The notes under the pieces are model-generated. The model saw only the letters and a list, made by a program, of their open reading frames with translations, was not told where the DNA came from and did not search any database. A DNA stretch of 64,000 bases from Shinella zoogloeoides. GTDB taxonomy: Bacteria > Pseudomonadota > Alphaproteobacteria > Rhizobiales > Rhizobiaceae. Numbering within the stretch: the stretch's first letter is position 1; each line of letters starts with the position of its first letter. The stretch spans positions 124,001 to 188,000 of the forward strand of contig NZ_QNUJ01000010.1 of assembly GCF_003574625.1 (NCBI RefSeq). The letters run 5' to 3'. Made by a program: the position numbers and the translations under genes. Shown here piece after piece: positions 1 to 64,000 of this stretch.

Positions 1-4
1 GAGA

Positions 5-883
5 ATGCGCAATGTCACGGTGGCCGCCACGCAGATGGCCTGCATCTGGGACGAGAAGGCCAATATCGAGCGGGCCGAAGGGCTCGTCCGGCAGGCGAAG
101 GAGAAGGGGGCGGACCTGGTGCTGATCCAGGAACTCTTCGCCGCGCCCTATTTCTGTCAGGACCAGATCCACGAATTCTTCGCGCTTGCCCGGCCCTTCG
201 AGGGCAATCCGCTGATCGCGCATTTTGCAAGGCTCGCCGCCGAGCTCGGCGTCGTGCTGCCGCTCAGCTATTTCGAGCGCGCCGGCCAGTCCTATTTCAA
301 CAGCCTCGCGGTGATCGACGCGGACGGCCGGGTGCTCGGCAATTACCGCAAGAGCCACCTGCCGGACGGGCCGGGCTATATGGAGAAGTTCTATTTCTCG
401 CCCGGCGATACCGGCTTCAGGGTGTGGGATACGCGCGCCGGCCGCATCGGCGTCGGCATCTGCTGGGACCAGTGGTTCCCGGAGGCGGCGCGCTCCATGG
501 CGCTGCAGGGCGCTGAAATCCTGCTCTATCCGACCGCCATCGGCTCCGAGCCGCACGATGCGGGCCTCGATTCCAGCGCGCACTGGCAGCGGGTGATGCA
601 GGGCCATGCCGGGGCAAACCTCATGCCGCTCGTCGCCTCCAACCGCATCGGCACGGAAGAGGGGCGCAACGGCACGAGCATCACATTCTACGGCTCGTCC
701 TTCATCGCCGATCCCACCGGCGCCAAGGTGGCCGAGGTCGACCGGACGACGGAGACGGTGCTGACCGCCACCTTCGACCTCGACGCCATCGCCCACCAGC
801 GCCGCTCCTGGGGCGTCTTCCGCGACCGCCGCCCGGAGCTTTACGGCCACCTCGCGACGCTCGACGGCCGCAGGCAAGCGTGA
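5..883 (+). CDS. aguB: N-carbamoylputrescine amidase (nitrilase superfamily)
   Basis: This 292-residue cytosolic enzyme is predicted to hydrolyse N-carbamoylputrescine to putrescine, CO2 and ammonia in the agmatine route of polyamine synthesis. The whole length is one carbon-nitrogen hydrolase domain. The catalytic Glu-Lys-Cys triad is visible as E43 (IQELF), K116 (YRKSHLP) and C153 (GICWDQWFPE). The sequence around DGPGYMEKFYFSPGD is typical of the AguB subgroup, and the length matches the family. The ATG lies four bases from the window edge, with GAGA just before it, so any upstream operon partner is not visible. The gene ends in a clear hairpin shared with the convergent gene downstream. 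I infer the substrate from family resemblance. Confidence 0.9.
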   Translation: MRNVTVAATQMACIWDEKANIERAEGLVRQAKEKGADLVLIQELFAAPYFCQDQIHEFFALARPFEGNPLIAHFARLAAELGVVLPLSYFERAGQSYFNSLAVIDADGRVLGNYRKSHLPDGPGYMEKFYFSPGDTGFRVWDTRAGRIGVGICWDQWFPEAARSMALQGAEILLYPTAIGSEPHDAGLDSSAHWQRVMQGHAGANLMPLVASNRIGTEEGRNGTSITFYGSSFIADPTGAKVAEVDRTTETVLTATFDLDAIAHQRRSWGVFRDRRPELYGHLATLDGRRQA

Positions 884-888
884 AGCAA

Positions 889-918
889 GGGCACGGCGTC
901 CATGGACGCCGTGCCTTT
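889..918. terminator. Terminator between convergent genes
   Basis: An 11-bp perfect stem (890-900 with 905-915) encloses the loop CATG. It is followed on the plus strand by TTTCT. It sits between the stop of the amidase gene and the stop of the convergent glutaredoxin-MauE gene, so it probably serves the plus-strand gene and may also act in reverse. Confidence 0.7.
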
Positions 919-922
919 CTCA

Positions 923-1699
923 TCACATGGCGTGGATGTAGCCGAGCGAGACGGCGGCCATCCAGATGGCCATGGCGATCATCATCAGGTTCTCCGTCAG
1001 CGAGATGAAGCCGAGCGGCACGTTGCTCGACCCGCCGACGCAGGCGCATTTCAGCTCGCGCCGGTCGATATAGACCGCCTTGAAGACCGAGGCCGCGCCG
1101 ATGGTGCCGATGAAGAGCGCGACGGGAACCGAAAGCCAGGTGAGCGCGCCCGCCACCATCAGAACCCCGGCGAGCCCTTCGGCATAGGGATAGATATAGC
1201 TGTAGGGCACCCAGCGCTTCGCGAGCAGGTCGTAGTTGAGGAACATGGTCGCGAAGCTCTCGACATTCTGGAGCTTCAGCATGGCGAGGGCGACCATCGA
1301 GAAGGCGATGAACCATTCGGCCGCGCGCAGCGTGAAGGGCGAGCCGCTGACCGCGTAGCTCGCGGCCATCGCCGTCAGCGCCGTCAGGGTGAAGAGCACG
1401 GCGACCGGGCGATAGGTGGTCGCCTTCGGGTCGGCGACGGGCTTGCCGAGATGGCGGCGAAGGTCGTCGTAGCCGCCGACGCGCTCCCCGTCGATGAAGA
1501 CCTGCGGGGTGGTGGCGACATCGTGCTCGGCCTTGAAGGCGTCGGTTTCCGCGCGGCTCGTGAGGTGGCGGTCGTCGACCTCGTAGCCCGAGCGCCGCAG
1601 CAAGTCCTTTGCCTTCAAGCCGTAGGGGCAGGTGTGGCCGGGCATCACCATGCGGTAGAGGATGGCCTTGCGGCCGGTGTTTCTTACCTTGTCCAACAT
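923..1699 (-). CDS. Glutaredoxin-MauE/DoxX fusion membrane protein
   Basis: This 258-residue protein has an N-terminal glutaredoxin domain (about residues 10-90) joined to a four-helix MauE/DoxX-type membrane domain (about 97-258). The glutaredoxin active site reads C24-P-Y-G, so it has only the first cysteine, and the cis-proline region is TTPQVFIDGERVGGYDDL. The membrane part carries a second cysteine pair, C218-A-C220, in a loop, which could relay disulfide electrons. The start chosen is the ATG at 1699, which has GGAGACGTGAG directly upstream; a longer open frame from 2065 would run through the divergent regulator. The gene is divergent from a MerR-type regulator and reads from a promoter with a MerR-style long spacer. 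Its physiological substrate is unknown; a redox or metal-stress role is an inference. Confidence 0.8.
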   Translation of the reverse strand: MLDKVRNTGRKAILYRMVMPGHTCPYGLKAKDLLRRSGYEVDDRHLTSRAETDAFKAEHDVATTPQVFIDGERVGGYDDLRRHLGKPVADPKATTYRPVAVLFTLTALTAMAASYAVSGSPFTLRAAEWFIAFSMVALAMLKLQNVESFATMFLNYDLLAKRWVPYSYIYPYAEGLAGVLMVAGALTWLSVPVALFIGTIGAASVFKAVYIDRRELKCACVGGSSNVPLGFISLTENLMMIAMAIWMAAVSLGYIHAM

Positions 1700-1733
1700 C
1701 TCACGTCTCCTGTCTTGTGAAACCGTTGGCAGG

Positions 1734-1765
1734 ACTATAGGTTCCGTACCATGGTACGGAGTCAA
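1734..1765 (-). promoter_or_regulatory. MerR-type promoter with palindromic operator
   Basis: On the minus strand a -35 box TTGACT (1765-1760) and a -10 box TATAGT (1739-1734) are separated by 20 bp, or 19 bp if CTATAG is taken as the -10. The spacer contains the perfect 16-bp palindrome CCGTACCATGGTACGG (1744-1759). An over-long spacer filled by a dyad is the hallmark of promoters that MerR-family proteins activate by twisting DNA. It drives the glutaredoxin-MauE gene. The start codon of the regulator gene lies inside the palindrome. Confidence 0.8.
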
Positions 1766-2155
1766 CACCCTGAAGAGCTGACGATCGGAAAACTTGCCGC
1801 TGCCGCCCATGTCGGCGTCGAGACCGTGCGATTCTACCAGCGCCGCGGCCTGCTTGCGACGCCGAAGCGCATCGACGGCATCCGCCGCTATGGCGAAGCG
1901 GACCTCTCGCGCCTGCGCTTCATCCGGCAGGCGCAGACGGCGGGCTTCACGCTGGAGGAGATCCGCCAGCTTCTCGCGCTCGATGCCGGCGAGGACCGCG
2001 CCGCGGCCCGCGAAATGGCGACCAGGCGCCTTGCCGAACTCGACGCACGCATGGAGGACCTGCAACGCGCCAGGGCCTCGCTGCAGAAGCTCGTCTCGGA
2101 ATGCGCCGTCGGCAGGACCGGCCCCTGTCCCATCCTGAAATCCTTCGAGGCGTGA
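1751..2155 (+). CDS. MerR-family transcriptional regulator
   Basis: This 134-residue regulator has the winged-helix motif TIGKLAAAAHVGVETVRFYQRRGLL at residues 11-35, then a dimerisation helix. It resembles mercury-type MerR closely over its length. It keeps two C-terminal cysteines (C118 and C126, eight residues apart rather than nine). At the position equivalent to MerR Cys82 it has R83, so it probably does not sense mercury in the classical three-cysteine way. The only ATG that gives a full DNA-binding domain is 1751, which lies within the operator, and I see no ribosome binding site, so the mRNA may be leaderless. Its evident target is the divergent glutaredoxin-MauE gene. The inducer is unknown. 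Confidence 0.85.
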   Translation: MVRSQHPEELTIGKLAAAAHVGVETVRFYQRRGLLATPKRIDGIRRYGEADLSRLRFIRQAQTAGFTLEEIRQLLALDAGEDRAAAREMATRRLAELDARMEDLQRARASLQKLVSECAVGRTGPCPILKSFEA

Positions 2156-2317
2156 GAAGCGCCACGCTTAACCTTCTGTTCGTCTAGTCTCGCAACAGGC
2201 GTTTAGGAGTCTCCCGCTAAGGTGCCGGCATGTTGCGGTGCTTCTCGGCGCCGCGTTTCGTGCGCTGGCAGCTCCATCATGGGCCGCCAACGGTCTCCTG
2301 AAAGGAGCGCGTTCGGA

Positions 2318-3598
2318 ATGGATGCGAAAACCATATTCACGATGGCGTCGATCATGGTGCTGGCCAACGGGGCCATCCTGACCGCCATGGGACGCGAACT
2401 GCCCGCCGGCCTCAGGCCCGCGGCGCGGCAGTGGTGTCTCGGCACGCTGCTGGTGGCATTCGGATGCATCGTCTTCGCGCTCGGCGGTCCGTTGCCGCGG
2501 CCCCTGATGCTGACGGCTGCCAATGCGGGCTTCGCCTTCGGGCTGACGGCCTATTGCGTGGCGATCCGCCGGTTCCTGCGGTTGCCGGTCGGCGCGTGGC
2601 TGTTCCTACCGGCGCTGGCGGCCTCGCTGGTCGTCGCGTGGTTCTCGGCGGTCATGCCGAACTTCCATGTCCGCATGGCGGTGGTTTCCGTCGTCTGGGT
2701 CGGGCTGATGGCGATGTGCGTCAGGGATCTCATGAACAGGGGCCGGGGCGAGGCCTCGCTCGCCCGTTCCATCCTCACCGCCATGTTCGCCGGCGTCGGC
2801 CTCTATGCGGCGGCGCGCTGCATGCTCTACCTCGTCGCCGACGTTTCCGAGGGCTTTGCCGTGGAAAGCGGCGGCAACTGGCTGAACGTGCTGTCGGCCC
2901 TGCTGATGACCACGCTGCCGGTCATGGGCACCACCGCCTTCCTGCTGATGTGCTCGGATCGCCTGCAGCGCGGCCTGGAGCGGGCCGCCGATACCGACTA
3001 CCTGACCGGATTGCCGAACCGGCGCAGCCTCGCCCGCGCCGGCGCCGAGGCGTTTCTTTCGGCGCGGCAGGCCGGCGGCGGCCTCTGCCTCGCGGTGTTC
3101 GACATCGACAAGTTCAAGGCGATCAACGACACCTATGGCCACGATGCCGGCGACCGCGTGCTCGTCCATGTCGCGAACCGGCTGCGCGCCGGGCTGCGCC
3201 CCGCCGACCTGATCGCCCGCACCGGCGGCGAGGAATTCGTCGTCCTCTTCCGCGACCTGGCGGAGGCCGACGGGCTCGCCATCGTCGAGCGGATGCGCGC
3301 GGCGGTGGAGAATGGCGGCTTTTCGGCGGATGGCGAAGGGATCGCCCTGACGGTCTCGGCCGGTCTCGCCGCGCGCGCGACCCGTGACGAGACCTATGAC
3401 GACCTTCTGCGCCGGGCCGATGCGGCGCTCTATCGCGCCAAGGCGAACGGCCGCAACCGGGTCGAGGCGGCGCGGCCGGATGGAACAGCGGATGCCCGCC
3501 GGGTGCGGACCGCTCCGCCGGCCCTCGCCACCGAGGACGCCGCCTCGCTTGCGGTGAACCCGGAGGCCGGGGCCGCTCCGGTTCAGATCTCCAGATAG
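2318..3598 (+). CDS. Membrane-bound diguanylate cyclase (GGDEF)
   Basis: This 426-residue protein has about seven N-terminal membrane segments (residues 5-212) of no recognised sensor family. A C-terminal GGDEF domain follows (about 222-390) and is predicted to make cyclic di-GMP from two GTP. The active-site loop is GGEEF at 303-307, the metal-binding helix has FDIDKFKAINDTYGH at 261-275, and an RxxD inhibitory site (RPAD, 294-297) sits the usual five residues upstream, so product inhibition is likely. The start chosen is the ATG at 2318 with AAAGGAG about ten bases upstream; a GTG at 2222 in the same frame is less convincing. Its last 16 bases overlap the 3' end of the convergent giant repeat gene. 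Confidence 0.85.
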   Translation: MDAKTIFTMASIMVLANGAILTAMGRELPAGLRPAARQWCLGTLLVAFGCIVFALGGPLPRPLMLTAANAGFAFGLTAYCVAIRRFLRLPVGAWLFLPALAASLVVAWFSAVMPNFHVRMAVVSVVWVGLMAMCVRDLMNRGRGEASLARSILTAMFAGVGLYAAARCMLYLVADVSEGFAVESGGNWLNVLSALLMTTLPVMGTTAFLLMCSDRLQRGLERAADTDYLTGLPNRRSLARAGAEAFLSARQAGGGLCLAVFDIDKFKAINDTYGHDAGDRVLVHVANRLRAGLRPADLIARTGGEEFVVLFRDLAEADGLAIVERMRAAVENGGFSADGEGIALTVSAGLAARATRDETYDDLLRRADAALYRAKANGRNRVEAARPDGTADARRVRTAPPALATEDAASLAVNPEAGAAPVQISR

Positions 3599-6500
3599 GA
3601 CGAGATGATCGCCGCGATGTCGGATTGCGGATCGCTCGTCGTGGCGTCCGCCGTCGGCTCCGTGCTTTCCGTGGACGTTCCGCCCGTGCCCGACGTGCCG
3701 CCGGTTGCCGTCGTCGCGGCGGGGCCGCGCGGCAGGGCGGCGACCTGCGCCGGGGTCATGGCGGCAAGCTGGGCGGGCGTGAAGGCATTGGCCTGCTCGC
3801 TGCTGAGGCCGGCGAGCGCCGCCGTGCTGAGGCCGAGCACCGCATTCGTGCCGAGGGCGACGATATGGTCCGGCGAGAAGGTGGCAAGATCGTCCGCGCC
3901 GAGCCCGGCCGTCTGCGTCGCCGTCATCGCGCCCGCCTGCTCGACCGTCAGCGCCGCCACCTGGGCCGTGCTCATGGCGTTCACCTGGCTGTAGGTCAGG
4001 GCCGCGATCTGGCCGGTGCCGAGGGCCGCGATGCTATCCGTCGACAGCCCACCGATCACCGCCGGGGAAAGGCCCTTGATGGCCGAGGGGCTCATCGCCG
4101 CCAGTTCCTCGGTCGAGATGGTCTGCATATGCGCCGGCGTCAGGCCGGCTGTTCCGGGCGAGCTGAGGGCGGCGATCTGCGCCATCGAGAAGGCTTCGAG
4201 CTGCTCGGGCGAGAGCGCGGCGACCTGGGCGCTGCTGAGACCGGAGATCGCGCCGGTGCCGAGTGCGGCGATCTCGGCATCCGAAAGCGTCGCAAGATAG
4301 CTCGGCGGCAGGCCCTTGATGGCGCTGGAGCCGATGGCGGCGAGCTTGCTCGTCGAGAAGGTGTCGAGCGCCTCGCTCGAAAGCCCGCCGAGCGCGGCGG
4401 CCGTAAGGGCTGCGACCTGGCTGGCCGAGAGGGATTCGGCCTGCTCGAAGGTAAGGCTCGCGGCCTGCATGCCGGTGAGGCCGGCAATGCCGCTCGGGCT
4501 GAGGGCGGCGATCTGGCCCGGCGTCAGCGCCGCGATGTCCGCGACGGCGAGGGCGCCGACCTGCTTGGAGGTGAGCGCGTTGATCTGCGCGGTAGAGAGC
4601 GCGGCGATCTGGTTCGGGCTGAGGGCGCTGATCTGGCCCGTCGTCATGCCGCCGATGCCGGCGGGGCTCAGCGCCTCGATCTGCTCCGGCGAGAAGCCGG
4701 CGAGGATGGAGGCGGAAAGGCCGGCCATGGCCGCCGAGCCGATCGCCCCGATTTCCGCGGTGGTGAAGAGGGCGATGTCGGCGGCGTCGAAGGCGGCGAT
4801 CTGGCGTGAGGTGAAGGCGCCGATCTGCGTCGCCGTCAGCGCCTCGACCTGATCGGCGCTGAGCGCAGCGATCTGCTCGCTCGTCATGCCGGAAATGCCG
4901 GCCGTGCCGAGGGCGGCGATCTGCGCCGTCGTCAGCGAGGCGATCATGCCGGTCGAAAGGCCGAGAATACCCCGCGAGCTGATGGCCGCCATGTCCGCGG
5001 ACGAGAACTGCGCGAGGTCGTCGGCGCTGAAGGCCGCGATCTGCTGCGAGCTGAGGGCGCCGACCTGCGTGTTGGTGAGCGCTTCGGCCTGCGCCGTGCT
5101 GAGGGCTGCGATCTGCGCCGTCGAGAGGGCCGCGACGCCGGCCGTGCTGAGCGCGGCGATCTGTTCGGGCGAGAGGGTGGCGATATTGGCCGTGGTCAGG
5201 GCAGCCACCTGCGTCGAGCCCATCGCCGCCATCTGCAGGCTCGTCAGCGCCTCGAACTGGCTCTCGCTGAAGGTGCCGATCTGCGCGCCGGTGAGGCCCG
5301 CCGCGTTCAGCGCGGCGACCTGGGCGGGGGTAAGCGCGGCGATCGCCGCCGTCGGCAGGCCCGCCACCGCGCGCGAGGTGATCGCGCCGATCTCGGCGGG
5401 CGTGAAGGTCTCGAGATTCGTGGGGCTGAAGGCGCCGATCTGCGCCGAGCTCAGCGCGGCGATCTGCGTTGCCGTCAGCGCCTCGGCCTGCAGCGGCGAG
5501 AGGATGCCGATCTGCGCCGAGGTCAGGCCGGCGATGCCGTCGGCATTGAGCGCGGCGATCTGGGCCGGCGTCAGCGCCGCGATGCCGTCAGCGCGCAGCG
5601 CCGCGACCTGCCGGGAGCCGAGCGCGCCGAGCTGCGCCGTGGTCATGGCCTCGATCTGCGTGCCGGAAAGCGCCGCGACCTGGTCGCTCGAAAGCCCGGA
5701 AAGGCCGGCGGCGCTTAGCGCCGCGATCTGGCCGGTCGACAGCGAGGCGAGCATGGCGGTCGAAAGGCCCGCGATCGCGCCCGAGCCGATGGCCGCGATG
5801 TCCGCGGAGGAGAAGGTGTCGAGCTTGGCCATGTCCAGCGCGGCGATCTGGCGCGAGGAGAAGGCGGCGATCTGCGCCGGCGTCAGCGCCTCGGCCTGCG
5901 CGGTGGAGAAGGCGGCGATCTGCTCGGGCGTCAGGCCGGCGATGGCCGCCGCGCTGAGGGCGGCGATCTGCGCCGTCGAGAGCGTCGCGATATAGGCCGG
6001 GCCGAGATTGGCGATCTGCCGCGCATTGAGCGCGCGGACCTGATCGGCCGAAAGCGCATCGAGCTGGTCGCTGGAAAGGGCGGCGATCTGCTTCGTCCCG
6101 AGCCCGCCGATGGCGGCGGTGCTGAGCGCCGCGACCTGCCCCGTCGAGAGGGCGGCGATCACCTCGGTCGAAAGGCCGCCGATGGCATCCGAGCCGATGG
6201 CGGCGATCTCGCGCGTCGAGAAGGTCGCGATGCCGTCGGATGTGAAGGCGGCGAGCTGCGTGGAGCTGAGCGCGCCGATCTGGCTCGTCGTCAGGGCTTC
6301 TGCCTGCGCGAGGCTGAGGGCGGCGATCTGCTTGGTGGTGAGGCCGGCGATGCCGGTGGAGCTGAGGGCGGCGATCTGGGCGGTCGAGAGGGCGGCGAGC
6401 GCCTCCGTCGAAAGGCCCGGCAGGGCGCCGGACGAGATGGCGGCCATTTCCTGGGTGGAGAAGGTCGCGATGTCCTCGGGGCTGAGGGCGGCGATCTGCG

Positions 6501-9500
6501 TCGAGCTCAATGCCGCGATCTGCGTGCGGGTCAGCGCCTCGGCCTGCTCGGTCGTGAGGGCGGCGAGCTGCTGGGTGGTCATCGCGCCCATGGCGGCCGC
6601 GCTGAAGGCGGCGATCTGGGCGGTGGAGAGCGAGGCGAGCGTCGCCGCCGAAATGCCCTTGATGGCGCTGGCGGTGATCATCGATATGTCCTTCGTGGAG
6701 AAGGTCGCGATCTCCGCCGTGCCGAATTCGCCGATCTGGTCGGGATTCAGCGCGCCGACCTGGGCGCTGGTCAGCGCCTCGGCCTGGCTGGTGCTGAGCA
6801 CGGCAAGCTGCTGCGAGGTGAAGCCGGCGATGCTGCCGGCATTGAGGGCCGCGATCTGCCCGGTCGTGAGGGCGGCGATCTGCGCCGTGCCGAAGGCGGA
6901 AATCTGCGAGGAGGTCAGCGCGGCCATCTGCCGTGTGCCGAGCGCGCCGATCTGCGACAGGCTGAGCGCGGCGATCTGGCTCGAGGTGAGGCCGGAAACG
7001 CCGGAGGCGCTGAGGGCGGCGAGCTGGGCGTTCGACAGGGCGTCGAGGTCTGACGGATTGAGCGCTGCGACCTGGCTGGACGACAGGGCCGCGACCTGCG
7101 CGGTGGTCAGTGCGGCGATCTGGTCGGAGCCCAGCGCGCTTATCTGGCCGGAGCGCAGCCCGGAAACGGCCGCCGGGGTGAGGCCGGCGAGCTGTTCGGG
7201 GGTGAGCGCCTTCACATCCGTGTCGAGCGCGCCGGCCTGGGCGGCGGTCAGCGCCTTGAGATGGGCGGCGGAAAGCTGGCTGACCTGCAGCGGGCTCAGC
7301 GCTTCGATCTGGTCGCTCGTCAGGCCGGTGAAGGCGCTGGTGCTGAGGGCGGCGATCTGCGCCGAGGTCAGCGAGGCGAAGGTGTCCGGGGCGATGCCGG
7401 AGACCGCGCCGCGGCTGAGGGCGGCGATCTGGGCGGTCGAGAGCGCGCGGATGTCCTGCGGTTCGAGCGCGCCGATCTGGGCGGAGGTGAAGCCGCCGAT
7501 CTGCGCCGTCGAGAAGGCCGCGATCTGCTCGCTTGTCAGCGCCTCCATCTGCGAGGCGGTCAGGCCGGAGAGGGTCGTGCGGCTGAGGGCTGCGATCTGC
7601 GCGGTGGTGAGCCCGGCGATGGCCGCAGGGCTGAGGCCCGCGATGGCCTTGCTGGAGATCGCCGCGAGGTCTTCCGTCGAGAAGGTGGCGAGATCCGCTC
7701 CGCTGAGGGCGGAAAGCTGCGCGGAGGTCAGCGACTTGACCTGCTGCGAGGAAAGCGCCTCGATCTGCGCCGTGCTCAGCATCTCGATCTGGTCGGCCGA
7801 AAGGCCGCCGATCGCGCCCGTGCCGATGGCGGTGATCTGCCCGGTCGCAAGGGCCCTCAGGAAGGCTTCGCCGAGGCTGGCGATCTGCGCCGCCGTCAGG
7901 CCGCCGATCTGGCCGCTCGTGAGCGCGGCGATCTGGGCGGTCGAGAGTTCGGCAAGCGCTGCGCTGCCAAGGCCGTTGATGGACTTGGTGTTGATCGCCG
8001 CCATGTCCTCGGTGGAGAAGGTCGCGATGCCCTCCGCGCCGAGCGCCGTGATCTGCTTGGCGTTCATTCCGCGAATCTGGTCGGGCGTGAGCGCCTCGAC
8101 CTGGCCGGTGCTCAGCGCCGCGATCTGCAGGGTGGAAAGGCGCGCGACGACGCTCGGGCTGAGCGCGGCGACCTGCTCGGGCGACAGGGCGGCGATGGCC
8201 GAGGTCGGCAGGCCGGCAATGGCCTTGCTGTTGATCGCCGCGATCTGGGCGGGCGTCATGTCGGCCAGCACGGCCGGGTCGATGGCCGCGATCTGCGCGG
8301 CGTTCAGCGCCCCCATCTGCGAGGGAGAAAGCGCCGCGATCTGCTCCGTCTTCATCGCGCTGATCTGCGCCGTGGAAAGACCGGTGAGCGCAAGGGTGCC
8401 AAAGGCGCCGATCTGCTCGAGCGAAAGGGCGGCAAGGACGCTGCTGCCGATGCCGGAAACCGCCCTGTTGCTGAGAGCCGCGATATCGGCCGTCGAGAAG
8501 GTCGAGAGCGCATCGACGCTCAGCACGGCAAGCTGCGCGGCGGTCAGCGCCTTCACCTGCGTCGGGGTGAGGGCTTCGATCTGGCCGTTGTCGAGGGCGG
8601 CGATCTGCGTCGTCTTGAGCGCACCGATCTGGGCGGAGGTCAGCGCCGCGATCTGGCCGGTGGTGAGGGCGGCGAGCGCATCCGGGCCGAGGCCGATGAG
8701 CGCGTTGTTGCGGATCGCGGCGATGTCGCTGCTGGAGAAGGTCGAGAGCGTCTCCGGCCTGAAGGCGGCGATCTGGGCCGCGGTCATCACCTTGATCTGG
8801 GCGGGCGTGAAGGCTTCGACCTGGCTTTCGTCCAGCGCGGCGATCTGCGCCGGGGTAAGGGCGGCGACCGCCTTCGTGCTGAGCGCGGCGATCTGCGCCG
8901 GCGTCATGCCCGAAATGGTATCCGGGCTGAGACCGGCGACCGCGGCCGGCGAGAGGGCCGCGATGTCGGCTGTCGAGAAGGTGGCGATGCCGGCCTTGTC
9001 GAGGGCGGCGGCCTGGATGGCGGTGAAGCCCTTCATCTGCGTCGGGGTGAAGGCCTCGACCTGCGCCTCGCTCATGGCGCCGATCTGCGTGGCCGTAAGG
9101 CCCCGCACCGCCGCGCTGCCGAAGGCGGCGACCTGGCGGGTGGAGAGCGCCGCGATGCTGTCGGTCGTGAAGGCGGAGACCTGCAGGGCGGTGAGCGCCG
9201 CGATCTGCGCGGTGGAGAGCGCGCCGACCTGCTCGGTGCTGAGGGCGGCGATGGCCGCCGTGCTGAGCCCGGACAGCGATTTCGCCGAAATCGCGGCAAG
9301 GCTGTCGGTCGACATGCGCGCGAGGTCGTCGGCGCTGAAGGCGGCGATCTGCGCGGCGCCCATGGCGGCGAGTTGCCTGGATGTGAGCGCGGCGGTCTGG
9401 TCGGGCGTGAAGGCGGCGACCTGCGCGACCGAAAGGCTCTGGATGGCCTGAACGCTCAACGCGGCGACCTGCTCTTCGGAAAGCGCCGCGATGGCGTCGG

Positions 9501-10368
9501 TGCTGAGTCCCGAAAGGGCCTTGGCCGCGATGGCGGCGATGTCCTCGGCCGAGAAGGTGGCAAGGCCGTCGGCGGAGATGGCGCCGAGCTGCTGGGCCGA
9601 CAGCGCCTTGACCTGCGCGGGCGTCAGGGCCTCGACCTGCCCTTCGGAGAGCGCGCCGATCTGTGCGGTGGAGAAGCCGGTGATGGCGCTGCTGCTCAGC
9701 GCGGCGATCTGTTCGGCCGAGAACGCCTTGACCGCCTCCGCGCTCAGCGCCGCGATCTGCGCGGGCTTGAGCAGCGCGATCTGCGCCGTCGTCATCGCGG
9801 CGATCTGGTCGGGCGTGAGCGCTCCGGTCTGGTCCGTCGTAAGGCCGGCGACGGCGAGCGGCGCGAGCGCGGCGACCTGTCCGCTGGAAAGCGCCGCCAG
9901 CGCCGCGGGGCTGAGGCCCTGCACCGCCTTGTAGCTGATCGCCGCCATGTCCTCGGTCGAGAAGGTCGCAAGGTCCTCCGGGGCGAGGGCCGCAAGCTGC
10001 GCGGTGCCCAGCGCCTGGACTTGCGACGGCGTCAGGGCCTCGGCCTGGTCGGCCGAAAGCGCGCCGACCTGCGATGCGGTCAGCACCGCGACCTGGCCCG
10101 TCGTCAGGTTCTCGATGGAGGAATGGGTGAGTGCGCCGATCTGGTCGAGCGACAGGCCGATGATGGCGCCCTGCGAGATGGCGCTGATCTGGCCGTCGCT
10201 GAGAATGCCGATATCCTCGAGTTCCAGCGCCGCGATCTGCTTGGAGGAGAAGGCGCCGATCTGGCTCGTGGACAGCGAGGCCACGTCCTCGGTCGACCAT
10301 TGCTGGATCGTCTCTGTCGAAAGCTGCCGGATCTGGCTGAGGCTGAGCGAGGAAACGATCGACGTCAT
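3583..10368 (-). CDS. Giant octapeptide-repeat protein, 2261 residues
   Basis: I do not recognise a characterised homologue. After seven N-terminal residues the protein is 276 contiguous units (residues 8-2211). Of these, 274 are exactly eight residues long; one is seven (LDTDVKA) and one is five (LNAAG). The consensus is L/F-S/T-x-x-Q-I/V-A-A/G. A marker pair of the type FSxxDIAA-IxxKAIxG recurs mostly every ten units. I see no signal peptide, no cysteine, one tryptophan (unit 3) and no membrane segment. A roughly 35-residue Thr/Gly/Ser-rich tail and a short C-terminus (SDIAAIISSYLEI) follow, which could be a type I secretion signal, but that is inference. S/T-x-x-Q could be a helix-capping box, so an all-helical solenoid is as plausible as a beta solenoid. 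The start at 10368 has AGGA seven bases upstream. It lies 164 bp downstream of the sigma/anti-sigma operon on the same strand. Confidence 0.85.
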   Translation of the reverse strand: MTSIVSSLSLSQIRQLSTETIQQWSTEDVASLSTSQIGAFSSKQIAALELEDIGILSDGQISAISQGAIIGLSLDQIGALTHSSIENLTTGQVAVLTASQVGALSADQAEALTPSQVQALGTAQLAALAPEDLATFSTEDMAAISYKAVQGLSPAALAALSSGQVAALAPLAVAGLTTDQTGALTPDQIAAMTTAQIALLKPAQIAALSAEAVKAFSAEQIAALSSSAITGFSTAQIGALSEGQVEALTPAQVKALSAQQLGAISADGLATFSAEDIAAIAAKALSGLSTDAIAALSEEQVAALSVQAIQSLSVAQVAAFTPDQTAALTSRQLAAMGAAQIAAFSADDLARMSTDSLAAISAKSLSGLSTAAIAALSTEQVGALSTAQIAALTALQVSAFTTDSIAALSTRQVAAFGSAAVRGLTATQIGAMSEAQVEAFTPTQMKGFTAIQAAALDKAGIATFSTADIAALSPAAVAGLSPDTISGMTPAQIAALSTKAVAALTPAQIAALDESQVEAFTPAQIKVMTAAQIAAFRPETLSTFSSSDIAAIRNNALIGLGPDALAALTTGQIAALTSAQIGALKTTQIAALDNGQIEALTPTQVKALTAAQLAVLSVDALSTFSTADIAALSNRAVSGIGSSVLAALSLEQIGAFGTLALTGLSTAQISAMKTEQIAALSPSQMGALNAAQIAAIDPAVLADMTPAQIAAINSKAIAGLPTSAIAALSPEQVAALSPSVVARLSTLQIAALSTGQVEALTPDQIRGMNAKQITALGAEGIATFSTEDMAAINTKSINGLGSAALAELSTAQIAALTSGQIGGLTAAQIASLGEAFLRALATGQITAIGTGAIGGLSADQIEMLSTAQIEALSSQQVKSLTSAQLSALSGADLATFSTEDLAAISSKAIAGLSPAAIAGLTTAQIAALSRTTLSGLTASQMEALTSEQIAAFSTAQIGGFTSAQIGALEPQDIRALSTAQIAALSRGAVSGIAPDTFASLTSAQIAALSTSAFTGLTSDQIEALSPLQVSQLSAAHLKALTAAQAGALDTDVKALTPEQLAGLTPAAVSGLRSGQISALGSDQIAALTTAQVAALSSSQVAALNPSDLDALSNAQLAALSASGVSGLTSSQIAALSLSQIGALGTRQMAALTSSQISAFGTAQIAALTTGQIAALNAGSIAGFTSQQLAVLSTSQAEALTSAQVGALNPDQIGEFGTAEIATFSTKDISMITASAIKGISAATLASLSTAQIAAFSAAAMGAMTTQQLAALTTEQAEALTRTQIAALSSTQIAALSPEDIATFSTQEMAAISSGALPGLSTEALAALSTAQIAALSSTGIAGLTTKQIAALSLAQAEALTTSQIGALSSTQLAAFTSDGIATFSTREIAAIGSDAIGGLSTEVIAALSTGQVAALSTAAIGGLGTKQIAALSSDQLDALSADQVRALNARQIANLGPAYIATLSTAQIAALSAAAIAGLTPEQIAAFSTAQAEALTPAQIAAFSSRQIAALDMAKLDTFSSADIAAIGSGAIAGLSTAMLASLSTGQIAALSAAGLSGLSSDQVAALSGTQIEAMTTAQLGALGSRQVAALRADGIAALTPAQIAALNADGIAGLTSAQIGILSPLQAEALTATQIAALSSAQIGAFSPTNLETFTPAEIGAITSRAVAGLPTAAIAALTPAQVAALNAAGLTGAQIGTFSESQFEALTSLQMAAMGSTQVAALTTANIATLSPEQIAALSTAGVAALSTAQIAALSTAQAEALTNTQVGALSSQQIAAFSADDLAQFSSADMAAISSRGILGLSTGMIASLTTAQIAALGTAGISGMTSEQIAALSADQVEALTATQIGAFTSRQIAAFDAADIALFTTAEIGAIGSAAMAGLSASILAGFSPEQIEALSPAGIGGMTTGQISALSPNQIAALSTAQINALTSKQVGALAVADIAALTPGQIAALSPSGIAGLTGMQAASLTFEQAESLSASQVAALTAAALGGLSSEALDTFSTSKLAAIGSSAIKGLPPSYLATLSDAEIAALGTGAISGLSSAQVAALSPEQLEAFSMAQIAALSSPGTAGLTPAHMQTISTEELAAMSPSAIKGLSPAVIGGLSTDSIAALGTGQIAALTYSQVNAMSTAQVAALTVEQAGAMTATQTAGLGADDLATFSPDHIVALGTNAVLGLSTAALAGLSSEQANAFTPAQLAAMTPAQVAALPRGPAATTATGGTSGTGGTSTESTEPTADATTSDPQSDIAAIISSYLEI
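3736..10347 (-). repeat. Tandem 24-bp coding repeat with a 240-bp super-period
   Basis: The DNA behind residues 8-2211 of the giant protein is a degenerate tandem repeat of 24 bp. A higher-order period of 240 bp shows directly: the GAGAAGGT marker begins at 6218, 6458 and 6698, exactly 240 bp apart, and recurs near 8498, 8738 and 8978. Two short units shift the phase. Because the repeat is GC-rich and stop-poor, very long open frames exist on both strands across this stretch; I treat these as shadows. Confidence 0.9.
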
Positions 10369-10532
10369 GGCAAAATCCTGGGCAAAGTCCTGAAAGAAGG
10401 AAACGAAAACACACGTAAATGCACGATCCGGCAGCCTGCTCGATACAACCGTGAGCTTGCCTGAACCTGTAGGTGTGTCCTCGTCGGCCGGACGTGCCCG
10501 CCCGGCCCTTCGCTCCGCCCTTCCGGCGTCCC

Positions 10533-11312
10533 TCAGGTGGGGAACTGGCGGTAGCATTCCTCCGCGATCTGCTGCAGGACATCGCGGGAAATGTCGCCTG
10601 TCACGGCATAGCCGAGGTCCCCGTCGATCCAGTAGAAGGTCTCGATGCCGCTGGCGGAGGCGAAGCGGAAGCTCGTCGTGCGGTTGTCCCCGTTGCGCCC
10701 GACGAGGACGGTCACGCGCCGCCCGGCCTCGTTCTCATACATGAACATGGCGCCCGGCCTGTCGGCGACGGGAAGGAGGCGGCCGCCGACCAGCCGGAAG
10801 CCGATGGATTGCAGGCTCGGCACCTTGAGGTCCGGTATGGCGAGCCGCTTGCCGAGCCATGCGGCGAGATGCGTCTCCTCGTCGGCGAAGACTTCCACGG
10901 GATGGCGTACCTCGCTCGCATAGATGAGATAGGCGTTGCGCGCCTCCTGCGGCAGCGCGTCCATCGCCGCGACTTGCTGCGGCGGCGCTTCGAAAAGGGG
11001 CGGCACGAAATGGCCGGCAAGCCCGCCGAGCACGAAAAGGCCGGCGGCGGCGGCCGCCATGGCGAAGCGGCGGGAGCCTGCCCCTGCCGCCGCCGGCGAC
11101 GAGACGAGACGGGTATCGGACGGGCGGGAAACGGCATGGCCGGCAAAGGCGTCGCGCAGGCTCTCGTTCTGCGCCTGCCAGTCGGCGACGAGCCGGGCGG
11201 CTTCCGGGTCCTCCGCCAGATGATCCTCGACGTGCCGGCGCTCCGCCTCGTCGAGCAGCCCGTCGACATAGGCGTGCAGATCGGGTTCGCCGATGGGTTG
11301 GCGCTCGCTCAT
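10533..11312 (-). CDS. Anti-sigma factor, single-pass membrane protein
   Basis: This 259-residue protein is predicted to hold the neighbouring ECF sigma factor inactive at the inner membrane. The N-terminal cytoplasmic domain (about 1-55) has the ASD-like pattern DLHAYVDGLLDEAERRHVEDHLAEDP but lacks the HxxxCxxC zinc-binding residues of ZAS-type anti-sigma factors. A membrane helix lies at about residues 81-103 (FAMAAAAAGLFVLGGLAGHF), followed by a periplasmic domain of about 155 residues. Its ATG overlaps the sigma gene's stop by four bases (ATGA), which indicates translational coupling. The pair probably responds to an envelope or redox signal, but the trigger cannot be read from sequence. 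Confidence 0.82.
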   Translation of the reverse strand: MSERQPIGEPDLHAYVDGLLDEAERRHVEDHLAEDPEAARLVADWQAQNESLRDAFAGHAVSRPSDTRLVSSPAAAGAGSRRFAMAAAAAGLFVLGGLAGHFVPPLFEAPPQQVAAMDALPQEARNAYLIYASEVRHPVEVFADEETHLAAWLGKRLAIPDLKVPSLQSIGFRLVGGRLLPVADRPGAMFMYENEAGRRVTVLVGRNGDNRTTSFRFASASGIETFYWIDGDLGYAVTGDISRDVLQQIAEECYRQFPT

Positions 11313-11875
11313 CGTGGGCTCCGCAAATGAATGACGTTTTCCTCCTGCAGCCTTTGCCGCAGCATCTGCCGGGCGCGCGAAAGGCGCGACATGACGGTAC
11401 CGACAGGAATTTCCAGGATTCCGGCGACCTCCTGGTAGGAATGGCCTTCGACGGCGACGAGCATCAGCACCGCCCGCGCCTCCTTCGGCAGGATCTCCAG
11501 CGCCTGCACCAGCCGGTTGCGTTCCAGCGGATCGGAAGGCGCGGCGTTCTCGGCCACGGCCTCGGCTTCCTCGATGCCGACGGAAGGCCGCCGCGCGACG
11601 GCCCGCTGCGCGTTGAGATGCAGGTTGGTCATGATCCGGTAGGCCCAGGCGCGAATGTTCGCGCCGCGCCATTGCGCGCGGTGGACGAGCGCCTTCTCCA
11701 CGCAGTCCTGCAAGAGGTCCTCGCTCTCCGCGTCGGAGCGCGTCAGGCTGCGCGAATAGCGCCGCAACTGCGGCAGGAGGGCGAGGATCTGCGCCTCGAA
11801 GGCAGGGGGCGGGGAGGCGTCGCCTTCCCGCCCGCCGCCGTCGGTCATGGCGTGGGGATCACGGCCTTGCGACAT
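11309..11875 (-). CDS. ECF-family RNA polymerase sigma factor
   Basis: This is a 188-residue sigma-70 family factor with only regions 2 and 4, typical of ECF sigmas. Region 2 reads LRRYSRSLTRSDAESEDLLQDCVEKALV followed by WAYRIMTNLHLN. Region 4 contains the helix-turn-helix LVAVEGHSYQEVAGILEIPVGTVMSRLSRAR near residues 138-168. Two in-frame ATGs are possible, 11875 (used here, overlapping the upstream gene by 17 bases) and 11848 (179 residues, no overlap); neither has a good ribosome binding site. It is co-transcribed with the anti-sigma factor and probably with the secreted COG4315-type gene upstream. Its own promoter is likely among its targets. Confidence 0.88.
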   Translation of the reverse strand: MSQGRDPHAMTDGGGREGDASPPPAFEAQILALLPQLRRYSRSLTRSDAESEDLLQDCVEKALVHRAQWRGANIRAWAYRIMTNLHLNAQRAVARRPSVGIEEAEAVAENAAPSDPLERNRLVQALEILPKEARAVLMLVAVEGHSYQEVAGILEIPVGTVMSRLSRARQMLRQRLQEENVIHLRSPR

Positions 11876-12233
11876 TCCAGACGCCGTTCATGCCGTCGCC
11901 GGTCGCATCGCCTTCCTTGGTGTCCTTGGCCCAGTAGTAAAGCGGCATGCCGTCCTTCGCCCATTGCTTCGACCCGTCCTTGCGGGTGACGAGCGAATAT
12001 GCGCCTTCCGCCTTGGCGTTGGAAGCGGCCTTGGCCGGCGGCCAGTTGGCGGCGCATTTGTCGTAGCAGGCGGACTTGCCGTGCTTGTCCTTCTTGAAGG
12101 TGTAGAGGGTCATGCCCTTTTCGCCGGCAAGCACCTCGCCCTTGTCGGTCTTCACGGTCTTGAACGGCTCTGCCGCAAAGGCGGTGCCGGCAAGGAGGGC
12201 GGCAGCCAGCGGGACGAGAACAAAGAGCTTCAT
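11859..12233 (-). CDS. Secreted COG4315/PF03640-type repeat protein
   Basis: This 124-residue exported protein has a clean signal peptide (MKLFVLVPLAAALLAGTAFA). Two copies of the PF03640 'secreted repeat' follow: GMTLYTFKKDKHGKSACYDKCAANWPP, and later GMPLYYWAKDTKEGDATGDGMNGVW. The cysteine pair C..C in the first repeat suggests a disulfide in the periplasm. The biochemical role of this family is not known. The start is the ATG at 12233, with GGAG six bases upstream; another ATG four codons earlier lacks a site. It is the first gene of a likely operon with the ECF sigma and anti-sigma genes, so it is probably both a marker and a target of that system. Confidence 0.8.
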   Translation of the reverse strand: MKLFVLVPLAAALLAGTAFAAEPFKTVKTDKGEVLAGEKGMTLYTFKKDKHGKSACYDKCAANWPPAKAASNAKAEGAYSLVTRKDGSKQWAKDGMPLYYWAKDTKEGDATGDGMNGVWNVARP

Positions 12234-12270
12234 GGTCTTCTCCATCGTTATGACGCGCTTCCGGAGCCGT

Positions 12271-12305
12271 CCATGCCAAGACACCGGACCGCGCCGGTTT
12301 ATTCC
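12271..12305 (-). promoter_or_regulatory. Candidate ECF-type promoter
   Basis: On the minus strand, GGAATAAACC (12305-12296) is followed after about 15 bp by GTCTTGG. A GGAAT-type -35 with a short GTC-like -10 is the general form of ECF sigma promoters. It lies about 40-70 bp upstream of the secreted-repeat gene and would fit autoregulation of the operon. This is inferred from one site only. Confidence 0.4.
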
Positions 12306-12342
12306 GTCCCGCGATGGAAAAATGTGAGGACCCGCCGCCGGC

Positions 12343-13728
12343 TCAATGCCCGGTGATGCCGTCGGCGATGGCCGCGAGCTTCGACGTGTGCTGGAGGCCC
12401 GCAAATTCCCGCGCATCCGCCATGCGGTAGAGCTGGTACATGGAATGGACGCCGAGCCAGCGAAAGGGCTCCGGCTCCCATGGGCGCACCGTGCGGTTGA
12501 CCCAGGGAAGGCCGGTTAGTTCCGTTTCGCGCCGGAGCACGAGGTCGGCCAGGGTCCGCCCCGCGAGGTTGGAGGAGGAGACGCCGAGGCCGACATAGCC
12601 GCCGGCCCAGCCGATGCCGGTTTCCCGGTCGAAGCCCGCCGTCGTGCACCAGTCGCGCGGCACGCCGAGCACGCCGCACCAGGCATGCTCGATCTTGAGG
12701 GATTTCGTCTGCGGCAGGAGGCGGGTGAGGATGGCATGGAGGGCGTCGATGGTCGCCTGCTGCGTCCGGCCGTCGATATCGGTCCTCGATCCGAAGCGGT
12801 AGGGAACGCCGCGCCCGCCCATGGTGATGCGGCCCTCGCGGGTGCGCTGGGCATAGCAATAGGCATGCGCCGCATCGCCGAGCAGTTCATGGCCTTCCCA
12901 GCCGATCTCCCGCCACAGCGCTTCGGGCAGCGGCTCGGTGACGATCTGCGCGCTGTTGAGCGGCAGCCATGTGCGCTCATGGCCCGGCAGGCCGGCGGTG
13001 AAACCCTCCGTGGCGCGGATGACGACCGGCGCGCGGACGGTGCCGCGCTCCGTCTCGACGCGGCCCTTCGTGAAGCCGGTGACGGCGGTGCCCTCGAAGA
13101 TGCGGACGCCGAGGCTTTCGACGACCTTCGCAAGCCCGCGCACCAGCTTGGCCGGTTGGACGCGCGCCATGTCGCGGATGACGAAGGCGCCCTCGACGCC
13201 GGCGATGCGGATGCGCCGCGCCGCTTCCTCCGCCGACAGCATCTCCATGCGGTCGGCCGGCATCTCCCAGTCGAGATAGAACTGGTATTCCTCGCGGGCG
13301 CGCTCCAGTTGCGGCCTGTTGGTGGCGACGGTGATGTTGTCGACGCGCAGGATATCGGCATCGATGCCCTCGGCCTCGGCGACGCGGATCACCTCGTCCA
13401 CCGTGCCCGCCATGGCGCGCTGCATGTCGACCACCGCGCCGCGCGTCGCGGTCTTGAGATACTTTTCCCGCGACCAGCCGAAGCCGCCGGAAAGCCAGCC
13501 GCCGTTCCGCCCCGAGCCGCCGAAACCGGCAAATTCGCGCTCGACCACGACGATGTCGAGCGAGGGATCGGCCTTCTTCAGGTAATAGGCGGTCCACAGG
13601 CCCGTATAGCCGGCGCCGATGATGCAGACATCGGCCTCACGGTCTCCGGGAAGGGCGGGACGCTTTTGCGGCACGCCGCCGATATCGGCGTACCAGAAGG
13701 AGATGTTGCCGTTCGTCGTCACGTCCAT
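12343..13728 (-). CDS. FAD-dependent amine/amino-acid oxidoreductase (DAO family)
   Basis: This 461-residue flavoprotein is related to gamma-glutamylputrescine oxidase and other DadA-like oxidases. The FAD-binding Rossmann motif is VCIIGAGYTGLWTAYYL near residues 37-53. It is followed by the family signature FGGSGRNGGWLSGGFGW, and the C-terminal FAD motif is GWAGGYVGLGVSSSNLAGRTLADL. An N-terminal segment with SFWYADIGG is common in this group. The start is the ATG at 13728. A likely transporter gene lies upstream on the same strand, but a strong terminator separates the two, so they are probably separate transcripts. The substrate is unknown; an amine, or a proline- or betaine-like compound, is an inference from the neighbour. 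Confidence 0.8.
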   Translation of the reverse strand: MDVTTNGNISFWYADIGGVPQKRPALPGDREADVCIIGAGYTGLWTAYYLKKADPSLDIVVVEREFAGFGGSGRNGGWLSGGFGWSREKYLKTATRGAVVDMQRAMAGTVDEVIRVAEAEGIDADILRVDNITVATNRPQLERAREEYQFYLDWEMPADRMEMLSAEEAARRIRIAGVEGAFVIRDMARVQPAKLVRGLAKVVESLGVRIFEGTAVTGFTKGRVETERGTVRAPVVIRATEGFTAGLPGHERTWLPLNSAQIVTEPLPEALWREIGWEGHELLGDAAHAYCYAQRTREGRITMGGRGVPYRFGSRTDIDGRTQQATIDALHAILTRLLPQTKSLKIEHAWCGVLGVPRDWCTTAGFDRETGIGWAGGYVGLGVSSSNLAGRTLADLVLRRETELTGLPWVNRTVRPWEPEPFRWLGVHSMYQLYRMADAREFAGLQHTSKLAAIADGITGH

Positions 13729-13803
13729 ATGCGCTGCCTTCGCTTCCGCCGTTCCTGACGTGAAGGCATATTGGCCGGCGGGGGCCTTGGCAATCGCCGG
13801 ACG

Positions 13804-13828
13804 AAAAAGGGCGCCCCGCGGGGCGCCC
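13804..13828 (-). terminator. Rho-independent terminator
   Basis: The perfect 20-bp palindrome GGGCGCCCCGCGGGGCGCCC (13809-13828) is followed on the minus strand by five U residues. It lies 22 bp beyond the stop of the MFS symporter gene and should end its transcript before the FAD oxidase gene. Confidence 0.85.
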
Positions 13829-13850
13829 TCCGGATGCGGTGTGGAGACCG

Positions 13851-15176
13851 TTACTGCTGGTCGAGAACCTTCGTCAGGCTGAGGGCGGCGATGGTGCAGA
13901 TCGCGCCGGAGATCAGGTAGCCGCCGATGAAGATGATGCCGAAGCTGGAGGCGAGACCCAGCGCCACGAGCGGCGCGAAGGCGGCGCCGATCAGCCAGGC
14001 GAGGTCCGAGGTCAGCGCCGCGCCGGTATAGCGGTAATACTGCGTGAAGCGCGAGGAGACGGCGCCGGAGGACTGGCCGAAGGTGAGGCCGAGGATGAAG
14101 AAGCCGATGAGGATATAGGCATCCTGGCCCTTGCCGCCGGCATCGAGCAGGAACGGCGCGGAGAAGGAGAAGATCGCGATCAGGATCGCGCCGGCCATCA
14201 GCTGGTTGCGCCGGCCGATCCGGTCGGCGATGACGCCGGAAAGGATGATGCCGACCGCGCCGAAGGCCGCGCCCGCCACCTGCACCCAGAGGAATTCCGC
14301 CGCCGACTGGCCGCCCTTGAGCGTGACCCAGCTGAGCGGGAAGATCGTCACGAGATGGAACATCGCGAAGCTGGCGAGCGGCACGAAGGCGCCGAGCACG
14401 ACGTCGATGGCGTGCTTGCTCAGCATCTCGAAGATCGGTCGGGCCTGCAGCTCCTGCGCCTCCATGGCCGCGCCGAACTCCTTGCTGGCGACGATGCGCA
14501 GGCGCGCGAAGAGCGCCACCACGTTGATGGCGAAGGCGACGAAGAAGGGATAGCGCCAGCCCCAGGCGAGGAAGTCCGCCTCCGAGAGATTGCTGACGAA
14601 ATAGCCGAAGAGGATGCTGGCGAGCGCAAAGCCGATGGGCGCGCCGAGCTGTGGGATCATCGCGTACCAGCCGCGGTGGTTGGCCGGGGCGCTGAGGTTC
14701 AGCAGCGAGGCGAGGCCGTCCCAGGCACCGCCGAGCGCGAAACCCTGTCCGAGCCGGAAGAGCGCGAGGAGGGCCACCGCCCAGTAGCCGAGCGTGTCGT
14801 ATCCCGGCAGGAAGGCGATGGAGGCCGTCGAGCCGCCGAGGATCACCAGCGCCACCGTGAGCTTCGTGCCGCGTCCGTAGTTGCGGTCGATCCACATGAA
14901 GACGAAGGAGCCGACCGGGCGGGCGAGGAAGGCGAGGGGGAACAGCGCGAAGGACATCAGCGTCGCCGCCACCGCATTGGGCGCGAAGGGGAAGATGAGC
15001 TTCGGGAAGACGAGGATGGAGCCGAGGCCGTAGACGAAGAAGTCGAAGAATTCCGACGTGCGGCCGATCACCACGCCAATGGCGACGCTGCCCGGCGAGA
15101 GCGGCTTGTCGTCCTGGTGCATGCGGCGGGCATCCCGCTCCAGACCGGACGATGTGGGATTGATGGCCGAACTCAT
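13851..15176 (-). CDS. MFS transporter, metabolite:H+ symporter type
   Basis: This 441-residue inner-membrane protein has about twelve membrane helices and resembles ProP/ShiA-like symporters (MHS family). The N-terminal motif SPGSVAIGVVIGRTSEFFDFFVYG and the loop RPVGSFVFMWIDRNYGRGTKL match the family's signature regions. The chosen start is the ATG at 15176, which has GGAGG five bases upstream; an ATG nine codons earlier has none. The gene stands before a strong terminator and next to the FAD-dependent oxidase on the same strand, so uptake of that enzyme's substrate is possible but unproven. The substrate cannot be told from sequence. Confidence 0.82.
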   Translation of the reverse strand: MSSAINPTSSGLERDARRMHQDDKPLSPGSVAIGVVIGRTSEFFDFFVYGLGSILVFPKLIFPFAPNAVAATLMSFALFPLAFLARPVGSFVFMWIDRNYGRGTKLTVALVILGGSTASIAFLPGYDTLGYWAVALLALFRLGQGFALGGAWDGLASLLNLSAPANHRGWYAMIPQLGAPIGFALASILFGYFVSNLSEADFLAWGWRYPFFVAFAINVVALFARLRIVASKEFGAAMEAQELQARPIFEMLSKHAIDVVLGAFVPLASFAMFHLVTIFPLSWVTLKGGQSAAEFLWVQVAGAAFGAVGIILSGVIADRIGRRNQLMAGAILIAIFSFSAPFLLDAGGKGQDAYILIGFFILGLTFGQSSGAVSSRFTQYYRYTGAALTSDLAWLIGAAFAPLVALGLASSFGIIFIGGYLISGAICTIAALSLTKVLDQQ

Positions 15177-15439
15177 GAACGCCTCCGCGTGGATTAGGGT
15201 CATGTCACTAGAATGTTGATCAATCGGCCTCGAAGATCAAGGACCGGCATGCGTCGCTTTGCTGGTGCCGAAATTGACAACGGGCATTTCTATTGCGCTA
15301 GTACAATCGCGCATCGACAGAAAGCCCCTGATTGTCTACCGTGCTGCGACAGAATGCTGCGCTGCGACGATGGACCTCATTTCCAACCGCCACCGCGCCC
15401 GACTATTGCCGACTAGACAGAACGCAAGTTGAGGCCGCA

Positions 15440-16546
15440 ATGCCGAAGCAATTCAGTTTAGCCCGACACTCGATCACTTTGGCCCCCATGCTCGCCATCC
15501 TTTCCGGATGCAATATGGTCGTGATGTCTCCTTCCGGCGATATCGCCACGCAGCAAAGGGACCTGATCGTCATCTCGACGGTCCTGATGCTGCTGATCAT
15601 CGTGCCGGTGATCTTCCTGACCCTCTTCTTCGCCTGGCGCTACCGCCAGTCCAATACGGCGGCCAAGTACGATCCCGAATGGCACCATTCCACGGGCCTC
15701 GAGGTCATCATCTGGTCGGCCCCGCTCGCCATCATCATCGCGCTCGGGGCGATCACCTGGGTCAGCACCCACAAGCTCGACCCCTACCGCCCGCTCGACC
15801 GGATCGACGCCGCGCGGCCGGTCTCCGAAGAGACCAAGCCGATCACCGTCGAGGTGGTGGCGCTCGACTGGAAGTGGCTTTTCTTCTATCCGGACTACGG
15901 CATCGCCACGGTCAACGAGATGGCGGCGCCCGTCGATGTGCCGATCAACTTCAAACTCACCGCCTCCTCGGTGATGAACTCCTTCTACGTTCCCGCGCTC
16001 GCCGGCATGATCTACACGATGCCGGGCATGGAGACGAAGCTGCACGCCGTCATCAACAAGGCCGGCGAATATGACGGCTTCTCGTCCAACTACAGCGGCG
16101 ACGGCTTCTCCCATATGCGCTTCAAGTTCCACGGGGTGGACCAGGCCGGCTTCGACGCCTGGGTCGCGCAGGTCAAGCAGAACGGCACGGCGCTCAACCG
16201 CGACGCCTATCTCAAGCTCGAAAAGCCGAGCTCCAGGGAGCCGGTGCGCTACTACGCCTCCGTCGACGACGGGCTCTATGAGGCCGTGCTCAACATGTGC
16301 GTGCGCGAAGGCCAGATGTGCATGAAGGACATGATGCATATCGACATGATGGGCGGCGCGGGCAAGGAGAGCCAGGAGAACCGGGCGAAGCTCCAGCACG
16401 ACAACCGCCACGCCGCCGGGGAGGGGACCGCCGCGACCTTCCCCGAGACCGGCAATCCCGCGCGCAGCGAGGAGCCGGCCGAGGGCGTCGAGGAGCGGCA
16501 GGACGAGCCCGCCGCGATGGACCACGACGCGCACCAGTCGCACTAG
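15440..16546 (+). CDS. cyoA: Cytochrome o ubiquinol oxidase subunit II
   Basis: This 368-residue lipoprotein subunit of the haem-copper quinol oxidase has a signal sequence ending in the lipobox LSGC (C24). Two membrane helices follow (about 40-65 and 88-108), then a periplasmic cupredoxin domain. As expected for a quinol oxidase, the CuA ligands of cytochrome c oxidases are missing. The region VVALDWKWLFFYPD...TASSVMNSFYVPALAGMIYTMPGM is diagnostic. The C-terminus has a His- and Glu-rich tail. The start at 15440 has GAGG five bases upstream. It is the first gene of cyoABCD-surf1. The 263-bp upstream gap contains TTGACA at 15274, but no -10 at ideal spacing is evident. Confidence 0.95.
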   Translation: MPKQFSLARHSITLAPMLAILSGCNMVVMSPSGDIATQQRDLIVISTVLMLLIIVPVIFLTLFFAWRYRQSNTAAKYDPEWHHSTGLEVIIWSAPLAIIIALGAITWVSTHKLDPYRPLDRIDAARPVSEETKPITVEVVALDWKWLFFYPDYGIATVNEMAAPVDVPINFKLTASSVMNSFYVPALAGMIYTMPGMETKLHAVINKAGEYDGFSSNYSGDGFSHMRFKFHGVDQAGFDAWVAQVKQNGTALNRDAYLKLEKPSSREPVRYYASVDDGLYEAVLNMCVREGQMCMKDMMHIDMMGGAGKESQENRAKLQHDNRHAAGEGTAATFPETGNPARSEEPAEGVEERQDEPAAMDHDAHQSH

Positions 16547-16624
16547 ACCTCATGGCGCCCGCCCCGGCGGCGGGTGCCCAAGGCCCGGACAAGGGCCGCA
16601 TCTGAAACGATATTGGACGATCCC

Positions 16625-18628
16625 ATGTTCGGTGACACCAGCCTCACGCATTTCCTCTTCGGACGGCTTACCCTGGAGGCGATCCCCTATCACGAGCCCA
16701 TCCTCGTCGTAACCTTCGCCGTGGTGGCGCTGGGCGGCATCGCGCTCCTCGCGCTCATCACCAAGTTCAGGCTCTGGGGCTATCTCTGGAACGAGTGGTT
16801 CACGTCGGTCGATCACAAGAAGATCGGCATCATGTACATCATCCTCGCCATCGTCATGCTGCTGCGCGGCTTTTCCGACGCGATCATGATGCGCATCCAG
16901 CAGGCGATCGCCTTCAACGGCAGCGAGGGCTACCTGCCGCCGCATCACTACGACCAGGTCTTCACCGCCCATGGCGTGATCATGATCTTCTTCGTGGCGA
17001 TGCCTTTCGTCACCGGCTTCATGAACTATGTCGTGCCGCTGCAGATCGGCGCGCGCGACGTCTCCTTCCCCTTCCTCAACAACTTCTCCTTCTGGATGAC
17101 GACGGCCGGCGCGATCATCATCATGATGTCGCTCTTCGTCGGCGAGTTCGCGCGCACCGGCTGGCTGGCCTATCCGCCGCTGTCGGGCGCGGACTACAGT
17201 CCCGGCGTCGGGGTCGACTATTACATATGGGGCCTGCAGGTGGCGGGCGTCGGCACGACGCTGTCCGGCATCAACCTCATCGCGACCATCGTGAAGATGC
17301 GCGCGCCGGGCATGACCTTCATGAAGATGCCGATCTTCACCTGGACCTCGCTCTGCACGAACATCCTGATCGTCGCGACCTTCCCGATCCTCACCGCCAC
17401 GCTCGCGCTGCTCTCGCTCGACCGCTATGTCGGCACGAACTTCTTCACGAACGACCTCGGCGGCAACCCGATGATGTATATCAACCTCATCTGGATCTGG
17501 GGCCATCCGGAGGTCTACATCCTCGTGCTGCCGGCCTTCGGCATCTTCTCCGAGGTGGTGGCGACCTTCTGCGGCAAGCGCCTCTTCGGCTATGCCTCGA
17601 TGGTCTATGCGACCTGCGTGATCATGATCCTCTCCTACCTCGTGTGGCTGCACCACTTCTTCACGATGGGCTCGGGCGCCTCGGTCAACGCCTTCTTCGG
17701 CATCACCACCATGATCATCTCGATCCCGACGGGGGCGAAGATGTTCAACTGGCTCTTCACCATGTATCGCGGGCGCATCCGCTACGAGGTGCCGATGCTG
17801 TGGACGGTCGGCTTCATGGTGACCTTCGTCATCGGCGGCATGACGGGCGTCATGCTCGCGATCCCGCCGGCCGACTTCGTGCTGCACAATTCGCTGTTCC
17901 TCATCGCCCATTTCCACAACGTCATCATCGGCGGCGTGCTGTTCGGGCTGATGGCGGGCGTCGTCTACTGGTTCCCCAAGGCCTTCGGCTACAAGCTCGA
18001 TCCCTTCTGGGGCAAGATGAGCTTCTGGTTCTGGCAGATCGGCTTCTTCTTCGCCTTCATGCCGCTCTACGTGCTCGGCCTGATGGGCGTCACCCGCCGC
18101 GTCAGCCAGTTCGAGGATCCCTCGCTGCAGATCTGGTTCGTCATCGCCGCCTTCGGCGCCGTCCTGATCGCGCTCGGCATCGCCTCCTTCATCGTCCAGC
18201 TCGTCGTCAGCTACCTGAGGCGCGACCAGTTGCGCTGCGACAGCGGCGATCCGTGGGACGGCCGCACGCTGGAATGGTCGACCTCCTCGCCGCCGCCGGA
18301 CTACAACTTCGCCTTCACGCCCGTCGTGCACGACCACGACAGCTGGTACGACATGAAGAACCGCGGCTATGTGCGCCCGCTGGAAGGCTTCAGGCCGATC
18401 CACATGCCGAAGAACACCGGCACGGGCGTCATCCTCGCCGGGATCAGCACGGTGCTCGCCTTCGCGCTGATCTGGTACATCTGGTGGCTGGCGGCGCTCT
18501 CCCTCATCGCGATTATCGCGGTGTCGATCGCCCATACCTTCAACTACGACCGCGACTTCTTCATCCCCGTCGAGACGGTGACGGCGACCGAGGACGCGCG
18601 CACGAAACTGCTGCAAGAACGGACCTGA
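16625..18628 (+). CDS. cyoB: Cytochrome o ubiquinol oxidase subunit I
   Basis: This is the 667-residue catalytic subunit. It reduces O2 to water with electrons from ubiquinol and pumps protons. It has the haem-copper core of twelve helices plus the three extra helices of CyoB proteins. Visible landmarks include the haem ligand region [14 protein letters not shown], the active-site [15 protein letters not shown] (His-Tyr cross-link region), the CuB ligands in [10 protein letters not shown], and the haem ligands in [14 protein letters not shown]. The start is the ATG at 16625; an upstream in-frame start at 16574 would add 17 residues of poor match. It lies 78 bp after cyoA and four bases before cyoC. 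Confidence 0.97.
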
Positions 18629-18632
18629 GCCC

Positions 18633-19256
18633 ATGAGCGCGACCCAAGTCCACGACACCGGCGAAAAGCCGACCTTCTACCTGACGGAAGAGCACCATCC
18701 GGAAAACAGCACCATGCTGGGCTTCTGGCTCTACCTGATGAGCGACTGCCTGATCTTCGCCGTGCTGTTCGCGACGCACGCCGTGCTCGGCCGCAACTAT
18801 GCCGCCGGCCCGTCGCCCGCCGACCTCTTCGACCTGACGCTCGTCGCGATCAACACGGCGATGCTGCTCTTCTCCTCCATCACCTACGGCTTCGCGATGC
18901 TCCAGATGGAGCGCAACGCCAAGATGGAGACATTGGTCTGGCTCGCCATCACCGGCGTTTTCGGCGCGGCCTTCCTCGGGCTGGAGCTCTACGAGTTCTA
19001 CCACCTGATCCTCGAGGGCGCCGGCCCGACGCGCTCGGCCTTCCTGTCGTCCTTCTTCACGCTGGTCGGCACGCACGGCCTGCACGTCACCTTCGGCATG
19101 ATCTGGCTGATCACGCTGATGGTGCAGGTCAAGAGGCGCGGCCTCACCCATGAGAACCGCCGCCGGCTGATGTGCCTTTCCATGTTCTGGCACTTCCTCG
19201 ACGTCATATGGATCGGCGTCTTCTCCTTCGTCTATCTTCTCGGAGTCCTCGGATGA
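18633..19256 (+). CDS. cyoC: Cytochrome o ubiquinol oxidase subunit III
   Basis: This 207-residue integral membrane subunit has five predicted helices. The pattern STMLGFWLYLMSDCLIFAVLFATHAVL at the first helix and GTHGLHVTFGMIWLITLMVQV near residue 150 are typical of CyoC. It supports assembly and stability of the oxidase and carries no metal centre. Its stop overlaps the start of cyoD (ATGA), so the two are translationally coupled. Confidence 0.95.
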   Translation: MSATQVHDTGEKPTFYLTEEHHPENSTMLGFWLYLMSDCLIFAVLFATHAVLGRNYAAGPSPADLFDLTLVAINTAMLLFSSITYGFAMLQMERNAKMETLVWLAITGVFGAAFLGLELYEFYHLILEGAGPTRSAFLSSFFTLVGTHGLHVTFGMIWLITLMVQVKRRGLTHENRRRLMCLSMFWHFLDVIWIGVFSFVYLLGVLG

Positions 19257-19651
19257 GTGCGCACCACACCCACGAAAGCGCGGCCGAAGCCCATCACGGG
19301 CACAGCCACGGGCACGAGGCCGGCCACGGCTCCTTCAAGGGCTACATGATCGGCTTCCTCCTGTCGGTCGTCCTGACGGCCATTCCCTTCTGGCTGGTCA
19401 TGGCGGGCGTCATGGAAAGCAAGCTGCTGACGGCCGTCCTCGTCATGGGCATCGGCGTCGTGCAGATCTTCGTGCACATGGTCTACTTCCTGCACATGAA
19501 CCCGCGCTCGGAAGGCGGCTGGACGCTGATGGCGCTGATCTTCACGCTCATCATCGTCGGCATCGCGCTGGCGGGCTCGCTCTGGGTCATGCACCATCTC
19601 AACGCCAACATGATGCCGATGACCCACGAGATGATGAAGAACATGCCGTGA
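19253..19651 (+). CDS. cyoD: Cytochrome o ubiquinol oxidase subunit IV
   Basis: This is the 132-residue small subunit of the quinol oxidase. After a histidine-rich N-terminus (about residues 4-25) come three membrane helices, with the family signature VGVVQIFVHMVYFLHMNPRSEGGW (first residues approximate). CyoD helps place CuB in subunit I. The ATG at 19253 overlaps the cyoC stop and has CGGAG eight bases upstream. An in-frame start at 19172 would lie inside cyoC and is rejected. Confidence 0.93.
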   Translation: MSAHHTHESAAEAHHGHSHGHEAGHGSFKGYMIGFLLSVVLTAIPFWLVMAGVMESKLLTAVLVMGIGVVQIFVHMVYFLHMNPRSEGGWTLMALIFTLIIVGIALAGSLWVMHHLNANMMPMTHEMMKNMP

Positions 19652-19667
19652 GGGCAGGCGGCCGGTG

Positions 19668-20417
19668 ATGACCAGCGCGCATCCGCAGGAGGCAGGGGAG
19701 GCCGGGCCATCCTCCCGCGCCCGAACGGCCCTTGCCGCCTTTCTCGTCCTGCTCGTCGCCGTCTTCCTCGCGCTCGGCACCTGGCAGGTGCAACGGCTCT
19801 TCTGGAAGCTCGACCTCATCGCCCGCGTCGAAAGCCGCATCCATGCCGATCCGGTCCCGGCGCCGGGACGGGCGGAATGGCCTTCGGTCGACAGGGAGAA
19901 GGACGAATACCGCCGCGTCACCGCGACCGGCCTCTTCCAGCACGACAGGACGGTGCTGGTGCAGGCCGTGACGGAGCGGGGCGCCGGCTTCTGGGTGGTG
20001 ACGCCGCTCGTCCTTGCCGACGACTCGGCGATCCTGATCAATCGCGGCTTCGTGCCGGCGGACAGGAGCACGCCCGAGGCGCGGCTGGCGGGCGAAATCG
20101 CCGCCGGGCCGGTCGCCGTCACGGGACTGTTGCGCATGACGGAGCCGGGCGGGGCGTTCCTGCGCTCCAACGATCCGGCGGCGGACCGCTGGTTCTCCCG
20201 CGATGTCGCGGCCATCGCGGCGGCAAAGGGCCTTGCCGATGTCGCGCCCTATTTCATCGACGCGGATGCGACGCCCAATCCGGGCGGGCTGCCCATCGGC
20301 GGCCTCACCGTCGTCGCCTTCCGCAACAGCCATCTCGTCTATGCATTGACCTGGTATGCACTCGCCGCCATGAGCGCGGCGGCGGTCTGGCGGGTCTGGC
20401 GCAGGCGCGTGACATAG
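19668..20417 (+). CDS. SURF1-family oxidase assembly protein
   Basis: This 249-residue protein has the SURF1 layout. An N-terminal membrane helix (about 20-40) contains the motif ALGTWQVQRLFWKLDLIARVE. A periplasmic domain follows with GFWVVTPLVLADDSAILINRGFVP, then a C-terminal membrane helix with FRNSHLVYALTWYALA. SURF1 proteins help insert haem into terminal oxidases. Its position 16 bp after cyoD points to assembly of this cyo oxidase rather than an aa3 enzyme. A GTG at 19665 is an equally possible start, one codon longer. Confidence 0.9.
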   Translation: MTSAHPQEAGEAGPSSRARTALAAFLVLLVAVFLALGTWQVQRLFWKLDLIARVESRIHADPVPAPGRAEWPSVDREKDEYRRVTATGLFQHDRTVLVQAVTERGAGFWVVTPLVLADDSAILINRGFVPADRSTPEARLAGEIAAGPVAVTGLLRMTEPGGAFLRSNDPAADRWFSRDVAAIAAAKGLADVAPYFIDADATPNPGGLPIGGLTVVAFRNSHLVYALTWYALAAMSAAAVWRVWRRRVT

Positions 20418-20420
20418 GCT

Positions 20421-20450
20421 GGAAAAAAAGAGCCCCGCACGAAGCGGGGC
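20421..20450 (-). terminator. Rho-independent terminator
   Basis: Seven-bp GC stem 20432-20438/20444-20450 with loop ACGAA, followed on the minus strand by CTTTTTTT. It ends either the kdpD transcript or the candidate small RNA described for the same stretch. On the plus strand it may also stop read-through from surf1, but there is no U-tract in that direction. Confidence 0.8.
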
Positions 20451-20535
20451 AGCGAGCGTCACGGTTGGCTCCCGGTGACGCGGGGAAGCTCGCGGGTCAC
20501 GCGAGTGACCTCCCACTAGGAGTTTGCCTCCGCGC
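20421..20535 (-). ncRNA. Candidate structured small RNA with its own terminator
   Basis: On the minus strand this stretch reads as a run of hairpins with no coding sense. They are CTCC/GGAG (about 20510-20522), GGTCAC-TCGC-GTGACC (20510-20495) and GTCAC...GTGAC (20479-20458), and then a terminator hairpin GCCCCGC-TTCGT-GCGGGGC (20450-20432) followed by seven U residues (20429-20423). It contains a GGGAGG stretch in the region before the first perfect hairpin. It could instead be the 3' UTR of kdpD, which ends about 150 bp upstream. I cannot assign it to a known RNA family by eye. Confidence 0.5.
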
Positions 20536-20636
20536 AGGGAAGGTCTGATTCCGCGAATCCGGTACGCTTGTGCAAAAAAATGCGCAAACGGCCGCGTCAC
20601 CTCCCTGCGTCAGGACATTTCCGCTTTTCTCCGAGC

Positions 20637-20671
20637 CGCAAAACCGCTTCGCACTTTGCTGGAAATGCTCT
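20637..20671. repeat. Dispersed 35-bp repeat, copy 1
   Basis: The sequence beginning CGCAAAACCGCTTCGCACTT and ending GGAAATGCTCT is repeated almost exactly at 40598-40633 (one extra T there). Both copies lie within 15 bp of the stop codon of a minus-strand gene, in the same orientation. Such elements are common in rhizobial intergenic DNA. Confidence 0.75.
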
Positions 20672-20682
20672 CGGCCTCCGCG

Positions 20683-23373
20683 TCACTTCGCCTTGTCTGC
20701 CTTCTTTTCGCCGACCGGGAAGCGCAGTGCGATGCGCGTGCCTCTCTTCTTCACGGCGGGGCTTTCCGCCTGGATCTTGCCGCCCATCGCCTCGGTGAAG
20801 CCGCGGGCGATGGAAAGGCCGAGGCCGGTGCCGGGCGCCCGGCCATCCGGTTTGCCGCGGCGGTAGAATTTCTCGAAGATGCGGTCGAGTTCCGCAGGGG
20901 GAATGCCCTTGCCGAGATCGGTGACGGAGATCAGCACATCCCCGCCGTCGCGCCGCGCATAGACGTTGACCGGCTCCTCGCCGCCATATTTCACCGCATT
21001 GTCGAGCAGGTTGAAGAGCACTTGACCGAGCAGCACGCCATCGCCCTCGATGGGCGGCAGGTCCGGCGCGATGCCCGTTTCGATCACCTTGCCGGGGAAA
21101 TACTTGCGGGCCCGCTCGACGGCCGTCTGGACGACGTCGGCGACGTCGAGCCGGTCGCTCTTCGGCTTCAGCATACCGGACTCGATGCGCGTCATGTCGA
21201 GAAGGTTCGAGACGAAGCCGCTCAGGCGGCCGCCTTCCTCCTCGATCAGGCGGAGGTCGCCGTCGCGCTCCTCGCGGGGCATCGTCTCGCACTGCTGGCG
21301 CAGGTTCGTCGCCACATCGACGATCGTCGCGAGCGGGGTGCGCAGGTCGTGCGAGATGGAGGCGAGCAGCGTCTCCCGGTAGCGCTCGCCCTCCAGTCTG
21401 GCGGCCTGCTCCACGCTCTCCTCCGAAAGGCGGGCGCGGTCGAGGGCGATGGCGGTCTGGTCGAGGATGGCCGAAAGCGCCCGCTCGGCATTGAGGTCGA
21501 GCCGTTCCTCGGTCTGCTCGATGCCGCAGACGCCGACCAGCCCGTGCGGGCCCATCAACGGGCGGAATTCGAAGCGGCTGTCCGGCAGCGTGCCGGTGCC
21601 GGCCCCGGCGGTCTCCTGCTTGTCGCGTGTCCAGCGCGCGGCGGTGAAGTCGGTGGTGTCGAGGTCGGTATCGGGCGGCCAGACGGCGGCGACCCTGAGG
21701 TCCCCCTTGTCGGGCAGCAGGAGCACGATGTTGCGCCGAAGGCTCGCCTGGAGCTGCGAGACCGCGACCCAGATCGCGTCGTCCGCCGTCGCGGTGGTCG
21801 AGAGCTTGCGCGAGAAGTCGTAGAGCGACTGCAGCGCCGTGGCGCGCACCCGCGCCACCTCCGCCTGCTCCTTGATGCGCGAGGCGAAACCGCCGGCGAT
21901 GATCGCGACGCAGAGGAAGACGACCAGTGCGAAGACCTCGTGCGGCGCGGTGATCGTGAAGGTGTGCAGCGGATCGATGAAGAGGAAGTTGTAGGCGAGC
22001 GCCGAGAGGATCGCCGCGATGAAGGCGGAGACATAGCCGCCCAGCACCGCCGAGCCGAGAACGGCGAGCAGGAAGAGCAGCGAGATGTTCGGCAATTCGG
22101 CGAAGACATAGACCAGCTTGCCCGCGACGGCGATGGCCGCGGTGAGGCCGATGGCGATGAGGGCCGGCTGGCGATAGGCGGCAAGCCCCGGCAGCGCCAT
22201 GCGCCGTGGCGCGGTTGGCTTCTCGTCCTTTTCGGGCGTCACGAAATGAATGCCGATGCCGGCGGCCTTGCGCGACAGCGTGTCGGGAAGGGAGCGCGAG
22301 AGGAAGCGGGTCCAGCCGCGGTTGCGCTTGGCGCCGATCACGATCTGCGTCGCGTGCTCGCGGCGGGCGAGCTTGAGGATCTCCTCGACGAAATCGTTGC
22401 CGACCACCCGGCGCGTCTCAGCGCCGAGCTGCTCGGCGAGGCGGAACAGCGCTTCCATGCGCTGCAGCCGTTCCGTCGTTTCCTCCTCGCGGTCGGCCCG
22501 CTCGATGGAAACGACCAGCCACGGCGCGTTGAGCCCGGAGGCAAGGCGGCTCGCGACGCGCACCACCTTCTCGGAAAGCTCGTCCGGGCCGACGCAGACG
22601 AGCAGCCGCTCGCCGGTGGCCCATGGCCCCTCGATGGCGTGCTGCTTGAGATAGTCGACCATCTGGTTGTCCACTCGGTCGGCCGTGCGGCGAAGGGCAA
22701 GCTCGCGCAGCGCCGTGAGGTTGCCGAGGCGGAAGAAGCGGTCGACGGCGCGGCTCGCATTTTCCGGCAGATAGACCTTGCCTTCCTTGAGGCGCTCGAT
22801 CAGCTCGGTCGGCGGCAGGTCGACCAGAACGATCTCGTCGGCCTTCTTCAGCACGGTATCGGGAACGCGCTCGCGCACCGTGACGCCGGTGATCTGCGCG
22901 ACGAGGTCGGCGAGGCTTTCGAGATGCTGGATGTTGAGCGACGTCCAGACATCGATGCCGGCCGCGATCAGCTCCTCGACGTCCTGGTAGCGCTTGGGGT
23001 GCCGGCTGCCCTCGGGGTTGGAATGGGCGAGTTCGTCGACGAGGACGATGCGCGGATGGCGCGCCAGCGCGCCGTCGACGTCGAATTCCTCGCGCGCCTG
23101 GCCATCCTGCGCGCCCGCAAGGCGCGGCAGCACCTCCAGCCCGTCGAGAAGGGCCGCCGTCTCGCTGCGGCCGTGGGTCTCCGCCAGGCCCACGACGACA
23201 TCCACGCCTTCCGCCTTCAGGCGTCCCGCCCGCGTCAGCATGGCGTAGGTCTTGCCGACGCCCGGTGCGGCGCCGAGGAAAACGGTCAGTTTGCCCCGGC
23301 GATCACTGTCCGCCGTGGCAGGCGATGCGTCGGGATCCGGTCTGCGACTGTCGTCGCGGTCGATGTCCGTCAT
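20683..23373 (-). CDS. kdpD: KdpD-type sensor histidine kinase, orphan
   Basis: This 896-residue kinase has the full KdpD architecture. The N-terminal KdpD domain carries Walker A GAAPGVGKT at 34-42 and the Walker B-like VDELAHSNPEGSRHPKR. A Usp-like domain follows (about 250-370), then four clustered membrane helices (about 400-500), a GAF-like region, HisKA with SISHDLRTPLATI (His near 670) and an ATPase domain with GTGLGLSIARGF. KdpD senses low K+ or osmotic stress and normally phosphorylates KdpE to induce the KdpFABC pump. Here neither kdpFABC upstream nor kdpE downstream is present: the gene is flanked by a plus-strand SDR gene and surf1. The ATG at 23373 matches the usual start; a much longer frame to 24042 overlaps the SDR gene. 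Confidence 0.9.
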   Translation of the reverse strand: MTDIDRDDSRRPDPDASPATADSDRRGKLTVFLGAAPGVGKTYAMLTRAGRLKAEGVDVVVGLAETHGRSETAALLDGLEVLPRLAGAQDGQAREEFDVDGALARHPRIVLVDELAHSNPEGSRHPKRYQDVEELIAAGIDVWTSLNIQHLESLADLVAQITGVTVRERVPDTVLKKADEIVLVDLPPTELIERLKEGKVYLPENASRAVDRFFRLGNLTALRELALRRTADRVDNQMVDYLKQHAIEGPWATGERLLVCVGPDELSEKVVRVASRLASGLNAPWLVVSIERADREEETTERLQRMEALFRLAEQLGAETRRVVGNDFVEEILKLARREHATQIVIGAKRNRGWTRFLSRSLPDTLSRKAAGIGIHFVTPEKDEKPTAPRRMALPGLAAYRQPALIAIGLTAAIAVAGKLVYVFAELPNISLLFLLAVLGSAVLGGYVSAFIAAILSALAYNFLFIDPLHTFTITAPHEVFALVVFLCVAIIAGGFASRIKEQAEVARVRATALQSLYDFSRKLSTTATADDAIWVAVSQLQASLRRNIVLLLPDKGDLRVAAVWPPDTDLDTTDFTAARWTRDKQETAGAGTGTLPDSRFEFRPLMGPHGLVGVCGIEQTEERLDLNAERALSAILDQTAIALDRARLSEESVEQAARLEGERYRETLLASISHDLRTPLATIVDVATNLRQQCETMPREERDGDLRLIEEEGGRLSGFVSNLLDMTRIESGMLKPKSDRLDVADVVQTAVERARKYFPGKVIETGIAPDLPPIEGDGVLLGQVLFNLLDNAVKYGGEEPVNVYARRDGGDVLISVTDLGKGIPPAELDRIFEKFYRRGKPDGRAPGTGLGLSIARGFTEAMGGKIQAESPAVKKRGTRIALRFPVGEKKADKAK

Positions 23374-23602
23374 TCTCACTCTCGTGTTCGGCGCGGGAAA
23401 GGCGCCGGGTTGAGCTGTAGCACGTTCATCCGCGGCTCGCCGATGAATCCGAAAGGCGCCTTCTACACGCTTTTCGATGGGGCTTGCCATATCCGTTTCG
23501 CCGGATTGTGCGGCCGGCGCATCGCCCGATGCGAACTGCGCTGTTGACGCGCGCCGCGCGGGGCCCTCTTCTGGCCGCATATCGAATTGCGTGGGGGAAT
23601 GC

Positions 23603-24376
23603 ATGACCGACCAGAAACGAGTAGCGCTCATCGCCGGGGGAGCCGGCGGCATGGGAGCGGCCATCGCCGCGCGGCTTTCCGCCGACGGCTTCGCGGTCGC
23701 CATCGCCGATCTCGAATCGGAGCGCCTGACGGCGACGGTGGAAACGCTGGGGGCCGGCGGCGGCGAGGCACTCGCCGTGCCGCTCGACATCCGCAAGGTC
23801 GCCGGATGCGCCGCGGCGGTCGAGGCCGTCATGGCCTGGCGCGGCCGGCTCGACGTGCTGGTCAATTCCGCCGGCGTCTGGCGCGAGGGCGAGGCGGTGA
23901 CGATGACGGAGGCGGACTGGGACCTCGTTCTCGACGTCAACCTCAAGGGGGCGTTCTTCCTCATCCAGGCGGCGATCCCGCATCTGGAGAACGGCGCCTC
24001 CATCGTCAACATCGCCTCCGATGCCGGGCTGGTCGGCAACAACGGCGCGTCGATCTACTGCGCCTCCAAGGGCGGCCTCGTGCTGCTCACCAAGGCGCTG
24101 GCGCTGGAACTCGCCCCGCGCCGGATCCGCGTCAACGCCGTCTGCCCCGGCGATGTGGCGACGCCCATGATCGAGTTCCAGGCCGAGCGCTATGGCGGGG
24201 GCGATCCGGACGGCTACAAGGCGAAGCTCCTGTCGAACTATCCGCAGCAGGCCGCGGCCCGCTTCATCCGGCCGGAGGAGATCGCCCGCATGGTCGCCTT
24301 CCTCTGCGAGAAGGATGCCGCCCCCGTCACCGGCGCGGCGCTCTCGATCGATTTCGGCGTGACCGCCGGCTACTGA
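23603..24376 (+). CDS. Short-chain dehydrogenase/reductase
   Basis: This 257-residue classical SDR has the NAD(P)-binding motif GGAGGMGAAIA at about 12-22, the NSAGV motif near 87, and the catalytic Ser...Tyr-x-x-x-Lys in VNIASDAGLVGNNGASIYCASKGG. Asp at the end of the second strand (IADLESERL) suggests NAD rather than NADP. The ATG at 23603 has GGGGGAA just upstream. It is followed after 10 bp by a second SDR gene, so the two form an operon. The substrate is unknown. Confidence 0.85.
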   Translation: MTDQKRVALIAGGAGGMGAAIAARLSADGFAVAIADLESERLTATVETLGAGGGEALAVPLDIRKVAGCAAAVEAVMAWRGRLDVLVNSAGVWREGEAVTMTEADWDLVLDVNLKGAFFLIQAAIPHLENGASIVNIASDAGLVGNNGASIYCASKGGLVLLTKALALELAPRRIRVNAVCPGDVATPMIEFQAERYGGGDPDGYKAKLLSNYPQQAAARFIRPEEIARMVAFLCEKDAAPVTGAALSIDFGVTAGY

Positions 24377-24386
24377 GGAGAAGGAC

Positions 24387-25136
24387 ATGCAGCGCCAGAC
24401 GGCAATCATCACCGGCGCGGGCGCCGAGGACGGCATCGGCCTTGCCTGCGCCCGCAGCCTTGCGGAGGAGGGCTTCCACGTCCATCTCGTCGCGATCGGC
24501 GAGCGGGTCCTCGCCCGCGCGGAGGAACTGCGCAAGGCGGGCTTTCCGGCGACGGGCCACCTCTGCGACCTGACCTTGCGGGCGGCGGTGGAAAGGCTCC
24601 GGCAGGAAACCGGCCCCGCTTCGGTGCTCGTCAACAATGCCGGCATGGGCAACCTCGCCCAGCCCGCCTTGCAGCGCGAATTCGTGCAACTCGAGGAAGA
24701 GGACTGGGACCGCGGCATCACCGTCAGCCTCAAGACGGCGTTCCTCGCAACCCGCATCTACCTGCCGGACATGCTGGCGGACGGCTACGGCCGCGTGGTC
24801 AACGTCGCCTCCGTGACCGGCCCCTATGTCGCCAATCGCGGCGAGACGGCCTATTCCGCCGCCAAGGCCGGCATGGTCGGCATGACCCATGCGCTGGCGC
24901 TGGAGGCGGGGCCGCAGGGCGTCACCATCAATGCCGTCGCGCCGGGCTGGATCGACACCGGCGCCTCCACGGAAGAGGAGCGCCGCGCCGCAAGGGCAAC
25001 GCCGCTCGGCCGGGCGGGACGGCCCGAGGAGGTCGCGGCCGCCGTCGCCTTCCTGGCCTCGCCGAAGGCGAGCTACATCAACGGCGCGGTCCTCGTCGTC
25101 GATGGCGGCAATATCCTGCAGGAGGCCAAAGGCTAG
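24387..25136 (+). CDS. Short-chain dehydrogenase/reductase
   Basis: This is a 249-residue SDR with a slightly unusual cofactor loop (TGAGAEDGIGLACA, two extra residues inside the usual TGxxxGIG), NNAGMG, and the catalytic set NVASVTGPYVANRGETAYSAAKAGM. It lies 10 bp after another SDR gene with GAGGAGAAGG as its ribosome binding site. Its stop codon shares the four bases CTAG (25133-25136) with the convergent MocR-type gene, so the two 3' ends touch. The substrate is unknown; a sugar, polyol or beta-hydroxy acid is possible. Confidence 0.85.
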   Translation: MQRQTAIITGAGAEDGIGLACARSLAEEGFHVHLVAIGERVLARAEELRKAGFPATGHLCDLTLRAAVERLRQETGPASVLVNNAGMGNLAQPALQREFVQLEEEDWDRGITVSLKTAFLATRIYLPDMLADGYGRVVNVASVTGPYVANRGETAYSAAKAGMVGMTHALALEAGPQGVTINAVAPGWIDTGASTEEERRAARATPLGRAGRPEEVAAAVAFLASPKASYINGAVLVVDGGNILQEAKG

Positions 25137-26530
25137 ATTGCATGCTTCATCGCCCGGGCGAGGACCTCGTAGACCCGCGGGTCCTGCATGTGGGCGACAT
25201 TGAAGCGCATGAAGCCGGTCGCGCTCTGCGAGATGCTGAAGACGTTGCCGGGGGCGAGGACCACGCCGTCGGCGACGGCGGCCTGGGCGACGAGCGCCGA
25301 ATCCAGCCCTTCCGGCAGGCGGCACCAGAGGTTGAAGCCGCCGCGCGGCAGGAGCCAGGGTTCGATGCCGAGCCGCTGCAGCCGCTCCACCGTCTCGCGC
25401 CGCACCCGCACCAGCCGGCGGCGCAGCTCCTCCATGTGCTTGCGATAGCCGCCACCCGACAGCATGTGGGCGATGATCTCCGCGGAGATCGGGTTGGGCC
25501 CGCCGAAATTGGTGGCGATCTGGAGATCGACCAATCCCTCGATCCAGTCCGGCCGCGCCGCGATATAGCCGCAGCGCGCCGAGGCGGAGAGCGTCTTGGA
25601 ATAGCTGCCGATGCGGATGACGCGGGAAAGCCCGTCGAGTGCCGCAAGCCGGGTCGAGGGCTCCGGCTCGAAATCCGCGACGATCTCGTCCTCGACGATG
25701 GCCATGTCGATCGCGCCGGCGGCGTTGAGGAGCCGGTGGGCGACCTGCGGCGAGAGCGTGGCGCCCGTCGGATTGTGGATGGCGGAATTGGTGATGTAGA
25801 GCCGCGGCCGCGCGGCGGAAAGCTGCGCTTCGAAGGCGGCGACATCGGGGCCCGAGGTCGTATAGGGCACGCCGACGACACTCACCTGATGGGCCTTCAG
25901 CAAAGCCTGGAAATTGAAATAGCAGGGATCGTCGACCAGCACGGTGTCGCCCGGCCGCAAAAGGAAGCGGCAGATCAGGTCGAGCGCCTGCGTGCCCGTA
26001 TTGGTCAGCATCAGGTGGTCCGGTCCCGCCGCGATGCCGTCTTCGGTGAGGCGGCCGAGCAGCAGCCGGCGCAGCGCCGGCGAGCCGCGCGTGCTGCCGT
26101 AATAGGCGAGGAAGTCGCTGTCGCTGCGCGCAAGGCTGCGGATGGCGCGGCGCAGCGCCGCGTCCGGCATCCAGTCGGAAGGCAGCCAGCCGCAGCCCGG
26201 CTTGAGCACCGCTTCGCCCGCATCGAGCGCCTGCCGGGAGACCCAGAAGGGATCCACCGCCCGCGCCTTCGGAGTTTCCGCCGAAAGTTTCAGCGGCGGC
26301 TGGGCGCTGCTCGCGACATAGAAGCCCGAACCCCGCTGCGCCCGGATCAGCCCTTCCGCCGCGAGGCGGTCATAGGCCTCGACGACCGTCGAGGGCGAGA
26401 CGCCCATCGTCGCGGCGAAGCGCCGGATCGAAGGAAGCCGGTCGCCCGGGGCGAGGGCGCGGCCGGCAATGCGGCCGCGGATCGCCGCCATGACGTCGAG
26501 GGTCCGGCTTCCGGCGGAAAGTTCGGTCAT
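25133..26530 (-). CDS. MocR/GntR-type regulator with aminotransferase fold
   Basis: This 465-residue protein has an N-terminal GntR winged helix (about residues 10-75: DRLPSIRRFAATMGVSPSTVVEAYDRLAAEGLI). A fold-type I PLP domain follows, with the Schiff-base lysine in SYSKTLSASARCGYI and cofactor contacts in DDPCYFNFQ and NSAIHNPTGATLS. MocR proteins bind PLP or an amino compound to switch a nearby gene. The start at 26530 has GGAGAG seven bases upstream. The divergent EamA exporter 101 bp away, with an inverted repeat between, is the obvious target. Confidence 0.88.
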   Translation of the reverse strand: MTELSAGSRTLDVMAAIRGRIAGRALAPGDRLPSIRRFAATMGVSPSTVVEAYDRLAAEGLIRAQRGSGFYVASSAQPPLKLSAETPKARAVDPFWVSRQALDAGEAVLKPGCGWLPSDWMPDAALRRAIRSLARSDSDFLAYYGSTRGSPALRRLLLGRLTEDGIAAGPDHLMLTNTGTQALDLICRFLLRPGDTVLVDDPCYFNFQALLKAHQVSVVGVPYTTSGPDVAAFEAQLSAARPRLYITNSAIHNPTGATLSPQVAHRLLNAAGAIDMAIVEDEIVADFEPEPSTRLAALDGLSRVIRIGSYSKTLSASARCGYIAARPDWIEGLVDLQIATNFGGPNPISAEIIAHMLSGGGYRKHMEELRRRLVRVRRETVERLQRLGIEPWLLPRGGFNLWCRLPEGLDSALVAQAAVADGVVLAPGNVFSISQSATGFMRFNVAHMQDPRVYEVLARAMKHAI

Positions 26531-26531
26531 T

Positions 26532-26547
26532 GTATGGCTCTCCATAC
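26532..26547. promoter_or_regulatory. Candidate MocR operator
   Basis: The perfect inverted repeat GTATGG-CTCT-CCATAC overlaps the ribosome binding site of the MocR-type gene and lies in the divergent promoter region. A further copy of the half-site theme (CCAATACA) follows directly. Autoregulation plus control of the exporter gene is the natural reading. Confidence 0.55.
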
Positions 26548-26631
26548 CAATACAGTTTGCCATAATTGTACGGTTTTGTTCCTGCCGCCGCCAGTCCCCC
26601 CGATGTATCGAAAGGACGAATGCGAGGTATC

Positions 26632-27495
26632 ATGAAAACAGCGACGGACGGTTGGGGCAGCGGGCTGCTCGGGGTCATCATCTTCAGCGGATCGCTGCCG
26701 GCGACGCGCATCGCGGTATCCGGCTTTTCGCCGATCTTCCTGACATCGGCGCGCGCGGTCATCGCCGCGCTGCTCGGCGGCGCGCTGCTCTTCGTGCTGC
26801 GCCAGCCGAAGCCGTCGCGGGACGATCTCTTCTCGCTCGTCATCATCGCGCTCGGCGTCGTCGTCGGCTTTCCGCTGCTGACGGCGATTGCGCTGCAATA
26901 TATCACCTCGGCGCATTCGATCGTCTTCATCGGCCTCCTGCCGCTCTCCACCGCCGTTTTCGGCGTGCTGCGCGGCGGGGAGCGGCCGAAGCCGCTCTTC
27001 TGGCTGTTTTCCGTTCTCGGCAGCGCGACGGTGGTGGGCTTCGCGCTCAATTCCGGCGCGGAGGTATCGCTTGTCGGCGACCTGCTGATGGTCGCCGCCG
27101 TCGTCGTCTGCGGCCTCGGCTATGCGGAGGGCGCGGCGCTGTCGCGCCGGCTGGGCGGCTGGCAGGTCATCTCCTGGGCGCTGGTGCTGTCGCTGCCGGT
27201 GATGGTGGTGATCGGGCTCTTTCGGCTTCCCGAAAGCTGGGCCGGCATTGCCGGCGATGCCTGGGCGGGGCTCGCCTATGTCTCGGTCTTCAGCATGCTG
27301 ATCGGCTTCATCTTCTGGTATCGCGGCCTTGCCCTCGGCGGCATCGCGGCGGTCGGCCAGCTGCAGCTTCTGCAGCCCTTCTTCGGCCTGCTGCTCGCCG
27401 CCGGCCTGCTGCACGAGAAGGTGAGCCCGCTGATGGTCTTCACGACGCTCGCCATCGTGCTTTGCGTGGCCGGCGCGCGGAAGTTCGCCCGCTAG
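26632..27495 (+). CDS. EamA/DMT-family transporter
   Basis: This 287-residue inner-membrane protein has ten predicted helices in two EamA halves, the family arrangement of amino acid and metabolite exporters. The first half has RAVIAALLGGALLFVLR, and the second has FIFWYRGLALGGIAAVGQLQLLQPFFGLLLAA. The ATG at 26632 has GAGG six bases upstream; an ATG four codons earlier is an alternative. Control by the divergent MocR-type regulator suggests export of an amino acid or amine. The gene ends before a strong hairpin shared with the convergent beta-helix gene. Confidence 0.82.
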   Translation: MKTATDGWGSGLLGVIIFSGSLPATRIAVSGFSPIFLTSARAVIAALLGGALLFVLRQPKPSRDDLFSLVIIALGVVVGFPLLTAIALQYITSAHSIVFIGLLPLSTAVFGVLRGGERPKPLFWLFSVLGSATVVGFALNSGAEVSLVGDLLMVAAVVVCGLGYAEGAALSRRLGGWQVISWALVLSLPVMVVIGLFRLPESWAGIAGDAWAGLAYVSVFSMLIGFIFWYRGLALGGIAAVGQLQLLQPFFGLLLAAGLLHEKVSPLMVFTTLAIVLCVAGARKFAR

Positions 27496-27504
27496 CATGG
27501 TATC

Positions 27505-27536
27505 GCCATCCCCGCGGCCGGAGCCGCGGGGATGGC
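27505..27536. terminator. Hairpin between convergent genes
   Basis: A 14-bp perfect stem, GCCATCCCCGCGGC (27505-27518) with its complement (27523-27536) and loop CGGA, lies between two convergent stop codons. There is no U-tract on either side, so it may act as a weak bidirectional terminator or an RNA-stabilising end. Confidence 0.55.
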
Positions 27537-27546
27537 GTCATCGGCT

Positions 27547-29721
27547 TCAGCCGCAACGGGCGGCGAAGGTGGCGGGGCCGATCTCCTTGCCGTTCACGAT
27601 GAAGACCGAGCCGCCGGGCTGGTCGATCGAGCCGCTGAGGCCGCCGTTCCATGACGGATCGGATTTGCAATCGCGCGGGGTGTTCCTGACGGTGACGCTG
27701 CCGGCAAGGTCTTCCGTCGGCCCCATGAAGTAGAGGCCCGCCGTCCTGGCGTTGTCGATCACCACATTCTCGAAGGTGATGTCGGAGACCGGACCGCCCA
27801 TGAAGCCCCACTCGTCGCCATAGAGGAACATGCCGTAGGTGCCGGCATTGGTGATCGTCACGTTCTTCAGGTCGATGCCGGAGACCGGGTTGAAGAAGAT
27901 GCCGGCATTGGTGGTGCCGTCGATCTTCAGGCCGTCCACGCTGACATTCGTCGTCTGCGCCTCGTCCGGCAGCGTGGAGGCGGTGACGAGCATCAGGCCG
28001 TTGATGCCGCCCTTCAGCGACATGTCGGTGATCCGGACATTCGACGTGCCCTGCAGCACGACGAGGTCCATGTCGCGATCCTGCTTCGTGTTGTCGATCG
28101 TCACCCTGTTCATGGTCACGTCGTCGGCCGCGACGAGGAGGATGCCCTCGCGGCGCGAGCGGGTGATCGTCACATTGTCGATCGTGATGTTGCTGGCAAG
28201 GTCGGTGATCACCGGCGGCCAGTCGCTGTCGTCGATCGCGCTGCCGGCGAAGATGCCGTAGGTGACGTTGTCGATCGCCGTGTCGCGGACCGTGAGGTTC
28301 TTCGTGCCATGGGCGCTGATCGCGGCAAAGGGCGCGCGGTTCGGGTCGCCGACGGCAAATTCGCAAGTCGTGTTGTTGGTGCAGATGTAAAGGTCGTGGA
28401 TGGCGCTGTTCTCGATCACCGCGCCGTCGACGCGCGTCAGGCGGATGCCGTCCTGCGCGGTTCCCGAAACGTCGACCCGGTCGATGGTGAGGCCGGCCGT
28501 GCCGGTGCTGCCGATGCCGGCAAGCCCGCCGGTGACCGAAAGCGTGGAGAGCATGCTGTTCGAGGCCATCGTCACGACGTCCTGCGCCGGATCGTAGCCG
28601 GTCAGCGTCGTCGCCGCCCCGCTGTTGGTGAAGATGCCGCCGCTCCGGCTCGAAGCGCCGCGCAGCGCCAGCGTTCCCCCGCCGCCGAGCAGGGCCTGGC
28701 CCTCGCCGAGCATCAGCGAGCCGTCGAGGCCGATATTGCCGTCCGCCAGCACCAGCGCGCCGGTTCCTGCGCCGGCGAGGAGGGCGTTGATGGCCGCGGC
28801 ATCGCCGCTCGCGCCGGAAATGTTCAGCACGGTATCGACGGTCTGCCCGTTGAAGACGAAGACGGCGTCTTCCAGCGCGCCGCTCGCGGCGATCTCGGTG
28901 CGGATGCCCGCATTGCGTCGCACGGCCTGCGTCATGGGGTCGAACGGATCGACCGCTTCGCCCGCCGGCGCGCCGAACGGAATGCGAAGCCGCGCCATCA
29001 CGCCGCCGGTCAGCTTGTCCTCGTTGTCGTAGGCGGCGCTTGCGCCGAAGGCGAGCGTCGAGCCGGAAGGAAGGCCGGCGACATTGGCGATGGTGAGCTC
29101 CGCGCGCAGCTTGGCGCCGAACATGTCGCTGACATTGCGGCCGTCGTACCAGTAGCTTCCGGCGAAGAGCTTCAGCTCGGCGTTTCCGTCCGGCGAGATG
29201 CCGGGAACCTTGACGCCGACTTCGGCATCCGCGCCCGTGCGGCCTTCCTCGCGCCCGGCGCGGAATTTCAGCGCGCCGTTGCTGATGACGCCGCGGCCCG
29301 CCCCGTCGGCCGCCTTGCTGCCGTGCTGCGGCAGGTAGATGTTGGCGCGGGTCTCGAAGACCGGGCCGAGCGCCTCGGCGCCGAAGGAGAGCTGGTGGAA
29401 ATCGTTGCCATAGCTGGAGCTGAGATAGTCGTAATAGCCGTAGAGGCCGAACGTCCACTGGCCCGGCGCCCCGAAGCGGTAGCCCGCGCCGAGCGAGCCC
29501 TGCCGGATGCCGCCTTCGACGAAAGCGCCGCTGAGGTCGAGGAAGAACGCCTGGCCATCGTCGAGGCGGAACGGCAGCATGATGCCGAGATTGCCCGCCG
29601 CCTCGCCCCCGAGCCAACGGCCTTCGAATTCGGTGAAGCCACGAATATCGGTGGCATGGGCATGCGCGACCCCCACGGCCACCGCTGCTAGCGGCCCGGC
29701 TAACCCTTTAACAATGTTCAT
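27547..29721 (-). CDS. Inverse-autotransporter-like outer membrane beta-helix protein
   Basis: This 724-residue protein has a signal peptide ending near residue 24 (VGVAHAHA). An N-terminal domain of about 240 residues follows, with the pattern of the inverse autotransporter beta-barrel (IAT_beta): GAGYRFGAPGQWTFGLYGYYDYLSS..., then HQLSFGAEALGP and RANIYLPQHGS. The rest (about 290-724) is a parallel beta-helix rich in short N-[IV]-T-[IV] strands, such as NITIDNVTIT and DLKNVTITNAG. In intimin/invasin-type (type Ve) systems the barrel anchors the protein and the C-terminal passenger is exposed; here the passenger is a pectin-lyase-like helix rather than Ig-like domains. The start at 29721 has GGAG six bases upstream. 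A role in surface adhesion or glycan binding is an inference. Confidence 0.78.
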   Translation of the reverse strand: MNIVKGLAGPLAAVAVGVAHAHATDIRGFTEFEGRWLGGEAAGNLGIMLPFRLDDGQAFFLDLSGAFVEGGIRQGSLGAGYRFGAPGQWTFGLYGYYDYLSSSYGNDFHQLSFGAEALGPVFETRANIYLPQHGSKAADGAGRGVISNGALKFRAGREEGRTGADAEVGVKVPGISPDGNAELKLFAGSYWYDGRNVSDMFGAKLRAELTIANVAGLPSGSTLAFGASAAYDNEDKLTGGVMARLRIPFGAPAGEAVDPFDPMTQAVRRNAGIRTEIAASGALEDAVFVFNGQTVDTVLNISGASGDAAAINALLAGAGTGALVLADGNIGLDGSLMLGEGQALLGGGGTLALRGASSRSGGIFTNSGAATTLTGYDPAQDVVTMASNSMLSTLSVTGGLAGIGSTGTAGLTIDRVDVSGTAQDGIRLTRVDGAVIENSAIHDLYICTNNTTCEFAVGDPNRAPFAAISAHGTKNLTVRDTAIDNVTYGIFAGSAIDDSDWPPVITDLASNITIDNVTITRSRREGILLVAADDVTMNRVTIDNTKQDRDMDLVVLQGTSNVRITDMSLKGGINGLMLVTASTLPDEAQTTNVSVDGLKIDGTTNAGIFFNPVSGIDLKNVTITNAGTYGMFLYGDEWGFMGGPVSDITFENVVIDNARTAGLYFMGPTEDLAGSVTVRNTPRDCKSDPSWNGGLSGSIDQPGGSVFIVNGKEIGPATFAARCG

Positions 29722-29907
29722 AAATATCTCCAATTCGACAATCCGCAGCGCGGATGCGATCGGCGATATTATTCATGAGTTAAAGAATCAACTTTTAAAA
29801 TATCAAGGCCCGGACGGCATTGACCGCCGCACGGTCCGCCGGTGCCGGAAAGGATTTGGGAGGAGGGGTGCTAAAGGTTGAAAAACCAATCGTTAACCAT
29901 GTCGCAA

Positions 29908-29945
29908 AAAGGACGACCGCCCTTCCTGCCGGAAAGGGCGGTCGT
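29908..29945 (-). terminator. Rho-independent terminator
   Basis: A 12-bp perfect stem, ACGACCGCCCTT (29913-29924) with AAGGGCGGTCGT (29934-29945), is followed on the minus strand by CCUUUUUG. It ends the min operon transcript after the 61-residue gene. Confidence 0.85.
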
Positions 29946-29992
29946 TCAAAGGCGACAAAATGGCGCAGTTGCGACATCCGCCCCGCAGGGGC

Positions 29993-30178
29993 TCAGTTCG
30001 GCCTTGCGGGCGGCTCTTCGGGCGGGATCATGACGCCCGCCGCCTGCTCGCAGACTTCCACATGTCGTTCCAGCGCCTGGTTGGAGAGGATGGCGCTGAT
30101 GGTGGTGATGTCACGTCCCTGGTATTTGGGCATCCGTTGGACTGCCTTCAGTCTTTCCAGAAGCGCGAAACGGGTCAT
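29993..30178 (-). CDS. Small 61-residue protein downstream of minE
   Basis: I do not recognise this protein. It begins MTRFALLERLKAVQRMPKYQ and ends in a proline-rich tail (IPPEEPPARPN). It is charged, has one cysteine (EVCEQAAG), and has no membrane segment. Coding is supported by an excellent ribosome binding site (AAGGAG, six bases before the ATG) and by a strong terminator directly after the stop. It lies 139 bp after minE on the same strand, so it may be the last gene of the min transcript. Any role in division is only positional inference. Confidence 0.65.
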   Translation of the reverse strand: MTRFALLERLKAVQRMPKYQGRDITTISAILSNQALERHVEVCEQAAGVMIPPEEPPARPN

Positions 30179-30317
30179 GACATTCTCCTTGAACTTGGAT
30201 GTTGAAAATGGGGTATCGGCCCCCAATGGAGGCCGGTGGCGAGGTCGCTGTCCTTCGATGGTGCGGGATCGGTGCCCGGCATCCGCCAGATGCACGGGCG
30301 CGAGGGGAGGGCGGCCG

Positions 30318-30581
30318 TCAGGCCGCCTTCTTGGTGGGATCGAACGGGATCTCGATGTCGACGGCAAGCGTGGAGACCTGCGCGCCGCGTTCCATCTTGA
30401 TGGAAACCTTCTCGTCGTCGACCTGCATGTGCTTGGAAATCGCCTTCAGGATTTCGTCGCGCAGCTTGTTGACGAGATCCGAGTCGCCGGTGGAGGCCCG
30501 CTCGTGGGCGAGCAGCACCTGCAGGCGCTCGCGCGCTGCGGGGGCCGACTGGCCGCGGGAGAAGAAACGGAACGGGTTCAT
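30318..30581 (-). CDS. minE: Cell division topological specificity factor MinE
   Basis: This 87-residue protein has an N-terminal amphipathic membrane-targeting and MinD-binding part ([24 protein letters not shown]) and a C-terminal dimerisation domain. It stimulates MinD ATPase to restrict MinCD to the poles, so that the Z-ring forms at midcell. The start overlaps the minD stop (ATGA), the usual coupled arrangement. Confidence 0.95.
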
Positions 30582-31393
30582 GCCGCTTTCCTTCCGAAGA
30601 TCTTGCCGAGGAAGCTGCGCTTGTCGCCGGGGATGGTGACGGGCAGGGTTTCGCCCTTGAGGCGGCGGGTCGCTTCGAAATAGGCGAGTGCCGGGGCGCT
30701 GCGGCCGTCGGCGAGCGTCACGGGGGCGCCGACGTTCGACGCGCGCAGCACGTCCATGCTTTCCGGGATGATGCCGAGCAGCGGGATGGAGAGGATTTCC
30801 AGCACGTCGTCGACCTTCAGCATGTCGCCGCGCTCGGCGCGCACGGCGTCGTAGCGGGTCAGCAGCAGGTGCTTTTCGATGCGCTCGCCGTTCTCCGCCT
30901 TCAGCGTCTTGGAATCGAGAAGGCCGATGATGCGGTCCGAGTCGCGGACGGACGAGACTTCCGGATTGGTGACGACGATGGCGACGTCGGCATGGCGCAT
31001 GGCGAGCGTCGCGCCGCGCTCGATACCGGCCGGGCTGTCGCAGATCACCCAGTCGAAGGCGTTCTTGAGGGCCGCGATGACCTTCTCGACGCCTTCGGGC
31101 GTCAGGTTGTCCTTGTCGCGGGTCTGCGAGGCCGGCAGCAGATAGAGCGATTCCAGGCGCTTGTCGCGGATCAGCGCCTGCGTCAGCTTGGCCTCGCCCT
31201 GGATGACGTTAACGAGATCGTAGACGACGCGGCGCTCGGCGCCCATGACGAGGTCGAGATTGCGCAGGCCGACGTCGAAGTCCACGACGACGACCTTCTC
31301 GCCGTTCTGCGCCAGCGCGGCGCCCAATGCGGCCGACGACGTCGTCTTGCCGACGCCGCCCTTGCCCGATGTGACCACGATTACCTTGCCCAT
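30578..31393 (-). CDS. minD: Septum site-determining ATPase MinD
   Basis: This 271-residue ParA/MinD-family ATPase has a deviant Walker [13 protein letters not shown], at residues 9-20, and [17 protein letters not shown] and [13 protein letters not shown] as switch and Walker B regions. It ends in a short basic/hydrophobic tail ([14 protein letters not shown]) that fits the membrane-targeting helix. It binds membrane in the ATP form and recruits MinC. It has GGAGAGAC before the ATG and lies 26 bp after minC. Confidence 0.96.
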
Positions 31394-31419
31394 ATGTCTC
31401 TCCAGTCCATTGGATTTCG

Positions 31420-32163
31420 TCAGCCGAGTGCCGCGGCCTTGATTGTTTCGCCTTCCAGCCAGACCTGCCCGGGCTTGCCCCGCAGCTCCGGCTCCATGTC
31501 GTCCGCCGTCTTGTAGAACCCGTCGATGGCGATCAGCTCCGCCTCGAGCTTGCGGCAGAAGATGCGCGCCGAGGCATTGCCGGTGGACCCCGCCAGCGCC
31601 CGGCCGCGCAGGGGGCCGTAGACGTGGATGGAGCCGCCCGCGACGATCTCCGCCCCGGAGGCCACCGAGCCGATGATGGTGACGTCCCCCTCCGGGAAGA
31701 AGATCGACTGGCCCGAGCGCACCGGCCGCGAGACGACCAGCGATGGCGTCGTCTGAACCGGCGTCGCGGCGACGGGCGGGGCGCTCATGACCGGCTCTGC
31801 TGCTTCCACCGGCTCCGCGGGGGCCTTTTCCGGCGCCTCGATATCGGCGGCCGGGCGTCCGTCGGTCATGGCCGGCGGCATGTCGGGGCCGAGCAGCGAG
31901 GAGCGCGCGCCCTCGATGCCCATGACGCGCACATTGCGCGCATTGAGCTGGTCGACCAGCTCGCGCAGCTCCGCCCGGTCGATATCCAGTCCCTCGACGT
32001 CCAGCACCACCGGCCGGCGAAGGAAGAAGCCGGCCGAACGGGCGGCGAGGTCGTCGAGCCGCCGCAGCCAGTCCGCAAAGGGCAGCTCCGGGGTCAGCGC
32101 AAGCGCAAGGAAGGACCGCCCCTTGAGGCGGATCGGCCGGGGTTGAGTTAACACGTCAGTCAT
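31420..32163 (-). CDS. minC: Septum site-determining protein MinC
   Basis: This 247-residue FtsZ inhibitor has an N-terminal MinC_N domain (about 8-105), a proline/alanine-rich linker (about 115-145) and a C-terminal beta-helical MinC_C domain with GDVTIIGSVASGAEIVAGGSIHVYGPLRGRALAG. MinC_C binds MinD and copolymerises with it. The ATG at 32163 follows a weak ribosome site. It is the first gene of minCDE and has a CtrA-type site about 40-55 bp upstream. Confidence 0.94.
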   Translation of the reverse strand: MTDVLTQPRPIRLKGRSFLALALTPELPFADWLRRLDDLAARSAGFFLRRPVVLDVEGLDIDRAELRELVDQLNARNVRVMGIEGARSSLLGPDMPPAMTDGRPAADIEAPEKAPAEPVEAAEPVMSAPPVAATPVQTTPSLVVSRPVRSGQSIFFPEGDVTIIGSVASGAEIVAGGSIHVYGPLRGRALAGSTGNASARIFCRKLEAELIAIDGFYKTADDMEPELRGKPGQVWLEGETIKAAALG

Positions 32164-32204
32164 CTTGGTTAATTTTCGGTAGCTCCGGTGTAGCGGTGAA
32201 ATGG

Positions 32205-32219
32205 TTAACAAAAGGTTAA
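32205..32219. promoter_or_regulatory. CtrA-type binding site upstream of minC
   Basis: TTAA-CAAAAGG-TTAA matches the TTAA-N7-TTAA full site of the alphaproteobacterial cell-cycle regulator CtrA. A further TTAA half-site lies nearer the gene at 32169-32172. In Sinorhizobium the min genes are known to be in the CtrA regulon, so the site is credible. Confidence 0.7.
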
Positions 32220-32617
32220 TTTGCAGGTCAGGCTGGCGCGAGGCATGCCTTCCCGGCGGCGCGGACGGGAATATCGCGGGCGAAGGAAACGTGGAGGTAG
32301 ACGTGCCATATTCTTCGCGCCCGGTGCGGGTGGAAAAGGGGCTTTGCAAGGGGTTTGGGGGCGGCTGATTCGATCTTCGGGTCGGGCCGTTACAGGGAGC
32401 ATGGCTCTTCGGGTGTTCTCGCAGGCGGCCGGGCTGTCATATGGGAGGAGGGCAACGTCGAATTCCATATGAGATGGCCATGCGGGCGGGCGTGCCGCCC
32501 GCCCATGTGGAAACGGGGGAAAACGGCGCGGCCCGTTTCCCTTCAGGAAGAGCCGCAGGCAGGCGAAATAACCCGCTTCCCGCACGAAAACGCAGCGTTC
32601 CCCTTGCCCGCTGAGCC
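32220..32617. other. Intergenic stretch without a supported gene
   Basis: About 400 bp between minC and the AI-2E permease gene. Open frames here are short, lack ribosome sites and have no recognisable product. Two things are visible: an inverted repeat TCATATGG (32437-32444) / CCATATGA (32465-32472), and a GC-rich hairpin near 32485-32503. Neither has an obvious function. Confidence 0.6.
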
Positions 32618-32647
32618 TTGACCTTTCTCGGGCCCGCATCCTATCTC
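32618..32647 (+). promoter_or_regulatory. Candidate sigma-70 promoter for the AI-2E permease gene
   Basis: TTGACC (32618-32623) and TATCTC (32642-32647) are 18 bp apart and lie about 37 bp before the start codon. Confidence 0.5.
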
Positions 32648-32683
32648 GTCTCCAGACAGTGGCGGAACACGGGATAAAGCACG

Positions 32684-33805
32684 ATGGCAGCCCATATCAG
32701 CGGCGCGGGACTGAAGCGGCAGGCGGTGTTCTGGCTCATCGCGCTCGTTTGCTTCGTCCTCTTCCTGCTCGTCTTCTCCGATATCCTGCTGCCCTTCATC
32801 GCCGGCATGGCGCTCGCCTATTTCCTCGATCCGGTGGCGGACCGGCTGGAGCGCATCGGCCTGTCCCGCATGATGGCGACGGTGGTGATCCTCATCACCT
32901 TCGTCGTGCTCTTCGCGCTGTCGCTGATGATCGTCATCCCGCTGCTGGCGACCCAGGCCGCCGATTTCCTCGAAAAGCTGCCGGGCTACGTCACGCAGCT
33001 CCAGGAGCTGGTGGCGAGCTTCAATCCCGACCTCCTGCCCAAATGGATCAGCAGCCAGATGGGCACGATCAAGCAGAGCTTCTCCTCGATCCTCGCCGAG
33101 GGCGCGGGCTTCCTCGGCACGGTGTTCAAGCAGCTCTGGAATTCCGGCATGGCGCTGGTCAACATCGTCTCGCTGCTGGTCGTCACCCCCGTCGTCGCCT
33201 TCTATCTCCTGCTCGACTGGGACCGCATGATCGCCAAGGTGGACAGCTGGGTGCCGCGCGACTATGTCGACAATGTCCGCCAGATCGCTTCCGAGATGGA
33301 TGCGGCGATCGCCGGCTTCGTGCGCGGGCAGGGCTCCATCTGCATCATCCTCGGCCTTTACTACGGCATCGGCCTTTCCTTCGCCGGCCTCAATTTCGGC
33401 CTGCTGATCGGCCTCTTCGCCGGCCTCATCAGCTTCATACCCTATGTCGGCTCGCTGGTCGGGCTGGTGCTCGCCATCGGCGTCGCCGTCGTGCAGTTCT
33501 GGCCGGATTACTGGATGGTCGTGCTCGTCGCCGTCATCTTCTTCTCCGGCCAGTTCATCGAGGGCAACATCCTCCAGCCGAAGCTCGTCGGCTCGCGCGT
33601 CGGGCTGCATCCGGTCTGGCTGATGTTTGCGCTCGTCGCCTTCGGCGCGCTCTTCGGCTTCGTCGGGCTGATGATCGCGGTGCCGGCGGCCGCCGCCGTG
33701 GGCGTGCTTGTCCGCTTCGGCCTCAGGCGCTACCTTGACAGCGACCTCTATTACGGCAGCAGCAAGCCCATCCTTCTCGAAGAGAGCACGCCGGAAGACG
33801 AGTAG
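32684..33805 (+). CDS. AI-2E family (PerM-like) membrane permease
   Basis: This 373-residue inner-membrane protein has the layout of PF01594: two N-terminal helices (FWLIALVCFVLFLLVFSDILLPFIAGMALAYFLDPVADRLER), a central soluble region, then several C-terminal helices with FAGLINFIPYVGS-like (here FAGLISFIPYVGSLVG) and a conserved GSRVGLHPVWLMFALVAFGALFGFVGLMIAVP. Some members export autoinducer 2 or act as Na+/H+ antiporters; the substrate here is unknown. It is followed after 26 bp by hdaA on the same strand, an order I recall from other rhizobia. Confidence 0.85.
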   Translation: MAAHISGAGLKRQAVFWLIALVCFVLFLLVFSDILLPFIAGMALAYFLDPVADRLERIGLSRMMATVVILITFVVLFALSLMIVIPLLATQAADFLEKLPGYVTQLQELVASFNPDLLPKWISSQMGTIKQSFSSILAEGAGFLGTVFKQLWNSGMALVNIVSLLVVTPVVAFYLLLDWDRMIAKVDSWVPRDYVDNVRQIASEMDAAIAGFVRGQGSICIILGLYYGIGLSFAGLNFGLLIGLFAGLISFIPYVGSLVGLVLAIGVAVVQFWPDYWMVVLVAVIFFSGQFIEGNILQPKLVGSRVGLHPVWLMFALVAFGALFGFVGLMIAVPAAAAVGVLVRFGLRRYLDSDLYYGSSKPILLEESTPEDE

Positions 33806-33831
33806 GCGGCAGGAATCCAGAGTACCGAGTA

Positions 33832-34524
33832 ATGTCCATGACGTCGCGCAAGACAGCCGAACAGTTGCCGCTGGCCTTCGGGCACGATCCCGCGACGGGC
33901 CGCGACGACCTGCTCGTCGCCGAGCCCGTCGATGCGGCCGTCGCGATGATCGACGCCTGGCCGCACTGGCCGGCGCCCGTCGTCGTCATCGCCGGGCCGA
34001 TCGGCTCGGGCAAGTCTCACCTCGCCGCGATCTGGCGCGAGAAGGCCGGCGCGGCGCTGATTGAGGCCGAGCCGGGCAGGGGAGCGGAATCGGCGGCCGA
34101 GCACGGCCCCGTCCTCATCGAGGATGCCGACCGCAAGGGCTTCGACGACCGCACGCTCTTCCACGTCATCAACAATGTGCGCCAGCACGGCCACACGCTG
34201 CTCATCACCAGCCGGCTCTGGCCGATGTCCTGGCCGGTCGACCTGCCGGACCTGCGCTCGCGCCTCAAGGCGGCGACGGTGGTGGAGATCGGCGAGCCGG
34301 ACGACGAACTGCTCTCGCAGGTCATCGTGAAACTCTTCGCCGACCGCCAGCTCTTCGTCGACGAGAAGCTGGTGGCCTATATCGTCGCGCGCATGGAGCG
34401 CTCGCTGGAGGCCGCGCAGACGCTGGTGGAACGGCTCGACCGCCTCGCGCTCGCCCGCGGCAGCCGCATCACGCGGGCGCTGGCGCAGGAGGTGCTGGGG
34501 GAAATGGTGGGTGAGGAGGACTGA
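33832..34524 (+). CDS. hdaA: HdaA, regulatory inactivation of DnaA
   Basis: This 230-residue DnaA-related AAA+ protein begins with a beta-clamp-binding motif (QLPLAF, residues 11-16), then Walker [16 protein letters not shown]. HdaA binds the sliding clamp after replication starts and stimulates hydrolysis of DnaA-bound ATP, preventing re-initiation. It is shorter than DnaA and lacks its DNA-binding domain IV. The Walker B region is degenerate ([12 protein letters not shown]), as is common in alphaproteobacterial HdaA. It sits between the AI-2E permease gene and ppk1. Confidence 0.88.
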
Positions 34525-34568
34525 GGGGGCAACACGATTGTCCCCCGAATTCCACCGCCCCCGATTGA

Positions 34569-34597
34569 CTGTCACAGTTCTGTCGTCAAACTGCGCT
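34569..34597 (+). promoter_or_regulatory. Tandem PHO box upstream of ppk1
   Basis: Three heptamers are spaced exactly 11 bp apart: CTGTCAC (34569), CTGTCGT (34580) and CTGCGCT (34591). The rhizobial PHO box is CTGTCAT-N4-CTGTCAT, bound by PhoB dimers. The last heptamer is the weakest. It lies 80-107 bp before the ppk1 start, with an AT-rich CATAAA at 34617 as a possible -10. Confidence 0.75.
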
Positions 34598-34675
34598 AAG
34601 CGCTTCGTGGAAAAGCATAAATCCTTTCCCGTTCGAAGCTGCGTCGAACAGGTGGCCAACCGGGCGGAACATCCA

Positions 34676-36889
34676 ATGGATACAGCGACTTCCGATCTTT
34701 CTCAGGAAAAGCCCGCCGAGGGCGCGCGCCCCGATGGCGCTTCCGTCGATGTCGAAGCGCTGATGGCGAGCCCCGAGCGCTTCATCAACCGCGAATTCTC
34801 CTGGCTCCAGTTCAACCGCCGCGTCCTGGAAGAAACGCTGAACACCGCCCATCCGCTCCTGGAGCGCGTGCGCTTCCTGTCGATCTCGGCCGCCAATCTC
34901 GACGAGTTCTTCATGGTGCGCGTCGCCGGCCTCGAAGGTCAGGTGCGCCAGGGCGTCGGCATCCGCAGCCCGGACGGCAAGACCTCGGCCGAGCAGCTCG
35001 ACGATATCCTCAAGGAGATCGACAACCTCCAGATGGAGCAGCAGGCCTCGCTCGCCGTGCTCCAGCAGTATCTCGCCAAGGAAGACATCCTCATCGTCCG
35101 CCCGACGGCGCTTTCCAGCGACGACCGGGTCTGGCTGCAGCAGGAATTCACCCAGTCGATCTTCCCGGTGCTGACGCCGCTTTCCATCGACCCGGCGCAC
35201 CCGTTCCCCTTCATCCCCAACCTCGGCTTCTCCATCGGCCTGCAGCTCGAAAGCACGATGGGCAAGGAGCCGATGACGGCGCTGCTGCGCCTGCCCGTCG
35301 CGCTCGACCGCTTCATCCGCCTGCCGGACGCCGGCGGCGCGATCCGCTACATCACGCTGGAGGACGCCGTCGGCCTCTTCATCGGCAAGCTCTTCCCCGG
35401 CTATATCGTGCGCGGCTCGGGTACGTTCCGCATCATCCGCGACAGCGATATCGAAGTGGAGGAAGAGGCGGAAGACCTCGTGCGCTTCTTCGAGACGGCG
35501 CTGAAGCGCCGCCGCCGCGGCTCGGTGATCCGCATCGAGACCGACTCGGAAATGCCGGAATCGCTGCGCCGCTTCGTCGTCGGCGAGCTGAACGTGCCGG
35601 ACAACCGCGTCGCGGTCCTGCCGGGCCTGCTCGCCCTCAACACGCTGTCGGAGATCGCCAAGGCGCCGCGCGACGACCTGAGGTTCGAGCCCTACAATGC
35701 CCGATTTCCCGAACGCGTCCGAGAGCACGCCGGAGACTGCCTCGCCGCCATCCGCGAAAAGGACATGGTCGTCCACCACCCCTACGAAAGCTTCGACGTG
35801 GTGGTCCAGTTCCTTCTCCAGGCTGCGCGCGATCCTGACGTCCTGGCGATAAAGCAGACGCTCTACCGCACCTCCAACGACAGCCCCATCGTGCGCGCGC
35901 TGATCGACGCCGCCGAGGCCGGCAAGTCGGTGACGGCGCTCGTCGAGCTGAAGGCCCGCTTCGACGAGGAGGCCAACATCCGCTGGGCGCGCGATCTGGA
36001 GCGCGCCGGCGTGCAGGTCGTCTTCGGCTTCATCGAACTGAAGACCCACGCCAAGATGTCGATGGTCGTGCGCCGCGAAGAGGGCAGGCTGCGCACCTAT
36101 TGCCACCTCGGCACGGGCAACTACCATCCGGTCACGGCGAAGATCTATACGGACCTTTCCTTCTTCACCTGCAACCCGACCATCGCCAGCGACATGGCGA
36201 ACATCTTCAACTTCATCACCGGCTACGGCGAGCCGGAGGCCGGCATGAAGCTCGCCTTCTCACCCTATACGCTGCGCCCGCGCATCCTGCGTCACATCGA
36301 CGAGGAGATCGCCCATGCGAAGAACGGCGCGCCGGCCGCGATCTGGATGAAGATGAACTCGCTGGTCGATCCCGACATCATCGACGCGCTCTACCGCGCC
36401 AGCCAGGCGGGCGTGGAGGTGGACCTCGTCGTGCGCGGCATCTGCTGCCTGCGCCCGCAGGTTCCGGGGCTTTCCGACAATATCCGCGTCAAGTCCATCG
36501 TCGGCCGCTTCCTCGAACATTCCCGCATCTTCTGCTTCGGCAACGGCCACGGGCTTCCATCGGACAAGGCGCTGGTCTATATAGGCTCGGCGGACATGAT
36601 GCCGCGCAACCTGGACCGGCGGGTCGAGACACTCGTGCCTCTGATCAACCGGACGGTGCATGAGCAGGTCCTCTCGCAGATCATGCTGGGCAATCTGATC
36701 GATAACCAGCAGAGCTACGAGATTCTTGCGGACGGAACGTCCCGGCGCATGGAAGTGCAGCCCGGCGCCGAGCCGTTCAACGCTCAGCACTACTTCATGA
36801 CCAACCCCAGCCTGTCCGGCCGGGGTGAAGCCCTGAAGTCCTCCGCACCGAAGGCGATCGCGGGCTGGCAAGGCCGGCGCAAGAAGTAA
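34676..36889 (+). CDS. ppk1: Polyphosphate kinase 1
   Basis: This 737-residue enzyme reversibly polymerises the ATP gamma-phosphate into polyphosphate. It shows the PPK1 domain order. The N-domain is marked by [18 protein letters not shown], the head domain by [19 protein letters not shown], and the C-domains carry the catalytic histidine regions [18 protein letters not shown] and [35 protein letters not shown]. The chosen ATG at 34676 gives the usual length; an earlier in-frame start at 34511 overlaps hdaA and crosses the PHO box. It is followed after 10 bp by ppx, so synthesis and breakdown of polyphosphate share a transcript. Confidence 0.96.
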
Positions 36890-36899
36890 CTGGATATGC

Positions 36900-38420
36900 A
36901 TGGTCGAATCTGAAGCCCAGGGGCGTCTGCCTGGAATTGCCCCGGTGTCGGTCGTGGATATCGGCTCCAACTCGATTCGCCTGGTGGTCTACGAGGGCAT
37001 GAGCCGTTCGCCGGCCATTCTCTTCAACGAGAAGGTCATGTGCGGCCTCGGCCGGGGCCTCGCCAAGACTGGCCGCATGGACCAGGCGAGCGTCGACCGG
37101 GCGCTTGCAGCTCTCCACCGTTTCAAGGCTCTTTCAAGGCAGGCCCGCGCCTCCACCATGTTCGCGCTGGCGACCGCCGCCGCGCGCGAGGCGGAGAATG
37201 GCCCCGATTTCATCCACCAGGCCGAGATGATCCTTGGCCAGAAGGTCCGCGTGCTGACGGGCGAGGAGGAGGCCTATTTCTCCGCCCTCGGCATCGTCAG
37301 CGGCTTCCATGACACCGACGGCATCGTCGGCGACCTCGGCGGCGGCTCGCTGGAACTGATCGATGTGGCCGGCGGCATGATCGGCAAGGGCGTCACCCTG
37401 CCGCTCGGCGGCATCCGCCTGTCGGAAGCCTCCGGCGGCTCGCCCGCCCAGGCCCGCATCGTCGCGCGCAAGTATCTGCGCACCGCCAATCTTCTCAAGA
37501 ATGGCGCGGGCCGCGCCTTCTATGCCGTCGGCGGCACCTGGCGCGCCATCGGCACGCTGAACATGGAGGTGCGCAACTATCCGCTGCACATGATCCAGGG
37601 CTACGAGCTCGGCTTTTCCGACGCCATGGATTTCCTGACGGATATCGTCACGGCCAAGGATCCCAAGGACGCGGCCTATGCCACGATCTCCAAGAACCGC
37701 CGCAACCTCCTGCCCTTCGGCGCCGTCGCCATGCAGGAGGCGATCGCCATCATGAAGCCCTCGCGGGTCTTCTTCTCCGCGCAGGGCGTGCGCGAGGGCT
37801 ATCTCTATTCGCTGCTGCCCGAGCGCGAGAAGGCGCGCGATCCGCTGCTCGCCGCCGCCGGCGAGCTTGCCATCCTGCGCGCCCGCTCGCCCGAGCATGC
37901 CCGCGAGCTTGCCGAATGGACCGGCCGCATGATGCCGCTCTTCGGCATCACCGAGACGGACGAGGAGCGGCGCTACCGCGAGGCCGCCTGCCTCCTTGCG
38001 GACATAAGCTGGCGCGCCCATCCCGATTATCGCGGCCTCCAGGCGCTGAACCTCATCGCGCACGGCACCTTCATCGGCATCACCCATCCCGGCCGCGCCT
38101 TCATCGCGCTCACCAACTACTACCGCTTCGAAGGGCTCAACGACGATGCGGTGAGCAGCTCGCTCGCCGCCGTCGCGACGCCGCGCCTGCGCGAGCTTGC
38201 CAAGCTCGTCGGCGGCCTGCTGCGCGTCGTCTACCTTTTTTCGGCCTCCATGCCCGGCGTCGTGCCGCGCCTTGCCTTCCGCAAGTCGACGCAGGCGGAT
38301 GTCGACCTCGATCTCGTCGTGCCGCCGGACTATGCCGAGCTCGCCGGCGAACGGCTCGAAGGCCGCCTGCAGCAGCTTGCCCGCCTGACCGGCAGGAAGC
38401 TCGCCTTCAGATACCTTTAG
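36900..38420 (+). CDS. ppx: Exopolyphosphatase / guanosine pentaphosphatase
   Basis: This 506-residue ASKHA-fold enzyme is predicted to remove terminal phosphates from polyphosphate and possibly to convert pppGpp to ppGpp. It has the phosphate-binding motifs VVDIGSNSIRLVVYE (residues 18-32) and GDLGGGSLELIDV (about 141-153), and the catalytic Glu region ATAAAREAENG. A C-terminal HD-like region follows (residues about 310-506), as in longer Ppx proteins. It is in an operon with ppk1 under the apparent PHO box. Confidence 0.93.
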   Translation: MVESEAQGRLPGIAPVSVVDIGSNSIRLVVYEGMSRSPAILFNEKVMCGLGRGLAKTGRMDQASVDRALAALHRFKALSRQARASTMFALATAAAREAENGPDFIHQAEMILGQKVRVLTGEEEAYFSALGIVSGFHDTDGIVGDLGGGSLELIDVAGGMIGKGVTLPLGGIRLSEASGGSPAQARIVARKYLRTANLLKNGAGRAFYAVGGTWRAIGTLNMEVRNYPLHMIQGYELGFSDAMDFLTDIVTAKDPKDAAYATISKNRRNLLPFGAVAMQEAIAIMKPSRVFFSAQGVREGYLYSLLPEREKARDPLLAAAGELAILRARSPEHARELAEWTGRMMPLFGITETDEERRYREAACLLADISWRAHPDYRGLQALNLIAHGTFIGITHPGRAFIALTNYYRFEGLNDDAVSSSLAAVATPRLRELAKLVGGLLRVVYLFSASMPGVVPRLAFRKSTQADVDLDLVVPPDYAELAGERLEGRLQQLARLTGRKLAFRYL

Positions 38421-38426
38421 GTCGCC

Positions 38427-39011
38427 ATGCGGATCGTGTCCTTCCTCGCCGGTTTCCTCTTCGCCGCAAGTGCGTTCGCCCAGGACTGGCAGGCGGTCGA
38501 GCGGGTGGAGCCCTACACGGTCGAGGGCGCGACGGGCCTTGAGATCTACCGCTCGATCGGCGAGCGCGGCCCGAAGCTCGGCGTTGCCCGCGTCATCGCC
38601 CATACCGGCTTCAAGCTCACCTGGACGCGCAAATACGAGCGCAAGGGCAATGCCTGCGTGATCACGGTCAACCGGCCGAAGCTCATCATCACCTACACGC
38701 TGCCCAGGCTGAAAACCAAGCTCGCCGAGCCGATGAAGGGCCGCTGGGACACCTTCCTCGCCGGCGTCACCGCGCACGAGAAGGTGCATGGCGACTTCAT
38801 CCGGGACATGGTGAAGGAGATCGAGGCGATGAGCGTCGGCATGACGGTCGAGAACGACCCGGACTGTCGGAAGATCCGCCCGCAACTGCAGGCCCGCCTC
38901 GGCGAACTCTCCAACGCCCAGCGCGCCCGCAGCCGCGATTTCGACCAGGTCGAGATGAGCGAGGGCGGCAACGTGCACCAGTTGATCCTGCGGCTGGTCG
39001 ATCCGCGGTAG
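38427..39011 (+). CDS. DUF922 secreted metalloprotease-like protein
   Basis: This 194-residue exported protein has a signal peptide ending in ASAFA (residue 18). The mature part contains T-A-H-E-K-V-H, an HExxH zinc-binding motif, near residue 117, within the DUF922 family (PF06037), whose members are annotated as putative Zn-dependent proteases. Two cysteines (one in GNACVITV, one in DPDCRKI) could form a disulfide. It follows ppx by six bases and is probably co-transcribed, though a link to phosphate metabolism is not established. Confidence 0.78.
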   Translation: MRIVSFLAGFLFAASAFAQDWQAVERVEPYTVEGATGLEIYRSIGERGPKLGVARVIAHTGFKLTWTRKYERKGNACVITVNRPKLIITYTLPRLKTKLAEPMKGRWDTFLAGVTAHEKVHGDFIRDMVKEIEAMSVGMTVENDPDCRKIRPQLQARLGELSNAQRARSRDFDQVEMSEGGNVHQLILRLVDPR

Positions 39012-39066
39012 CGGAAAATCGCCTTCCCGGATCGTTACTTACGGGAAGATGGCGGCGCCTCCTGCC

Positions 39067-39092
39067 CCTTCTCCCCGCAGGCGGGGAGAAGG
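39067..39092. repeat. Short palindromic repeat, type B copy
   Basis: CCTTCTCCCCGC with its complement GCGGGGAGAAGG forms a 12-bp hairpin. It is the core of a mosaic repeat found at seven other places in this window. It lies between two convergent genes and may stop transcription. Confidence 0.75.
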
Positions 39093-39113
39093 AGAATGCG
39101 GCCCGCTCTCCGG

Positions 39114-40472
39114 TTATTCCGCCTTCAGGAACTCGCCCACTTCCAGCAGCACGAACTCGTTGTCGTCCGCCTTGTCCAGCGCGCGACCGGCGGAGAAGGG
39201 CAGGTTATTGTCGTTGCCGACGATGATGTGCGTCTCGTCCACGCGATCGACATTCTCGATGGTGACGAAGGGCATGTCGTAGAAGCCCTCGCCGCCGCCC
39301 TGGCGCTTCCTGTTGTCGGGGTCGGCGATCTTGAGGAGGTCGATATAGCCGATCTTGCGCACGGCCTTGCCGGCGTTCTCGTCGGTCATGGCGATCTTGT
39401 AGATGCGCTTGACCTTGGAGGCGGGGGCGAAGCAATCCGGCTTCGGGTCCTTCGGATCGGCGCAGGCCTTGTCGGCGGTGCCCGCGCCGTTGTCGCGCTC
39501 GATCACGAGGGCGGTCGTCGCGTCCAGCATGTTGAAGTCGCCGATCGCCTCGCCGCCTTGCGAAAGCGGATAGAGCCAGCTCCGGCCCGTCCATGCCTTG
39601 GAGGCGACGTCGAGCTCGATGATGCGCAGCGCCGGGCGGCCTTCGGCCTGTTCGACGCTCTCGCCGTCGAGCCAGATCGGGCCTTCGAGCAGGCCATAGA
39701 GCTTGGCGCCGTCCTTCGACATTGCAAGGCCCTCATAGCCGCCGGAGCGCTTGAGGTTGAAGGCTGGCATCTTCTTGGAGGGATCGGCCTGCACGGCAAG
39801 CGTCGGGTTGTCCGGCGAGGTCACCGGCTTGCCGTCGACTTCGGTGGCGATGACATCCGTCAGCTTGCCGTCGAGGTCGAATTTCAGGATATAGGGGCCG
39901 AACTCCTCGCCGATCCAGAAACCGTCCGCCACCGGCTGGATGGATTCGACGTCGAAGTCGCCGCCCGTGAGGTAGCGCGTCGCCGCGCCTTCCATGACGA
40001 TCGGGAAGGGCGCCTTCCTGTCGGGATCGGAAAGGAACACGGTCTTGATCGGCTCCATCGTGCCCTTGTCCCAGTCGAAGCGCACGTGATGGATCATCAA
40101 CATGGCGTCGGTCGAATTCAGCTTGTTGCCGAAGCCGTTATCCGAGAGCGTCCAGAACGTGCCGTCCTCCATGGCCTTGATGCCGGAGAAGCCCTGCATC
40201 GGCTGGCCGTCGAAGGGCAGCGAAAGGCCGGTTTCGCGCACGCCGTCCTTGCCCATGATGCTGCCGAGGGCCTCGGTGCGCTTGCGGTCGGGCGTGGTGA
40301 ACTTGCCGGAGGTCTTCAGGTAGTCGGCGGCATCGGCCGGCGCGGCGAGGATCGTGTTGGCCGGAAGGATCGTGTGGGCCTTCAGCGTGGCCGGAAATTC
40401 CTTGTCCGCGGCGAAGGTTGCGGTGGACGTCAACAGCGCGAGCGCGGCGGTGGCGAAAAGGTGCCTGGTCAT
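39114..40472 (-). CDS. Secreted esterase-like phytase family protein (PF13449)
   Basis: This 452-residue exported protein has a signal peptide MTRHLFATAALALLTSTATFA. The mature part fits the 'esterase-like activity of phytase' beta-propeller family, with SGIKAMEDGTFWTLSDNGFG, GDFDVESIQPVADGFWIGEEFGPYIL and YEGLAMSKDGAKLYGLLEGP. These stretches contain conserved Asp/Glu residues for metal and substrate. The start at 40472 has GGGGA five bases upstream; an ATG four codons earlier is weaker. Location next to the polyphosphate genes hints at phosphate scavenging, but no PHO box is evident before this gene. Confidence 0.8.
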   Translation of the reverse strand: MTRHLFATAALALLTSTATFAADKEFPATLKAHTILPANTILAAPADAADYLKTSGKFTTPDRKRTEALGSIMGKDGVRETGLSLPFDGQPMQGFSGIKAMEDGTFWTLSDNGFGNKLNSTDAMLMIHHVRFDWDKGTMEPIKTVFLSDPDRKAPFPIVMEGAATRYLTGGDFDVESIQPVADGFWIGEEFGPYILKFDLDGKLTDVIATEVDGKPVTSPDNPTLAVQADPSKKMPAFNLKRSGGYEGLAMSKDGAKLYGLLEGPIWLDGESVEQAEGRPALRIIELDVASKAWTGRSWLYPLSQGGEAIGDFNMLDATTALVIERDNGAGTADKACADPKDPKPDCFAPASKVKRIYKIAMTDENAGKAVRKIGYIDLLKIADPDNRKRQGGGEGFYDMPFVTIENVDRVDETHIIVGNDNNLPFSAGRALDKADDNEFVLLEVGEFLKAE

Positions 40473-40597
40473 GAAAATCCCCATGGGTTTGCAAAACGGG
40501 TCGGCAAGGCGACGCCGCTTGATAGGCGTCGCGCATGACCGCGGCTTGACAGTTGGGTATCGCTTTCGTGACCTCTTTGTTTTGCCGCGTTTCCGAA

Positions 40598-40633
40598 CGC
40601 AAAACCGCTTCGCACTTTTGCTGGAAATGCTCT
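40598..40633. repeat. Dispersed 35-bp repeat, copy 2
   Basis: Near-identical to 20637-20671 (one extra T in the CACTTTT run). It lies six bases beyond the stop of the AraC-type gene, the same placement and orientation as copy 1 beyond kdpD. Confidence 0.75.
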
Positions 40634-40638
40634 AGGGA

Positions 40639-41541
40639 TCAGTTCCGGTGCCCGGCGGCCAGCGCCGCGAAGCGCCCGGGCGTCATGCCGAGCGCCTTCT
40701 TGAAGTGCCGGTTGAGATGCGCCTGGTCGGCAAAGCCGCTGGCGAAGGCGGCTTCCGCGATGGTCTCGCCGGCCGTGATCAGCGCTTTCGCCCGCTCCAG
40801 CCGCCGCATGACGAGATAGCGGTGCGGGCTGGTGCCGAGGAGCTGGCGGAACTGCCGGGAAAGCGCGAAGCGGTCGAGCCCCGTCACCGCCTCCAGCTCC
40901 GCGGAGCCGACCTGCCGGGAAAGGTTCCCGCGCAGGAAATCGCAGGCCCGCTGCACTTCCGGCCGCGCTAGCCGCACCGCTCGCGCCTGCGGCGCCCCGG
41001 CATGGTCGAGGAGGGCGCCCGCGATCTCCCCGACGATCTCGTCCAGCTTCAGCGGCTCGATCGTCTCGTCCATGCTGCCGATGGCGTCGAGCAGCAGGCC
41101 CGCAAGGCGCGGATCGTCGACGACGGGCGCGGCGACGAAGGGCAATGTCCGCCCGCGCCCGGCCGTCGCCGGCAGGAAGCGCTCCGGCGGGATGTAGATC
41201 ATGCGGTAGGTGAGGCCTTCCTCGGTGCCCGCGCCGCCGTCATGCAGCTCGTCGGGATGCAGCACGATCACGTTGCCGGGCGGGCTGAAACGCGCCTCGC
41301 CGCGATAGCGGAAGGTCTGGATGCCGGCCATGGTGACGCCGAGCGCATAGGTATCGTGCCGGTGCGGCTCGAACCCCTTGCCGCGGAAGCGCGCCTCGAT
41401 GCGCTCGATGCCGGCAAGCTCCGGCGCGACGACGATGCGGTCTTTCTCCTCGCACGAACGTTCAAGCGGATCGTCGAGCGCGCCTGCTATCGCATTGGCC
41501 GCGGAATAGTCCGCGGCCTTTTCCCGGGAGAATACCTGCAT
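40639..41541 (-). CDS. AraC-family transcriptional regulator
   Basis: This 300-residue regulator has an N-terminal cupin-like sensing domain (FRGKGFEPHRHDTYALGVTMAGIQTFRYRGE...NVIVLHPDELHDG). Two C-terminal helix-turn-helix motifs (about 195-295) follow, ending in the signature AFASGFADQAHLNRHFKKALGMTPGRF. It is probably activated by a small ligand. The best canonical start is the ATG at 41541; its first two bases are complementary to the start codon of the divergent DUF2000 gene (shared bases CATG). There is no clear ribosome site for this start, so the true start is uncertain. Confidence 0.82.
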   Translation of the reverse strand: MQVFSREKAADYSAANAIAGALDDPLERSCEEKDRIVVAPELAGIERIEARFRGKGFEPHRHDTYALGVTMAGIQTFRYRGEARFSPPGNVIVLHPDELHDGGAGTEEGLTYRMIYIPPERFLPATAGRGRTLPFVAAPVVDDPRLAGLLLDAIGSMDETIEPLKLDEIVGEIAGALLDHAGAPQARAVRLARPEVQRACDFLRGNLSRQVGSAELEAVTGLDRFALSRQFRQLLGTSPHRYLVMRRLERAKALITAGETIAEAAFASGFADQAHLNRHFKKALGMTPGRFAALAAGHRN

Positions 41542-41947
41542 GTTCGATACCAAGTTCGCCGTGGTGCTGCGCGAGGATCTGGAGGTGTGGCAGAAGCTCA
41601 ACGTCACCGCCTTCCTGTCCGGCGGCATCATCGGCCGGAAGCCGGAGCTGATCGGCGAAGCCTACCGCGATGCGCGGGGCAATGTCTACAATGCCCTCAG
41701 CGTCCAGCCCGTCATCGTTCTGGCCGCCGACGGCGCGACCCTCGCGAAGATCCACGCCCGCGCGCTGGAGCGCGAAGTGCCGGCCTCCGTCTATATCGAG
41801 GAAATGTTCGCCACCGGCCACGACGCCGCCAACCGCGCCGTCTTCGAAAAGTTCGGCCCTGACGACGCAAAAATCGTCGGCATCGCCCTTCACGCCGACA
41901 GGAAGACCGTCGACCGGATCACGAAGGGCGCGAAGCTGCACGCGTGA
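41540..41947 (+). CDS. DUF2000 family protein
   Basis: This 135-residue soluble protein matches the DUF2000 family (PF09391): MFDTKFAVVLREDLEVWQKLN at the start, GGIIG, and IYIEEMF-type (here VYIEEMFATGHDAANRA) in the second half. The fold resembles peptidyl-tRNA hydrolase 2, but no activity is established. GGGAGA lies nine bases before the ATG. It is divergent from the AraC-type gene, with start codons overlapping, so it may be that regulator's target; its promoter would then lie inside the regulator's coding sequence. Confidence 0.8.
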   Translation: MFDTKFAVVLREDLEVWQKLNVTAFLSGGIIGRKPELIGEAYRDARGNVYNALSVQPVIVLAADGATLAKIHARALEREVPASVYIEEMFATGHDAANRAVFEKFGPDDAKIVGIALHADRKTVDRITKGAKLHA

Positions 41948-41960
41948 GGCTGGACAAGGA

Positions 41961-42007
41961 AGTGCACTCGGCGCACTATATCGTTGATTTAGTGCGCCAA
42001 GTGCACT
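41961..42007. promoter_or_regulatory. Long palindromic operator before the DUF4160 gene
   Basis: An 18-bp arm AGTGCACTCGGCGCACTA (41961-41978) is repeated inverted at 41990-42007 with one mismatch, 11 bp apart. Each arm also contains the shorter palindrome GTGCAC. It overlaps the promoter of the DUF4160/DUF2442 pair and is a likely binding site for the HTH protein that the pair encodes. Confidence 0.75.
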
Positions 42008-42012
42008 ATTTT
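41984..42012 (+). promoter_or_regulatory. Sigma-70-like promoter embedded in the operator
   Basis: TTGATT (41984-41989) and TATTTT (42007-42012) are 17 bp apart. The spacer is the right arm of the inverted repeat. Transcription would begin about 42019-42022, within a few bases of the TTG (42023) or GTG (42029) start, so the message is probably leaderless or nearly so. Confidence 0.65.
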
Positions 42013-42028
42013 ATCGCTTGAGTTGGAT

Positions 42029-42259
42029 GTGCCGACACTCTTCGTGTTCGGAAACTTGAAGATCCGCATGTTCGCTGACGACCATAACCCGCCGCATTTC
42101 CACATCCTGACGCCGGAACATGAAGCGCTGGTGCGGATTGCCGATCTTGCGGTTCTGGCAGGCTCGATCGACCGCCGGTCCTATGATCTGGCGTGCCGCT
42201 GGGCCTTGGAAAACAGGGAGTTGCTGGAACGTGAGTGGCGCCGCCTCAATGAACGATGA
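42029..42259 (+). CDS. DUF4160 family protein, possible toxin-like partner
   Basis: This 76-residue basic protein matches DUF4160, whose hallmark is the motif IRMFADDHNPPHFHI with its histidine cluster (about residues 11-25). The GTG at 42029 gives the family's usual MPT start; a TTG two codons upstream is possible. It overlaps the next gene by 11 bases, so the two are coupled. DUF4160 and DUF2442 genes are often neighbours, and their small size, overlap and autoregulatory-looking operator resemble toxin-antitoxin modules; toxicity is an inference and has not been shown to my knowledge. Confidence 0.75.
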   Translation: MPTLFVFGNLKIRMFADDHNPPHFHILTPEHEALVRIADLAVLAGSIDRRSYDLACRWALENRELLEREWRRLNER

Positions 42260-42707
42260 CATCATTTCCGTGGGCCGGCCTTTGCCGCGCATCATGAAAG
42301 CCGAGGCGCTTGATGGCCGGCGCGTGCGCGTTGTCTGGCGTGACGGGGCGAGCAAGGTGGTCGATCTCGGCCCGATGCTGGAAAGCCGGCGCATCTTCAT
42401 CCCGCTTCGGCAGGACGATGCGCTCTTCCGCGTGCTCGCCGTCAGCGAGGAGGGGGATGCGTTGGTCTGGCCGGGGGACGACCTCGAATGCTCGGCGGTC
42501 TGGATCGAGGCGCTGCCATCCGACGATTTCGAGAATGCGGATTTCAGGGCGGCAATGGACCAGCTCGGCATGTCGCTGGATGGCATGGCGGCCGCGCTCG
42601 AAGTCTCGCGCCGCCTCGTTGCCTCCTACCGCAAGGACAAGCCGATCCCGCGGCATATCGGTCTTGCGACCCGCTACCTTGTCGAGCACGCGCGGCGCAG
42701 GGCTTAA
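42249..42707 (+). CDS. DUF2442 domain protein with C-terminal HTH
   Basis: This 152-residue protein has a DUF2442 domain (about residues 14-92: ...RVRVVWRDGASKVVDLGPML...FRVLAVSEEGDALVWPGDDLECSAVWIEAL) fused to a C-terminal XRE-like helix-turn-helix (about 100-150: LGMSLDGMAAALEVSRRLVASYRKDKPIP). The HTH makes it the likely DNA-binding partner that recognises the 18-bp inverted repeat upstream. The ATG at 42249 lies inside the DUF4160 gene. Its 3' end overlaps that of the convergent RNase D gene by four bases (TTAA). Confidence 0.78.
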   Translation: MNDDIISVGRPLPRIMKAEALDGRRVRVVWRDGASKVVDLGPMLESRRIFIPLRQDDALFRVLAVSEEGDALVWPGDDLECSAVWIEALPSDDFENADFRAAMDQLGMSLDGMAAALEVSRRLVASYRKDKPIPRHIGLATRYLVEHARRRA

Positions 42708-43855
42708 AGCTCCACCGCCTCGATCTTCCGGTCGACGAAGCGGAGCGCCACCTTGCCGCCGATGAGGTTGAGGGCGGTCTCGCCGAAGAGGTCGCGGCGC
42801 CAGCCGTGGAGGGCGGCGACGTCGGCGGCTTCGCCATCGACGGCGATCTTTTCGAGGTCGTCGGAATTGGCGATGATCTTGGCGGCGACGCCCTGCTTTT
42901 CCGCGACGATCTTGAGGAGCACCTTCAGCATCTCGCTGGCGGCGGCCGCGCCCTCCGGCACGTGGTTCTGGCGCGGCAGGCGCGGCAGGTCGGCCTTGGG
43001 GATGGCGAGCGCCTCGCCGATGGCCTCGAGCAGGGCGGCGCCCGATTGCGAGCGCTCCCAGCCCTTGGGAATGGTGCGAAGACGCGCCAGCGCCTCGGCG
43101 TCGGCGGGCTGCTGCTGGGCGATTTCGTAGATCGTGTCGTCCTTGAGGATGCGCGAGCGCGGCACGTTGCGCGCGCGCGCCTCGCGTTCGCGCCAGGCGG
43201 CGACCTTCTGCAGGACGGCCAGCTCCATCGGCTTCTTGACGCGCATCTTGAGGCGCCGCCAGGCGTCGTCCGGATGCAGGTCGTAGGTATCACGCGATTC
43301 CAGCACCGCCATTTCCTCGGTCAGCCACAGCGAGCGGCCGGCGCTTTCCAGCTTCTCCTTGAGCGCCAGATAGACGTCGCGCAGGTGCGTCACGTCGGCG
43401 AGCGCATATTCGAGCTGCTTGTCGGTGAGCGGCCGGCGGCTCCAGTCGGTGAAGCGCGAGGACTTGTCGATATGCACGCCCTTGATCTTCTGCACGAGCT
43501 GGTCGTAGGAAACGCTGTCGCCGAAGCCGCAGACCATGGCGGCGACCTGCGTGTCGAAGATCGGATGCGGGATCAGCCCGCCGCGGTTGAAGATGATCTC
43601 GATGTCCTGCCGCGCGGCGTGGAAGACCTTCAGCACGGCGGGATTGGCCATCAACTCGAAGAACGGCTGGAGGTCGAGGCCCTTGGCGAGCGGATCGACG
43701 ATCACCTCGATCTCGGGCCCGGCGAGCTGGATCAGGCAGAGCTCCGGCCAGAACGTCGTCTCCCGCAGGAACTCCGTGTCGATCGTCAGATACTCGGAAC
43801 GGGCGAGCGTCTCACAGGCGTCGCGAAGGGCTGCGGTTGTCTCGATGATCTGCAT
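42704..43855 (-). CDS. rnd: Ribonuclease D
   Basis: This 383-residue 3'-5' exoribonuclease acts in tRNA 3'-end maturation and stable-RNA turnover. The DEDD-type catalytic residues are visible in LTIDTEFLRE (D and E), VFHAARQDIEI (D) and LEYALADVTHLRDVY (D). HRDC-type regions follow around residues 210-290. The ATG at 43855 gives the standard N-terminus. It is transcribed convergently with the DUF2442 gene. Confidence 0.93.
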   Translation of the reverse strand: MQIIETTAALRDACETLARSEYLTIDTEFLRETTFWPELCLIQLAGPEIEVIVDPLAKGLDLQPFFELMANPAVLKVFHAARQDIEIIFNRGGLIPHPIFDTQVAAMVCGFGDSVSYDQLVQKIKGVHIDKSSRFTDWSRRPLTDKQLEYALADVTHLRDVYLALKEKLESAGRSLWLTEEMAVLESRDTYDLHPDDAWRRLKMRVKKPMELAVLQKVAAWREREARARNVPRSRILKDDTIYEIAQQQPADAEALARLRTIPKGWERSQSGAALLEAIGEALAIPKADLPRLPRQNHVPEGAAAASEMLKVLLKIVAEKQGVAAKIIANSDDLEKIAVDGEAADVAALHGWRRDLFGETALNLIGGKVALRFVDRKIEAVEL

Positions 43856-43970
43856 AGGCGGCTCTGGCGGGCTTTTCTTGAAATTTTTGATCGGGCAGCT
43901 TTAGACGTTCCACCCTTTTGCCACAATCAAAAACTTGCGCCGGAGGCGGCGCGGCAAGAGCGGTTACACG

Positions 43971-44006
43971 CGAAAGGCCCGGATGCAGGCACATCCGGGC
44001 CCTTTC
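43971..44006. terminator. Bidirectional hairpin terminator
   Basis: GGCCCGGATG (43976-43985) pairs with CATCCGGGCC (43992-44001), and the outer bases GAAAG/CTTTC extend the stem. On the minus strand it follows the 58-residue gene by 20 bp and ends with UUUC. Confidence 0.7.
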
Positions 44007-44026
44007 GAAGGTCAGCATACGCGGGA

Positions 44027-44203
44027 CTACTTGCAGACCTTGAACTTCCTGATGATGACGTTGCCGTAGTCGTCGTAGGACTTCACCTTCTTGATGAAGC
44101 AATGCGGCTTGTGGCCGTAGCCGTAGTAGCCGGCCTGCGAGGGAGCGGCGAACGAGATGGCGGCGACGGCCGCGATGGCGGCCGAAACGATGATCTTGCG
44201 CAT
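44027..44203 (-). CDS. Small secreted protein, 58 residues
   Basis: Translation of the minus strand gives MRKIIVSAAIAAVAAISFAA, then PSQAGYYGYGHKPHC and a basic C-terminal half ending FKVCK. The first 24 residues are a clear signal peptide (cut after PSQA). The mature 34 residues hold two cysteines and many Tyr, Gly and Lys. GGGAGAG lies four bases before the ATG, and a hairpin terminator follows the stop. Small secreted proteins of this YGYG type are common in rhizobia and have no known function. Confidence 0.72.
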   Translation of the reverse strand: MRKIIVSAAIAAVAAISFAAPSQAGYYGYGHKPHCFIKKVKSYDDYGNVIIRKFKVCK

Positions 44204-44294
44204 GGGTCTCTCCCGATCGGTTCGGACGAGCCTCTCTCATCCGGTGATCCGAATGTCCCATGCCGCCTCGCCGCCCGCTGTTTCCCCGGAAACA

Positions 44295-44325
44295 GAAAGG
44301 CCGCCCGCGGGGCGGACGGCCTTTC
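44295..44325 (-). terminator. Terminator after ohr
   Basis: GAAAGGCCG (44295-44303) pairs with CGGCCTTTC (44316-44324), with further pairing inside (CCGCCC/GGGCGG). On the minus strand the stem ends in CCUUUCUG. It lies 23 bp after the ohr stop. Confidence 0.65.
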
Positions 44326-44347
44326 GTTCGGTCGGGGCAGGGAAGCG

Positions 44348-44770
44348 TCAGGCGACCGTGGTCTTGACGTCGAGATTGCCGCGGGTGGCGTGGCTGTAGG
44401 GGCAGACGACGTGGGCTTTCTTGACGAGGTCTTCCAGCACAGCCTTGTCGACGCCGGGGGCGGAGACTTCGAGCGCCGCCTCGATGCCGAAGCCGCCGCC
44501 GTCCTCGCGCGGGCCGATGCCGACCGTCGCGGTGACTTTCGCGTCATCCGGGATCTTCACCTTTTCCTTGCCGGCGACGAATTTCAGCGCGCCGAGGAAG
44601 CAGGCGGAATAGCCGACCGCGAAGAGCTTTTCCGGGTTCGCGCCGGACGCGCCGTCGCCGCCGAGTTCCTTCGGCACGGTCAGCGTCACGTCGACGGTGC
44701 CGTCTTCCGTTGCGCCATGGCCGGCGCGGCCGCCCGTTGCGGAAGCCTTGGTCCTGTAGAGAATGGGCAT
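44348..44770 (-). CDS. ohr: Organic hydroperoxide resistance protein
   Basis: This 140-residue cytosolic thiol peroxidase of the Ohr/OsmC family reduces organic hydroperoxides with lipoylated-protein or dithiol electrons. The two redox cysteines are C57 (VGYSACFLGAL) and C123 (AHVVCPYSHATRGN), with the Ohr-type tail NLDVKTTV. The start at 44770 has GGAGACAACC directly upstream. It is divergent from ohrR, with palindromic sites between the two. Confidence 0.95.
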   Translation of the reverse strand: MPILYRTKASATGGRAGHGATEDGTVDVTLTVPKELGGDGASGANPEKLFAVGYSACFLGALKFVAGKEKVKIPDDAKVTATVGIGPREDGGGFGIEAALEVSAPGVDKAVLEDLVKKAHVVCPYSHATRGNLDVKTTVA

Positions 44771-44824
44771 GGTTGTCTCCTTCCTGTCGTCGTTGATGAT
44801 GGCTATTTGATAGCGCAAAACTAG

Positions 44825-44857
44825 ATTGCGCGCAATATGATTTTGCAAATTGCAATT
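44825..44857. promoter_or_regulatory. OhrR operator region
   Basis: Two dyads lie side by side between the divergent ohr and ohrR genes: ATTGCGCGCAAT (44825-44836) and TTGCAAATTGCAA (44843-44855). TTGCAA/ATTGCAA-type palindromes are the usual OhrR boxes. Two adjacent sites fit cooperative repression of both genes. Confidence 0.7.
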
Positions 44858-44883
44858 TCGGTCGTTTATGCGAGAATGGCAGC

Positions 44884-45375
44884 ATGAGCGACAAACGTGA
44901 CGAAGCTGAGACGAACGACATTGCGCCGGGCATGCTGGCCCTCGACCAGCAGCTCTGTTTCGCCGTCTATTCCGCGGCCCATGCGCTCAACCGCACCTAC
45001 AAGCCGCTGCTCGATCCCTATGGCCTCACCTATCCGCAATATATCGCGCTGATGACGCTGTGGGAGGAGGATGGCCGCACGGTCAAGGCGCTCGGCGAGA
45101 CGCTGGGGCTCGATTCCGGCACGCTCTCGCCGCTGCTCAAGCGCCTGGAGGCGGCGGGCTACATCCACCGCGCCCGCGACAAGGCCGACGAGCGCCAGGT
45201 CCTCGTCACCCTCACCGACAAGGGCCGCGCCATGCAAAGCGAGGCTGTCGCCATCCGCATGGCGATCGGCAAGGCGACGGGCTGTTCCATCGAGGCGCTG
45301 CAATCGCTCACGGTCGAGCTGCAGGCGCTGGCCGGGCGGCTCGAGGGCGCGGACAGGCGCGACGACGCGGCATAG
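44884..45375 (+). CDS. ohrR: OhrR, MarR-family organic peroxide sensor
   Basis: This 163-residue repressor is inactivated when its reactive cysteine is oxidised by organic peroxide. That cysteine is C25 in LDQQLCFAVYSAAHALNRTYKPLL. The winged helix lies at about residues 65-115 (VKALGETLGLDSGTLSPLLKRLEAAGYIHRARDKADERQ). Its divergent partner ohr is the obvious target, with OhrR boxes between. One further cysteine (GCSIEAL) near the C-terminus may make the second half of a disulfide. Confidence 0.93.
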   Translation: MSDKRDEAETNDIAPGMLALDQQLCFAVYSAAHALNRTYKPLLDPYGLTYPQYIALMTLWEEDGRTVKALGETLGLDSGTLSPLLKRLEAAGYIHRARDKADERQVLVTLTDKGRAMQSEAVAIRMAIGKATGCSIEALQSLTVELQALAGRLEGADRRDDAA

Positions 45376-45453
45376 GGGTAGTTTTCGCCTCTTCACCCTG
45401 CAAGGCCTTCGGGTTAAGGTCCGCGCGGCGTCGCAAGCGCCAAGGGGGCAGGG

Positions 45454-47373
45454 GTGAACGGGCAGGGGTCCTGGCAGAAGGCGAACGTCGCGGCGGGCCT
45501 TTGGTGCGTCGCGGTCGGTGTCGTCATGTTGACGCTGTGGCTCGCCGAGCCGGCGGCGCTCGCCGCGCGCCATCCCGCTCTTTTCGGCATGAAGTTCAAT
45601 GCGGCGCTCGCCTTCACCGCCATGGGGTCCGCCGTGCTTCTGGCCGGCCGCGGTTTCCGGCGTCTTCCGGCCGCGCTCTTCCTCATGGTCTTCATCTATG
45701 GCGCGCTGGCGCTCGCCCAGCATCTCTTCGGCATCGATGCGGGCATCGACACGCTGCTCGACCGGCCCTTCGTCGATATCGGCACCAGCCGGCCCGGCCG
45801 CATCGCGCCCAATACCGCGCTGTGCTTCATGCTGGCAGGCCTTGCCTTCCTGCAACGCGCGCTGCAGGGCAGGAGCGGGATGCTGCAGGTGGCGCTCGGC
45901 ATGGCCTGCGTCATCATCGCGGCGGCCGCGCTGATCGGCTATGCCATCGCGCTCGATTTCGCCCATGACTGGGTGCGCTATACGCGCATGTCCTTCCAGA
46001 GCGCGAGCTGCTTCGTCGCGCTCGGCCTCGTGCTGGTCTTCGTGGGCACGCAGACGACCGGCTACCACCGGATCGCGCTGGCCGGGGCGCTCGGCCTCGT
46101 CACCTATCTCCTGCTGCTCGCCATGACCTATTACGAGCTGGCGCGCTACGAGAAGGCCTTCGGCATCACCTTCTCCAGCAGCGACAGCACCGCCCGCTCG
46201 ACGCTGTCCTCGCTCGTGCTGATTTCCGGCGCGCTCTACAGCGCGCTGATCGCCCATCTCTACATCTCCTCGCGCCGGGCGCGCCGCATGGCCGGCGAGC
46301 TTGCCGAAAGCCGCGCCCGCCTTGCCGCCATCATCGACAATGCGGTGGACGGCATCGTCACCATCGACGAGCGCGGCATCGTCCTTTCCGTCAACGCCGC
46401 CTGCACGCGCATCTTCGGCTATGCGCCGGAGGAGATGGTCGGGCGGAACGTGAAGATGCTGATGCCCGAGCCCTATCACGGCGAGCACGACGGCTATCTT
46501 TCCGGCTACCGCCGCACCGGCGAGGCGAAGATCATCGGCATCGGCCGCGAGGTGGAGGGCCGGCGCCGCGACGGCACGGTCTTCCCGCTCGACCTTGCCG
46601 TCGCTCGGGTGGAGCTGAACGGCGCGACCATCTACAGCGGCATCGTGCGCGACATTTCCGAGCGCAAGGCGAACGAGCAGGCGCTGATCGAGGCGAATGC
46701 CGAGCTGGAGGAATTCGCCTACCGCACCTCGCACGACCTGCGCTCGCCGATCGCCTCCTCGCTCGGCCTGCTCGGCATTTCGCGCGAGATGATGGCGGAG
46801 GGCGACATGGCCGGGCTCGGCGAGATGCTCCAGCGCATGGAAGGCAATTTCCGCCGCCTCGACCACCTGATCCAGAACATCATCACCGTCACGCGCACCC
46901 GCCTTTTGGAAGAGGAGGACCGGCCGGTGGGCCTGCGCGCGCTCGTTAGCGAGGCGGTCGATGCCCTGTCGCATCTCGACGACGTCCGGCGCATCCGCAT
47001 CGAAAATCATGTGCCGCCAGAATTGACAATCGTCAGCAAGCCGTCGAAATTCCAGGTCGTCGTCGGCAACATGCTGTCCAACGCGGTCAAGTACCACGAC
47101 CCGAAGGAAGCCGAGCCGGCGATCGATATCCGCGCCTTCCGCTATGCCGGTAAGCTGCGGCTGTCGGTGGAGGACAACGGCCTGGGCGTTCCGCCCGCCA
47201 GCCGCCATTTGTTGTTCCAGATGTTCAAACGGCTGCACCCGAACCGTTCCTTCGGCAGCGGGCTCGGCCTCTATATTTTGAAGAAGACCGCGGAATCCCT
47301 CGGCGGAACCGCACTTTACGAAGCAAGGGATAAGGGCAGCCGCTTCATCGTGGAACTGCCCGATGGGGAATAG
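45454..47373 (+). CDS. Membrane haem-PAS (FixL-like) sensor histidine kinase
   Basis: This 639-residue kinase starts at a GTG. About eight membrane helices occupy residues 12-272 with no named family. A PAS domain follows (about 283-405) that is strikingly FixL-like: VGRNVKMLMPEPYHGEHDGYLSGYRRTGEAKIIGIGREV. H345 matches the FixL proximal haem ligand (His200 in B. japonicum numbering) and R365 matches Arg220; the Arg206 position is G351. HisKA (phospho-acceptor H427 in RTSHDLRSPIASS) and an ATPase domain with GSGLGLYILKKTAESLGG complete it. It probably binds haem and responds to O2 or NO. It overlaps or abuts a CheY-like response regulator. Confidence 0.85.
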   Translation: MNGQGSWQKANVAAGLWCVAVGVVMLTLWLAEPAALAARHPALFGMKFNAALAFTAMGSAVLLAGRGFRRLPAALFLMVFIYGALALAQHLFGIDAGIDTLLDRPFVDIGTSRPGRIAPNTALCFMLAGLAFLQRALQGRSGMLQVALGMACVIIAAAALIGYAIALDFAHDWVRYTRMSFQSASCFVALGLVLVFVGTQTTGYHRIALAGALGLVTYLLLLAMTYYELARYEKAFGITFSSSDSTARSTLSSLVLISGALYSALIAHLYISSRRARRMAGELAESRARLAAIIDNAVDGIVTIDERGIVLSVNAACTRIFGYAPEEMVGRNVKMLMPEPYHGEHDGYLSGYRRTGEAKIIGIGREVEGRRRDGTVFPLDLAVARVELNGATIYSGIVRDISERKANEQALIEANAELEEFAYRTSHDLRSPIASSLGLLGISREMMAEGDMAGLGEMLQRMEGNFRRLDHLIQNIITVTRTRLLEEEDRPVGLRALVSEAVDALSHLDDVRRIRIENHVPPELTIVSKPSKFQVVVGNMLSNAVKYHDPKEAEPAIDIRAFRYAGKLRLSVEDNGLGVPPASRHLLFQMFKRLHPNRSFGSGLGLYILKKTAESLGGTALYEARDKGSRFIVELPDGE

Positions 47374-47374
47374 A

Positions 47375-47752
47375 ATGAAGATCACCTCCATTCTCGTCGT
47401 CGACGATGACGAGAACGACCAGTTCATCTGCGAATACACGATCCGCAAGTTCGATCCGTCGATCCGCGTCACCAAGGCCTTCGACGGCACGGAGGCGCTG
47501 GACGCGCTGCGCGTCGAAACGCCCGACGCCATCATCCTCGACATCAACATGCCGGTCATGAACGGCTTCGAGTTCCTCGACCGCTATGCCGAGGAGTTCG
47601 AGGTCCACGCCCCCGTCGTCGCCATGCTCACCAGCTCCCATCTCGGCAAGGACCGCGAGCGCGCCCTGCAATACAGCTTCGTGAAGAGCTATTTCGAAAA
47701 GCCCCTGGCGGCCGACCATCTGCGGGTCATGACGGATTTGCTGGAGGGGTGA
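47375..47752 (+). CDS. Single-domain response regulator
   Basis: This 125-residue CheY-like receiver has no output domain. Acidic residues are in LVVDDDENDQ, the phospho-acceptor aspartate in AIILDINMPVMNGFEF (about residue 54), the conserved Thr/Ser in AMLTSSHL and the lysine in SYFEKPL. The ATG at 47375 has GGGG six bases upstream; an ATG at 47363 would overlap the kinase by 11 bases. As the partner of the haem-PAS kinase it must act through protein contacts or a phosphorelay. Confidence 0.85.
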   Translation: MKITSILVVDDDENDQFICEYTIRKFDPSIRVTKAFDGTEALDALRVETPDAIILDINMPVMNGFEFLDRYAEEFEVHAPVVAMLTSSHLGKDRERALQYSFVKSYFEKPLAADHLRVMTDLLEG

Positions 47753-47780
47753 GGGAAGGAGGGCGGATCTGCGGATGCCA

Positions 47781-47932
47781 CCCCCCTCTGCCCTGCCGGG
47801 CATCTCCCCCACAAGGGGGAGATTGGATGGAGCGCCGTCTCGCCCATCTCCAGCGTTGCTGATTGAGCAAGGTTTTCGCGTCTTGCCGATCTCCCCCCTT
47901 GTGGGGGAGATGCCCGGCAGGGCAGAGGGGGG
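47781..47932. repeat. Type A palindromic element, 152 bp
   Basis: Left and right arms of 43-44 bp (47781-47823 and 47889-47932) are perfect inverted repeats except for one inserted C. The outer ends are CCCCCCTCTGCCCTGCCGGG and its complement. The 65-bp centre begins TGGATGGAGCG. A second full copy is at 62988-63140 and a single arm at 56866-56906. It has no coding capacity and looks like a rhizobial intergenic mosaic element (MITE-like). Confidence 0.8.
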
Positions 47933-48020
47933 TATGGCATCCGCCGCCGTTGCATACGATTTCCGCATCCCCCGCCGCTTTCCCTCTCCCTTTCCGCAAA
48001 ACCTTCGCCATAGTGGCCGC

Positions 48021-49262
48021 ATGTCCACGATTCGCCCGCTGATTCCCCTTCTCGTGACCGCAGGCATCCTGATCGGGGGCAACGGGCTGCAGGGCACGTT
48101 CATCGCGCTGCGGGCCTCCGACGAGGGCTTTTCCACCTCCGTCATCGGCTTCGTCGGCGCGGGCTATTCCATCGGCTTCGCCATCGGCTGCATCTATGTG
48201 ACGCGCGTGCTGCGCGCCATCGGCCATATCCGCACCTTCTCGGCCATGGCGGCCATCGCCTCGGCCTCGGCCATCGCCATGGTGCTGGTCATCGATCCGG
48301 TCTTCTGGTTCCTGATGCGCCTCGTCGCCGGCGTCTGCTTCGCCAGCCTCTTCGCCACGGTCGAAAGCTGGCTGAACGCCGCCGTCACCAATGCCAACCG
48401 GGCGCGCACGCTCTCCGTCTACCGCCTCGTCGACCTCGGCTCGGTCACGGCGGCGCAATATGTCATTCCCGGCGTCGGCGTCGGCGGCTTCGAGATTTTC
48501 GCCATCATCGCCATGGCGCTGTCGCTCTCGCTGGTGCCGATTTCGCTTGCCGACCGCTCCAGCCCCACCGTGCCGGAGGCGATCCGCTTCGATGTGAAGA
48601 AGCTCTGGAACATCTCGCCGCTCGCCACCGTCGGCTGCATCGTCGTCGGCCTCACCAATGCGGCCTTCCGCAATCTCGGGCCGATCTACGCCCACGATAT
48701 CGGCCTGTCGGTAACGGCGATCGCCAGCTTCATGAGCGCCGGCATCGTCGGCGGCGTGGTGCTGCAATATCCGCTCGGCATCTATTCCGACCGGCTCGAC
48801 CGGCGCCTCGTCATCCTCTTCGCCACGCTCGGCTCGACATTCGCCGCGCTGTACCTCGCCCTCTTCGCCGGCGGCGACGAATGGAAGAACCTCGTCGGCA
48901 TCTTCGTCTTCGGGGCCTTCGCCATGCCGCTCTATTCGCTCTGCTCGGCGCATGCCAACGACCATGCGGGCGAGGGCGAGCATGCGCTGGTCTCGGCCGG
49001 CATGCTGTTCTTCTGGTCCTGCGGGGCGATCATCGGGCCGCTTTTCGCCTCCGTCCTCCTGCAGTTCCTCGGGCCGCAGGCGCTCTTCCTCTATACCGCC
49101 GTCGTGCTCGTCGCCTTCATGGCCTATACGGCGCTGCGCATGACCGCGCGTCCCGCCGTGCCGGCCGGGGAGCGGCGCAGCCGCTTCCGCACCCTGCTGC
49201 GCACCTCCTTCTTCTTCAACAAGCTCGCCGCGCCCGAGAAGGACCGCAACGGTAGGCCCTAG
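48021..49262 (+). CDS. MFS transporter (YcaD-like)
   Basis: This 413-residue inner-membrane protein has twelve predicted helices. It shows the pattern of the YcaD/UMF2-type MFS group: GFVGAGYSIGFAIGCIYVTRVLRAIGHIRTF in the first half, ESWLNAAVTNANRARTLSVYRLVDLGS, and YPLGIYSDRLDRRLV in the second. These resemble MFS family signatures, with D-R in the loops. The start at 48021 follows the type A repeat. The substrate is unknown. Confidence 0.8.
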   Translation: MSTIRPLIPLLVTAGILIGGNGLQGTFIALRASDEGFSTSVIGFVGAGYSIGFAIGCIYVTRVLRAIGHIRTFSAMAAIASASAIAMVLVIDPVFWFLMRLVAGVCFASLFATVESWLNAAVTNANRARTLSVYRLVDLGSVTAAQYVIPGVGVGGFEIFAIIAMALSLSLVPISLADRSSPTVPEAIRFDVKKLWNISPLATVGCIVVGLTNAAFRNLGPIYAHDIGLSVTAIASFMSAGIVGGVVLQYPLGIYSDRLDRRLVILFATLGSTFAALYLALFAGGDEWKNLVGIFVFGAFAMPLYSLCSAHANDHAGEGEHALVSAGMLFFWSCGAIIGPLFASVLLQFLGPQALFLYTAVVLVAFMAYTALRMTARPAVPAGERRSRFRTLLRTSFFFNKLAAPEKDRNGRP

Positions 49263-49359
49263 ACCCCAACAACGGCCTGCGGCAATCTGGTCGCGGCATG
49301 CTTATTGATGAGCGCCGTCCTCAGGTTTAGAAACGGGTCACATACCCGGAGGGACCGCC

Positions 49360-50745
49360 ATGCTGACACGTCGCACGCTGTTGAAGAGCACTCTTGCCGC
49401 CGGGGCCTATGCCGGCGGGCTCGGCCTTGCCGGGTATTTCGGCGGCATTGCCAGCGCGAAGGCCGCCATGCCGCTCGTCGCCCGCCGCACCGAGGCGCTG
49501 ATCACCGACAAGGGCCCGACGAAGGGCGCCATGACCTATGGCGAGGCGGAGATCCCGCCGGTGCTGCGCCTGCGCCGCGGCGAACGCTTCAACCTGCGCC
49601 TCGACAACCAGTTGGACGAGCCGACGACGATCCACTGGCACGGCCTTCGCATCGACAACCGCATGGACGGCGTGCCCTTCCTCACGCAGCCCTATGTCTA
49701 TGGCGGCGACGGCTTCGACTATGCCTTCACCCCGCCCGATGCCGGCACCTTCTGGTATCACCCCCATTGCAACACGCTGGAGCAGATGGGTCGCGGCCTT
49801 GCCGGCCTCGTCGTCGTGGAGGATCCGGCCGATCCGGTCTTCGACGCCGAGATCGTGCTGAACCTTCGCGACTGGCGGCTCGGCGGCGACGGGCAGTTCA
49901 TCGCCCAGTTCCGCCCGCGCGATGCCGCCCGCGCCGGCACCTTCGGCACCGTTCGCACCGCCAACTGGCGCCGGGAGCCGCAATATGACGCGCCGGCCGG
50001 CGGCCTCGTGCGCCTGCGTCTTGCCGCCACCGACGTCACCCGCATCCTCGCCCTCGTCGTCGAGGGGGCGGAGGCGCAGGTCATCGCCGCCGACGGCAAT
50101 CCCGTGGCCGAGCGCTTCGCGCTGGACCATCTCCTGGTCGGCCCCGGCCAGCGTCTCGATCTCGTGCTGCGCATGCCGGACGGCGAAGGCGCGGTCGCGA
50201 CCCTCAAGGACCTGCGCGGCACCAAGCCGGCCACGCTCGCCACCTTCCGCGCCACCGGCGCCTCGCTGAAGCGGGACATCAGGGACCTGCCGGCGCTGGC
50301 CGCCAATCCCATGGCCGAGCCCGATCTGTCCGCCGCCACGCAGCTTCCCTTCATCCTCAGCGCCTCGGCGGAGGAACGGCCGAAGGACGGCATCTGCGGC
50401 TCGCTCGGCTATAATTTCTGGGCCATCAACAAGGTGCCGTGGGCGGACGACACGGGCGACCCGACCGCTCCGCTCGCCGAGATGAAGACCGGCCGCACCT
50501 ATGTCTTCAACGTCGAGAACCCGACGCCGCAGGTCCACCCGCTGCACCTGCACGGTCTTGCCTTCCGGCCGATGAACTCCAACAAGCAGGCCGTCCGCCC
50601 GCATTTCACCGATACCTATCTCATCCTGCCGGACGAGAAGGTGCAACTCGCCCTCGTCGCCGACAATCCCGGCGACTGGGTGTTCCATTGCCACATCATC
50701 GAGCACCAGAAGACCGGCATGACGAGCTACGTCCGGGTGGCGTGA
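49360..50745 (+). CDS. Multicopper oxidase, Tat-exported
   Basis: This 461-residue periplasmic laccase-like enzyme has an N-terminal twin-arginine signal (LTRRTLLKSTLAAGAYAGGLGLAG). All four copper-binding clusters are visible: TIHWHGLRI (about 88-96), TFWYHPHCN, VHPLHLHGLAF, and WVFHCHIIEHQKTGM, which joins type 1 and type 3 sites. At 461 residues it is a compact three-domain oxidase. Family members oxidise Cu(I), Mn(II), phenols or siderophores; no methionine-rich segment marks it as a CueO. It starts at an ATG with GGAGGGACCGCC upstream. Confidence 0.88.
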   Translation: MLTRRTLLKSTLAAGAYAGGLGLAGYFGGIASAKAAMPLVARRTEALITDKGPTKGAMTYGEAEIPPVLRLRRGERFNLRLDNQLDEPTTIHWHGLRIDNRMDGVPFLTQPYVYGGDGFDYAFTPPDAGTFWYHPHCNTLEQMGRGLAGLVVVEDPADPVFDAEIVLNLRDWRLGGDGQFIAQFRPRDAARAGTFGTVRTANWRREPQYDAPAGGLVRLRLAATDVTRILALVVEGAEAQVIAADGNPVAERFALDHLLVGPGQRLDLVLRMPDGEGAVATLKDLRGTKPATLATFRATGASLKRDIRDLPALAANPMAEPDLSAATQLPFILSASAEERPKDGICGSLGYNFWAINKVPWADDTGDPTAPLAEMKTGRTYVFNVENPTPQVHPLHLHGLAFRPMNSNKQAVRPHFTDTYLILPDEKVQLALVADNPGDWVFHCHIIEHQKTGMTSYVRVA

Positions 50746-50766
50746 GGCCAGATCGCATCTTGTCAC

Positions 50767-50794
50767 GGGAAATATAAAGCCTATATTGTTTCCC
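50767..50794. promoter_or_regulatory. Candidate autoregulatory operator of the Xre/RES module
   Basis: GGGAAATATA (50767-50776) and TATATTGTTTCCC (50782-50794) form an imperfect inverted repeat around the likely -10 region, just before the antitoxin gene. Autorepression through such sites is usual in Xre-RES systems. Confidence 0.5.
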
Positions 50795-50812
50795 ATGAAA
50801 GGAGATCGCCCC

Positions 50813-51190
50813 ATGCAGCGCAAACCCCTGTTGCAAGCCAATGCCGAAGGCACCGTGCTCACCAAGGCGACCGTGCGCGCGGCGGACGGACTGGGACTGA
50901 CGGCGCGCATCCTCTCGGCGGTCATCGGCGTTTCGGAGGCGACGGTCTCGCGGCTGAAGCGGCAGGACGTGCTGCTGGAGCGCGGCACCAAGCCCTTCGA
51001 GCTTGCCGTGCTGCTCGTGCGCCTCTTCCGCTCGCTCGATGCCATCACCGGCGGCGACGAGCGCGTCGCCCGCGCCTGGATGACGGCCGACAACACCGTG
51101 CTCGGCGCCCGCCCCGTCGATCGCATCGTCTCCATTGCAGGCCTTGTCGATGTCCTTGCCTATCTGGACGCCCGCCGCGCTCTCGTCTGA
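50813..51190 (+). CDS. Xre/MbcA/ParS-type antitoxin (DUF2384)
   Basis: This 125-residue protein has an N-terminal XRE-like helix-turn-helix (LTKATVRAADGLGLTARILSAVIGVSEATVSRLKRQ) and a C-terminal toxin-binding DUF2384 domain (AWMTADNTVLGARPVDRIVSIAGLVDVLAYLDARR). It should bind and block the RES toxin encoded next to it and repress their promoter. The ATG at 50813 has GGAG eight bases upstream; ATGs at 50786 and 50795 are possible but lie in the operator. Its end overlaps the toxin gene by 41 bases. Confidence 0.88.
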   Translation: MQRKPLLQANAEGTVLTKATVRAADGLGLTARILSAVIGVSEATVSRLKRQDVLLERGTKPFELAVLLVRLFRSLDAITGGDERVARAWMTADNTVLGARPVDRIVSIAGLVDVLAYLDARRALV

Positions 51191-51899
51191 GGCGCGGCCT
51201 TTCAAGGGCGGCGTCTGGCGGTTCGTCGAGGCGCAGCACCGCGTCTCGACCCTGAAGCTCGTCGATACGCTGGACGAGCAGGCGCTTCTCGAAGACCTTC
51301 TGGAAGAGAGCAAGCCTGTCCTGCCGCCCGAATGCGCCGGGCTCGACTATCTGCTCGCCACGCCCTTCCGCTACGGCGCGGTCTATCCGCACGGCTCGCG
51401 CTTCCGCCGGGCGGGGCGCACGCTGGGCGTCTATTACGCGGCGCTGACGGTGGAGACGGCGCTTGCCGAAATGGCCTTCTACCGCCTGCTGTTCTTTGCC
51501 GAATCGCCGGCGACGCCGCTGCCGGGCAACGCCGCCGACTACACCGCCTTCCGCGCTGCCGTCGCGACGCAAAGCGCCATCGACCTCACCCTGCCGCCGC
51601 TCGACCGCGACGCCGCGCACTGGACGCACCCGACCGACTACGCCGCCTGCCAGTCGCTGGCCGACGGCGCGCGGCAGGGCGGCATCGCCGCCATCCTCTA
51701 CCGCTCGGTGCGCGATCCCGCCGCCGGCACCAACATGGCCCTCCTGACGGCCGCCGGCTTCGCCGAACCGCGGCCGGTGGAGCGCCAGACCTGGCGCATC
51801 CGCCTCTCCCCCCTCGGCGTGCAGGCCCTCTGCGACCACCCGCCAAGACGCATCGGCTTTTCCCGCGAGGATTTTCGCGGGGATTCGCGTATCGGGTGA
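51150..51899 (+). CDS. RES-domain toxin (NAD+-targeting)
   Basis: This 249-residue protein matches the RES domain, named for conserved Arg-Glu-Ser: GGVWRFVEAQHRVSTLKL..., RYGAVYPHGSRFRRAGRTLGVYYAALTVETALAEMAFYR, and a Ser in ILYRSVRDP. Characterised RES toxins (MbcT, ParT, Res) degrade or phosphorolyse NAD+ or modify host enzymes with it. The ATG at 51150 lies inside the antitoxin gene, giving a coupled pair; a TTG five codons upstream is a less likely start. At about 250 residues it is of the longer RES type. Confidence 0.88.
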   Translation: MSLPIWTPAALSSEARPFKGGVWRFVEAQHRVSTLKLVDTLDEQALLEDLLEESKPVLPPECAGLDYLLATPFRYGAVYPHGSRFRRAGRTLGVYYAALTVETALAEMAFYRLLFFAESPATPLPGNAADYTAFRAAVATQSAIDLTLPPLDRDAAHWTHPTDYAACQSLADGARQGGIAAILYRSVRDPAAGTNMALLTAAGFAEPRPVERQTWRIRLSPLGVQALCDHPPRRIGFSREDFRGDSRIG

Positions 51900-52063
51900 A
51901 GCGGGCATCGCCGCTTTGATGCGAGATGTGCCGCCCGGCTTTCCTGCGAAAAGCGCGGCTTGGCTTGCCGGCGGGACGCGACGTTCAGGTTGCAGGCAGA
52001 CTTGCCCATTCCGGACGCCCACTCCGTCGTCATAGTCGGGCCGCCATACCTCCACCGACGCCA
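51900..52063. other. Intergenic stretch after the toxin gene, no gene seen
   Basis: The 534-bp gap between the RES toxin and the ABC-F gene (51900-52433) has no frame with a ribosome site or a recognisable product. This first part shows no structure that I can name; the remainder is occupied by palindromic repeats listed separately. Confidence 0.6.
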
Positions 52064-52070
52064 TGGTCGT

Positions 52071-52140
52071 GCTTGATCCGACCATCCACGCCCCGGGTGT
52101 CGCATGGATCCTCGGGTCAAGCCCGAGGATGACGGAGGAG
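52071..52140. repeat. Palindromic intergenic repeat (RPE-like)
   Basis: GCTTGATCCGACCATCCACG (52071-52090) and GCATGGATCCTCGGGTCAAGC (about 52102-52122) are imperfect inverted copies. An inner perfect dyad CCTCGGGTCAAGCCCGAGG follows. Elements with TGGATCCTCGGGTCAAGCCC are common in rhizobial intergenic DNA. Confidence 0.65.
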
Positions 52141-52240
52141 AGGGGCGGACTTTACCGGCAATCCAAGTTGCCTTTCGGTCCTCCATTCCGGATGGAACCC
52201 GCGCTACCCCTCACTGCCGGGTTATCATATGAGGACGTCT

Positions 52241-52293
52241 CCTCATTCCCATTCTCCCCCCGGGGAGAAGGTGCCGGCAGGCGGATGAGGGGG
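52241..52293. repeat. Type B mosaic repeat
   Basis: TTCTCCCC/GGGGAGAA hairpin followed by GTGCCGGCAGGCGGATGAGG, the full form of the type B element. Confidence 0.75.
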
Positions 52294-52334
52294 ATGCCGA
52301 AGGCAAAAAAAGAAAAGCCTTTCTTCACTGCTCC

Positions 52335-52382
52335 TCCCTCATCCGACCCTTCGGGCCAACTTCTCCCCGAGGGGAGAAAGGA
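52335..52382. repeat. Type B mosaic repeat, inverted variant
   Basis: CCTCATCCGACCCTTCGGG precedes a TTCTCCCC/GGGGAGAA hairpin. It faces the copy at 52241-52293 and may end the ABC-F transcript. Confidence 0.7.
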
Positions 52383-52433
52383 AGAGGGGCGACGTCGCGT
52401 TCAAAGGCGGCAGCCTGCCCCTGTCGACCCCGC

Positions 52434-53954
<1,521 letters not shown>

Positions 53955-53999
53955 GGAAATTCTCTGGTCTTCATGGCCCTCGCGGCGCGGCGTCAGCCG

Positions 54000-54047
54000 T
54001 CAGGCGCGCGGAAGGGCGGGGAGGTTGATGCGGGCGCAAGGCCGCAT
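54000..54047 (-). CDS. Possible 15-residue leader peptide
   Basis: An ATG at 54047 opens MRPCARINLPALPRA and stops 45 bp before the ABC-F start. It has no convincing ribosome site. Leader peptides often regulate ABC-F genes by attenuation, which is the only reason to list it. Confidence 0.25.
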   Translation of the reverse strand: MRPCARINLPALPRA

Positions 54048-54093
54048 CGCCGGATAGGGCAGACCAGAAGAGAAAGTGTGTTCGTTCCGATCA

Positions 54094-54117
54094 GCCCTGC
54101 AAACGCATTTGCAGGGC
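54094..54117 (-). promoter_or_regulatory. Strong leader hairpin upstream of the ABC-F gene
   Basis: A 10-bp perfect stem, GCCCTGCAAA (54094-54103) with TTTGCAGGGC (54108-54117) and a four-base loop, flanked by GATC on both sides. It lies about 140 bp before the ABC-F start. There is no U-tract, so it is not a simple terminator. Confidence 0.45.
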
Positions 54118-54234
54118 AAGATCAGGGCCATGTGTGCGATGTGGCAGGAAGCCGGACTTCACGGCACAGCCCTCTCTTTCGTGTTGCGAACGGGGTATGG
54201 GTAGCACCAGATACAGCCATTGGCAACGCCGCCG

Positions 54235-54283
54235 CCCCTCATCCCGCTGCCGCGACCTTCTCCCCGCAGGCGGGGAGAAGGGG
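54235..54283. repeat. Type B mosaic repeat
   Basis: CCCCTCATCCCGCTGCCGCG is followed by the CTTCTCCCCGC/GCGGGGAGAAG hairpin. It is the first of three copies in the 616-bp gap between the ABC-F and HerA-like genes; apart from these repeats and the leader hairpin, that gap shows no gene. Confidence 0.75.
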
Positions 54284-54345
54284 AATCCCGCACAGGTTTC
54301 CTGCAAATCGGACGGATGAGAGAAGAACGCGGCAGTCCCACATGT

Positions 54346-54393
54346 CCCTTCTCCCCGCTTGCGGGGAGAAGGTGCCGGCAGGCGGATGAGGGG
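54346..54393. repeat. Type B mosaic repeat
   Basis: CCCTTCTCCCCGC-TT-GCGGGGAGAAGG followed by TGCCGGCAGGCGGATGAGGGG. Confidence 0.75.
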
Positions 54394-54504
54394 CTACCCG
54401 GCCGCGCTTACGACCAATCGCCGCCACCACCTCGCAAGCGGTGGGATGCTGCCGGTTTCCCAAAAATCGCGCCGATGAAGCTGGAATGCGGCAGCGCCAC
54501 AAAT

Positions 54505-54552
54505 CCCTTCTCCCCGCTTGCGGGGAGAAGTTGCCGGTAGGCGGATGAGGGG
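54505..54552. repeat. Type B mosaic repeat
   Basis: Same order and orientation as 54346-54393, with two base changes (GTTGCCGGTAGG). It lies 19 bp from the stop of the HerA-like gene. Confidence 0.75.
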
Positions 54553-54570
54553 CCTGCCAGACCTCGCAGC

Positions 54571-56133
54571 CTACCGCCGCAGGCTTCCCAGAATCCCCCG
54601 CACCAGCGCCCGCCCGAGCGAGGAGGCCACCGTGCGGGCGACGGATTTCATCGCCGCTTCCGCCACCGTCTCGCGCTGGTAGCCCGCACGCGGCTTGGCC
54701 TGCTTGGGAGCGGCCGGTTCCTCGTCGCCGAAGCCGGGCAGCGTCCAGCGGCTGCCGCCGGAGGGCTGCTGGCCGGCTTGGTCGGCCTCGGCCTGCTGCG
54801 CGGCGGCGTCGGCCGCCTTCTTGGCGCGGGCCATCAGGATTTCGTAGGCCGATTCGCGGTCGAAATCCTCGTCGTAGAGGCCGGCGACGGGACTGACCTT
54901 CATGATGTCCTGCCGCTCGGCATCGCTGATCGGCCCGAGGCGCGAGGCCGGCGGGCGAATGAGGGTGCGCTCCACCATGGAGGGCGCGCCCTTGCCTTCG
55001 AGCGTGGAGACCAGCGCCTCGCCGGTGCCGAGCTGGGTGATGACGGTAGCGCAGTCGAAATCCGGGTTGGGACGGAACGTGTCGGCGGCGGTCTTCACCG
55101 CCTTCTGCTCGCGCGGCGTATAGGCGCGCAGCGCATGCTGCACGCGGTTGCCGAGCTGCGCGAGCACGGTTTCCGGCACGTCGAGCGGGTTCTGCGTGAC
55201 GAAATAGACGCCGACGCCCTTCGAGCGGATGAGGCGCACCACCTGCTCGACGCGCTCGATCAGCACCTTGGGCGCATCGTTGAAGAGCAGGTGCGCCTCG
55301 TCGAAGAAGAAGACGAGCTTGGGCTTTTCCGGATCGCCCACTTCCGGCAGCACCTCGAAGAGCTCGGAGAGCATCCAGAGCAGGAACGTGCCGTAGAGGC
55401 GCGGGTTCATCATCAGCTTGTCGGCGGCGAGCACCGAGATCGCGCCGCGCCCGTCATTGGTCGTGCGCATGATGTCGGAAATCTTCAGCGCCGGCTCGCC
55501 GAAGAACTGCACGGCGCCCTGCTGCTCGAGGATCAGCAGCTCGCGCTGGATCGAGCCGACGGAGGCCTTTGAGATGAAGCCGAACTGGTTGGAAAGCGCC
55601 GAGGCGTTCTCGCCCATATAGTTGAGCAGCGCCTGAAGATCCTTCAGGTCGAGCAGCGGCAGGCCGCCCTGGTCGGCGATCTTGAAGGCGATGTTGATGA
55701 CGCCTTCCTGCGCGTCCGTCGCGTTCATCAGGCGCGACAGCAGGAGCGGCCCCATCTCGGAGATGGTGGTGCGCACCCGGTGGCCCTTCTCGCCGAAGAG
55801 GTCCCAGAAGATCACCGGGAACTCCTGGAAGTCGTAGGGCTCCAGCCCGATCTGCTGGGCGCGCTTTTCCAGGAAGTCCTTGGCTTCGCCCATCGCGCCG
55901 ATGCCGGAAAGGTCGCCCTTCACGTCGGCACAGAAGACGGGCACGCCCGCATTGGAAAAGCCCTCGGCGAGGATCTGCAGCGTCACGGTCTTGCCGGTGC
56001 CGGTCGCGCCGGTGACGAGGCCGTGGCGATTGCCGAACTTCAGCTCCAGATATTCGGGCTTGTTGTTCGTGTCGTCCGGCTTGCGGCTGGTGCCGATATA
56101 GAGTTTTCCGTCTTGAAGAATGGAATCCGCCAC
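54571..56133 (-). CDS. HerA-like/DUF853 ATPase
   Basis: This 520-residue protein of the DUF853 group (HerA/FtsK superfamily) has Walker A VTGATGTGKTVTLQ near residues 41-54. Walker B is LVFFFDEAHLLFNDAP. The helicase-like motif is YFVTQNPLDVPETVLAQLGNRVQHALRAYTPREQKA. The C-terminus is an Ala/Gln-rich charged segment. The function of DUF853 proteins is not settled; a DNA-pumping role is inferred from the superfamily. The best start is a GTG at 56133 with AAGGAG seven bases upstream; a longer frame to 56199 lacks one. Confidence 0.82.
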   Translation of the reverse strand: MADSILQDGKLYIGTSRKPDDTNNKPEYLELKFGNRHGLVTGATGTGKTVTLQILAEGFSNAGVPVFCADVKGDLSGIGAMGEAKDFLEKRAQQIGLEPYDFQEFPVIFWDLFGEKGHRVRTTISEMGPLLLSRLMNATDAQEGVINIAFKIADQGGLPLLDLKDLQALLNYMGENASALSNQFGFISKASVGSIQRELLILEQQGAVQFFGEPALKISDIMRTTNDGRGAISVLAADKLMMNPRLYGTFLLWMLSELFEVLPEVGDPEKPKLVFFFDEAHLLFNDAPKVLIERVEQVVRLIRSKGVGVYFVTQNPLDVPETVLAQLGNRVQHALRAYTPREQKAVKTAADTFRPNPDFDCATVITQLGTGEALVSTLEGKGAPSMVERTLIRPPASRLGPISDAERQDIMKVSPVAGLYDEDFDRESAYEILMARAKKAADAAAQQAEADQAGQQPSGGSRWTLPGFGDEEPAAPKQAKPRAGYQRETVAEAAMKSVARTVASSLGRALVRGILGSLRR

Positions 56134-56329
56134 GTTGAAACTCCTTGGGCTGCCGGTTCTGCGATTCGCGGCAAGGCGTCGCCGCGGCGATGTTTTCATT
56201 GAATCGTCGTGCTCAGTTTATAAGGATAGTCCTGCAGGCAAACAACACGCTTTCAAGGCCTTGCCATGGCGGGGTCAAGATGGGAAAGCGCGCCGGGCTC
56301 GCTTGAGTTTGCCGGCGAATTCATTTACC

Positions 56330-56345
56330 TTGACGTTAACGTCAA
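56330..56345. promoter_or_regulatory. Perfect 16-bp palindrome upstream of the small DUF gene
   Basis: TTGACGTTAACGTCAA lies 20 bp before the start codon. It could be an operator overlapping a promoter (TTGAGT at 56303 and TACCTT at 56326 are 17 bp apart). Its form is like sites of MerR-type regulators of acyl-CoA metabolism, but no regulator gene is nearby. Confidence 0.55.
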
Positions 56346-56364
56346 TTCCTTCGGAGGATTTTCC

Positions 56365-56757
56365 ATGAACGATCTCGTCTCCCGCGTTGCCGATGCCGTC
56401 GGCATCGATGCCGCCCTTGCCGAAAAGGCGATCGGCATGATGCTCGGTTTCCTGCAGCGCGAGGCGGCCGATGGCCCGGTCGCGAAGATGATCGAGGCCA
56501 TTCCCGGCGCCTCCGACCTCGTCGCCCAGTATAATGGCGAAGGCGAGGGCAAGGGCCTGCTCGGCGGCCTGATGAGCGCCCTCGGCGCCGGTGGCGGCGT
56601 CATGGGCCTCGGCCAGCAGCTGATGAGCCAGGGCCTCGGCATGGGCGAGATCACCGGCCTTGCCAAGGAAACCATCGCGGTCGCCCGCGAACATGCCGGC
56701 AGCGACGTGGTCGACGAAGTCGTCGCCTCGGTTCCGGGGCTCAGCCAGTTCGTCTGA
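56365..56757 (+). CDS. Small DUF2267/DUF2780-like protein
   Basis: This 130-residue, mainly helical acidic protein starts MNDLVSRVADAVGIDAALAE. It has a glycine-rich middle (GLLGGLMSALGAGGGVMGLGQQLMSQGLGMG, shown in part) and no membrane segment or cysteine. The N- and C-terminal helical halves resemble DUF2780/DUF2267-type proteins, whose function is unknown. GGAGG lies seven bases before the ATG, so coding is secure. The palindrome directly upstream suggests dedicated regulation. Confidence 0.7.
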   Translation: MNDLVSRVADAVGIDAALAEKAIGMMLGFLQREAADGPVAKMIEAIPGASDLVAQYNGEGEGKGLLGGLMSALGAGGGVMGLGQQLMSQGLGMGEITGLAKETIAVAREHAGSDVVDEVVASVPGLSQFV

Positions 56758-56785
56758 TCGGGCGGGGTTGAAGACCCCTCCCCAA

Positions 56786-56808
56786 CCCCTCCCCACAAGG
56801 GGGAGGGG
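56786..56808. terminator. Hairpin after the small DUF gene
   Basis: CCCCTCCCC (56786-56794) pairs with GGGGAGGGG within 56799-56808, loop ACAA. It is 28 bp after the stop, but a U-tract is missing. Confidence 0.45.
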
Positions 56809-56865
56809 CTTACCGTGCAGCACCCTCTGCATTCAAATTTTGAACGGTGAGCAAGCCTCCCCTTT

Positions 56866-56906
56866 CTCCCCCCTTGTGGGGGAGATGCCCGGCAGGGTAG
56901 AGGGGG
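56866..56906. repeat. Type A element, single arm
   Basis: This matches the right arm of the 152-bp element at 47781-47932 with few changes (GGGTAGAGGGGG for GGGCAGAGGGGGG). It lies against the stop of the MFS gene at 56912. Confidence 0.75.
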
Positions 56907-56911
56907 CCTTT

Positions 56912-58066
56912 CTACCGCCGCCGCGCGAAAACCAGCGCCGCAGTAAAGACGGCAAGGCCGAGGCCGACCGAGAGCGGCCCGGCTTTCGGCCCGCCGGCCT
57001 CCATGATCGCGCCGGTGACGCTGGAGCCCGCGCCGCTGCCCGCCGCATAGGCGAGCGCGAAAGCCGCGCTGCCGGCCACCAGCATCGCGCCGTTGTAGCG
57101 CTCGCCGAGCATGGTGAGCGCGCAGGTATAGAGCGAGAAGGTTGCCGTGCCCATCAGCGCGAAGACGGCGAGGATCGCAATTTCCGATTCCATCGACGGC
57201 AGGATGAGATAGCTCGCGGCAGCGATCGTCACGGCGCTCAGCGCCACGCGCTCGCGCGGCAGCTTGTCGAGCATCAGGCCGATGAAGGGCTGGGCGATGG
57301 CGGTCGGCAGGGCGAGCACCGTCACGCTGACGGCGGCGAAGGCCTGGCTGTAGCCCATCTTCACGAAATAGACCGGCATGGCGGAGATCGCCGCGATATC
57401 GGCGAAGCCGAAGACGAAGACCATGCCGACAAGCAGGGGCGCTGCCCGGAAGAAGCGGAAGACGGCACCCGTCGAGGAGGGCTCCGGCACCGTCCGCGTC
57501 GAGAACATCAGCATGCCGGTCGCGAAGGCGACGATGGCGAGATAGACCGCCGTCAGCGCGAAACCGAGCCCGCCCTCGCTGCCGAGCAGCGGAATGGCGA
57601 GCGGCCCCGCGGCGAAGCCGGCGCACATACCCGCCCCGTAGGCGCCGGAGATCCGGCCGCGCAGCCGGTCCGGGCAGGCGGCGCTCAGCCAGGCCTCGCC
57701 GAGCATGAAGATGAGGCTGGCGAAGAAGCCGAGCAGGAAGCGGGCGCCGAGCCACACGGCGAAGGAGGTGGAGGCGGCGAAGGTGGCAAGGCAGAGCGAG
57801 CAGCCGACGAGGCTGGCGATGATCAGCCGGTCGGCCCGCCAGCGCGCGGTGAGGCTGCCGAGCAGCAGCGTCGAGGCGGCAAGCCCGCCGGCGAAGGCGA
57901 GCGCGTTGACCCCGATCAGCGCCGGCGAATAGCCGCGCGATTCCAGCGTCAGCGAGATCAGCGGATAGGTGAGCCCCTGCGCCACGGAAAAGGCGGTGAC
58001 GCCGAGGATGACGGCGGCAATGGCCGGCCAGTCCGGCGCAAAGACGGTCGGGGACGAGGTCTGCAT
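56912..58066 (-). CDS. MFS transporter (YcaD/UMF2-like)
   Basis: This is a 384-residue, twelve-helix inner-membrane protein of the same general MFS type as the one at 48021. Landmarks are SVAQGLTYPLISLTLESRGYSPALIGVNALAF at helices 1-2, GFFASLIFMLGEAWLSAACPDRLRGRISGAYGAGMCAGFAAGPL, and QPFIGLMLDKLPRERV. The ATG at 58066 follows a poor ribosome site. The substrate is unknown; sugar or drug efflux is possible. Confidence 0.78.
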   Translation of the reverse strand: MQTSSPTVFAPDWPAIAAVILGVTAFSVAQGLTYPLISLTLESRGYSPALIGVNALAFAGGLAASTLLLGSLTARWRADRLIIASLVGCSLCLATFAASTSFAVWLGARFLLGFFASLIFMLGEAWLSAACPDRLRGRISGAYGAGMCAGFAAGPLAIPLLGSEGGLGFALTAVYLAIVAFATGMLMFSTRTVPEPSSTGAVFRFFRAAPLLVGMVFVFGFADIAAISAMPVYFVKMGYSQAFAAVSVTVLALPTAIAQPFIGLMLDKLPRERVALSAVTIAAASYLILPSMESEIAILAVFALMGTATFSLYTCALTMLGERYNGAMLVAGSAAFALAYAAGSGAGSSVTGAIMEAGGPKAGPLSVGLGLAVFTAALVFARRR

Positions 58067-58185
58067 GAAGGGCTCCCAGCCGCTCGCGGCGCGGCACATC
58101 ACCCATATCCGGCCGGCGGGCCTTTGGGAAGCCGGCCCGAGAGGCGGCGAGGGCATCGTCATAGGGCAAGCCGGCCCCCCCACAT

Positions 58186-58230
58186 CCGCTTCTCCCCTCG
58201 GGGAAAAGGCGCCGGCAGGTGGATGAGGGG
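58186..58230. repeat. Type B mosaic repeat
   Basis: CTTCTCCCC-TC-GGGGAAAAGG followed by CGCCGGCAGGTGGATGAGGGG; one of two copies between the MFS and aldo/keto reductase genes. Confidence 0.7.
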
Positions 58231-58282
58231 ACACCGCAGGCGGAACTCACGATGCGCAAAAACCCGGATGGTGAGGAAAAGC

Positions 58283-58330
58283 CTCCGCATCCGACCTTCG
58301 GGTCCCCCTCTCCCCGACGGGAGAAGGGGA
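58283..58330. repeat. Type B mosaic repeat, inverted variant
   Basis: CTCCGCATCCGACCTTCGGG, then CTCTCCCC-GAC-GGGAGAAGGGG. It lies 22 bp beyond the stop of the aldo/keto reductase gene and faces the copy at 58186-58230. Confidence 0.65.
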
Positions 58331-58351
58331 TTTTCGAGTAAGGCGTGCCTT

Positions 58352-59185
58352 TTACGCCGCCTTGTCCCATGCCGGAGCAAGCCCGTCGGGACTGACAATG
58401 CGGCCGTCCGGGCGGGCGAGCTTGTGGATGCGCATCATCTCGCCAGGCGTCAGCACGAAGTCGAAGATGGCGAGGTTTTCGGCAAGCCGGCTGTCCGTCG
58501 CGGTCTTGGTGAGGGTCACCACGTCCGGTTGCTGCACCAGCCAGCGCAGCGCGACCTGCGCCGCCGACTTGCCGTGCGCCGCCCCGATTTCCTTGAGCAC
58601 CGGATCGTTCGGGACCTTGCCGTCGGCCATGGCGTAGTAAGCGGTCAGCGCCATGCCATAGGTCTCCGCGGCCTCCAGCACCTTCATCTGGTCGAGATAG
58701 GGATGGTATTCGACCTGATTGGTGGCCAGCGGCGCAGCGCTGAGGCGCACGGCCTCGGCCATCAGCGCCGTGTTGAAATTGCTGACGCCGATGTGCCTGG
58801 CAAGGCCCCGCTCGCGCACGGCGTTGAGTTCGCCGATCTGCACCTCGAGCGGCACGGCTTCGTTCGGCCAGTGCAGGAGGAGGAGATCGACATGGTCGGT
58901 CTTCAGCTTCTTCAAGCTTTCCTCGACGGAGGCGGCGAAGCGGTCCTTGCCGTAATTGGCGACCCAGACCTTGGTAGTGAGGAAGATGCTGTCGCGGGCG
59001 ACGCCGGATGTCCGGATGGCCTCGCCGACGGCGGCCTCGTTCTCGTAGATCTGGGCGGTATCGACATGGTTGAAGCCGCTCTGGAGCGCCTTCGGCAGGA
59101 TCGAAATTACCTCGGGTTCAGGCATGCGGAACGTGCCGAAGCCGAGCTGGGGAATATGGGCGCCATTGGCCCTGACGGTTTTCAT
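58352..59185 (-). CDS. Aldo/keto reductase
   Basis: This 277-residue NADPH-dependent oxidoreductase has the TIM-barrel AKR pattern. The catalytic tetrad is visible in HVDTAQIYENE (Asp and Tyr), TTKVWVANY (Lys) and LLLLHWPN (His). The C-terminal cofactor loop is TLTKTATDSRLAENLAIFDF, with Thr in the place of the usual Pro-Lys-Ser. It resembles 2,5-diketo-D-gluconate reductases, but the substrate is unknown. It lies 72 bp after an MFS gene on the same strand. Confidence 0.85.
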   Translation of the reverse strand: MKTVRANGAHIPQLGFGTFRMPEPEVISILPKALQSGFNHVDTAQIYENEAAVGEAIRTSGVARDSIFLTTKVWVANYGKDRFAASVEESLKKLKTDHVDLLLLHWPNEAVPLEVQIGELNAVRERGLARHIGVSNFNTALMAEAVRLSAAPLATNQVEYHPYLDQMKVLEAAETYGMALTAYYAMADGKVPNDPVLKEIGAAHGKSAAQVALRWLVQQPDVVTLTKTATDSRLAENLAIFDFVLTPGEMMRIHKLARPDGRIVSPDGLAPAWDKAA

Positions 59186-59257
59186 GGGTTTTTCTCCTTG
59201 TGAGGTTGGTGGCCCGCCGGAGCTCTCTTGAAGGAACGCCCCGGCGGTCGAAGGGTT

Positions 59258-60451
59258 TCAGGCGGGTTGGCAGGCGGCGTCCGGCTGGCTGCGCTCGCGC
59301 CGGTCGAGCGCGCCGCTGGCAAGGGTCAGGCCGAGCGCGCCGGCAACGAGGATGGCGCCGACCCACGGCGTTGCGCCGAGGCCGAGCGGGGAGGCGACCA
59401 CCATGCCGCCAATCCAGGCGCCGGCGGCGATACCGAGGTTGAAGGCGGCGATGTTGAGCGCCGAGGCGACGTCGACGGCGGCCGGGCGATGGCGCTGCGC
59501 CATGGCGACGACATAGAGCTGGAGACCGGGCACGTTGGCGAAGGACAGGAAGCCGAGCGCGGCGAGCGTGACGAGCGCCAGGGCCGGCGAGGGGGCGGTG
59601 AAGGTGAAGAGCACCAGCACGGCGGCCTGCAGGGCGAAGAGCACGACGAGCGCCCTGACGGGATCGCGGTCCGCCACCTTGCCGCCGACGACATTGCCGA
59701 GCGCGATGGCCGCGCCATAGAGCACCAGCACGAGGCTGACCGTACTTTCGGAAAGGCCGGTGACCTGCTGCAGCAGCGGCGAGAGGAAGGTGAAGGTGAC
59801 GAAGGTGCCGCCATAGCCGAGCGCCGTCATGGCGAAGACGATCAGCAGCCGGCCGGAGCCGAGCACGCGCACCTGTTCCATCAGGCCGGCCGGCTCCTCG
59901 CGCTTGAGGTTCGCCGGCAGCAGGAGGGCGATGGCGGCGAAGGCGACGAGGCCGAGGCCGGCCACGGCCCAGAAGGTGGCGCGCCAGCCGAAGGTCTGGC
60001 CGATGAAGGTGCCGAGCGGCACGCCGGTGACGATGGCGACCGTCAGCCCCATGAACATCATGGAGATGGCGGAGGCGCGCTTGTCCGGCGCGACGAGATC
60101 GGCCGCGATGGTGGCGCCGACGGAGAAGAAGACGCCATGCGCGAAGGCCGACAGCACCCGGCCGGAAAGCAGCATGCCGTAGCTCGGCGCGAGCGCCGCC
60201 AGCGCGTTGCCGGCGATGAAGAGCGCCATGAGGCCGAGCAGCAGCGGCTTGCGGCCGAGCTTTCCGGTAAGCGCCGTCAAAACGGGTGCGCCGAAAGTGA
60301 CGCCGAGCGCGTAGACGGAAACGATGAGGCCGGCGAGCGGCAGGGTGATGTGAAGGTCGGAGGCGACGGTCGGCAAGAGGCCGACGATCACGAATTCCGT
60401 GGTGCCGATCGCATAGGCCGCGACGGTCAGGGCAAGGAGGGCAAGTGGCAT
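59258..60451 (-). CDS. MFS transporter, AraJ/DHA1-like
   Basis: This 397-residue efflux-type MFS protein has twelve helices. Signatures are AAYAIGTTEFVIVGLLPTVASDLHITLPLAGLIVSVYALGV in the first helices, LTGKLGRKPLLLGLMALFIAGNALAALAP (motif A region), and GVPLGTFIGQTFGWRATFWAVAGLG (motif C). These fit the DHA1 drug or sugar efflux group near AraJ/YdhP. It is divergent from a LysR regulator, with a dyad between them, and probably under that regulator's control together with the aldo/keto reductase downstream. Confidence 0.82.
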   Translation of the reverse strand: MPLALLALTVAAYAIGTTEFVIVGLLPTVASDLHITLPLAGLIVSVYALGVTFGAPVLTALTGKLGRKPLLLGLMALFIAGNALAALAPSYGMLLSGRVLSAFAHGVFFSVGATIAADLVAPDKRASAISMMFMGLTVAIVTGVPLGTFIGQTFGWRATFWAVAGLGLVAFAAIALLLPANLKREEPAGLMEQVRVLGSGRLLIVFAMTALGYGGTFVTFTFLSPLLQQVTGLSESTVSLVLVLYGAAIALGNVVGGKVADRDPVRALVVLFALQAAVLVLFTFTAPSPALALVTLAALGFLSFANVPGLQLYVVAMAQRHRPAAVDVASALNIAAFNLGIAAGAWIGGMVVASPLGLGATPWVGAILVAGALGLTLASGALDRRERSQPDAACQPA

Positions 60452-60563
60452 GGTTCAATCCCCGCGCCCGGTGGCCGGGCGTCCTGTTGGTGGGTGATCA
60501 GGTTCGGGGCGGAATATGGGGCAGGGCCACTTGCGCGTTAATCGGGAGCAGTGGATAAGAATA

Positions 60564-60580
60564 TGTGAAGTCAATTCACA
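60564..60580. promoter_or_regulatory. LysR-type operator
   Basis: TGTGAA-GTCAA-TTCACA is a perfect inverted repeat, and its spacing fits the T-N11-A rule for LysR sites. It lies nine bases before the LysR start at 60589 and 113 bp from the divergent MFS start. Confidence 0.7.
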
Positions 60581-60588
60581 GGTGGCGC

Positions 60589-61479
60589 ATGGACAACCGG
60601 GCCGGCGAAATGGAGGTCTTCGTGCTGGCGGCGGAGCTGAAGAGCTTTTCCGCCGCGGGTCGCAAGCTGCGCCTGTCGCCCTCCGCCGTCAGCAAGCTCG
60701 TCACCCGTATCGAGGACCGGCTCGGCGCGCGGCTTCTGGTGCGCACCACGCGCCGGCTGGAACTGACGCCGGAGGGCGAGGTCTATCTCGGCCGGGCGCG
60801 GCGCATCCTGTCGGAGATTGCAGAGACGGAGCGGATCGTCGCCGAGGGCGCGAAGGTCGTGCCGCGCGGCCCGCTCCGCGTCAACGCGTCGGTGGGCTTC
60901 GGCGAGCGCTACATCCTGCCGCTGCTGCCGGCCTTCCTGGCGCTCTACCCGGAGATCGAACTGGACCTGACGCTGACGGACGGGGTGATCGACGTGATCG
61001 GCGAGCGCACCGACGTCGCCATCCGCTCCGGCCCGTTGCGAGACTCCTCTTTGAAGGCGCGCAAGCTGCTGGAAAGCCGCAAGGTCGTCATCGCCTCGCC
61101 GGATTATCTCGCAAGGCACGGTACCCCGCAGCATCCCGCCGATCTCGCCGCCCACAATTGCCTGCGCTTCAACTTCCGCCGCAGCATGGACGACTGGCCC
61201 TTCCTGTCGGAGGATGGCGCCACCGAGCCCTATGAGATCACGGGCAACATGCTGGTCTCCAGCGGTGCGATCCTGCGCCAGCTCTGCCTCGATGGCCTCG
61301 GCCTCGGCCGCATCGGCCGCTTCCATGTCGAGCCCGACATCGCCGCCGGCACGCTGGTGCCTGTAATGGAGGCCTTCAATCCTGGTGATATCGAGATCGT
61401 TCACGCCGTCTTCGCCGGCCACGAGCATCTGGCCGCGCGCATCCGCGCCTTCATCGATTTCCTCGTGGAGAAGATCTGA
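60589..61479 (+). CDS. LysR-family transcriptional regulator
   Basis: This 296-residue regulator has an N-terminal winged helix (about 5-65: EVFVLAAELKSFSAAGRKLRLSPSAVSKLVTRIEDRLGARLLVRTTRRLELTPEG, shown in part) and a periplasmic-binding-like effector domain (about 90-290). It is of the type common next to MFS exporters and oxidoreductases. The ATG at 60589 places the operator just outside the gene; a GTG at 60565 lies within the dyad and is less likely. The ligand is unknown. Confidence 0.88.
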   Translation: MDNRAGEMEVFVLAAELKSFSAAGRKLRLSPSAVSKLVTRIEDRLGARLLVRTTRRLELTPEGEVYLGRARRILSEIAETERIVAEGAKVVPRGPLRVNASVGFGERYILPLLPAFLALYPEIELDLTLTDGVIDVIGERTDVAIRSGPLRDSSLKARKLLESRKVVIASPDYLARHGTPQHPADLAAHNCLRFNFRRSMDDWPFLSEDGATEPYEITGNMLVSSGAILRQLCLDGLGLGRIGRFHVEPDIAAGTLVPVMEAFNPGDIEIVHAVFAGHEHLAARIRAFIDFLVEKI

Positions 61480-61482
61480 GGG

Positions 61483-62256
61483 TCAGGATTTCACGGCGAT
61501 GATGAAAATCCGCGGGAAGCGCAGCAGGCGCTGCCCGTCCGCCATCGGTCGGTAGGCCTTGCCGATGCGCGCCTCGTAATCCGCGAGGAAGCCATCCCGC
61601 TCCCGCGCCGGGATGCGGTCGAGATAGGGGCGCAGCCCCGTGCCCTTGACCCATTCGACGATAGCCGCCGCATCCGGCATCGGGTGGTTGTAGGCGGTGT
61701 GCCAGACGTCGACACGCGCCGCCTTCGGCCCGAGCGCATCGAAATAGGCGGCGGGGCTGGGCAGCGGCTTGCGGCGCGGCGTACCCTCGGCAAAGGCGCT
61801 GTGCCAGGGGCCGGCCAGCGCGCTTTCCTCCATCAGGAGATGGGAGGGTTCGGTAAGGTTGTCCGGCATCTGCACGGCCAGAACGCCGCCGGGGCGAAGG
61901 CCGTCCATCAGCCGCGTCATCAGTGCCACATGATCGGGCAGCCACTGGAAGACGGCATTGGCGAAGAGCAGGGCGGCCGGCTCCGGCGGCTGCCATTTGG
62001 CAAGGTCGCATTCGACGAAATCCACGCCCGGCAGGCGCTGGCGCGCCGCCTTCAGCATGTCGGCCGCGCTGTCGACGCCGCGCACGCCCCGGCCGGGGAA
62101 GCGCCTGACCAGCAGTTCCGTCGAATTGCCGGGGCCGCAGCCGAGGTCATAGACCGTGCCGGCCCTGAGATCGGCGGGCACCTGGGCGAGAAGATCGGCG
62201 GCCGGGCGCGTGCGCTCGTCCTCGAATTTCAGGTACTGTGCGGCGGACCAGGCCAT
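61483..62256 (-). CDS. tam: Trans-aconitate 2-methyltransferase-like protein
   Basis: This 257-residue SAM-dependent methyltransferase has the Tam pattern: [27 protein letters not shown] at the N-terminus, motif [16 protein letters not shown] (about 34-48), and [15 protein letters not shown]. The C-terminal region reads [27 protein letters not shown]. Tam methylates trans-aconitate, which would inhibit aconitase. It begins one base after the HAD gene's stop, so the two are co-transcribed. The gene symbol rests on sequence pattern only. Confidence 0.82.
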
Positions 62257-62257
62257 C

Positions 62258-62908
62258 TTACAGGCTCTCCAGCGAAGGCAGGATAAGGGACGGGCCGAGG
62301 TCGAAATATTCGTCCGGCATGTTGGACCGGTTGATCCAGACGGTGCGGAAGCCGAATTTCGTCGCCCCGGCAATGTCCCAGCGGTTGGAAGACTGGAAGG
62401 AGACGGCATTCGGATAGAGCCGGTAATTCGTCGTCACCAGATCGTAGACGGCGGGGGCGGTCTTGTAAGTCTTCAGCGCATCCACCGAGAAGATATCATC
62501 AATCACGGTATCGAGCGCCGCATTCTTCACCGCCGAGGCCAGCATGGCGGGCGAGCCGTTGGAGAGGATGGCGATATGCGCGCCGCGCTGCTTCAGCGCC
62601 TTCAGCACGGCCGGCACTTCCGGATAGCAGTCGAGCTTCCAGTAGGCGTCGAGCAGCTTCTGCCGCAGCGCGGGATCGACACCGCCGATGCGCTGGAACG
62701 TATAGTCGAGCGCCTGCTCGGTGAGCTGCCAGAAATCGGCATAGGCGCCCATCAGCGCCCGCGTCCAGGAATATTCGAGCTGCTTGGCGCGCCAGATCTC
62801 GGAGAATATCTGGTAGTTCGGCCCGACATCCCCCGCATGCCGCCGCACCGCCGCATGCACATCGAACAGCGTGCCATAGGCGTCGAACACATAGGCGGCA
62901 TGGGACAT
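62258..62908 (-). CDS. (S)-2-haloacid dehalogenase, type II (HAD family)
   Basis: This 216-residue HAD hydrolase has the L-2-haloacid dehalogenase signature. The nucleophile is D9 in [15 protein letters not shown], then [10 protein letters not shown] (motif II), [17 protein letters not shown] (Lys, motif III) and [18 protein letters not shown] (motif IV, SSN...D). It would hydrolyse L-2-haloalkanoic acids to D-2-hydroxy acids, though natural substrates of many homologues are not known. It is in an operon with the methyltransferase gene directly downstream. Confidence 0.85.
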
Positions 62909-62987
62909 GGTGGCGATTCTCCTGCACTTTGCCGTCGATTGGCGGTTATCGGGCGGCGAATGTCAATTGTTCGTATCGGGTGGGGCA

Positions 62988-63140
62988 CCCCCCTCTGGCC
63001 TGCCGGCCATCTCCCCCACAAGGGGGAGATTGGATGGAGCGACGTTTCGCTTCCTCTCCAGCGCTGCTGTGTGAGCTAGTTTCTTGCCTCTTGCCGATCT
63101 CCCCCCTTGTGGGGGAGATGCCCGGCAGGGCAGAGGGGGG
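62988..63140. repeat. Type A palindromic element, second full copy
   Basis: Same layout as 47781-47932: outer arms CCCCCCTCTGGCCTGCCGGC... and complement, inner CCCCCACAAGGGGGAGATTGG, centre starting TGGATGGAGCGACG. The centres of the two copies differ at scattered bases. Confidence 0.8.
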
Positions 63141-63159
63141 TGAGCCAAGCCCACCACCC

Positions 63160-64000
63160 TCAGAACCGCGTGATCACGCTGATCCCCAGATCCGTCGCCC
63201 GGTCCATCGCCATCAGCGCCGGCACGGCTTCCTCAAGCCCGATATGCCGGCCGATCAGCTTCTGCGGCGAAAGCTTGCCGCTTTCGATCATCGCCAGCAT
63301 GGCGTCGTAGCGCCAGGCCTGCATGCCGTGGCTGCCGTAAATCTCCAGCTCGTGGCCGATGACCTGCGCCATGGGAATCTGCGGCGTCGCATGGTCGGCC
63401 AGCATCAGCCCCACCTGCACATGCCGCCCGCGCCGCCGCAAATTCTTGATCGAATTGAAGCAGGTGACGGGCGAGCCAAGCGCGTCGACAGAGGCATGCG
63501 CCCCGCCGCCGGTGATCTCCCGCACCGCCTCGGCGACATCGGCCACCGCGCGGGCATTGATCGCCGCGACCGCGCCCATCTTCTTCGCGAAGTCCAGTTT
63601 CTCGGGGGAGATGTCGATCGCGATGGGGTTCGCCCCCAGCGCGGCGGCGATCATGATGGCCGAGAGGCCGACGCCCCCGCAGCCATGCACCGCCACCCAT
63701 TCCCCGCCGGTCACCCGCGCCTGGTCCACCACCGCGCGGAAGGAGGTGGCGAAGCGGCAGCCGAGGCTGGCGGCCGTGGCATAGTCGATGGCTTCCGGCA
63801 GGTGCACGAGGTTCTGGTCGGCATGGTCGATGGCGACATATTCGGCGAAGGACCCCCAATGGGTGAAGCCCGGCTGGAACTGTTCTTCGCAGACCTGTTG
63901 ATTGCCCGAGCGGCACTCGCCGCAATGGCCGCAGCCGGAGACGAAGGGCACGGTCACCCGCTCGCCCTCGCGGAAGCGGGTAACGGCCTTGCCGACCGCC
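63160..64000 (-). CDS. Zinc-dependent alcohol dehydrogenase, N-terminus outside window
   Basis: This is a medium-chain dehydrogenase/reductase, cut by the window edge; the frame stays open to 64000, so the start lies beyond it. Visible parts are [18 protein letters not shown] (the structural zinc cysteines C-x2-C-x2-C-x7-C), then the cofactor Rossmann motif [20 protein letters not shown], with [15 protein letters not shown] after it, favouring NAD. The C-terminal part has [24 protein letters not shown]. The substrate alcohol or aldehyde is unknown. Confidence 0.85.

Follow-up and report, generated by a model that had tools for sequence, protein, structure and literature searches.

The window analysed here, a stretch of 64,000 nucleotides from the soil bacterium Shinella zoogloeoides, encodes on its minus strand a protein of 2261 residues (3583..10368, including the stop codon) built of octad repeats of the ALTTAQ family. 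The residue choice along such arrays follows one period, and genes of this family are co-inherited with a subfamily of TPR-containing GT41 glycosyltransferases. The product of the window gene is best read, with modest confidence, as an exported, O-glycosylated and rigid alpha-solenoid rod.

The octad array and its family

The ORF begins with an ATG at 10368 and ends with a stop codon at 3583-3585. The reading frame is open further upstream, to 10557, and the ATG at 10368 was kept as the start because homologues within the genus conserve the resulting N-terminus, MTSIVSSLS. The initial annotation had the coordinates and the length right, and the strand, which it left unstated, is minus. A DP parse likewise reproduced its array of 276 octad units in residues 8-2211 (3736..10347, minus strand), with 274 units of exactly eight residues, the consensus L/F - S/T - x - x - Q - I/V - A - A/G, no cysteine and a single tryptophan in the whole protein. 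The only two short units, one of 7 residues after residue 1047 (7207..7227, minus strand) and one of 5 residues after residue 1686 (5296..5310, minus strand), recur at the corresponding places in all 17 congeneric long homologues, where the preceding units start at residues 1035-1043 and 1674-1682, respectively; additional irregular units are found elsewhere in 10 of these 17.

The same octad defines Pfam PF20080 (ALTTAQ repeat), which the protein matches far above the curated cut-off (1137.9 bits vs 26.4), with 88 stretches passing individually in the Pfam scan. It is thus an octad already catalogued, in a little-studied family, and not a new repeat. The claim that no described protein has this regularity does not stand, since, besides PF20080, a chain with the same octad has been solved: PDB chain 9zem, 'HeliScrew4' (phmmer E 1.6e-16, alignment in register). 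This chain of 120 residues, whose name suggests that it was probably engineered, has octads L-S/T-P-E/D-Q/K-I/V/F-A-A/R in the register of the window protein, and about 14 of them vs 276. A characterised family with the same octad had been named as the finding that would overturn the claim; PF20080 and 9zem come close to it, but PF20080 is, as far as found, functionally uncharacterised. In the literature searched, the word ALTTAQ was absent from papers and no paper on HeliScrew was found. The PF20080 entry consists of a name and a sequence model, and nothing in it covers the partner gene, the period of the screw or the constant length described below. Homologues, whose taxon names come mostly from a plasmid search (a scan of named genomes with the short form gave only 2 loci), are labelled in databases 'hypothetical', 'ICE nucleation protein' or 'heme utilization protein'.

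Three other Pfam families, CAAP1, Sigma70_r4_2 and Phage_TAC_7, also score above cut-off on the protein; these were taken as low-complexity artefacts because no single stretch passes alone, and PDB sequence matches to LRR proteins, mesothelin and lanmodulin were treated likewise. The flagellin domains PF00669 and PF00700 were absent in the Pfam scan of the protein.

In all 17 congeneric long forms the array ends at most 5 residues from the end of the window array. Homologues at 59-74% aligned identity are collinear with the window array, and dN/dS among them is 0.32-0.47; judged by these comparisons, the long form is under purifying selection. That the array is a functionless low-complexity expansion, selfish or drifting, as the extreme repetitiveness and the 17-unit steps in which short paralogues vary in length might suggest, is hardly credible against these dN/dS values and the common array end. 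The array is not a chance product, as seen from the 88 independent PF20080 stretches, the collinear homologues with their dN/dS, and a spectral peak above that of unit shuffles (see below). A conserved operon with the upstream ECF sigma and anti-sigma genes was considered and rejected, because both adjoin the gene in only one of 17 other long loci (L053); in L058, L060 and L061 there is only a sigma match of 34-35%, about 5 kb from the long gene.

Predicted fold and screw period

Residues 647-886 (30 octads; 7711..8430, minus strand), folded by AlphaFold2 as a single sequence, gave a mean pLDDT of 83.1 and about one short helix per octad, lying mostly at positions 3-7, immediately behind the S/T of position 2; one helix of 16 residues (model residues 180-195) falls in a less confident part. 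With 16 homologues, block means of pLDDT reached 92-97 over model residues 31-260, and beyond the array a disordered linker followed by a C-terminal helix was modelled. This folding of consecutive units, a check that the initial annotation had suggested, bears out its view of a helical rather than beta structure and of S/T-x-x-Q as an N-cap box. Another possibility that it raised, an ice-interacting solenoid, considered here as an ice-nucleation or ice-binding protein, has only database product names of Cereibacter homologues in its favour; ice-nucleation proteins are beta-solenoids, and the helical models, together with a Pfam scan in which the ice-nucleation repeat model had no match on the protein (E 1), led to rejection of a beta-solenoid or ice protein, which is very improbable here.

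That consecutive short helices stack into an alpha-solenoid is well supported by prediction, the stacking resting on weak solenoid fold matches. The best Foldseek matches are to mesothelin (4.9e-05 and 2.6e-04; TM-scores about 0.3), and weak likeness extends to importin-alpha and designed armadillo proteins. The best VIA-align Z values were 8.1 (6.2 A over 237 residues) and 8.4 (5.7 A over 266 residues), a range in which likeness may mean a common arrangement only. Chain 9zem is not among the best 50 Foldseek matches, from a library (entries to 2026-04-08) that may not contain it. Mesothelin, a human protein, is a right-handed solenoid with a spiral of short helices (PMC10035497), as in the model of the window protein, and probably the architecture alone is common to the two.

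Along the arrays, residue choice follows one period of about 3.4 octads (about 27 residues). Among 95 arrays, each a run of 70 or more contiguous octads, with many close relatives among them, the fundamental lies at 3.3-3.5 octads in 84 when harmonics are scored together and in 62 when the raw strongest peak is taken alone; this set excludes frames below 700 aa and arrays containing N runs (L083). The spectral peak exceeds 20 shuffles in all 95, and that of the window array is 2.91 vs at most 1.73 in all 20 unit shuffles. Another period was obtained with harmonics in the other 11, namely 16.9 (L070, L075, L085), 4.2 (L072), 2.8 (L160, L161), 2.4 (L143_2), 6.9 (L116), 6.8 (L137) and 6.0 (L114, L121) octads; most of these are read as multiples or harmonics of exact repeats, and the 6.0 of L114 and L121 is not accounted for by a multiple of 3.4. 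Azimuthally, an acidic face (D/E4, E7) lies opposite a K4/A5/G8 face.

In the proposed geometry, each octad would form one short helix piece, capped by the S/T at position 2, with Q at position 5 closing the cap, while L1, I6 and A8 would pack inside the solenoid. The sequence period would correspond to the solenoid turn, so that about 3.39 octads (27 residues) would make one screw turn and 276 octads about 81 turns. Alpha-solenoids rise about 1 nm per turn, and the rod would then be about 80 nm long.

The array is followed by a variable linker rich in Gly, Ser, Thr and acidic residues (about residues 2212-2247; 3628..3735, minus strand), identified by alignment and AlphaFold2, predicted to be disordered (pLDDT below 50 over most of its length) and less conserved than the array (mean 0.46 vs 0.75). 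The same methods delimit the C-terminal helix DIAAIISSYLEI (3589..3630, minus strand; pLDDT about 47-66), a candidate export or anchoring tail. Of the 17 aligned C-termini, 15 have ISSYL and the other two, those of L052 and L062, end in SSLTV; ISSYL is also missing from L056, which stands outside that alignment.

Co-inheritance with a TPR-GT41 glycosyltransferase

The TPR-GT41 subfamily, delimited among relatives by at least 49% identity and at least 655 bits, is present in 24/24 ALTTAQ-positive vs 0/37 ALTTAQ-negative relatives, one genus contributing 19 of the 24 positives. Across 297 Rhizobiaceae genomes, for which the ALTTAQ and GT41 scans were taken as the same set from equal numbers and matching handles, it occurs in 30/54 positive vs 0/243 negative genomes. 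The 24 of 54 positive Rhizobiaceae lacking the subfamily at E 1e-130, 15 of which have at least 20 repeat matches, speak against the rod reading.

In this genome, the TPR-GT41 gene (G000:C26:190143-192188; PF13844 exceeds its cut-off, and the TPR models score close to theirs, slightly above or below) lies in the flagellin locus, together with a UDP-galactopyranose mutase gene, on another contig than the window gene. All PF20080 matches of the genome fall in the window gene; the ALTTAQ gene that congeners carry at their flagellar locus is missing, and GT41 and mutase are still there. GT41 was found in the fetched stretch of 13/13 congeneric flagellar-locus genes, 36/67 other ALTTAQ loci (leaving 31 with no GT41 in the stretch) and 0/20 controls, and the mutase in 13/13, 21/67 and 0/20, respectively. 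A congener without ALTTAQ (G005) has no mutase in its fetched flagellin stretch, a GT41 of only 36% and four flagellin matches. For the long forms, the window protein's own kind, GT41, mutase, HlyD and flagellar matches were found in 0/17 fetched stretches, which counts against the rod reading.

The 67 other loci were chosen from the listed best matches, not at random, and include paralogues of the same genome, genes cut by stretch or contig ends and both halves of one G775 gene (L180, L181), counted as two. The GT41 queries were taken from L080, L114, L137, L139, L140 and L141, where a GT41 match is given by construction; except for L137 and L141, their PF13844 identity was also shown or matched in another way. 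Outside the counts stand L130, L131, L133 and L135, each with an array as well as GT41, mutase and flagellar genes; L129, L132 and L134, which have no array; and L113, L136, L179 and L205, where a search match was reported and the pattern found no array. As controls, 20 stretches at arbitrary round-number positions were taken from 13 ALTTAQ-positive genomes.

O- rather than N-linkage would be expected, because the 2261 residues contain only one N-x-S/T sequon. In a post hoc comparison of 57 GT41-linked and 31 unlinked arrays (overall Ser/Thr, Mann-Whitney p 0.049), the Ser/Thr fraction at octad position 3 is 0.72 in linked and 0.53 in unlinked arrays; the window protein, at 0.50, resembles the unlinked ones, another point against the rod reading. 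We infer that this GT41 modifies the window protein, as we do the identity of the sugar. The frequent pairing of these genes with that of a sugar-attaching enzyme suggests a sugar-coated surface rod.

Two known systems offer comparisons. In HMW1A/HMW1C, a large exported adhesin is encoded next to a cytoplasmic GT41, an arrangement like that of many ALTTAQ loci with GT41; HMW1C modifies Asn sequons, whereas the window protein has a single sequon, not many, and differs in its solenoid type. FlmG of Caulobacter, as described in PMC7591256, is a TPR glycosyltransferase that O-glycosylates flagellin, a dedicated exported substrate, in the cytoplasm, and its TPR and glycosyltransferase domains resemble the PF13844 and TPR composition of the GT41 found here. 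In contrast to FlmG as described there, the GT41 subfamily tracks ALTTAQ genes, not flagellin; nevertheless, the same enzyme could modify flagellin in the FlmG manner, which weakens the rod reading.

Proposed export, flagellar links and possible roles

ABC and HlyD genes occur together in the fetched stretch at 7/67 other ALTTAQ loci, 0/13 flagellar-locus genes and 0/20 controls, and type I secretion genes adjoin ALTTAQ members in several other lineages. At the 17 long-form loci, and in all Rhizobiaceae stretches that were examined, no such pair was found; an ABC match lacking HlyD, which was not counted as type I secretion, is present at 4/17 long-form loci, and such matches were seen at L048, L049, L052, L062, L084, L125, L152 and the control L197. 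A dedicated type I exporter in the genus is not supported, since the Cereibacter ABC query matches 60/61 genomes (E at most 1e-60) and does not track ALTTAQ; this, with the missing Rhizobiaceae pair, tells against the rod reading. The missing pair in the long forms is also what an intracellular scaffold would predict, binding a partner along its patterned faces in an ARM/HEAT-like way. The acidic face and the weak fold likeness to importin-alpha, designed armadillo proteins and mesothelin agree with it, but the Z of 8.4 at best may reflect a common arrangement only, and the secretion genes of other lineages, the glycosyltransferase co-inheritance and the disordered linker with its mostly conserved tail make this reading rather improbable.

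A somewhat less doubtful, although still unlikely, alternative is a flagellum-associated protein that leaves by flagellar export and coats, caps or decorates the filament, with GT41 and mutase serving both it and flagellin. In 13/13 congeneric loci counted, the short paralogue has flagellin on one side and GT41 on the other, flagellar genes occur at 6/67 other loci, and flagellins are close by in Pseudorhizobium. The short forms begin with MTSI(V/I)(T/S)(N/S), which resembles the MTSILTN with which the flagellins of these congeneric loci begin. Flagellin is also present in 24/24 ALTTAQ-positive vs 25/37 negative relatives, an association confounded by the one genus that dominates the positives. 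The flagellin-like start was not taken to prove flagellar export, since a similar start, M(T)S-I-hydrophobic, is also seen in members next to type I secretion genes and looks like a family N-cap. Moreover, the 17 long forms have no flagellar gene in the fetched stretch, and a very long folded solenoid would have to unfold for flagellar export.

Under the preferred rod reading, surface Ser/Thr would probably be O-glycosylated in the cytoplasm by the dedicated TPR-GT41, and the glycosylated rod would then leave the cytoplasm for the cell surface or the flagellar region, where the C-terminal linker and helix would hold it. Such an anchored rod could serve in adhesion, spacing or as a coat. The initial guess of a rigid filament or surface protein is plausible in this respect, supported by the GT41 link and the secretion genes of other lineages, while its ice part had nothing but a homologue label behind it.

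A wider and more tentative proposal, which in its entirety is possible but doubtful, is that ALTTAQ genes and GT41, in many cases together with UDP-galactopyranose mutase, make up a 'glyco-screw' system of two parts that has hitherto not been described. Rod length would change in whole-turn quanta in the flagellar-locus form (17 octads being five turns), and the long form would keep close to 276 octads. After O-glycosylation in the cytoplasm, the rods would leave the cell through type I secretion in some lineages and, in Rhizobiaceae, along a flagellum-linked route, and would build a surface or flagellar sheath that is coated with sugar and of set thickness.

PF20080 proteins can reach thousands of residues and are extremely regular, yet homologues carry the database labels given above. 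A single screw period read from sequence would tie sequence to solenoid geometry, checkable against a HeliScrew-type structure, and would account for array block repeats of 7, 10, 17, 24 or 31 octads. With the co-inherited GT41, these proteins also have a definite biochemical partner, through which their function can be tested directly.

The octad array of the window gene

The ALTTAQ reading frame of the window lies on the minus strand, with its ATG at 10368 and its stop at 3583-3585, and encodes a 2261-residue product. Residues 8-2211 parse into 276 units, 274 of them of exactly eight residues, and the two short units have 7 residues (after residue 1047) and 5 residues (after residue 1686). 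The initial annotation had given the same counts, which proved exact on reparse, and its observation of no cysteine and a single tryptophan was confirmed as well. The octad array is real and remarkable, and the gene that encodes it is the sole ALTTAQ gene of its genome, as all 61 PF20080 matches fall within it. The accompanying remark that no described protein was known to have such regularity did not hold. Against the Pfam family PF20080 ('ALTTAQ repeat'; cut-off 26.4 bits), the window protein scores 1137.9 bits, 88 stretches passing alone, and the PDB chain 9zem ('HeliScrew4') is matched with E 1.6e-16 and an aligned octad identical in kind and register. The octad repeat was thus already catalogued and one protein with this octad had been solved; the window protein belongs to this known family, in which one relative by sequence has a solved structure. 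No paper under the name ALTTAQ or HeliScrew was found in the literature searched. Some relatives carry functional names: the ALTTAQ protein of Cereibacter sphaeroides 2.4.1 plasmid pA (L137, 12019-16704) is labelled 'ICE nucleation protein', and 'heme utilization protein' in further strains, names that look unsupported.

A GGDEF diguanylate cyclase gene (window 2222-3598, plus strand) is convergent with the ALTTAQ gene, sharing the final 16 bases with it, and a homologue stops at the corresponding place in three further loci carrying the long form, the window's kind of gene (L049, L051, L057). Upstream of the ALTTAQ gene and on its strand (window 10533-12416, minus) lie a weak zf-HC2 anti-sigma-like gene, an ECF sigma factor gene and a Lipoprotein_15 gene; this set also adjoins the long-form gene in L053, alone among the 17 long loci compared.

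Predicted fold, screw period and array length

Modelled by AF2 as a lone sequence, residues 647-886 gave a mean pLDDT of 83.1, with each octad contributing a helix of roughly five residues; the exception is a 16-residue helix spanning model residues 180-195, where pLDDT is near 65-75. As an octad starts at residue 648, most of these helices would span octad positions 3-7, directly after the S/T at position 2. The structure prediction on consecutive units, proposed earlier as a check, came out helical, in agreement with the initial reading of S/T-x-x-Q as a capping box. The last 312 residues, modelled with 16 homologues, gave block pLDDT values of 92-97 across model residues 31-260, then a linker predicted as disordered (268-295, pLDDT below 50) and a C-terminal helix of lower confidence. 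Fold searches found weak likeness between the window-protein models and known solenoids.

In the long forms, unit-to-unit identity peaks at lags of 10, 54, 44, 27, 17, 34, 37, 20 and 7 octads. The period was examined by Fourier analysis of residue indicators at each octad position, followed by joint scoring of four harmonics. Among the array spectra listed, one peak is found at about 0.295 per octad; others, close to 0.41, 0.115 and 0.18, match its second, third and fourth harmonics once aliasing is taken into account. By the raw strongest peak, 62 of 95 arrays fell within 3.3-3.5 octads, and the four harmonics together placed 84 of 95 in that range, the window array at 3.384; in all 95 the spectral peak was higher than that of any of 20 unit shuffles. 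Members with differing superperiods are mostly concordant (17-octad repeats, 3.40; L067, lag 24, 3.43; L182, lag 31, and L117, 3.44), and the arrays of L114 and L121 fall outside the pattern, with a best value of 6.0. We infer that one solenoid turn takes this many octads (about 27 residues), at 106 degrees per octad; the estimated rod length of about 80 nm takes its rise per turn from general background. Folded on the period phase, the long forms show an acidic face (D/E4, E7) distinct from one bearing K4, A5 and G8.

The genus here denotes the congeners grouped together by the genome search, probably Shinella. Array length is fixed among its long forms: all 17 others end their array at residue 2205-2213 (2210 in the window protein), and both irregular units recur at matching places in 17 of 17, at an aligned identity of 59-74% and a dN/dS of 0.32-0.47. 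The 13 flagellar-locus paralogues have lengths of 1007, 1143 (five), 1279 (two), 1359 (three), 1415 and 1551 residues, and the differences are multiples of 136 residues (17 octads), 1359 excepted.

Distribution and the candidate GT41 partner

PF20080 is present in 24 of 61 relatives, 54 of 297 Rhizobiaceae, 6 of 385 genomes sampled from the class, 28 of 398 sampled from the phylum (16 belonging to one family) and one of 14 controls, Caulobacter vibrioides. Matches occurred in 58 of 72,556 plasmid records, 42 with at least 80% of the query covered at one place. A large hypothetical protein of a Spiroplasma endosymbiont plasmid (L205) was matched by tblastn at 26.6%; an octad-pattern search of L205 found no array, so the match may reflect composition only. 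Plasmid NZ_CP084753.1 (G011:C2), filed under Roseateles sp. XES5, groups with Shinella and may carry a wrong organism name.

Within the genus, a flagellin gene and a TPR-GT41 glycosyltransferase gene flank the short paralogue, and in most loci a UDP-galactopyranose mutase gene (glf) comes next. GT41, mutase and flagellar genes were each found at 13 of 13 such loci; the 67 other ALTTAQ loci had GT41 in 36, mutase in 21, an ABC plus HlyD pair in 7 and flagellar genes in 6, and each of the four was found in 0 of 20 control stretches. Partner loci include those of Cereibacter sphaeroides 2.4.1 plasmid pA (a gene annotated as O-linked acetylglucosamine transferase, together with ABC, HlyD and sulfotransferases), two Pseudomonas plasmids, Pseudoroseomonas, Rhodovastum, Rhizobium daejeonense and Pseudorhizobium flavum (with flagellins and glf), and GT41 is missing from the stretch in counter-examples including Thioclava, Rhizobium sp. 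CB3090, Allorhizobium pseudoryzae and Polaromonas. On the Pseudoroseomonas cervicalis plasmid (L207, 11310-16430), the ALTTAQ gene is spread over several overlapping frames, as though disrupted by frameshifts, and adjoins ABC, HlyD and two GT41 genes; on Rhodovastum plasmid RHOApa (L139, 2540-9650), a partial flagellar export and rod gene set adjoins the ALTTAQ gene and GT41.

The GT41 subfamily of the window's genome (identity of 49% or higher, score of 655 bits or higher) occurs in 24 of 24 ALTTAQ-positive relatives versus 0 of 37 negatives, whose best hit reaches 341 bits; the Fisher value of 1.7e-17 for these 61 relatives ignores kinship, the positives representing 6 genera. Across the Rhizobiaceae, 30 of 54 positives have it, as against 0 of 243 negatives. 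Within the samples, the subfamily is thus never seen without ALTTAQ, yet ALTTAQ exists without it. Flagellin could instead be the enzyme's partner, and three cases within the genus bear on this. The flagellin locus of the window's genome retains GT41 and mutase, with a gap of about 275 bases at the congeners' short ALTTAQ site. G005 is the only one of the genus's 20 genomes in which PF20080 finds no match; it has four flagellin hits and a GT41 at 36%, with no mutase in its fetched flagellin stretch. In G001, G008 and G019, the flagellin/GT41 site is occupied by a divergent ALTTAQ-like protein some 720 residues long (L130, 12112-14271; L131, 7509-9686; L133, 5920-8097), that of G001 matching PF20080 with 176.7 bits. 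The three cases speak for ALTTAQ rather than flagellin as the enzyme's partner; the window's genome also holds a second, distant GT41 (37%), so the enzyme may be shared with flagellin.

A putative glycosylated surface rod

Two observations weigh against a GT41-modified rod in the window's case. Its kind of gene is not beside GT41, the fetched stretches of the 17 long loci of the genus containing no GT41, mutase, ABC plus HlyD pair or flagellar genes (an ABC match alone occurs in 4 of 17), and Ser/Thr at position 3 has a frequency of 0.50 in the window protein versus 0.72 in GT41-linked arrays. N-glycosylation of the HMW1C type is disfavoured, given a single N-x-S/T sequon. What is new here is the screw period, the fixed array length and the GT41 link. 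Most likely, the window protein would form a solenoid rod that is O-glycosylated by GT41, a putative modification, and that, after putative export, would be held at the cell surface.
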